Shown in pieces: positions 1 through 22,348 of a stretch of DNA of 22,348 nucleotides. This DNA is from a virus. A program made the translations under genes and the position numbers. The notes beneath the pieces were generated by a model, which had not been told where the DNA came from, searched no databases, and was given only the letters and a program-made list of their open reading frames with translations. Numbering within the stretch: the first letter of the stretch is position 1; each line of letters opens with the position of its first letter. The stretch covers positions 1 to 22,348 of IMG/VR virus record IMGVR_UViG_3300009481_000123. One strand, written 5' to 3'.

Positions 1-78
1 AATATAAGTGTCAGATCCTACCTCTAAAGTTGTTTCAGAGGCATTAATAATTTCTGTAATTTCTCCTCTATTAGCCAT
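1..78 (-). CDS. N-terminus of an unidentified protein, cut by window edge
   Basis: An open frame starts with ATG at 78 and runs off the low-coordinate end of the window, giving 26 residues that begin MANRGEITEIINASETTLEV. No stop is met. An AT-rich, TATA-like stretch lies about 20-30 nt upstream (around 97-106), the same spacing seen at other leaderless genes here, which supports this start. It follows the adaptor and tail-completion candidates in transcription order, so a tail or other virion protein is a reasonable guess, but too little is visible to name it. Confidence 0.6.
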   Translation of the reverse strand, partial: MANRGEITEIINASETTLEVGSDTYI

Positions 79-137
79 ATATAGGTAAGTTGAAATTAAA
101 TTAATAGAGAACTAATTAGATAATTATTCATACATAA

Positions 138-296
138 TTAAACAGTTAATTCTTTCAATATCTCATAATGATTTTTCGCCCATTGATTCCAGTCGCATGA
201 ATGGTCAGGACAAAAATATTCTATTTGTAAATTACATTCAGGACAATTAGCACAATCTGTTAGAAAATCATCAAACTCTTTCTGTACTGATTCCAT
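138..296 (-). CDS. Zinc-binding mini-protein, 52 aa
   Basis: A 52-residue frame from ATG 296 to TAA. It contains a cysteine cluster (C15, C18, C21) followed by C29, H32 and C34 in a CPDHSC segment, the look of a small zinc-binding knuckle, and ends in a short helical tail rich in Trp, Lys and Glu. A TATA box at 317-325 is centred 25 nt upstream of the ATG, so the transcript would be leaderless and the gene is probably a separate unit. The function is unknown. Small zinc proteins like this recur throughout the window and may bind nucleic acid or protein partners. The reading frame is well supported by the promoter and the cysteine spacing. Confidence 0.72.
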   Translation of the reverse strand: MESVQKEFDDFLTDCANCPECNLQIEYFCPDHSCDWNQWAKNHYEILKELTV

Positions 297-316
297 ACTT
301 GTTTAATTATTGATAG

Positions 317-325
317 TTATATAAT
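317..325 (-). promoter_or_regulatory. TATA box for the 52-aa zinc protein
   Basis: TTATATAAC-like sequence on the minus strand, centred about 25 nt upstream of the ATG at 296. This spacing places transcription initiation on or next to the start codon, as in archaeal leaderless genes. Confidence 0.6.
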
Positions 326-329
326 AAGT

Positions 330-830
330 TTATGATGCTACTCTTACTCTGAATTTAATAACTCTACCTTTTACCCTGTCACCCTTAAACATGGATGGTA
401 ACTCAGTAATTTGTACCACTCTAGTTTCATCTGCGAGTCTGGTAGATTCTGCTCCACCTACTGCTCTAAGATCATAATTAGTCTCTAATTGTGTAATAAT
501 ATTCTGGGTGAAATCATCTATATCCTCTTCTGTTTTTGGTCCATCCTTTGCCTCTACTACAAAAATAACATTAATCCTGTAATCATAATCCTCTCCTAAT
601 GATGTATTATTCTGCACTGATGCCAATGGTGTGATATTAGCCATTAACTGATCGTTTGTTACCCAACACCTTGGTAATGGTGGTTCGTCTATTGCCTTTG
701 GACTTGGTGCCCCTGCTTCTATCTTTCTAAGAGTTGTCTTGTCTGAGGGGGTGGCTGAGTATATTGTGGCATCATCTTGTAATATTGCTACTATTCTCTC
801 CTTTATTCCGAAAAAGTCAGGTGTGGCCAT
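330..830 (-). CDS. Putative tail-completion / tail-terminator protein
   Basis: A 166-residue protein starting with ATG 830. Its N-terminal helix (GIKERIVAILQDD) is followed by a proline-rich loop, a central beta-strand block (YDYRINVIFVVEAK), an amphipathic helix (EEDIDDFTQNIITQLE) and C-terminal strands ending KGRVIKFRVRVAS. This alpha-beta arrangement and length fit the tail-terminator or neck proteins of head-tailed viruses, which cap the tail tube and join it to the head. It lies 3 nt after the stop of the adaptor candidate upstream, in the place where head-to-tail joining genes usually occur. No motif is diagnostic, so the role is inferred from fold style and position. A minor structural protein of another kind is possible. 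Confidence 0.5.
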   Translation of the reverse strand: MATPDFFGIKERIVAILQDDATIYSATPSDKTTLRKIEAGAPSPKAIDEPPLPRCWVTNDQLMANITPLASVQNNTSLGEDYDYRINVIFVVEAKDGPKTEEDIDDFTQNIITQLETNYDLRAVGGAESTRLADETRVVQITELPSMFKGDRVKGRVIKFRVRVAS

Positions 831-831
831 C

Positions 832-1218
832 TTACCACTCCGCTAGATAATGTGAATCGCCAGAGTATCGTCTACCTGTAAATCTCTCTACTACCTGAGG
901 CGCTCCATCAATTGAAAGACTGTCCTCTATGCCTATCATGATTGTCTCATGTGCATCCATCCAAAATTTAGCATTTTCTGTATCTCCTCTCTTACCTCTG
1001 AATAATGAGGCTACATAGTAATTTGCAGCAGAATTAATATCCTTTAGTACGTTTGCTGCTACGAGCGGGATACGTTCATCATGTAGTTTTAATTTGTTAT
1101 CTATATGTTGATCAGCAATTAGGCCTAAGGCATCTAAGAGTGAATCATCTGCTGTATCGCCAGAGTCTATATTTAACAATAGTTTGGTGTCAGCCTTTAC
1201 ATAATATGACCCTGCCAT
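832..1218 (-). CDS. Putative head-tail connector (adaptor) protein
   Basis: A 128-residue, predominantly helical protein from ATG 1218. The long helices (DSLLDALGLIADQHIDNKL, then a conserved-looking segment with ANYYVASLFRG, then NAKFWMDAHETIMIGIEDSL) resemble the gp6/gp15-type adaptors that dock under the portal of siphoviruses. It has its own TATA-like promoter at 1236-1254 carrying the ATTAATTCTC element, so it begins a new transcription unit after the sulfotransferase gene. The gene downstream is a tail-completion candidate 13 nt further along. The assignment is by helical pattern and location only. Confidence 0.5.
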   Translation of the reverse strand: MAGSYYVKADTKLLLNIDSGDTADDSLLDALGLIADQHIDNKLKLHDERIPLVAANVLKDINSAANYYVASLFRGKRGDTENAKFWMDAHETIMIGIEDSLSIDGAPQVVERFTGRRYSGDSHYLAEW

Positions 1219-1235
1219 GAATGGAATTGGTTATG

Positions 1236-1254
1236 AGTAATAAAGAGAATTAAT
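1236..1254 (-). promoter_or_regulatory. TATA box with ATTAATTCTC element
   Basis: The minus strand reads ATTAATTCTCTTTATTACT. The TATA-like part is centred 22-23 nt upstream of ATG 1218. The same upstream element precedes the TATA boxes at 7631, 13680 and 14087. The stop codon of the sulfotransferase gene (TAA, 1250-1252) lies inside the element. Confidence 0.55.
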
Positions 1255-1759
1255 AGGTTATTCCTGACCTGTCTAATACATCCTTGATTATATTGGTTTC
1301 ATCCTCTGTAAACTCTCTCTTATAATCAGTCTCATTAATGTGTGGGAAATCTTTATCCTTGATTAGATCCTCGAATTTATGTACACCTACTGCACAATTC
1401 CATTTTTCCTGAAATTTCAATATATATCTCTTATAGTCTGACTGTGCTATACAATCCCTAAACCCTACATTCTCATATCTTTCATTGTGGAATCCCTCAC
1501 CTTTTATTACCTGCTGTACTGTTAGGTTGCGGAGTTCAGTGAAATACCTCATGCCTGACTGTATTCTTTTTACCGGATCTCTGGTTATTGCATAGTTAAG
1601 CCATCCTGACCAGTTACCATTATCTGTAATGTAGATGTTCTCTGGCCTTGATACTACTGCCCCAGGATTTTTCTTTTTGAGCCATTCCACCATAGACATG
1701 GTTCCAGCCTTAGGAAATCCAATTACTGCTATCTTTGAAGGAATAAGGTATACCCCCAT
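1250..1759 (-). CDS. PAPS-dependent sulfotransferase family protein
   Basis: A 169-residue protein. The N-terminal strand-loop-helix IAVIGFPKAGT (residues 10-20) matches the 5'-phosphosulfate-binding loop (PKxGT) of sulfotransferases. YAITRDPVKRIQSGMRYF (residues 57-72) matches the 3'-phosphate-binding motif (RDPxxRxxS; R60, D61, P62, R65, S68). The family transfers sulfate from PAPS to sugars or proteins. At 169 aa it is short compared with the usual 250-300, so it is a minimal version or lacks C-terminal parts. It overlaps the preceding glycosyltransferase gene by 31 nt, which points to co-expression and to sulfation of the glycan built by the two neighbouring glycosyltransferases. The acceptor (virion protein or host surface) is unknown. 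Confidence 0.8.
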   Translation of the reverse strand: MGVYLIPSKIAVIGFPKAGTMSMVEWLKKKNPGAVVSRPENIYITDNGNWSGWLNYAITRDPVKRIQSGMRYFTELRNLTVQQVIKGEGFHNERYENVGFRDCIAQSDYKRYILKFQEKWNCAVGVHKFEDLIKDKDFPHINETDYKREFTEDETNIIKDVLDRSGITY

Positions 1760-2358
1760 TCATTATTTGGTTTTTGTTCTCCCCTCATGTGCCACATTTT
1801 AACCTCAAGATCTACTATAATTGGTATATCAAGTTCCTTTAAATCCTTACTCATCTGAAAGTCATACCATCCGTTCTTTGTAGGATTGCCACCTGTAAAT
1901 GATAGTTTTTCAAATGTCTCCCTGTTTATTACTCTACATGCTGCCCCTGAATGGCCTACTTTTAGATATCTTATTTTTGGTAGTATTGGCTTCTTGTCTT
2001 TCATGTACCATGCCCCGTATGAGCAATCTGGTTTTTCCCCTGATATATTACATCCTTCTGGCTGTATTGCGTAGGTGTCAGGCTGTGATTCATCTATGTT
2101 ACATAATCCATCTACTACGTCCATAAACTCTGCATCCTCTAAGAGTACACCTAATTGGCATGGCTCTATAACTAGATCATCAGCACATATGACAAAATGA
2201 GTATATTCTGTATGTTTAAGGAAAAACTTTCTAGCCTCTGCATATGCCTCTACTTGTGGTTTGTATTTGATTATTAATTTGTCATAGTCTAATTTTGACC
2301 ATGCCTGTTTAACCCTTGGTATGTCCCTAGGTGATGGCATAAAAAGTAAGGGGTTCAT
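1729..2358 (-). CDS. GT-A-like glycosyltransferase
   Basis: A 209-residue protein from ATG 2358. A strand ending in THFVICADDLVIEP (residues 53-66) carries an acidic DD pair (D60, D61) in the position of the DxD metal-binding motif of GT-A glycosyltransferases. Later, VGHSGAACRVINRETFEKL (about 134-152) and the C-terminal strand VDLEVKMWHMRG with H190 look like the acceptor loop and the metal-binding His of this fold. An AAAGGAG sequence lies a short distance upstream of the start, and the ATG overlaps the stop of the 41-aa gene (ATGA). It sits between a GT2-like enzyme and a sulfotransferase, so a virus-encoded glycan pathway is likely. Sugar specificity cannot be read. Confidence 0.7.
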   Translation of the reverse strand: MNPLLFMPSPRDIPRVKQAWSKLDYDKLIIKYKPQVEAYAEARKFFLKHTEYTHFVICADDLVIEPCQLGVLLEDAEFMDVVDGLCNIDESQPDTYAIQPEGCNISGEKPDCSYGAWYMKDKKPILPKIRYLKVGHSGAACRVINRETFEKLSFTGGNPTKNGWYDFQMSKDLKELDIPIIVDLEVKMWHMRGEQKPNNEWGYTLFLQR

Positions 2359-2480
2359 TCGTTACCGTTTCTCCTTTCAGTAATCCACTCCGTTAATTTA
2401 TTATTCCAAATAAGTTGATTCTCTTTAGGCATATGAAAACGTACATAGAAAATTGAATTACTCTTTATCTGTTCAGTCAT
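2355..2480 (-). CDS. 41-aa hypothetical protein in the glycan cassette
   Basis: A 41-residue frame (MTEQIKSNSIFYVRFHMPKE...) starting at ATG 2480, which overlaps the stop of the upstream 32-aa frame, and ending in a TGA that overlaps the ATG of the glycosyltransferase at 2358 (ATGA). The 4-nt overlaps at both ends are the main evidence that it is translated. No known motif is visible. The C-terminal half is basic and tryptophan-containing. It may serve mainly to couple translation to the downstream enzyme. Confidence 0.55.
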   Translation of the reverse strand: MTEQIKSNSIFYVRFHMPKENQLIWNNKLTEWITERRNGNE

Positions 2481-2575
2481 CTAACACTCAACCTCAAGGA
2501 TTTAAAAACAGGATAGATTAAACCGTCAATTATTTCATAACTGCATAATAAATTACTTTCTGAATTATCTGTCAT
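2477..2575 (-). CDS. 32-aa hypothetical protein
   Basis: A 32-residue frame from ATG 2575 to TGA, 5 nt after the stop of the GT2-like gene and overlapping the next start by 4 nt (ATGA). It is mixed in composition with one cysteine and no recognisable motif. The support is the tight packing into the operon and the lack of another explanation for this stretch. It could be non-functional. Confidence 0.45.
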   Translation of the reverse strand: MTDNSESNLLCSYEIIDGLIYPVFKSLRLSVR

Positions 2576-2580
2576 GTATA

Positions 2581-3213
2581 TCAGTGCACAGGGTTATATT
2601 TATTTCTTTGTTTCATTCTAATCTTTCTATCCTCACTTCTATACTTATTATCACTATATATTGTTATTCCTCTGGGTGCTGGGGCTGGGTCCTTGAATAT
2701 GTTGGTATTATCTATTAGCCATTCGTTATGTTTTTTATTTATTTTCACCTTATCGAGATCCTTTATCAATCGAATCATTCTACAGTTACCACCCTTACCA
2801 TCATCATAATAGTGCATATAGCATGTATGTTTATCCTGGAAATCTATGGATTTTGTAAAGAAATCTAACCCTAATGGCATCTCTACCCACTCATCACTAT
2901 CCACCCAGAATAATATATTATACCCCATCTTGTTTGCCGTGTCAATTGCTAGGTTTCTGTTATACCATTCTGGTTTATCTGGGGATTGAATATGAATAAC
3001 ATTACTGTAAGAGCCTATTAGTTCATTGGCCTCATCTGTTGACCTTGGATTCTTTCCCTTAAAATCATTCCATTTTCCATTTACTACTATTACTGGATAA
3101 AAATTTGTTAGACTGTCAAGGCACCTTTTAAGTTCTGGTAGTTGGTCATTATCTTCTATCCATGTTATTAGTCCTACAGATATACTATTTGATGATTCGG
3201 TAAGTGAGTGCAT
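2581..3213 (-). CDS. Family 2-like glycosyltransferase
   Basis: A 210-residue protein. The N-terminal strand (SVGLITWIEDNDQLPELKRCLDSL in outline, residues 12-35) is the typical nucleotide-sugar-binding start of GT2 enzymes. The RNLAIDTANKMGYNILFWVDSDE region (about 86-108) holds the hallmark NRN helix followed by the DSD metal motif (D105, D107). The C-terminal part is basic. It would transfer a sugar from an activated nucleotide donor. Its ATG overlaps the stop of the 42-aa gene upstream (TAATG). With the second glycosyltransferase and the sulfotransferase downstream it forms a three-enzyme glycan module inside the virion gene region. Confidence 0.78.
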   Translation of the reverse strand: MHSLTESSNSISVGLITWIEDNDQLPELKRCLDSLTNFYPVIVVNGKWNDFKGKNPRSTDEANELIGSYSNVIHIQSPDKPEWYNRNLAIDTANKMGYNILFWVDSDEWVEMPLGLDFFTKSIDFQDKHTCYMHYYDDGKGGNCRMIRLIKDLDKVKINKKHNEWLIDNTNIFKDPAPAPRGITIYSDNKYRSEDRKIRMKQRNKYNPVH

Positions 3214-3341
3214 TAGAAACTATCCTCATTATCCCATACTATCAAAAATTCATGTTGTCCGCCATGTTCTTCATCTAATGAACATTTGAAAAAAGCACCA
3301 TGAAATTTATGTACTGACTTACACTTGTTTTCTTCGGTCAT
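3213..3341 (-). CDS. 42-aa hypothetical protein
   Basis: A 42-residue frame from ATG 3341 to TAA, sharing one base with the ATG of the GT2-like gene (TAATG) and beginning directly after the TAG of the 109-aa gene. It contains two cysteines 13 apart and several histidines (CKSVHKFHGAFFKC, then EEHGGQH), so weak metal binding is conceivable. The C-terminus is acidic. No family is recognised. Its reality rests on exact tiling between neighbours. Confidence 0.58.
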   Translation of the reverse strand: MTEENKCKSVHKFHGAFFKCSLDEEHGGQHEFLIVWDNEDSF

Positions 3342-3671
3342 CTAGCGATACACCTTGGCCTTTCTTGTGTCAGGTTCTAATATTTCAGGGTGACACCGTT
3401 TAACATGATCCTCATAACACATTCCATTATTACAATAAGTTCCCTCGTCAGTAGCGATTTGACAATCACCTTCCCAACAACAAGAGATATTTTCTAATTT
3501 ATGACGTTTATTACAAAGACAACAAACCTCAGTATCACTTCTAGGTTTCCTTTTTGGTTTAGGGATTCTAATCAACCCTTTACTCCTAATGTTGTTAAGG
3601 AAAAAATACAATGAGAGTTCATAGATGTTTATGCCTCTCATTGTTGATTTTGATGTATTGTTGAAATGCAA
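3342..3671 (-). CDS. Cysteine-rich zinc-binding protein, about 99-109 aa
   Basis: The C-terminal two thirds carry nine cysteines with histidines (C50, C51, C53, H57, C64, C65, C70, C80, C85, H89, C93, H94), including CLC, CCWEGDC and CNNGMC groupings, consistent with two or more zinc sites. A basic Pro/Lys/Arg stretch (residues 35-45) precedes them. The longest frame overlaps the upstream gene by 53 nt. A second ATG at 3641 would reduce this to 23 nt and give a 99-residue protein, which I prefer. A nucleic-acid-binding or adaptor role is possible, but the function is unknown. Confidence 0.62.
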   Translation of the reverse strand: MHFNNTSKSTMRGINIYELSLYFFLNNIRSKGLIRIPKPKRKPRSDTEVCCLCNKRHKLENISCCWEGDCQIATDEGTYCNNGMCYEDHVKRCHPEILEPDTRKAKVYR

Positions 3672-4080
3672 CTGGAAACTCTTTCAATGCACCTTCGAGA
3701 GTCGAATCTAATTTTTCAATGTCTAAAAATACGACATTCCAAAACTCTCGTTCTTCATTGGTTTCATCATTGTACCACGTACCACTGTTAAGACAAATTC
3801 CACCTTGTTCTACGGCTTCATCAATATCATCATTATCAATCTCTAAGATAATTCCTGATGCTTGACGTTTGCCTTTAGTAGATACTTCTGAAAGAATTGA
3901 ATTTACTCCTTCTCTTGCATCTATGGTGTTATCTGTCTCTTGTGCTACGGTACAATGAACATTGTTTACCATGTTCATAGACATATATTGCACTCCTTTG
4001 GCATCTTTCTTCTTTCCAAATTGCATTAACAATTCTTGCAATTTTTCAGACCAAGATGGTTCTGTTGTTTGTTTACTCAT
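3619..4080 (-). CDS. Acidic hypothetical protein, 153 aa
   Basis: Start chosen at ATG 4080 because AGGAG lies about 10 nt upstream, whereas the longer frame would need a GTG at 4110. The protein begins MSKQTTEPSWSEKLQELLMQ and is acidic in its middle (ILEIDNDDIDEAVEQGG). It has a pair of isolated cysteines and a C-terminal strand-helix region (EFWNVVFLDIEKL). No family is recognised. It follows the zinc protein at 4126-4416 and precedes the cysteine-rich protein, in a block of small accessory genes just after the capsid gene. Confidence 0.65.
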   Translation of the reverse strand: MSKQTTEPSWSEKLQELLMQFGKKKDAKGVQYMSMNMVNNVHCTVAQETDNTIDAREGVNSILSEVSTKGKRQASGIILEIDNDDIDEAVEQGGICLNSGTWYNDETNEEREFWNVVFLDIEKLDSTLEGALKEFPVAFQQYIKINNERHKHL

Positions 4081-4125
4081 GAGTAGAATCTCCTGAAATA
4101 CCCTTGTCACCGATTGTATTTTGCA

Positions 4126-4416
4126 TCACATATCCTCCGAGGCACAAGCCAAACATTTGAAAGATACTCTACCTTTGTTTTTCATTTGATAGTAATGCTG
4201 TACGTTTACAGCAATTTCCCAAAGGTTGATTTCTTTATGACATTTTTTACATTTAGGATGGGAATGTGCAAAGTTATACCATTTTTTTAAATCAATGTCA
4301 ATTTCAATAGAGCCAATTTCTAAAACACTTCCCTCTAAAACATCATTCTCTAACAAAACTATTGTTTCCTGTTCTCCACCTGTAAGTTTGAGAGTTTCTT
4401 TACCGAGCCAACCCAT
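4126..4416 (-). CDS. Zinc-ribbon protein, 96 aa
   Basis: The N-terminal half is beta-rich (KLTGGEQETIVLLENDV, then VLEIGSIEIDIDLKKW). The C-terminal half has two CxxC pairs (C56-C59 and C88-C91) separated by 28 residues, with nearby H51, H53 and H60, a typical zinc ribbon. It begins 2 nt after the stop of the 36-aa gene, in the same transcription unit downstream of the capsid gene. No catalytic motif is visible. A structural or regulatory role for the zinc ribbon is likely, but its partner is unknown. Confidence 0.68.
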   Translation of the reverse strand: MGWLGKETLKLTGGEQETIVLLENDVLEGSVLEIGSIEIDIDLKKWYNFAHSHPKCKKCHKEINLWEIAVNVQHYYQMKNKGRVSFKCLACASEDM

Positions 4417-4418
4417 AT

Positions 4419-4529
4419 CTAAACACCCTTTCCTCGTTTAGTAAGTATAACATCATAAACAAATTTACCGTTATCTTTAATCTCCAATCTTATTCCTGAC
4501 TGGATAATCTGGTATTCCATAATCACCAT
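4419..4529 (-). CDS. 36-aa leaderless small protein
   Basis: The start was set at ATG 4529 because a TTTAAA box at 4552-4557 is centred 26 nt upstream. A longer version beginning at 4652 would overlap the end of the capsid gene and its terminator and is not credible. The product MVIMEYQIIQSGIRLEIKDN continues to a basic C-terminus, and the pattern suggests a small beta hairpin sheet. It is the first gene of the unit that follows the capsid gene. Function unknown. Confidence 0.6.
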   Translation of the reverse strand: MVIMEYQIIQSGIRLEIKDNGKFVYDVILTKRGKGV

Positions 4530-4551
4530 ATCACATACTGTAATAAAAGTG

Positions 4552-4557
4552 TTTAAA
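4552..4557 (-). promoter_or_regulatory. TATA-like box for the unit downstream of the capsid gene
   Basis: TTTAAA centred 26 nt upstream of ATG 4529. It overlaps the T-rich terminator of the capsid gene. Confidence 0.5.
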
Positions 4558-4569
4558 AAAATAAAAAAA
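4555..4569 (-). terminator. Oligo-T terminator after the major capsid gene
   Basis: The minus strand has T7-A-T7 starting 17 nt after the capsid stop codon. Archaeal RNA polymerase stops at such U-rich runs without needing a hairpin. It would separate the highly expressed capsid transcript from the accessory genes that follow. Confidence 0.65.
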
Positions 4570-4585
4570 GGGTGGATTATTAGTC

Positions 4586-6025
4586 CTATGGGGCAGTAGT
4601 GCTGATTCTTACAATACTTGTTGCATCGATTACGCCAGATTTTGTTCTCCATGTAGTGTTAACACGTACTTGGTTATCCTCTGGGATTTCGTGCATCTTA
4701 ACGGTTACATCACGTTTGATACCAATACCGTATGAGTGTTTTGGAATACACATGATGGCGTTGTAAGCATTGTTAGTTTGTGCAGTCTCATTTTCTACAG
4801 CGTTTGTGACAACGAGTTGTACACCCATTAATTCTTCTAGTTGTGCTTTTAGCCAGATGTCTGGTACACTTCTAGTTGCTAATGAGGTAACGTTTGTAGA
4901 TGTAATGAGTTCTCTCCATTGTCTTGGGTGTAAGAAACATACTGGTTTTACGCCTCCTCTGAGATAACCTTGGTTCTCAAGATATTCTCGTCCGAATGCG
5001 ATACCTGTTTCATCCAATGTTACTGAAGCGATGTCTGAACTGGTTACTGTTGCACCTGTATCTCCTCTGATCCATAGACCTGGGGTCAATGTACCTTCTG
5101 CGGATACGGTTGTCAACATGTCAGTTGCGACAAAATCTTCATAACTTGCAGCACTTCCTTCTACGATTACTTGTAGTAAGTCGAATGGGGAATTTTCAAT
5201 CTCGTCAAAGTCACCAATTAAGTAAGTACCAGTGATGGTGCTTGGTGTGACTTCGATACTTGTGATTGTTTGTGTTGCTTCTGATGGAGTTGATCCTACT
5301 GTTTGTGCGCCGTTTGCCGGTATAGTTGATTTAAAGAATCTTGCTCTGTCTGCACCTGCTACAATTTCTTTGGTCTTGGCGAATTGGAATACAGGAACGA
5401 AAGAGATACCACCTGGGACAATTGCTACATCAGTGTCTAAGTCCTGTGTTGCATGTGTACCTGAAATGGAAACAGCCTCTTTAAGTTGTCTAGGAGTACC
5501 CCTATATGCTTCTTGAACACCGTACTTACTACCGTTTCCTACTTGAATACTACGCATAGTATCGTGTGGGATGGTGAATTTGTAAGTTCCGTATTGTTCT
5601 AATGCTTTTGGATATTCTTGGGCGACTTCTGCAAAGGTCTTAACTGAAACATCGGCTCCAACTTGTGCAGTTGGTCGTTTTGATTCTAGTTTAAGTTTTG
5701 CATTTTCGGCTTCAAGTTTTTTAATCTTTTCTGTTGCAATATCGGCTTTTGTATCTGCGATTTCTGGTACTTCTGGTGAAGTTGGTTTACAGGTTTCGGT
5801 TGCTGCATCCCAAGAGTGGCCAGATGGACATTCATGGTTTGTAACTTTTTGATCCTCGCCTGAGTCAGCACCGGAGTCACTAAGGTCAGATTTTTGGTCT
5901 TGTCCTGGGTCTCCTAATGCTGCTTCTTTTTTAGCATCAGTTTTTACGCATTTACCTTGTGAAGCATCGAAAGAACTGCCTTCTGGGCATTCTTTGTCGT
6001 CTGCTTCTTTACAATTACAAGTCAT
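4586..6025 (-). CDS. Major capsid protein, HK97 fold, with N-terminal cysteine repeats
   Basis: A 479-residue protein. From about residue 125 the sequence follows the HK97 capsid plan: an N-arm, a central domain with PGGISFVPVF and TYLIGDFDEIENS, the helix-rich ENSPFDLLQVIVEGSAASYEDFVATDML (described in part), a LHPRQWRELI helix, a GVQLVVTNAV strand and C-terminal strands ending in TTWRTKSGVIDATSIVRI. Before this lie two copies of a CPxGxSxDAxxxxC motif (C13-C26 and C66-C79), an acidic linker and a coiled coil (about 93-117) like a delta scaffolding domain. The gene is monocistronic, with a TATA box 26 nt upstream and an oligo-T terminator, fitting high expression. Its protease is encoded upstream. 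Cleavage of the N-terminus during maturation is plausible but not shown. Confidence 0.88.
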   Translation of the reverse strand: MTCNCKEADDKECPEGSSFDASQGKCVKTDAKKEAALGDPGQDQKSDLSDSGADSGEDQKVTNHECPSGHSWDAATETCKPTSPEVPEIADTKADIATEKIKKLEAENAKLKLESKRPTAQVGADVSVKTFAEVAQEYPKALEQYGTYKFTIPHDTMRSIQVGNGSKYGVQEAYRGTPRQLKEAVSISGTHATQDLDTDVAIVPGGISFVPVFQFAKTKEIVAGADRARFFKSTIPANGAQTVGSTPSEATQTITSIEVTPSTITGTYLIGDFDEIENSPFDLLQVIVEGSAASYEDFVATDMLTTVSAEGTLTPGLWIRGDTGATVTSSDIASVTLDETGIAFGREYLENQGYLRGGVKPVCFLHPRQWRELITSTNVTSLATRSVPDIWLKAQLEELMGVQLVVTNAVENETAQTNNAYNAIMCIPKHSYGIGIKRDVTVKMHEIPEDNQVRVNTTWRTKSGVIDATSIVRISTTAP

Positions 6026-6045
6026 TAAATGTTTTTATATATATG

Positions 6046-6055
6046 CTTTATAAAG
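6046..6055 (-). promoter_or_regulatory. TATA box of the major capsid gene
   Basis: CTTTATAAAG, centred about 26 nt upstream of ATG 6025, predicts a leaderless or nearly leaderless transcript. A second AT-rich tract, ATATATAAAAA, lies between it and the start. Confidence 0.7.
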
Positions 6056-6059
6056 AACA

Positions 6060-6265
6060 AATCCAACAAGTTGGAGAATGGAACTTACGAGTCCATCCAG
6101 TACCGACTTGGTACACCGAGTCTTGACTGATTATACAGACAACATACTATTATTTAACTACATAGTAATCTGCTTAAATACAGATCCACTCTTAACTGTG
6201 CCACGTTATCTATTGTACTTACCCAATAATGGCCTAAAAGTGGGAATTTAACAAAGAATGAACAA
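6060..6265. other. Non-coding region with a hairpin cluster before the capsid promoter
   Basis: No coding frame is convincing on either strand between the 50-aa gene and the capsid promoter. Three adjacent inverted repeats occur: CCAA/TTGG at 6063-6074, ATGGA/TCCAT at 6078-6096 with a 9-nt loop, and GTACC/GGTAC at 6100-6114 with a 5-nt loop. They may be the 3' end of the upstream transcript, a regulatory RNA or a protein-binding region. Strand and function are not determined. Confidence 0.4.
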
Positions 6266-6418
6266 TCAAACATATGCACCAATCTCTATACATTGTATTA
6301 CATTATTCTTTATAGCCCAATTTACCACATCAGACATGGTATCAGTTGATATTATATTCTCTATATACCAGTTATTTACTACGTCTATCCAGTGAGGTAC
6401 CATACATTTTAGATCCAT
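6266..6418 (-). CDS. 50-aa protein with WIDVV motif
   Basis: A 50-residue frame whose ATG overlaps the TGA of the KTSC reading frame by one base (TGATG). It is helical in appearance, with WIDVVNNWYIENI early and VVNWAIKNNVIQCIEI later. The 16-nt stretch that encodes the WIDVV region is identical to one at 22075-22090 in another small gene. No family is recognised. Translation would be coupled to ribosomes terminating after the frameshifted product, which indirectly supports the KTSC frame being translated. Confidence 0.6.
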   Translation of the reverse strand: MDLKCMVPHWIDVVNNWYIENIISTDTMSDVVNWAIKNNVIQCIEIGAYV

Positions 6419-6756
6419 CAGCAATCGTGTAACGTTTTAATCTCCCTGTTAAAGAACTCACCCTTACTATTGGCACCTTCAAAGGCATCAAATAGCCTCT
6501 CTGATACGTTGCAAAAGTCGTATGTCTTGCCGTTTAATATTACCTCCATAGATTGATTATCCTGATCATATTTTACGTTGCCCACAAATGATGAGGAATG
6601 TGTAAATGCCTTAAATCTGGCCTCCTGTAGTATCTTAATCCAGTGTTCATCTAGACTCTCTGAAAATTCAAATCCTCTGGGAACTACACCTATCTTGTCT
6701 TTCTTTTTCTTCTTAGAACCTGCTCTATCGAATGGTCCTTGGAGGTTTATTTGTTC
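6418..6756 (-). CDS. KTSC-domain extension, expressed by -1 frameshift
   Basis: A 112-codon open frame in the -1 frame relative to the capsid protease, ending at TGA 6418-6420. It encodes a Lys-rich linker, then a KTSC-like domain: HSSSFVGNVKYDQDNQSMEV, NGKTYDFCNVSERLFDAFEG and NSKGEFFNREIK match the family's S-x-Y-D...L-x-F...Y-x-x-V...F-x-x-F...S-x-G-x-x-F-N-x-x-I pattern. No ATG, GTG or TTG precedes the domain in this frame: the frame opens after a stop at 6772-6774, and the first GTG lies inside the domain. The natural reading is a fusion with the protease via the slippery site at 6756-6762, giving about 397 aa. The alternative is a base error in the A9 run of a single continuous gene. 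KTSC domains occur in phage proteins and at the C-terminus of some lysyl-tRNA synthetases; their role is not established. Confidence 0.75.
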   Translation of the reverse strand, partial: EQINLQGPFDRAGSKKKKKDKIGVVPRGFEFSESLDEHWIKILQEARFKAFTHSSSFVGNVKYDQDNQSMEVILNGKTYDFCNVSERLFDAFEGANSKGEFFNREIKTLHDC

Positions 6757-6762
6757 TTTTTT
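6717..6762 (-). promoter_or_regulatory. Putative -1 programmed frameshift site
   Basis: A9-G on the minus strand ends in the heptamer A-AAA-AAG (6762-6756) in the correct 0-frame phase, the same heptamer used by E. coli dnaX. After an 8-nt spacer there is a short stem AACCT/AGGTT (6747-6743 with 6721-6717, 21-nt loop). The stem is weak, so a stimulatory role is uncertain. Confidence 0.6.
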
Positions 6763-7610
6763 TTTACTTCGTTACAGTGGCCACAGAAATAGTTATGTTT
6801 TATATTCTCTATGATATCCCTAGTCTTGGATTCTACGCTGACAAATTCTGAATCCTTTCTTAGTAGTAATAGTTCTGATGTTAAGAACTCTATATCGTTC
6901 TGTAGTATTGCAATTGTGTCATGTAGTAATGGATCTTCGTTGTTATCCTGTATCTGTTTGAATAGTTCTAGTGCCTCATTTTTCATCTTTATCTGGCCTT
7001 CAATCTCTTCTATATGTTGAGCCATGTTATCCTGTATAATATTATCTACTGTTTGTTCTCCTCCTACTGCCTCTTTTTCCCTTGGTTTGATGGTCTTATG
7101 AATAATCTCCTCTGCTCCGTATTTCTTTACAAATTCGTGGTCTGCATCTGTATGCTCTTTACATTGATTTATAGTTTGTATAACACTCTCTTTGAGTACA
7201 TTAACACTAGTTTCTGGTACACCTGGAGTTTCCGTAAGTGCGAGACCTTCTGGTACAAGTCCAAACGGCATGTGAAAGCAGTCTGTACTCCCATTACATA
7301 TCTTTTGTACATTGGTTGGGGTTGCCTCAATGGATGTGTATAATAATTTATTTGCTGCTAATAGTGCTGCTGATGGGTCTGTTATTTCACCCTCATAAAA
7401 CACTGTTTCAGATGTTGAATCATATTGGAATGTAACCTCTCCTATTACCTTGTCTGGATTATGCTCCCAATTAAGTGGAACTGTTACACCGTTAAATCTA
7501 ACTAACTCTTCCTTTGTATAGAGGTTATTATTCCTTGAAATCCTTGGAATAAGTGCTACTCCTTGAATCTTTGCAGATTCGTCAATAGTAGCATAACTCT
7601 CTATATTCAT
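6747..7610 (-). CDS. Prohead maturation protease with scaffold-like C-terminus
   Basis: A 287-residue protein in the 0 frame. Residues 15-100 match the prohead protease pattern: GVALIPRISRNNNLYTKEEL, then PLNWEHNPDKVIGEV with candidate catalytic H50, then FYEGEITDPSAALLAANK and LYTSIEA with candidate nucleophile S93. PFGLVPEGLALTETPGVP (115-132) resembles the segment that follows in such proteases. Residues 185-270 are charged and helical, like a scaffolding domain. The C-terminus has FCGHC, half a zinc site, just before the A9 slippery run. It lies upstream of the capsid gene, the usual partner. The promoter at 7631-7648 supports the ATG at 7610. Catalytic residues are proposed by pattern, not confirmed. 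Confidence 0.78.
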   Translation of the reverse strand: MNIESYATIDESAKIQGVALIPRISRNNNLYTKEELVRFNGVTVPLNWEHNPDKVIGEVTFQYDSTSETVFYEGEITDPSAALLAANKLLYTSIEATPTNVQKICNGSTDCFHMPFGLVPEGLALTETPGVPETSVNVLKESVIQTINQCKEHTDADHEFVKKYGAEEIIHKTIKPREKEAVGGEQTVDNIIQDNMAQHIEEIEGQIKMKNEALELFKQIQDNNEDPLLHDTIAILQNDIEFLTSELLLLRKDSEFVSVESKTRDIIENIKHNYFCGHCNEVKKKNK

Positions 7611-7630
7611 GTAATAGAGTTTAAATATTA

Positions 7631-7648
7631 GTTAAAAGAGAATTAATC
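7631..7648 (-). promoter_or_regulatory. Promoter of the capsid protease gene
   Basis: The minus strand reads ATTAATTCTCTTTTAACT. The TATA-like part is centred about 25 nt upstream of ATG 7610, and the ATTAATTCTC element is shared with other promoters here. The stop codon of the zinc-ribbon gene (7643-7645) lies within it. Confidence 0.55.
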
Positions 7649-7816
7649 CTCTGTTGTTTCCTGAACTGCGTAAATATCAGTAGGTGGTACTATACTCATA
7701 TCATCCAATACTTTCAATGCATCACAGTTATAACACTTGCAGAGTTTGGATGACACAGGTATGAATACATCATAGCCACACCACGAACATAGGACTTTAA
7801 TATCGGTGTCAACCAT
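7643..7816 (-). CDS. Zinc-ribbon protein, 57 aa, leaderless
   Basis: I place the start at ATG 7816 and not at the upstream start at 7885: a TATA box at 7839-7849 is centred 28 nt upstream, and the longer form would overlap the structural gene by 35 nt. The product has C10-C13 and C26-C28-C31 (KVLCSWCGYD and KLCKCYNCD), a rubredoxin-like zinc ribbon, then an acidic tail ending ETTED. This is the style of small archaeal zinc ribbons. It is transcribed just ahead of the capsid protease. Function unknown. Confidence 0.7.
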   Translation of the reverse strand: MVDTDIKVLCSWCGYDVFIPVSSKLCKCYNCDALKVLDDMSIVPPTDIYAVQETTED

Positions 7817-7838
7817 GATAATTGAGGCTACGCTATCA

Positions 7839-7849
7839 TTATATATAAG
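7839..7849 (-). promoter_or_regulatory. TATA box for the 57-aa zinc ribbon
   Basis: CTTATATATAA on the minus strand, immediately after the stop of the large structural gene and 28 nt (centre) from ATG 7816. It decides the start of the zinc-ribbon gene. Confidence 0.6.
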
Positions 7850-7850
7850 A

Positions 7851-9059
7851 TTAAAAATGTTCACGCCATCTAGCAGTAAAGTCAAAGTCCATATTACTGG
7901 CTGATTGTCCTGTTATTGTTACTGTTTCACCTGGCTCTATAATCATATCCATATCAGATATATCATCAACGATAGAGTCCTGTCTGGCTAGATTATATTC
8001 AAATAATAAGTTAGCATCTGACGGTGTTACTGTACCAACTGTATCTGTTTGAAGTACACTATTAGTTGCATCTATGTTAGCCCATGTTGGTGATGTAATG
8101 GTTAAATTTCTGTATATCTTTATCTTACCTGTTTTAGTTCCATCTGTTGCCATTGATACTCTTACACCTTCTACCTCTACCCTATTAGATTTTCCTTGGA
8201 ATGTTGTTACGTTTTGAAAGTTAATCAATACTGTCTCTGTAGATATTGCTGTTGCTGATATTGTGCCGGTGTCATATCTGTCTGATGTGCTTGATGCTTC
8301 ACCATGTACTCCACCTATCCATGATGCTGTTCTTACCACTACATCTGTAGCCCCTGATGTTTTAGTTGCATGAACACATAACGGTAATGCTGGATTTGTT
8401 ACTGATGGTCTAGTTAATGTATTCTGGAAATCTATAACATGGAGCACGTGCCATTCGTGATCAGTTGATAAGAATTCAAATGTACATGGGGCTGTACCTA
8501 ACCACCCATAAGATATTCTAAATATATTTAATTTTGAGGTATCTATAAAACTGATATACTCTGCATCTCCGTTAAAGTTTGCTCTGGTTACTTCTGTCTC
8601 CACACCTTCCTGTACATACCCCACTACAAAGTCAGTACCATTAAATCCTACATAATATCCATCCGTACCATCAAATATACCTATTCTCTGCTTACATCCC
8701 GTTACACCTCCATTATCCCATTGTGCTGTGAACATGGCATATGCTTCCTTACCTGGTCTATATCTAATTGGCCTTTTAGTTTCCACCTTACTGCTTCCGT
8801 TTGTGGCAGTTGATGTAGTTAATTTTAACATATCATTCTCAACTGTGGCGGTACCACCGTTTGCAGTTGTAGTTGTTAATGTTCTTGTATTTACATTATA
8901 GTGGAATTGTTCTTCAATATCTGCATGGGGTTCTACTACTATACCCTCACCAAATATGGTGTTTAGTTGTTGTCTACCTACCTCATCATCGTTTGAGTGT
9001 CCTCTACCTGCACCTGATAAATTCCTAAGATTTTTCTTATACCCTCTTTCCTCAACCAA
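7851..9059 (-). CDS. Beta-rich virion structural protein
   Basis: A 402-residue, Thr/Ser-rich, strand-dominated protein. The segment QRIGIFDGTDGYYVGFNGTD (124-143), followed about 30 residues later by DTSKLNIFRISYGWLGTAP (173-191), matches a domain I recognise from marine phage structural proteins, where similar IFD..G..F and YQWLG motifs lie in a jelly-roll-like domain. The C-terminal third has repeating strands and an acidic DISDMDMIIEPGETVTITG stretch. The start is TTG at 9059, overlapping the TGA of the preceding gene (TTGGTTGA). It is probably a tail, baseplate or head-decoration component. The exact location in the particle is not readable. Confidence 0.65.
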   Translation of the reverse strand: MVEERGYKKNLRNLSGAGRGHSNDDEVGRQQLNTIFGEGIVVEPHADIEEQFHYNVNTRTLTTTTANGGTATVENDMLKLTTSTATNGSSKVETKRPIRYRPGKEAYAMFTAQWDNGGVTGCKQRIGIFDGTDGYYVGFNGTDFVVGYVQEGVETEVTRANFNGDAEYISFIDTSKLNIFRISYGWLGTAPCTFEFLSTDHEWHVLHVIDFQNTLTRPSVTNPALPLCVHATKTSGATDVVVRTASWIGGVHGEASSTSDRYDTGTISATAISTETVLINFQNVTTFQGKSNRVEVEGVRVSMATDGTKTGKIKIYRNLTITSPTWANIDATNSVLQTDTVGTVTPSDANLLFEYNLARQDSIVDDISDMDMIIEPGETVTITGQSASNMDFDFTARWREHF

Positions 9060-9285
9060 ATAGAACGCTTCTTATTATCTCTTGTAATGTGAATCCTACA
9101 CCCATGAGTGCTATGATATAGTAAAATCGTTTCTCTTTACCTACTGCCTTTTGTTCAATTGTGTTCATATGATTCTTCCATTCAGTTTCCATCTCGGTTT
9201 TCCATACACATAGTTTGTCTATCTTATCGTCTAACGTGTCAAGTTTGTCGATTATTCTTTTGGTCAAATCATCAAATTCCGTCAT
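9052..9285 (-). CDS. Coiled-coil plus membrane-anchor protein, XhlA-like layout
   Basis: A 77-residue protein from ATG 9285 (ATGA overlap with the upstream stop). Residues 1-50 form a heptad-like amphipathic helix (LTKRIIDKLDTLDDKIDKL). Residues 54-72 are a single hydrophobic segment (FYYIIALMGVGFTLQEII). This layout resembles the XhlA/haemolysin family that works with holins in some phages, and also small tail-associated membrane proteins. No sequence signature separates these options. It sits between two structural genes and not beside the protease cassette, so a lysis role is only a suggestion. Confidence 0.6.
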   Translation of the reverse strand: MTEFDDLTKRIIDKLDTLDDKIDKLCVWKTEMETEWKNHMNTIEQKAVGKEKRFYYIIALMGVGFTLQEIIRSVLFG

Positions 9286-9764
9286 AAGTCCCTATACTCC
9301 TTAAAGAGGTCACGTATACTCTCCCTTTTCTTCTTTATAATAGAATCCTCTTTGTCTTTATTTAAGAGTTTATGATAATACTCAGATGTTGACATTACAA
9401 GTGATTTAGGTTTTCTTTGTATTTTGGCCACTGATTCCTTTACAGAGTTTCTAGTGATCTTGGATATGCCGTCTAATATTGAAATCTTGGATATCTTAGA
9501 TTCCACTCTCTTTGACTCTTTTCTTTGTATTAGTGATGATGTGGTAATCTTGTATGTTCGTCTTATATCCCCTATCATATTCCATCCTACTATATCCTCA
9601 CGTCTGTCAGACTTTAGATCCCTGAGATCCACGAATCTGTTCTGTGGTCCTTCAAGTGATACTCCACCTGTGGCAGTCTCAGAGTTTAATAATAATACAC
9701 TAGAGCCGTCATTTAACAGTAAGAATGAACTACCATCATTGAGTAGTAATTTATCATTAACCAT
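9282..9764 (-). CDS. Protein with N-terminal LLLNDGSS repeats
   Basis: I start this gene at ATG 9764, which overlaps the stop of the zinc mini-protein by 8 nt (ATGGTTAA); the longer form would need a GTG at 9791 and a 35-nt overlap. The product is 160 aa. Residues 6-28 hold two full copies and one partial copy of LLLNDGSS(F/V), a short beta repeat of a type found at the start of phage fiber-region proteins. The rest is strongly basic with many Ser, Lys and Ile residues (LIQRKESKRVESKISKISIL) and probably helical. The function is unknown; a minor virion protein fits the neighbours. Confidence 0.6.
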   Translation of the reverse strand: MVNDKLLLNDGSSFLLLNDGSSVLLLNSETATGGVSLEGPQNRFVDLRDLKSDRREDIVGWNMIGDIRRTYKITTSSLIQRKESKRVESKISKISILDGISKITRNSVKESVAKIQRKPKSLVMSTSEYYHKLLNKDKEDSIIKKKRESIRDLFKEYRDL

Positions 9765-9855
9765 ATTTCTCATCCATTCCACATTTTGCACATAGACACT
9801 TCATAAACATCTCTTTATTACATCCTATACAGATAACCTTTGTAAATTCGCTCAA
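9757..9855 (-). CDS. 32-aa zinc-knuckle protein
   Basis: TTG at 9855 overlaps the TGA of the LamG gene (TTGA). The 32 residues (MSEFTKVICIGCNKEMFMKC, then LCAKCGMDEKYG) contain C9-C12 and C22-C25 pairs plus C20, a compact zinc ribbon. Start-stop overlap on both sides and the double CxxC pattern make chance unlikely. The same kind of mini-protein appears about ten times in the window. Function unknown. Confidence 0.65.
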   Translation of the reverse strand: MSEFTKVICIGCNKEMFMKCLCAKCGMDEKYG

Positions 9856-10625
9856 TATATCTCCGTTCCTGATCCACTGTTGTATAGGTCTGCTACTTCA
9901 CTGTCACTTACTCGTCTGTTGAATATTGCAGTTTCATCCATATCCCCTGCTCTCCACTGTGAACTAGCACCTGTCTGTGATATGTGTAAAGTGTCACTTG
10001 CGTTATTGTTTGAAAATGTAGATGATGCTTTGGCAGTAGTTCCCAGACTCACACCGTCTTGCCATAATTCAAGTGTATCTGTTGCATCTGATACGTCACC
10101 TGTCAATACAAAATGATGCCAATCTGTATCCTGTGTTAACCCAGTAAAAGTGTTAAAATATCTGTTCATGTTTGTGCCGTTTGGAAAGTTAATATTCATA
10201 GAGCCGTTAGTAGAGGCATATCTTATCAATATACCAGTGTGTGAACTTGCACCCTCATTGGCAGTTGAGAATATTATTTCGTTTGAAGAATCCCACGCAT
10301 CTCTCTTACTCCACCATGATATTGTAAACAAAAATGACTGATTATGTAAAAAGTTAAACTGTGATGTTGAACTCCCTGCCTCTGCAAAATCATTAGTACC
10401 ATCAAAGGATAATGCATCTCCTATAATACCTGTTGCCCCATATGTTGCACCTGTTACTTGGAAATCTGCCCCTGTACCTAGATCTGCCGTATCTTCTGAT
10501 ACATTGATAATATCTCCACTGGCCTCGTTAAATTTCCAATATGCTTTTAGATCAGTATCGTCTATTGTAATACCTCCGGCTGAACTCTTTACTCCTACTA
10601 GAGCAGTATCGAATAAATCTAACAA
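9852..10625 (-). CDS. LamG / concanavalin-like lectin domain protein
   Basis: The frame is open to a GTG at 10673, but that would overlap the fiber-like gene by 47 nt. TTG at 10625, 1 nt after that gene's stop, gives 257 aa and is preferred. The LamG signature is clear: LKAYWKFNEASGD near the N-terminus, ALSFDGTNDFAEAG, FTISWWSKRDAWDSSNEIIFS, DTDWHHFVLTGDVSDATDTLELWQDG (in outline), and MDETAIFNRRVSDSEVADLY at the end. This fold binds sugars or proteins and often occurs in phage adhesins. It probably contributes to receptor recognition at the virion surface. It is followed by a zinc mini-protein through a TTGA overlap. Confidence 0.85.
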   Translation of the reverse strand: MLDLFDTALVGVKSSAGGITIDDTDLKAYWKFNEASGDIINVSEDTADLGTGADFQVTGATYGATGIIGDALSFDGTNDFAEAGSSTSQFNFLHNQSFLFTISWWSKRDAWDSSNEIIFSTANEGASSHTGILIRYASTNGSMNINFPNGTNMNRYFNTFTGLTQDTDWHHFVLTGDVSDATDTLELWQDGVSLGTTAKASSTFSNNNASDTLHISQTGASSQWRAGDMDETAIFNRRVSDSEVADLYNSGSGTEIY

Positions 10626-10626
10626 G

Positions 10627-11229
10627 TTATGCCTCCACAGCGTAAGCACATCGTACACTTGCTTCGGTTGCACCTGTACATGTTAATGTTAATACCCCTA
10701 CCTTGGAGGCTGCCTGGTCTGTTGGTTTAGTTCCCATGAATATCCAACCTGATGGAAATGTAAGAGTTCTTAACGTTACGTCAGTTGTAATAAATATAGT
10801 CTTTGAAATACCTGCTGCATAATTAGTCCCTGTAAATGTTGTATTTGCTGATATTGATATTGTTTGTAATTGATCTTCTGAAAAGTCTACGTCTGTACCT
10901 GATGTTGACACATCATGTATTACTCTTTGTACATTATCTACATCATTACCTCCTACATCCTGATCACCTGTAAATGTATTTGCTCCTAATACGGCAGCAG
11001 TTCCAACAACTCCGGCTGCTGGTAATCCGTCACAATTGGTTAAGGTTCCGTCTGATGGGGTTCCTAGATCAGGTGTTACAAGTGTTGGGGATGCACTCAT
11101 AAATGTCTTAACATTGGCCATAGTTGCCTTTTTATCTGCATCTCCTCCGGCCACATCATTAATATAAAATTCATCGTTTGCCACTATCGGGCTTTTGGAT
11201 GTAAAATCTTTTACCTTTGTATCAACCAA
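10627..11229 (-). CDS. Tail-fiber-like structural protein
   Basis: A 200-residue protein starting with TTG 11229 that overlaps the previous stop (TTGGTTGA). Residues 47-90 (TPDLGTPSDGTLTNCDGLPA, GVVGTAAVLGANTFTGDQ) are the PDLGTPxxGTLTNxxGLP and NTFTGxQ repeats familiar from tail-fiber and collar proteins of marine phages. The C-terminal half is strand-rich and Thr-rich, like a fiber shaft or knob. It precedes the LamG protein by 1 nt, so the two may form one adhesin assembly. Its attachment point on the particle cannot be told. Confidence 0.75.
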   Translation of the reverse strand: MVDTKVKDFTSKSPIVANDEFYINDVAGGDADKKATMANVKTFMSASPTLVTPDLGTPSDGTLTNCDGLPAAGVVGTAAVLGANTFTGDQDVGGNDVDNVQRVIHDVSTSGTDVDFSEDQLQTISISANTTFTGTNYAAGISKTIFITTDVTLRTLTFPSGWIFMGTKPTDQAASKVGVLTLTCTGATEASVRCAYAVEA

Positions 11230-11500
11230 TTATCTCACGAAATCCTACATCTGATTTTAATGGGGTTAATCTTTCTGTGTTAGGGGAAAATTTCCATATT
11301 GCTCTAGCAGATTCCATAGGTTTCAAGGTCTTTGGGTATTCCACTATCTCAACGTCTGGATCATTACTAAATGGTATGAGTTCGACTTTATTAGGTAGTG
11401 GGTTTTGTAGAATTACTGACATTGTGTTGGATGTGCCTACGTCAGTTATTGGGAAATGAAAAGATTCAACTAATTCATCGTTTACGAAAAGATTAACCAA
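11222..11500 (-). CDS. Small Ig-like beta protein, 92 aa
   Basis: TTG 11500 overlaps the portal stop by 8 nt (TTGGTTAA). The protein shows alternating strands (VNLFVNDELVESFHF, MSVILQNPLPNKVELIPF, ARAIWKFSPN) like a small immunoglobulin-type or decoration domain and has no cysteine. It sits between the portal and the fiber-like protein. A head-decoration or connector-associated role is possible, but nothing specific is visible. Confidence 0.58.
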   Translation of the reverse strand: MVNLFVNDELVESFHFPITDVGTSNTMSVILQNPLPNKVELIPFSNDPDVEIVEYPKTLKPMESARAIWKFSPNTERLTPLKSDVGFREIIG

Positions 11501-12944
11501 GTTCTTCCACCTTTTCTATAATCTTCTCTAATGTTTTAATTCTCTTTTGTGCCAAGTCCTGCTTATCCTTTTCTATTGCCTCCTTTATGAGTTCTATTTT
11601 TCTCTCCATTCTCTCCTTTAGTTTCTCATTCTCACTGGCCATATTCTGCTCTGCAATTAGTTTCTCTACCTTTTTTTCTAGGCCATTACTCTTATCCTTG
11701 TTATCCAGTGCCTGTTGCTTCATCTGTTGTTCTTCATCCTCTTTCTGTTTAATTATATCATCATCTGGTAAGTCCATACCTGTGTTAACTCTTAGCCATT
11801 CTCTAGCCTCCATCTTGGTCATTACACCCTGAGATGATAGGTCTTTAACCTGATTAACCTCTAATTCTATTACATTCTGTGTGGTAAATTGTGGGGTACA
11901 TTCTTCTATTTCTGGGTCGAATCCGTTCTGAATAAGTACGACATCAAATATATTCTGTTTTAACATATTAGCCCAATATCTTTGATATCCACGTACCTTT
12001 TTCTGTACAATTGTTTCTGTAGTCTCTGAACTGGCTCTAGATGTGAAATCACCTGTTAGTATGTCATTAGGGAACTTGACACCTTGTTGTACAGTATTGC
12101 TTAACCAATCTAGATAGTCAGTATATTTGCTTCCTGGTTGGGTCTCGAAAAACTCAATCTCGGGTTTAATCTTTTGTACTCGTTTATCACCTGGTTTATA
12201 ATCTCTCCATCTACGTGCTTCCTCTTTGAGATATTCATCATTTGCTGCTGGATATGTGATAGTGGTAATTGGATAGGCATTATTTAGTAATATTGATCCC
12301 ATAGCATCCTCAATACCCCATAGTAACTCTGCTACAGGTGGCATTGTTCTATCCCCTAACGTTCTAGGTACTGCAAGGCTGTGGAATAATGAGTTACTCC
12401 ATGCCTTACGTGTGTATGGTTCAAGATTAAACTCTATAAATTTACCTAAATTACCCTCTCCTAACTTTACTAGGCCTCCATTCTTTGTTCTTTGTTCATA
12501 ATATTCAATTTCACCAAAATCATCTCTTTTCTTGGATAGAATTGTACTCATATCTACCTCCATAACGTCCTGTAGGTCATTTTCGTCTAATTTTTCTAGT
12601 ATTACATTACCACATACAAGCCAGGTAGTGATAAGTGACTCTAATTTGTCATAAAAGTTACATCTTCTAACCCAATCCTCTAAAAGTTTGGTTGCTTCCT
12701 CACTTTTACACTCAAAGGTAAGGTCTGTGCCTGATATCATCTCACTGTACATTGATACTGGCATTTGTATCTGTGGGGTCTTGTCGTTAATCTGTATTAA
12801 TCTCTCAAATGTTACCTGTTGAGGTCTTTCTCTTGACCAATCTCTTTTGATAATCTTTGCTGTTGGTTGTTTTGCTGCCTTTTCCTCTATTCCACCGTAT
12901 TTCTCTACAATATGATCATCTGGGGTTCCTATTGGACTAGTCAT
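11493..12944 (-). CDS. Portal protein
   Basis: A 483-residue protein. The N-terminal wing has PQIQMPVSMYSEMISGTDLTF and a helix-strand with TTWLVCGNVILEK, the typical portal region in which a residue run like GNVxxE follows the entry helix. The middle (VAELLWGIEDAMGSILLNNA, then GVKFPNDILTGDFTSRASSE) is the stem and crown plan of SPP1/HK97-type portals. The C-terminus (about 405-483) is a long charged coiled coil, suitable for the crown. The dodecameric portal occupies one capsid vertex and admits DNA pumped by TerL. The ATG overlaps the zinc-protein stop by 8 nt. Unlike many phages, several fiber-type genes separate it from the protease and capsid genes. Confidence 0.85.
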   Translation of the reverse strand: MTSPIGTPDDHIVEKYGGIEEKAAKQPTAKIIKRDWSRERPQQVTFERLIQINDKTPQIQMPVSMYSEMISGTDLTFECKSEEATKLLEDWVRRCNFYDKLESLITTWLVCGNVILEKLDENDLQDVMEVDMSTILSKKRDDFGEIEYYEQRTKNGGLVKLGEGNLGKFIEFNLEPYTRKAWSNSLFHSLAVPRTLGDRTMPPVAELLWGIEDAMGSILLNNAYPITTITYPAANDEYLKEEARRWRDYKPGDKRVQKIKPEIEFFETQPGSKYTDYLDWLSNTVQQGVKFPNDILTGDFTSRASSETTETIVQKKVRGYQRYWANMLKQNIFDVVLIQNGFDPEIEECTPQFTTQNVIELEVNQVKDLSSQGVMTKMEAREWLRVNTGMDLPDDDIIKQKEDEEQQMKQQALDNKDKSNGLEKKVEKLIAEQNMASENEKLKERMERKIELIKEAIEKDKQDLAQKRIKTLEKIIEKVEELG

Positions 12945-13089
12945 CTAATATTTCTCCTGTACTTCCTTGTATGATAATTTGTCTATCACCTGTTAAAGCA
13001 TTAGCATATTTACATAGGTAATGACCGTAATGTTTTTCTTGGTATTCTCTTACCATTTGACATACAGGGCAATTACACCCATTAGTCAT
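12937..13089 (-). CDS. 50-aa zinc-binding protein before the portal
   Basis: ATG 13089 overlaps the previous TGA (ATGA), and the stop overlaps the portal start. The N-terminus MTNGCNCPVCQMVREYQEKH has C5, C7 and C10, and GHYLC adds H23 and C26, a plausible zinc site of the CxCxxC type. The C-terminal part (ALTGDRQIIIQGSTGEILDD) forms strands. Tiling on both sides supports expression. Function unknown; it may assist head assembly or be one of this virus's many regulators. Confidence 0.65.
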   Translation of the reverse strand: MTNGCNCPVCQMVREYQEKHYGHYLCKYANALTGDRQIIIQGSTGEILDD

Positions 13090-13442
13090 CCTGTTGGTCC
13101 CTCCAATATCTGTAGTTCAACGTGATTTAATGTACTCTCCTTTACACCTGATTTAGTCAATTCAATTTTAATCTCATATAGTCCGAATATGGGAAGTTCT
13201 CCCTCGCCTACTGCATAACTAAATGTACCGTTTGCTGCCACTACTATGTCTGCCTGTTTATTGAATCTGTCTCCAATTGTTCTAGGTTTGAACATTCTAA
13301 CTGTTACCGTGTATCCTGTAAGATCTTTGGCTACTGATAGATTCTTGTCTGTGTATATTGTACCTGTTAATTTATTCTCACTTGAAAAGTCTCCCCTGTG
13401 CCAGATAGGGGTATCTAGTGATAAGTAAAGGCCATAAGCCAT
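13086..13442 (-). CDS. Beta-sandwich virion protein, BppU-N-like
   Basis: A 118-residue protein that starts MAYGLYLSLDTPIWHRGDF. Its strand order (TGTIYTDKNLSVAKDLTGYT, then VTVRMFKPRTIGDRF, then ADIVVAANGTFSYAVGEGEL, then GLYEIKIELT) resembles the N-terminal domain of baseplate upper proteins of phages, in which a KDLTG(Y/H)TVxxRxxKP segment is usual. It may be an assembly or attachment domain for fibers, or a decoration protein. It starts shortly after the stop of the 72-aa gene. The similarity is by pattern only. Confidence 0.55.
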   Translation of the reverse strand: MAYGLYLSLDTPIWHRGDFSSENKLTGTIYTDKNLSVAKDLTGYTVTVRMFKPRTIGDRFNKQADIVVAANGTFSYAVGEGELPIFGLYEIKIELTKSGVKESTLNHVELQILEGPTG

Positions 13443-13443
13443 G

Positions 13444-13662
13444 TTATTCTAACCCGAAATCTTTTAGAACTGATTTATCAATGCCTAATAGTTTAAGGTT
13501 ATGTTTATTTCTGTTAAGTTCATATTTGATTTTCTCAAAATTAATGCCGGAACTATTAATACCTAATTTATTACCTAGTGATTCTAACTTGTCATCTTTG
13601 AATGAATGTTTAGATGCCTTTTTACCCTCAGTCTTTCGACCTTCTGTTTTACGTTTAAACAT
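13444..13662 (-). CDS. Basic 72-aa hypothetical protein
   Basis: The N-terminus is highly basic (MFKRKTEGRKTEGKKASKHS), followed by a helical region with regularly spaced Leu and Lys (LKLLGIDKSVLKDFGLE). No family is recognised. The ATG at 13662 lies about 23 nt from the centre of a TATA box with the ATTAATTCTC element, so this gene heads the portal transcription unit. Its charge suggests DNA or RNA contact, perhaps in packaging or head assembly. Confidence 0.6.
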   Translation of the reverse strand: MFKRKTEGRKTEGKKASKHSFKDDKLESLGNKLGINSSGINFEKIKYELNRNKHNLKLLGIDKSVLKDFGLE

Positions 13663-13679
13663 GGAATGAATTGATTTTG

Positions 13680-13698
13680 TTATATAAAGAGAATTAAT
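13680..13698 (-). promoter_or_regulatory. Promoter of the portal unit
   Basis: The minus strand reads ATTAATTCTCTTTATATAA, the clearest copy of the extended element. The TATA centre is about 22-23 nt upstream of ATG 13662. The 170 nt before it (13699-13870) contain only very short frames. Confidence 0.68.
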
Positions 13699-13870
13699 AA
13701 TAGGGTGGTGTTAAATGACTTACGGAGCATCATTCTCGATAAAGAGTTCCCATATAATAGCAGCCATGACATGATACTATTATACGAATATAGTTATCCA
13801 GTGCGATGTTGTATTCATAAATCCTTTCCCTATTATGTCCGGACTCATTATATCTAAACTAAACTAGTAT

Positions 13871-14065
13871 TTATCTATATCCTAGATTTCCGCCACGATT
13901 AAACCATTCACGGATCTTCTTATCTACCATATGTGATTTGGTGGTTTCTGGGTCTGGATCTTCCTTGTCTATTCTTTCGGCCTCTACCATTATTTCATCT
14001 GTTAGATCTGAGACAGATTTACTAAAGGCTGTTAGAACTGTTACACCATCTTGTCTAATAATCAT
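13871..14065 (-). CDS. 64-aa leaderless hypothetical protein
   Basis: The product MIIRQDGVTVLTAFSKSVSD continues through an acidic helix (LTDEIMVEAERIDKEDPDPE) to a C-terminus with WFNRGGNLGYR. ATG 14065 is exactly 26 nt from the centre of the TATA box at 14087-14106. No family is recognised. It is followed by about 170 nt without a convincing gene, so it may be a single-gene unit. A small regulatory or head-associated role is possible. Confidence 0.62.
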   Translation of the reverse strand: MIIRQDGVTVLTAFSKSVSDLTDEIMVEAERIDKEDPDPETTKSHMVDKKIREWFNRGGNLGYR

Positions 14066-14086
14066 ACTATCTCTTATGGTATGACA

Positions 14087-14106
14087 TTATATAAAGGGAA
14101 TTAATC
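14087..14106 (-). promoter_or_regulatory. Promoter of the 64-aa gene
   Basis: The minus strand reads ATTAATTCCCTTTATATAAT. The TATA centre is 26 nt from ATG 14065, and the upstream element is shared with the promoters at 1236, 7631 and 13680. It overlaps the stop of the gene upstream. Confidence 0.68.
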
Positions 14107-14323
14107 ATTTTACTATTTTTTCTATGGTTTTGGTATAATTGCCATCTTTACTGTGTTTTTCTATATGTTTGAATCCTTTATCATTTATTGATATTGCTGT
14201 AAATTCACCTTGAGATTCGACAGAATACACATTCACATCAACCCATTTCATTTCTATATTCTTTTTGATCTGTTCTGGGCTTTTTTCGATGTTATTAATT
14301 ACTATAACATGTGTTTTTGTCAT
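14105..14323 (-). CDS. 72-aa leaderless basic protein
   Basis: Begins MTKTHVIVINNIEKSPEQIK and continues with alternating strand and helix (WVDVNVYSVESQGEFTAISI), ending in Lys-rich repeats. It is the size of a compact alpha-beta fold. ATG 14323 lies 26 nt from the centre of CTATATAAAT at 14345-14354, supporting the start. No family is recognised and no catalytic motif is seen. Confidence 0.62.
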   Translation of the reverse strand: MTKTHVIVINNIEKSPEQIKKNIEMKWVDVNVYSVESQGEFTAISINDKGFKHIEKHSKDGNYTKTIEKIVK

Positions 14324-14344
14324 ACATATACTATATCATATCCA

Positions 14345-14354
14345 CTATATAAAT
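14345..14354 (-). promoter_or_regulatory. TATA box of the 72-aa gene
   Basis: ATTTATATAG on the minus strand, centred 26 nt upstream of ATG 14323, predicting a leaderless transcript. It lacks the ATTAATTCTC element. Confidence 0.62.
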
Positions 14355-14376
14355 CATTAAAGTGTAAAATAGTTGA

Positions 14377-14736
14377 CTAGTAACCCTTTTTCCAGAGCCA
14401 CACAGATTTCTCTATGATATAATCATCGACTGTTATGGTTACGTTGTATTGCCCTGCATCATATTTCCCATGTGTTAGTTTGAATGGTAGTGTACAGTAT
14501 CCGTTTCTTTTACTTGTTGTGCAATCCTTATCATCTAGGATATGGCCATATTTTGAGATCTTTACGTTTACATCTGATTCCAGGTACTTTCCTCCCCTGT
14601 ACTCTTCATTATATGATGTTACCTTTACCGTAAGTTCCCTGCCTATCTGCTGTCTGTCTATATGGACCACTGGTTCTGCTGAGGCTAGAGGCATACCTAT
14701 GAGTAATAGGATAGGGATTAAGGCTAGGTATTTCAT
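14377..14736 (-). CDS. Secreted Ig-like protein with signal peptide
   Basis: A 119-residue protein with a classical signal peptide (KYLALIPILLLIGMPLASA, cleavage likely after A20). The mature part is strand-rich, like an immunoglobulin-type domain (RELTVKVTSYNEEYRGGKYL, then YNVTITVDDYIIEKSVWLW), with two cysteines (C72, C81) that could form a disulfide. The style resembles exported proteins of Nitrososphaeria. The ATG overlaps the preceding stop by 4 nt (ATGA), so it is co-expressed with the coiled-coil gene downstream of TerL. It is the only gene here with a clear secretion signal, pointing to action at the host cell surface, for example envelope interaction, superinfection exclusion or egress. 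Confidence 0.72.
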   Translation of the reverse strand: MKYLALIPILLLIGMPLASAEPVVHIDRQQIGRELTVKVTSYNEEYRGGKYLESDVNVKISKYGHILDDKDCTTSKRNGYCTLPFKLTHGKYDAGQYNVTITVDDYIIEKSVWLWKKGY

Positions 14737-15140
14737 TCTTTTTCCTCCAATATTGCTTTGATTAATTCCCTTGCTCTATCACCATCATAATCGGGTTTAT
14801 CACATTCCGTCTCTATCTTCTCTAGTTTTGCTTTGATATTGTCAATATCAACTCTATTATTCCATAAATTATCATCATTGGCTAATCTTTCAACATTATC
14901 TTTATACTCTTGCAGTTGTGTTACTTGTGCTTCTAGTTTTTTGTTAGTATCACTAAACATTTTGTTTGCTATTTTTACTTGAGATATGGTGTCTAGAATT
15001 GTCTGATTTTCTACTAATAATGAGTCAAATAGGCTTACTTTCTTTAAATGCTCCTCTAGTTTGGATTTTAGAGATTTCCATTCTTGATATTTTTCATCAT
15101 CTGTTACATTTATTTCCAATAATCGGTCTAGTTCACTCAT
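14733..15140 (-). CDS. Coiled-coil protein, 135 aa
   Basis: Almost entirely helical, with long runs of heptads (KSLKSKLEEHLKKVSLFDSL, then VKIANKMFSDTNKKLEAQVT, then DNIKAKLEKIETECD), and acidic overall. ATGA overlaps at both ends tie it to the 100-aa gene upstream and the secreted protein downstream. A scaffolding function is conceivable because it lies between terminase and portal genes, but the protease protein carries its own scaffold-like region, so this remains open. Confidence 0.62.
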   Translation of the reverse strand: MSELDRLLEINVTDDEKYQEWKSLKSKLEEHLKKVSLFDSLLVENQTILDTISQVKIANKMFSDTNKKLEAQVTQLQEYKDNVERLANDDNLWNNRVDIDNIKAKLEKIETECDKPDYDGDRARELIKAILEEKE

Positions 15141-15439
15141 TCTTTCTCTCCTGTATCGTTAGATACCTGTTTAGCCTTGTCTAGTAGAGATTGAAGTGTG
15201 TTTGTAATATCCCATTCTTTTTTATCAAAATCTCTAGTCAGAAATTTATTTGGGTTTCCTCGTTCCTCTACCAACTCCCTTAGTCTTTGGTTTTCTAGGA
15301 TTTGTTGTTTGAGTTCTTCAATGGTATATTCTTTATCGTCACAATCTACAAAAATACCAACATGGAAAGCATGAGTAAACATTTCTCCATACCATGTTTG
15401 TATATCTTCCTCAGTTAATTGCATATTATCACTTTCCAT
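15137..15439 (-). CDS. 100-aa hypothetical protein
   Basis: Begins MESDNMQLTEEDIQTWYGEM with an AAGGAAGGG sequence just upstream of ATG 15439. It is acidic and helical, with a middle KEYTIEELKQQILENQRLRE helix and a C-terminal charged region. It overlaps the coiled-coil gene by ATGA. No family is recognised. It probably belongs to the post-terminase small-gene cluster. Confidence 0.6.
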   Translation of the reverse strand: MESDNMQLTEEDIQTWYGEMFTHAFHVGIFVDCDDKEYTIEELKQQILENQRLRELVEERGNPNKFLTRDFDKKEWDITNTLQSLLDKAKQVSNDTGEKE

Positions 15440-15476
15440 CCCTTCCTTATGAATGTTACTCCTCTAAATTTGAATT

Positions 15477-15620
15477 TCATGTTATTATAATATCTCCTAT
15501 CCCGTGTTGTATTTTTATATGTGTAAAATACATCATGGCTCTGTAAGATTCTATATATATTCCACTCGTACCCCTGATGGATTTTTTACAATGTGGACAT
15601 TTTATGGCTTTCTTATTCAT
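15477..15620 (-). CDS. 47-aa zinc-finger-like protein
   Basis: ATG 15620 overlaps the stop of the 56-aa gene by 8 nt. The N-terminus MNKKAIKCPHCKKSIRGTSG has one CPHC half-site, so the protein may bind zinc as a dimer or with His residues further on (H34, H39). The rest is strand-like and ends DIIIT. The lone half-site is odd but is seen in small archaeal zinc proteins. Function unknown. Confidence 0.55.
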   Translation of the reverse strand: MNKKAIKCPHCKKSIRGTSGIYIESYRAMMYFTHIKIQHGIGDIIIT

Positions 15621-15783
15621 CAGGTAACATCCTCTTTATTGCCTGGTATACCTCTGATAGTTTAATCCATCCCTCAGGCTCATTCTCCATCATGTCTATG
15701 TATTCTCTTATGTGTTTTATGGCCTCATGTTCTCTTACTGTTCTTGTGGCAAAATCTAACATATCTAATGGTTCTTCAGTCAT
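15613..15783 (-). CDS. 56-aa helical hypothetical protein
   Basis: ATG 15783 overlaps the previous TGA (ATGA), and the stop overlaps the next start. The product MTEEPLDMLDFATRTVREHE continues as two or three helices (EAIKHIREYIDMM, WIKLSEVYQAIKRMLP). No motif is recognised. Tiling on both sides supports it as a gene. Confidence 0.58.
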   Translation of the reverse strand: MTEEPLDMLDFATRTVREHEAIKHIREYIDMMENEPEGWIKLSEVYQAIKRMLPDE

Positions 15784-16010
15784 GCCTGATCCTCTAATTC
15801 TTTTGGTAGTAATGAGTCTGATTTAATGTTATCACATTTGTTTATCTTCATAGTAATAAAGTGACTTAATTCCAATCTCTTTAATCTATTGGCCTCTGCT
15901 AATTCATTGGCTATTGATACAAGTACACTCCATTTCTCACTCTCCACTCTTAAAGGATTAGCAGAAGTACATAAAGTTTCAAATTCTGTTGTACCATCAT
16001 ATTTTCCCAT
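15780..16010 (-). CDS. 76-aa hypothetical protein after TerL
   Basis: The ATG shares a base with the TerL stop (TAATG). The central helix (WSVLVSIANELAEANRLKRL) has a mixed hydrophobic and charged face, followed by LSHFITMKINKCDNI. No family is recognised. Direct coupling to TerL suggests synthesis in proportion to the terminase and perhaps a packaging-related role, but this is only context. Confidence 0.6.
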   Translation of the reverse strand: MGKYDGTTEFETLCTSANPLRVESEKWSVLVSIANELAEANRLKRLELSHFITMKINKCDNIKSDSLLPKELEDQA

Positions 16011-17476
16011 TATTCAAATACCTCTTTCTCTAAGAACACACTCTTATTTGTAGGTTTGGGTTTATCTGATTCAACCTCTGTGCCACCTTTTAGAACGTCA
16101 TAATGTGTATAGTCAAATGATTTAAGATCCCATGCCATCATATCAAAGGCATCTACTAGGTCGTATGGTACTTCTGATTTGTCTATTCCACCCATCTTGT
16201 CAAATGTTACGGCTCTCATCTGGGATATTAACTTCTTGAATTGTGGGTGTATTCTTATCTGATGTTTACTTATCATACCTGAGGCGTTAATCGGTAGTTT
16301 CTTTTTTAGTGATACTGTAGTGTTAGATCCTTCCCTCTCTGGTACCTCTTGACCAAATGCTATGCCTACTGCTGGAATGTCTATCTCAGTTAATGATTTA
16401 ATAAATCCTGGATTTGCTGCATCTACCTTACATACTTGTTTGTGCCTATTCCATGATTCCTCCATACTGTTTATCATGGCGTTAGGTGATGCTCTTGGAT
16501 ATTCCTCAGCCTCTAAGACGTATAATATTCCATCTCTTATCTCTCCTGATACCTTACCAAATAATGATGATCCCCATGCTGGATCTGCGTATGTACCAGC
16601 ACTTCCCCCTAGATATTCAAGTGGGTACTCCTGTATACATATCTCTAGGTCCTCAATATCAAATACGTCTCCTGAACCATAACCATACTGTAGATTATAC
16701 TCTCTTTGAAACGATGGGTTGTTCTTCTTTTCATCCTCGATAATCTTCTCATCATACACTATGCCTACACCCATCTTGTAATCTAACTCAAATGTGATAT
16801 ATCCACTCTTCTCATCTCCCTCATCATCCATTCTCTCATATAACCCGCCTGGTAGATTAGGCGTGGATATCATTACTATTAACGCATCACCTTTGGCTCT
16901 GTATCTCTCTGCTACTGTTCTTGCCTCGTCTTGGTATCTACCTGGGAAAAAGTCAGCCTCATCAAGCCATACAATACGTGGGTTAAGGCCTCTTGCTGAT
17001 GCTAGGTTATTGGTAGGGAATGCCTCTATCTTGCAGCCGTTAAGTATAATGAGTGATTCTTTGGTCTTAAAATCATTCTCAGGGAATAGGTTCTTTATCC
17101 TACCTATGATTTGATTTGTTAGTTCCTGTCTTACGCCTGTAATAACGATAACTGATACATCTACCTGTCTATCCTTCCAATTGTCGTCCTTTAGACATTT
17201 CCAGGATACATATCTAGCCATGAACTCTGTAATACCTAGTCCTGTGGCTTTCTTTATTCTTACCTTACGATATACTTCTTTGGCCTTTTCTACTCCCTCG
17301 CCTGATTCTAGGGCATCATGGAGCATTTTTTCATATTCAGTGTATTCTAATTTGTTAGGCAGGGAATTCCAATATGTCTCAAAATCCATTCCCCTATACT
17401 CTGGAAAGTCTATGTTATCTGCTTCCTCTTCCTGTAGATCCTCTGCTATCTTGCATACTTTATCTTCTAGGCTCAT
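16010..17476 (-). CDS. terL: Terminase large subunit (packaging ATPase/nuclease)
   Basis: A 488-residue protein. The ATPase part has a deviant Walker A, KKATGLGIT (75-83), with the lysine at the start as in lambda-type terminases and not in a GK(S/T) pair. Walker B IVWLDEAD (168-175) ends in the catalytic Glu, and a motif III-like MISTPN (202-207) follows. The nuclease part has YADPAWG (D298), KVDAANPG (D352) and DLVDAFDMMAWD (D442, D445), the acidic residues of the RNase H-like fold. It would cut concatemeric DNA and pump it through the portal. The start overlaps the 43-aa gene stop by ATGA. Confidence 0.92.
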   Translation of the reverse strand: MSLEDKVCKIAEDLQEEEADNIDFPEYRGMDFETYWNSLPNKLEYTEYEKMLHDALESGEGVEKAKEVYRKVRIKKATGLGITEFMARYVSWKCLKDDNWKDRQVDVSVIVITGVRQELTNQIIGRIKNLFPENDFKTKESLIILNGCKIEAFPTNNLASARGLNPRIVWLDEADFFPGRYQDEARTVAERYRAKGDALIVMISTPNLPGGLYERMDDEGDEKSGYITFELDYKMGVGIVYDEKIIEDEKKNNPSFQREYNLQYGYGSGDVFDIEDLEICIQEYPLEYLGGSAGTYADPAWGSSLFGKVSGEIRDGILYVLEAEEYPRASPNAMINSMEESWNRHKQVCKVDAANPGFIKSLTEIDIPAVGIAFGQEVPEREGSNTTVSLKKKLPINASGMISKHQIRIHPQFKKLISQMRAVTFDKMGGIDKSEVPYDLVDAFDMMAWDLKSFDYTHYDVLKGGTEVESDKPKPTNKSVFLEKEVFE

Positions 17477-17604
17477 TTAAAATCATCGCTTGTTAGCCAT
17501 TCATTATCTTTTTTATACTTGGATATTTCTTTCTTTATTTCTTTTTTAAACTCGTTATCTAAAAAATTTCCTGGTGCCAATATGAATTTAACTAATCCTT
17601 TCAT
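17473..17604 (-). CDS. 43-aa basic protein between terminase genes
   Basis: ATG 17604 overlaps the stop of the 93-aa gene (ATGA), and its stop overlaps the TerL start (ATGA). The product MKGLVKFILAPGNFLDNEFK is followed by KKEIKKEISKYKKDNEWLTS. It is basic, with a hydrophobic start and a helical Lys-rich middle. The double overlap is strong evidence of translation. Its function is unknown; it may be a terminase accessory. Confidence 0.62.
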   Translation of the reverse strand: MKGLVKFILAPGNFLDNEFKKEIKKEISKYKKDNEWLTSDDFK

Positions 17605-17882
17605 TTCTTCTTACTAGATAACTCCTCTAGTCCTATTTTAACTATTTCATCAGCGTGTTTCTTCTCTGCGAGTTTAAATAACATATTAAGTTTTAGGTTC
17701 ATTTGTGTTAATTGTGCCTGATGTGTACTACTCTTAATCTGTCTATCTATGAATGCTAATACTAGGTCCATGTTAGGATCTTCTTTCTTCATCTCTTTAT
17801 CCCTCATGGTCTTACAAAATTCTACTACCTGTGCCATACCTCGGCCTTGTCTATCTATATCTGTCCATCCTGTTTTAGTCAT
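17601..17882 (-). CDS. Putative terminase small subunit
   Basis: A 93-residue helical, charged protein from ATG 17882 (MTKTGWTDIDRQGRGMAQVV). It has a central helix that includes FIDRQIKSSTHQAQLTQMNL and a Lys-rich C-terminus (ELSSKKK). Small size, helicity and position two genes ahead of TerL fit a DNA-recognising small terminase, which would be at the short end for that family. No helix-turn-helix is obvious, so the role is inferred from position. No good TATA box was found at the usual distance. Confidence 0.45.
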   Translation of the reverse strand: MTKTGWTDIDRQGRGMAQVVEFCKTMRDKEMKKEDPNMDLVLAFIDRQIKSSTHQAQLTQMNLKLNMLFKLAEKKHADEIVKIGLEELSSKKK

Positions 17883-17938
17883 AGTATGCCTAATTTTATT
17901 CGTAAGTATGTGTAATGAGAAATAAAACCCTAACGCTT

Positions 17939-18037
17939 CTAGCCTTTATTACCTCTCGGTACATTGATTAAATGCGGTTTGTCACGCCTGATTAATGGTA
18001 GTAGGTAATCACTCCTACTATTAGGGCTATTATTCAT
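17939..18037 (-). CDS. 32-aa possible small protein
   Basis: A frame from ATG 18037 (MNNSPNSRSDYLLPLIRRDK, ending PHLINVPRGNKG). A TATA-like sequence at 18049-18057 is only 16 nt from the ATG, too near for the leaderless spacing used by the other genes, and no ribosome-binding sequence is clear. It may be real or a chance frame in a largely non-coding region. Confidence 0.3.
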   Translation of the reverse strand: MNNSPNSRSDYLLPLIRRDKPHLINVPRGNKG

Positions 18038-18061
18038 ATATCATACTATTATATAAATATA

Positions 18062-18176
18062 GGAGTTGTGTGCTACACTCTTGCCTGATCAATTGCAAGA
18101 CGGTTTCAACTGTTATCTCCTAATATAGCCTATCGGTTGCTTTTGTCTGGTACCTGGGTTATAGAACCGATTAGGC
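18062..18176. other. Structured non-coding region (candidate RNA)
   Basis: The stretch 17883-18229 (about 350 nt) holds only the doubtful 32-aa frame and this element. Seen here: GGAG/CTCC (18062-18065 with 18117-18120) enclosing a CTTGC/GCAAG hairpin (18080-18099) and GTGT/ACAC (18068-18078), then a long stem GCCTATCGGTT pairing with AACCGATTAGGC (18128-18138 with 18165-18176, one bulge, 26-nt loop). A TATA-like sequence at 18049-18057 could drive plus-strand transcription from about 18079. It is not tRNA-like. Function and strand are unknown. Confidence 0.35.
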
Positions 18177-18229
18177 TCGAAAGAAAGACCCTTATTATTA
18201 TCTATGGTATACTGTTATTTATTCTTTAC

Positions 18230-18307
18230 CTAACACGTGCAATCTTTAAATTTATGACCACAAAACCTGCATTGATCTACCTCTGGTTCTTCTAGTGGTT
18301 CATTCAT
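18230..18307 (-). CDS. 25-aa zinc-knuckle peptide
   Basis: The product MNEPLEEPEVDQCRFCGHKF, followed by KDCTC, has C13-C16, H18, C23 and C25. Its ATG lies inside the last codons of the 41-aa gene (8-nt overlap). It is very short, but the CxxC-x-H and CxC pattern and the tight overlap support it as one of this virus's zinc mini-proteins. It is the last gene of the unit before the hairpin-rich region. Confidence 0.5.
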   Translation of the reverse strand: MNEPLEEPEVDQCRFCGHKFKDCTC

Positions 18308-18425
18308 ATCTTTCTTTATATTCCCATCCTTTTGGCATTACTCTACCTATATTTGGGTTTGGATCTAACCTTGCTGATGTTTTTATGGCTGATGCTAATG
18401 CTTGTAATCCTTCTAATTCAATCAT
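18300..18425 (-). CDS. 41-aa hypothetical protein
   Basis: ATG 18425 overlaps the stop of the 83-aa gene (ATGA). The product begins MIELEGLQALASAIKTSARL with an amphipathic helix and ends in a basic, aromatic tail (PKGWEYKERYE). No family is recognised. Support comes from the operon overlap. Confidence 0.55.
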   Translation of the reverse strand: MIELEGLQALASAIKTSARLDPNPNIGRVMPKGWEYKERYE

Positions 18426-18673
18426 TTCTTTGCCCTTACTATCTTTACCAGTGTTTTCCATCTCTTATGATACATTATGCCTAATTGTGCTATCTTGTTG
18501 GCCTGTTCTTCTATCTTTTTGTAGTTTGTGGATTGGTTTGCTATCATTAGTGCAAGGTCTGATTTCTTCATTCTGTTGTAGGATCTTCCATATGTCTGGA
18601 TAAATGATGCTTCTATCTGTGTTAATTGTTCTTTTGTTGCTGCCGGTATCTTTGCGAATTTATTCTCAGACAT
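18422..18673 (-). CDS. 83-aa helical hypothetical protein
   Basis: Helical and basic (MSENKFAKIPAATKEQLTQI, then MKKSDLALMIANQSTNYKKI, then YHKRWKTLVKIVRAKK). It overlaps the two-segment membrane protein by 8 nt (ATGTCTGA). No family is recognised. A soluble partner of the membrane protein or a small DNA-binding protein are both possible. Confidence 0.58.
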   Translation of the reverse strand: MSENKFAKIPAATKEQLTQIEASFIQTYGRSYNRMKKSDLALMIANQSTNYKKIEEQANKIAQLGIMYHKRWKTLVKIVRAKK

Positions 18674-18875
18674 TTATTGTTATAACTCCTGTCTCAGATA
18701 ATAAAAATGATATGATTACCAGTAACAGATAAAGACCTCTAACAATATAAAATAACCTCCAATTTTTACTCATTTGTTTATCTGTCTTGTTATTAATATT
18801 GTATATGTTTTGTAAGAATCCTACAAATAACATAATTCCAATAAAAATAAAATTGGCCAAGTAAAAATCATTCAT
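18666..18875 (-). CDS. Two-segment membrane protein, 69 aa
   Basis: Two hydrophobic segments (about 5-24, LANFIFIGIMLFVGFLQNIY; and about 44-60, YIVRGLYLLLVIISFLL) are separated by a polar basic loop (NNKTDKQMSKNWR). Size and layout match class II holins, but such small proteins have many roles. The ATG overlaps the stop of the metalloprotease gene (ATGA). Coupling to a secretable-type protease suggests cell egress: the membrane protein could permeabilise the cytoplasmic membrane so that the protease reaches the S-layer. Confidence 0.6.
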   Translation of the reverse strand: MNDFYLANFIFIGIMLFVGFLQNIYNINNKTDKQMSKNWRLFYIVRGLYLLLVIISFLLSETGVITINV

Positions 18876-19525
18876 CTATAATCTAACCCTGCGGTTCTTC
18901 TCTTAATAAAGTAATCGATTATCCTCTGTGATAGTCTCCTCTTACCGTATCTTGATTGTATTCTCTCTATATCTGCTTTGTTTAATGTGTTCTTTTTCTT
19001 ACCTAGATCAAAGGATGGATACATAATGCTCTCCATGCTTCTGGTATCGTGTTTTAATCCTAATGCGTGGCCTATCTCATGTATCATTATTGGTACAATT
19101 GGTGGGCTTGATAGTTTGGACCATTTAACTGCCGGTACCCAATCCCATTCATCGTTAATGTGTATATACATTACATGTTGTCCTGGATATGTTGCGTGTG
19201 CTAGTACCCCCTTTTTACCTCCAAATACTGATAATGGTTCAAATGATATTGGTATGTCTACAGGTGCATCCATGTCATATACCCTCTTGAATTTTATATC
19301 TTTAATCCTTAATTGCCATACTCTAAATGCTACTGTTATTGCTCTCTCTTGCCACTTTGCTTTTTCTATGTCTGGGGATAAGTTGTTTAATCTGTATGTT
19401 ACTATTCCTTTCTCCCAATTATATGGCCATTCATCTGCTATTTGTGATTGGTCTGATGTGCCTTGAGTTGATCCTTGTATCTCTCCTCTTAATCCATTAA
19501 CTGATAGTTCACAATAGACTGGCAT
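18872..19525 (-). CDS. Matrixin-like zinc metalloprotease
   Basis: A 217-residue protein with the complete metzincin motif HEIGHALGLKH (H149, E150, H153, H159) and a Met-turn SIMYPSF (M168). Upstream, GVLAHATYPG (107-116) and MYIHINDEWDW (119-129) match the structural zinc and calcium loop of matrixins, and ITVAFRVWQLRIKDIKFKRV is the family's N-terminal helix. No signal peptide, transmembrane segment or PRCGVPD cysteine switch is seen, although C5 is near the N-terminus. It is probably active on protein in the host envelope or virion, for example the S-layer during entry or release. It is followed by a two-segment membrane protein. Confidence 0.87.
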   Translation of the reverse strand: MPVYCELSVNGLRGEIQGSTQGTSDQSQIADEWPYNWEKGIVTYRLNNLSPDIEKAKWQERAITVAFRVWQLRIKDIKFKRVYDMDAPVDIPISFEPLSVFGGKKGVLAHATYPGQHVMYIHINDEWDWVPAVKWSKLSSPPIVPIMIHEIGHALGLKHDTRSMESIMYPSFDLGKKKNTLNKADIERIQSRYGKRRLSQRIIDYFIKRRTAGLDYR

Positions 19526-19529
19526 GAAT

Positions 19530-19556
19530 AAAAAAGGAAAGGATAGAATAAAAAAA
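19530..19556 (-). terminator. T-rich terminator after the 62-aa membrane protein
   Basis: The minus strand has T7 (19556-19550), then a pyrimidine-rich tract and a further T6 run between the stop of the 62-aa gene and the metalloprotease start, suited to archaeal U-run termination. Confidence 0.45.
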
Positions 19557-19559
19557 TTA

Positions 19560-19748
19560 CTACCCTAGGTTTTCTTCCCAGAGATATTTAGCAGCAAAAC
19601 CTAAAATGGTTCCTAAAAATGCTCCTTCTGGGATGGATTGTACGTCACCAATGGCAAATTTGTATAACACAGTTCCTATTGCTGCTGCTGCCATTGTTGT
19701 GGCCACGTATTTTCTAAATTTTAATCTACGTGGTTCTTCGTTAGACAT
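19560..19748 (-). CDS. 62-aa small membrane protein
   Basis: After a basic N-terminus (MSNEEPRRLKFRKYVATTMA), residues 15-32 form an Ala/Ile-rich hydrophobic helix, and residues 41-57 (EGAFLGTILGFAAKYLW) a second, Gly-rich one. This resembles small phage or archaeal two-helix membrane proteins, including holin-like types. ATG 19748 is about 24 nt from the centre of a TATA box at 19767-19776. It is transcribed immediately before the matrixin gene, from which a T-rich terminator separates it. Confidence 0.62.
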   Translation of the reverse strand: MSNEEPRRLKFRKYVATTMAAAAIGTVLYKFAIGDVQSIPEGAFLGTILGFAAKYLWEENLG

Positions 19749-19762
19749 GTAGGATTGTTGAA

Positions 19763-19873
19763 TTAGTTTATATTTAACTCTTTTTTACATTTGGGGCATT
19801 GAATACCGTTTGATGGATTATGTATGCCTATACATAGTTCTATTTCACAGTCAGGGCATTTAAAACAGGTCAT
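19763..19873 (-). CDS. 36-aa zinc ribbon
   Basis: ATG 19873 overlaps the stop of the 35-aa gene (ATGA). The product MTCFKCPDCEIELCIGIHNP continues with a second pair in GIQCPKCKKELNI, giving C3, C6, C9, C14 and C27-C30: a minimal zinc ribbon. It ends a short chain that starts with the 352-aa protein. Function unknown. Confidence 0.65.
   Translation of the reverse strand: MTCFKCPDCEIELCIGIHNPSNGIQCPKCKKELNIN
19767..19776 (-). promoter_or_regulatory. TATA box of the 62-aa membrane protein gene
   Basis: TAAATATAAA on the minus strand, centred about 24 nt from ATG 19748. It lies inside the end of the zinc-ribbon gene. Confidence 0.5.
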
Positions 19874-19977
19874 TTTTCCTCGAAACTCGCTGGGTCAACT
19901 TTCAAATCTCCCATATCTACAATATATAATTCAATAGGAAAATCTTTATCACTTCTAAGTAATTCTTTTATATTCAT
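19870..19977 (-). CDS. 35-aa hypothetical protein
   Basis: The product MNIKELLRSDKDFPIELYIV, then DMGDLKVDPASFEEK, is acidic with one short helix and strand. ATGA overlaps at both ends connect the 352-aa gene and the zinc ribbon. No family is recognised. Confidence 0.55.
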   Translation of the reverse strand: MNIKELLRSDKDFPIELYIVDMGDLKVDPASFEEK

Positions 19978-21032
19978 TCTAACTCACAGTTTTTCAATAT
20001 CATAGGCTCAAATGGTACGTTTAACTTACCTCTCTCTAACTGCTTGTCAAAGTATTCTTTTGCATCAAATACAAATTTTTCTCCCTTTGGAGATACTACC
20101 TGGATATGTGTAAACCAGTTGATATAGTTATGGTGCATGTTCTTGGTTCCTGTTACTGGGTTCTCTTTAGGTCTTACGTTATTGGTTAGATGTTTCTTGT
20201 TTACCCCTAGTTTCTTTGCAATTGCAGATATTCCTATCTCTATCTCTGCTACTATTGTATTCCATTTTTCAAGGAATGTAATTTTAGAGCGTTCATCAAT
20301 CTGTTTGGATATAAATTTCTGAGTAGAGAGGGTTTCCTCTAGGCTTGATAACATATTTTGATCCGATAGTTCTGCCTCAATACTCTGTATAGTATTCTCA
20401 CATACCCCATAATAAGTGTAAAGTTCCTTAAGATCATTGGTCTTTTTACCTGCTGTATTCTTTAGTTCTTTCTCTAACTCTCTTTTGTCTGGGAACTCTT
20501 TGTCGAATTTCTCCGTAAAGTAAAATGCTGCCCCTAGTTTTCTAATAAGTGATTCTGATTGTTTAGTTGTCTCATTGGACATGTCAATAATTCTTTCTAG
20601 TATCTGTTGGGGTAAATATGATTCAGGTATCTTTTCCCCTGACCTTGCAGCCTGTTTTAATTTATCTATAATATCGTTCCCTGTCTGTTTTTCTATCGGT
20701 AAAGCGGAACTAATTTTATCTCGGGATCTCCCCGACATAGGGTTCTTCTCAGAGTGTTTTTCATCCTCTTTGAATAATGAATAATAGTCTCCATCAGCAT
20801 TATAAGAAATACCATGCTTGCCTAGGAGTTCCTTTTGAATGAATGAGGCCATATCTGATAGTTTAACCCCTTCATAATACCCTGATTCTACCAGTGGTCT
20901 TGTTACCTCTCTTAATCTTTGTATGTATTTAGTCTTAGTTTCAAATGATTTACCTTCTAATCCCTCTAGTTCTGCAAGGATCTTATTCTGTGCTGATACA
21001 AATTCACTAATTTCTTCTAATTCTACAGGCAC
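19974..21032 (-). CDS. 352-aa helix-turn-helix protein with leaderless GTG start
   Basis: A mainly helical, charged protein. Residues 265-286 (EIGISAIAKKLGVNKKHLTN) form a clear helix-turn-helix, followed by a region of mixed strands (HIQVVSPKGEKFVFDAKEYF). The N-terminal 250 residues are coiled-coil-like. GTG 21032 is 26 nt from the TATA centre, so the start is well supported. No known family is recognised. It could be a transcription regulator or a DNA-binding packaging or partition protein. It begins a chain with two small genes joined by ATGA overlaps. The HTH location near the C-terminus is unusual for small regulators. Confidence 0.7.
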   Translation of the reverse strand: MPVELEEISEFVSAQNKILAELEGLEGKSFETKTKYIQRLREVTRPLVESGYYEGVKLSDMASFIQKELLGKHGISYNADGDYYSLFKEDEKHSEKNPMSGRSRDKISSALPIEKQTGNDIIDKLKQAARSGEKIPESYLPQQILERIIDMSNETTKQSESLIRKLGAAFYFTEKFDKEFPDKRELEKELKNTAGKKTNDLKELYTYYGVCENTIQSIEAELSDQNMLSSLEETLSTQKFISKQIDERSKITFLEKWNTIVAEIEIGISAIAKKLGVNKKHLTNNVRPKENPVTGTKNMHHNYINWFTHIQVVSPKGEKFVFDAKEYFDKQLERGKLNVPFEPMILKNCELE

Positions 21033-21052
21033 ATATGGTATATATAATAGAC

Positions 21053-21070
21053 ATTATATAAAGAAAGTTA
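21053..21070 (-). promoter_or_regulatory. Promoter of the 352-aa gene
   Basis: The minus strand reads ATTAACTTTCTTTATATA followed by AT. The TATA centre is 26 nt from GTG 21032, and the upstream element is a variant of the ATTAATTCTC motif. Confidence 0.65.
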
Positions 21071-21073
21071 ATC

Positions 21074-21421
21074 TTATTTATTATTTTCTATTATTTTGTG
21101 TATACATTCTCCATTTTTATTCTTAGATGAATTACAATTCCAACATAATATCTGATATCCCTCTGGGAATCCTCGTCTAAAGAGATATGAGTATATGTTT
21201 GCAGCACTAGGTTCGTTAATTCTATGCTCTTTTCCATCATTATTTATGTGGTCCACAGTCATAAAATCATATTGATCTTCCCCACAACAATTACATTTGA
21301 ATGTGTTGTTGGTGTAATGTCTTATAACTGCTCTCCTATACTTCATCATTTTTATCTTTATCACGTTATTTTTTTCTTCTTTTCTCTCCCTATAATAATC
21401 TCTAAATGGTGCATGAGGCAT
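21074..21421 (-). CDS. HNH-type zinc endonuclease
   Basis: A 115-residue protein. After a basic N-terminus, C43, C45 and C46 (FKCNCCGED), the DH pair in TVDHINNDG (D57, H58), then ILCWNCNSSKN (C93, C96) and ECIHK (C106, H108) form the beta-beta-alpha metal core common in free-standing phage HNH endonucleases (VDHxNxDG...GYQxLCxNCN pattern). It would nick or cut DNA. It may be a homing endonuclease or aid packaging or recombination. A TATA box at 21441-21450 is 24-26 nt upstream of ATG 21421. Confidence 0.8.
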   Translation of the reverse strand: MPHAPFRDYYRERKEEKNNVIKIKMMKYRRAVIRHYTNNTFKCNCCGEDQYDFMTVDHINNDGKEHRINEPSAANIYSYLFRRGFPEGYQILCWNCNSSKNKNGECIHKIIENNK

Positions 21422-21440
21422 AAATTATAATAATAATCAC

Positions 21441-21450
21441 TATATTTAAA
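21441..21450 (-). promoter_or_regulatory. TATA box of the HNH gene
   Basis: TTTAAATATA on the minus strand, centred about 25 nt from ATG 21421. It is part of a divergent promoter region with the plus-strand TATA box at 21463. Confidence 0.55.
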
Positions 21451-21462
21451 CTATTAGTTATG

Positions 21463-21471
21463 TTTATATAA
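21463..21471 (+). promoter_or_regulatory. Plus-strand TATA box
   Basis: TTTATATAA. Transcription would start near 21491-21493, where the plus-strand zinc-ribbon frame opens. It is divergent from the HNH promoter. Confidence 0.45.
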
Positions 21472-21490
21472 TGTTATTGATATAATATAC

Positions 21491-21625
21491 ATAGGTGATA
21501 TCGAGATATCTCAAATATTTACCATACATTCACCTAGAAAGTGTGTAATTTGTAAAGAAAAAGTAGAAGTTATACATGGTGTTTCTAAATGTGGATCGTG
21601 TGGATTTAGTGATGATAATTTCTAA
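21491..21625 (+). CDS. Plus-strand zinc ribbon without a standard start codon
   Basis: A 44-residue frame on the plus strand with two CxxC pairs (RKCVICKEKV and SKCGSCGFSD, C18-C21 and C34-C37), a well-formed zinc ribbon of the kind abundant in this virus. No ATG, GTG or TTG lies in frame between the upstream stop (21455-21457) and the first cysteine. The predicted leaderless start falls at ATA 21491. Either a rare start codon, a decayed gene or a base error is involved. It ends just inside the tail of the minus-strand gene at 21622, so the two converge. It is the only plus-strand gene candidate in the window. Confidence 0.45.
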   Translation: MGDIEISQIFTIHSPRKCVICKEKVEVIHGVSKCGSCGFSDDNF

Positions 21626-21876
21626 GTATCTTCCGTTTTTATAACACCAAGATACTCTGATTTCATTGGACCTTCTATCATGGAGATCATATTCTCTACC
21701 ATGTTAGTTATTTCATCCTTCATACTATCTATTTCCCCCCATCCTAGATTCATCTCTACCTGGATTTGATGGCCTCTTACCTTTGTTGTTGCATATGGTA
21801 CAGCCTTTATTTTTAATGGTTCTCGTAGTCTTGATATTACCTCCTTGGTTTCGTGAAATGTTGATTTTTCATTCAA
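21622..21876 (-). CDS. 84-aa hypothetical protein
   Basis: TTG 21876 overlaps the TGA of the preceding gene (TTGA). The product begins MNEKSTFHETKEVISRLREP, has a strand pair (KAVPYATTKVRGHQIQVEMN) and ends with a helix (DEITNMVENMISMIEG). No family is recognised. The pattern resembles a small alpha-beta protein. It belongs to the chain of overlapping genes entering from the right edge. Confidence 0.6.
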   Translation of the reverse strand: MNEKSTFHETKEVISRLREPLKIKAVPYATTKVRGHQIQVEMNLGWGEIDSMKDEITNMVENMISMIEGPMKSEYLGVIKTEDT

Positions 21877-22001
21877 TCTTCATCACCATTTTTCTCAAAT
21901 ACACTAAGAAATTCGTCAAATAGTTTATGAAATTTGTCTTTTTCTGCACCTGTAAAAGTAAGTATAAATAACTCACCTTTTTTTACCTCAGTTAATTTCA
22001 A
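21873..22001 (-). CDS. 42-aa hypothetical protein
   Basis: A frame from TTG 22001 with GGAGAGG about 10 nt upstream. The product reads LKLTEVKKGELFILTFTGAE (first residue Met if initiated), then KDKFHKLFDEFLSVFEKNGD. The stop overlaps the next TTG (TTGA). A strand followed by an amphipathic helix is visible. No family is recognised. Confidence 0.5.
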   Translation of the reverse strand: MKLTEVKKGELFILTFTGAEKDKFHKLFDEFLSVFEKNGDED

Positions 22002-22095
22002 TCTTATCTACCTCTCCATTAATAAGATAATAAATGTTGCTGATAAAGATATCCATTCTATCTATCTGGTTCTCTACTACGTCTATCCAGGTCAA
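21988..22095 (-). CDS. 35-aa WIDVV-motif protein
   Basis: TTG 22095 overlaps the preceding TGA (TTGA). The product MTWIDVVENQIDRMDIFISN, then IYYLINGEVDKIEIN, shares WIDVVxN with the 50-aa protein at 6266-6418, including 16 identical bases. It overlaps the next gene by 14 nt. The function is unknown; the shared motif argues that both small frames are translated. Confidence 0.48.
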   Translation of the reverse strand: MTWIDVVENQIDRMDIFISNIYYLINGEVDKIEIN

Positions 22096-22295
22096 TCTAA
22101 TAACAACTCCTTATCTATTAATCCCTGTGTGTTTTCTCTACCTTGTGCATCTATGTATAATTTTCTTTGTATTTCCTCTAATTTAGAAATTTCTGTGTTA
22201 TGATCTATTTCTCTATTATCCACATCTTTTATAGTATTTGTAAAGGTGATAATTTTTGTAAAATCAATAGATAAAAAATCTTCTTGTAGAGTCAA
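22092..22295 (-). CDS. 67-aa hypothetical protein
   Basis: I choose TTG 22295, which overlaps the stop of the preceding frame (TTGA), over the ATG at 22316, which would overlap it by 25 nt. The product continues DFTKIITFTNTIKDVDNREI and ISKLEEIQRKLYIDAQGREN, mostly helical and charged. No family is recognised. Confidence 0.52.
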   Translation of the reverse strand: MTLQEDFLSIDFTKIITFTNTIKDVDNREIDHNTEISKLEEIQRKLYIDAQGRENTQGLIDKELLLD

Positions 22296-22348
22296 AATAA
22301 TTCTCCACCACACCATCTACATTCTGGGTAAACATCTGCCATTTTTGT
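22292..22348 (-). CDS. C-terminal end (or tiny gene) with CxxC, cut by window edge
   Basis: The frame is open to the window end, then ATG 22342 and MADVYPECRWCGGELF before TGA. If it continues beyond the window this is the zinc half-site of a longer protein. If it starts at ATG 22342 it is a 16-residue peptide. The ECRWCGG pair resembles the zinc knuckles seen elsewhere here. Confidence 0.45.
   Translation of the reverse strand, partial: TKMADVYPECRWCGGELF

Follow-up and report, generated by a model that had tools for sequence, protein, structure and literature searches.

A conserved adenine tract joins the prohead protease gene of probable archaeal head-tailed viruses to an open extension in the -1 frame

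The window, i.e. the whole 22,348-base virus record that was analysed (36% GC), contains an open reading frame (ORF) for a prohead (capsid maturation) protease on the minus strand at 6747..7610. Its 287-aa product carries the protease, a C-terminal coiled coil and a CxxC zinc-knuckle, and ends in ...CGHC NEV KKK NK. The CGHC zinc-knuckle (6774..6785, minus strand) lies immediately 5' of a run of nine adenines (A9; 6757..6765, minus strand, read as T9 on the plus strand), and the gene end reads GTA AAA AAA AAG AAC AAA TAA. An A9-G run with a correctly phased A_AAA_AAG heptamer, described in an earlier note on this DNA, is seen in this sequence, with the heptamer at 6756..6762 on the minus strand. 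Behind the tract the -1 frame (6418..6756, minus strand) is open for 112 codons, from 6756 to a stop at 6418-6420, and no ATG, GTG or TTG occurs in the part of this frame that runs from the nearest preceding stop to the encoded KTSC domain (PF13619; 6436..6597, minus strand). The stop of the extension overlaps, via TGATG, the ATG of the next small ORF (50 aa; 6266..6418, minus strand), and the major capsid protein (MCP) gene was assigned to 4586..6025, also on the minus strand, by its position downstream of the protease. The A9-G with its heptamer, the 112-codon frame that has no start before KTSC and the TGATG overlap are as the earlier note had given them, and its two predicted products, of 287 aa and 285+112 = 397 aa, agree with the reading frames.

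The 0-frame protein is assigned as a prohead protease on the basis of its PHROG family, its homology to the protease/MCP of the Nitrososphaera provirus Nvie-Pro1 and its position before the capsid gene. PHROG 7015 (head maturation protease) was matched by six of nine family members (best 3.2e-5); the window protease by itself falls short of a match. The AF2 model of the protease (pLDDT 60) yielded herpesvirus assemblin proteases among its top Foldseek matches, which were weak (E ~0.05). WEH and TSIEA motifs are conserved across the protease alignment, and the zinc-knuckle is kept in relatives as CxxC(G/N)E or CxxCGKLH. In L003-L005 the alignment starts at ATC (Ile) after ...AGTATGAAT, and translation of these proteases probably begins at an ATG that lies two codons before that ATC.

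The host is probably an ammonia-oxidising archaeon. The large terminase of the window (16010..17476, minus strand) matched the Nvie-Pro1 TerL by tblastn with 40% identity over 83%, and it also matched loci in two amoA-bearing genomes at 41-43%. The idea that the record represents an archaeal head-tailed virus is thereby upheld as probable. Of 398 genomes from the phylum to which Nitrososphaera belongs, 33 encode distant proteases, and a search of genome contigs with the protease alignment returned no matches. None of 30 provirus loci examined carried A9 or KTSC in the vicinity of the protease, and wherever a locus included the protease stop, no run of A's formed a slip site that opened into a long extension.

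The identity of the domain in the -1 frame is certain. Pfam KTSC matched extension residues 54-107 with 53.1 bits against a curated cut-off of 25 (E=2.6e-14), and the KTSC family alignment matched the solved KTSC proteins 4rgi and 7x8c as well as the HerA C-terminus 8wiv. The predicted 397-aa product contains the junction VKKK-EQINLQGPFDR and the KTSC peptides FKAFTHSSSFVGNVK. Comparison of the -1 frame of the window with that of the relative L007 revealed 4, 1 and 31 differences at codon positions 1, 2 and 3, respectively, a distribution that shows purifying selection at the protein level. Furthermore, conservation in this frame reaches the slip site itself (LSGDHSRAD-KKKK motif), and the KTSC C-terminus is conserved as ...FNReIKt.HDC before the stop. 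No KTSC relatives were found in the Phages collection searched.

Searches of viral contigs yielded 30 distinct protease loci, including the window, with a readable and unambiguous gene end, representing 7 lineages at a 90% cut-off of N-terminal protease identity. The run before the 0-frame stop was A9 in 27 loci and A10 in the other 3, with an open -1 frame behind the tract in every case. These 30 tracts were the sole runs of at least nine A's across 292,642 nt of sense strand. All relatives have an in-phase X_XXY_YYZ heptamer in the ORF overlap (A_AAA_AAC, AAG or AAA), most of them A_AAA_AAC instead of the A_AAA_AAG of the window, and the junction A9 was found in two codon phases. The 0-frame ends vary in sequence and length, and their stop always lies 1-16 nt past the run. 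The alignment of relatives that had been put forward as a check thus returned the slippery run together with two frames at 30/30 loci, a degree of conservation that, together with the lack of other such runs in these loci, excludes a chance origin of the junction architecture. The frame transition is judged to be real, old and selected because it is kept in 30 loci and 7 lineages and because the KTSC frame diverges with a third-position bias.

KTSC was present in the -1 frame of 26 of 28 loci, the other two of the 30 ending at a contig edge. In the remaining two (L041:6283-7652 and L047:5072-6837) an HExxH protein stands alone as cargo in the -1 frame and KTSC is a separate downstream gene with its own ATG, indicating that linkage of cargo to the protease does not depend on KTSC. 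In a further relative, L052, the protease is without the run, and A9 lies on a separate gene homologous to the coiled-coil/zinc-knuckle tail of the protease. That tract (GGT AAA AAA AAA GCA; L052:9079-10175, downstream of the protease) is in the third codon phase and is followed by a helical-membrane domain and KTSC in the -1 frame. The earlier proposal of a protease-KTSC device therefore stands as regards the linkage but not as regards its specificity for KTSC, since the -1 frame of L041 and L047 holds cargo only and the tract of L052 is on a separate gene. Neither A9 nor KTSC was found in L053, and the run of L027 contains an N and mismatches. L071-L075 were considered as further junction cases and rejected, their KTSC being standalone genes with ATG that overlap the portal end; the standalone KTSC overlaps or follows the portal gene end at L071:7001, L072:3451, L073:2522 and L075:5908. 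Some standalone KTSC genes of this set are preceded by a short RCVDDV...SAWAICKSS-type Cys motif.

The extension of the window itself consists of KTSC only. In relatives, the -1 frame encodes an assortment of cargo domains, including an HExxH (zincin-like) cargo in L008, L018, L041, L047 and L051. The HExxH motif (His-Glu-His) is invariant in these five divergent cargos, with a further Glu downstream in the four complete ones. An ART-like stretch (FFRGTS...AEVRM, at motif level only) is present in L043, another domain is inserted between the slip site and KTSC in L007 and L029, and L001, L037, L050 and L051 have in common a helical domain before KTSC that includes a single strong helix of membrane type (e.g. 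VILTTIFSVTVAGLALTIL). The enzyme-like assignments (zincin-like, ART-like) are putative and rest on motifs. Pfam matches of the cargo were below cut-off, AF2/Foldseek comparison of the zincin cargo gave no strong PDB match and mostly coiled-coil matches, and the L008 cargo matched a PHROG minor head protein/DNA pilot family (3.9e-5). Extensions have been swapped on near-identical proteases, i.e. KTSC only in L009 vs a zincin-like domain in L018, and an ART-like stretch in L043 vs a zincin-like domain in L041. The slip site thus adjoins a module that has repeatedly exchanged effector-like domains while the tract remained unchanged. The L018 extension ends in SYTHLTLPT at the contig end, which we take to be a translated Illumina adapter and hence an assembly artefact.

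A homopolymer sequencing or assembly error, behind which the true gene would be a single continuous frame, could be suspected from an error-prone A9 in a window that is a single contig, and from the ambiguous run of L027. The same -1 relation recurs, however, with A9 or A10 in 30 distinct loci from many metagenomes, none of them in frame, and the differing 0-frame ends all retain their nearby stop. As these relatives share the architecture, the error explanation was rejected and has next to no probability. Replication slippage within A9 might instead toggle the fusion within a population, nine-nucleotide homopolymers being mutable. Such genomic phase variation is improbable, as the 30 loci include no in-frame or +1 variant and the A10 loci likewise stand in the -1 relation. 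KTSC could also be made alone, via re-initiation or a non-standard start, with no fusion at all. L041, L047 and L071-L075 do have KTSC as a separate ATG gene, and internal ATGs occur in the -1 ORF of some loci. Nevertheless, the window, L004, L021, L028, L033, L036 and L038 are without any ATG, GTG or TTG before KTSC, protein-level conservation extends upstream to the slip site, and A9 would be left unexplained, which makes standalone translation very unlikely.

The two leading explanations are slippage of the host RNA polymerase and slippage of the ribosome; the predicted 287-aa and 397-aa proteins are identical under either mechanism. Canonical -1 programmed ribosomal frameshifting on A_AAA_AAG/A_AAA_AAC (or A_AAA_AAA) inside A9 would produce the same 397-aa fusion, and it is consistent with an in-phase heptamer at every junction and a direction that is always -1. 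A_AAA_AAC has been proposed for the G-T gene of the archaeal head-tailed virus HCTV-2 and A_AAA_AAR for an archaeal Mg-chelatase (PMC5009743), and a poly-A -1 shift is used by a Sulfolobus fucosidase (PMC8211752). Furthermore, viral ORFs avoid the in-phase A_AAA_AAN heptamer (29 observed, 80 expected), and A6 runs occur at 14/33 (observed/expected) in the slippery phase vs 33/33 out of phase; this avoidance of short A runs mainly in the slippery phase points to ribosomes. Set against this, at most seven A's are needed for the heptamer, yet all tracts have 9 or 10, the degenerate third base of the preceding codon included. Genes of a candidate host contain the heptamer often (461 in-phase copies in 349 kb), so that it is not an efficient signal alone. 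Neither downstream structure nor a Shine-Dalgarno (SD) sequence is conserved. The weak 5-bp stem of the earlier note finds no support, the downstream 90 nt folding no better than shuffles (z = -0.82); at 12 loci no downstream pseudoknot-free RNA fold was significant (z -1.6 to +1.1), and the search for a conserved SD at 30 loci yielded an SD-like motif in one.

Host-side counts were made in three amoA-bearing archaeal genomes, two at 33% GC, close to the 36% of the window, and the third at 42% GC. In the two 33%-GC genomes, coding A4-A7 runs were as frequent as expected and A8 was at 0.65-0.77 of expectation, while A9 fell to 7/34.5 and 9/26.7 (observed/expected) and A10 or longer to 0/23.7 and 0/20.4, in all phases. 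The in-phase A_AAA_AAN heptamer was tolerated in the same genomes (461/548 and 420/457), and in the 42%-GC genome runs of at least nine A's numbered 0 vs 25.5 expected. In viral ORFs, junctions aside, no such run was observed vs 7.2 expected from synonymous shuffles. The in-phase heptamer stood at 0.36 of expectation in viral genes vs 0.84-0.92 in candidate host genes. A sharp length threshold at nine A's is a published signature of transcriptional slippage (PMC1088944), and the host threshold could reflect or include replication slippage. Despite this strong avoidance, the amoA-bearing archaeal genomes G145 and G157 (L191-L227) still have seven and nine coding A9 runs, which could mark additional genes that depend on slippage or sites that mutate rapidly. 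RNA-polymerase slippage could serve a +1 relation too, and common descent may explain why the direction is always -1. Overall, the conservation of nine or more A's fits an RNA-polymerase-slippage signal at least as much as a ribosomal one. Polymerase slippage is given slightly better than even odds as the cause of the transition because run length is conserved, because candidate hosts avoid runs of at least nine A's independently of phase, and because heptamers are tolerated; ribosomal frameshifting is a serious contender at clearly less than even odds. Of the dnaX-type -1 frameshift described in the earlier note, the -1 linkage is upheld, the stem is unsupported, and the ribosomal mechanism is one of the two contending readings, the conserved feature being at least nine A's in any phase.

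The reading preferred here, with a rough probability of 0.52, is a programmed -1 transition at the A9 that ends the prohead-protease gene, produced by slippage of the host RNA polymerase and yielding an extended minority form. Slippage on the tract would give some mRNAs with A10 (or A7), on which normal ribosomes would read on into the -1 frame. The protease would thus be made mostly as the short form of 287 aa, with a minority of the 397-aa form ending in KTSC and, in some relatives, carrying interchangeable cargo ahead of KTSC. Since the protease goes into the prohead along with the scaffold, the extended form would be present inside the head at low copy number. Its KTSC end would anchor it to nucleic acid or to the head, the cargo could be delivered together with the DNA, and tract length would set the dose. 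Packaging and delivery are suggested by phage effector fusions and by the place of the protease in the prohead. More tentatively, and at clearly less than even odds, the fixed A9 could be a dosage-setting docking point at which, through RNA-polymerase slippage, any cargo ORF in the -1 frame would become a minority protease extension, loaded into the capsid for delivery. Retention of the tract across diverged relatives apparently serves to give a fraction of the protease its extra tail, seemingly a novel route by which minor proteins are loaded into virus heads. Such a junction readily escapes notice, as gene callers cut the protease short and omit the extension or give it a wrong start, and the junction would provide a clean test of evolutionarily used archaeal RNA polymerase slippage on A9.

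Among known systems, Nvie-Pro1 (FR725450) has a protease and terminase homologous to those of the window virus, but its protease is single-frame and fused to MCP, with neither KTSC nor A9. Transcriptional slippage in Thermus thermophilus dnaX (PMC1088944) has in common with the window a sense-strand A9, a nearby stop, two products at a set ratio and a threshold of 9. In Thermus the long product comes from the standard frame, whereas here it would come from slippage, as in Shigella mxiE; the present case also differs in belonging to an archaeal virus and in having an extension with swappable domains. The ribosomal frameshift of E. coli dnaX shares the A_AAA_AAG heptamer and the -1 direction, but here the SD and stem are not conserved, the run is A9 rather than A6-A7, and the frameshifted product is extended instead of truncated. 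The G-T genes of the haloarchaeal viruses HCTV-1/2/5 (PMC5009743) are likewise morphogenesis genes of archaeal head-tailed viruses with a -1 shift, on A_AAA_AAC in one of them; they encode a tail assembly chaperone without cargo domains and not a capsid protease. In phages, fusions of effectors to MuF, portal and the capsid peptidase are known, with packaging and injection predicted (PMC9503650, PMC5512222), and these and the polyvalent proteins resemble the present family as head proteins with C-terminal zincin, ART or other effectors. KTSC and frameshifting are both absent from the 2017 polyvalent-protein paper of Iyer (PMC5512222). The known MuF and polyvalent fusions are single-frame, whereas the join seen here depends on a change of frame and KTSC is usually its last domain. 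The open-access literature searched yielded neither a frame transition joining a capsid protease to an extension nor an archaeal programmed transcriptional slippage. Within that literature, recoding in archaeal-virus morphogenesis had been reported for tail chaperones only and effector-bearing head proteins as continuous fusions only; the ingredients are each known, and their combination is new.
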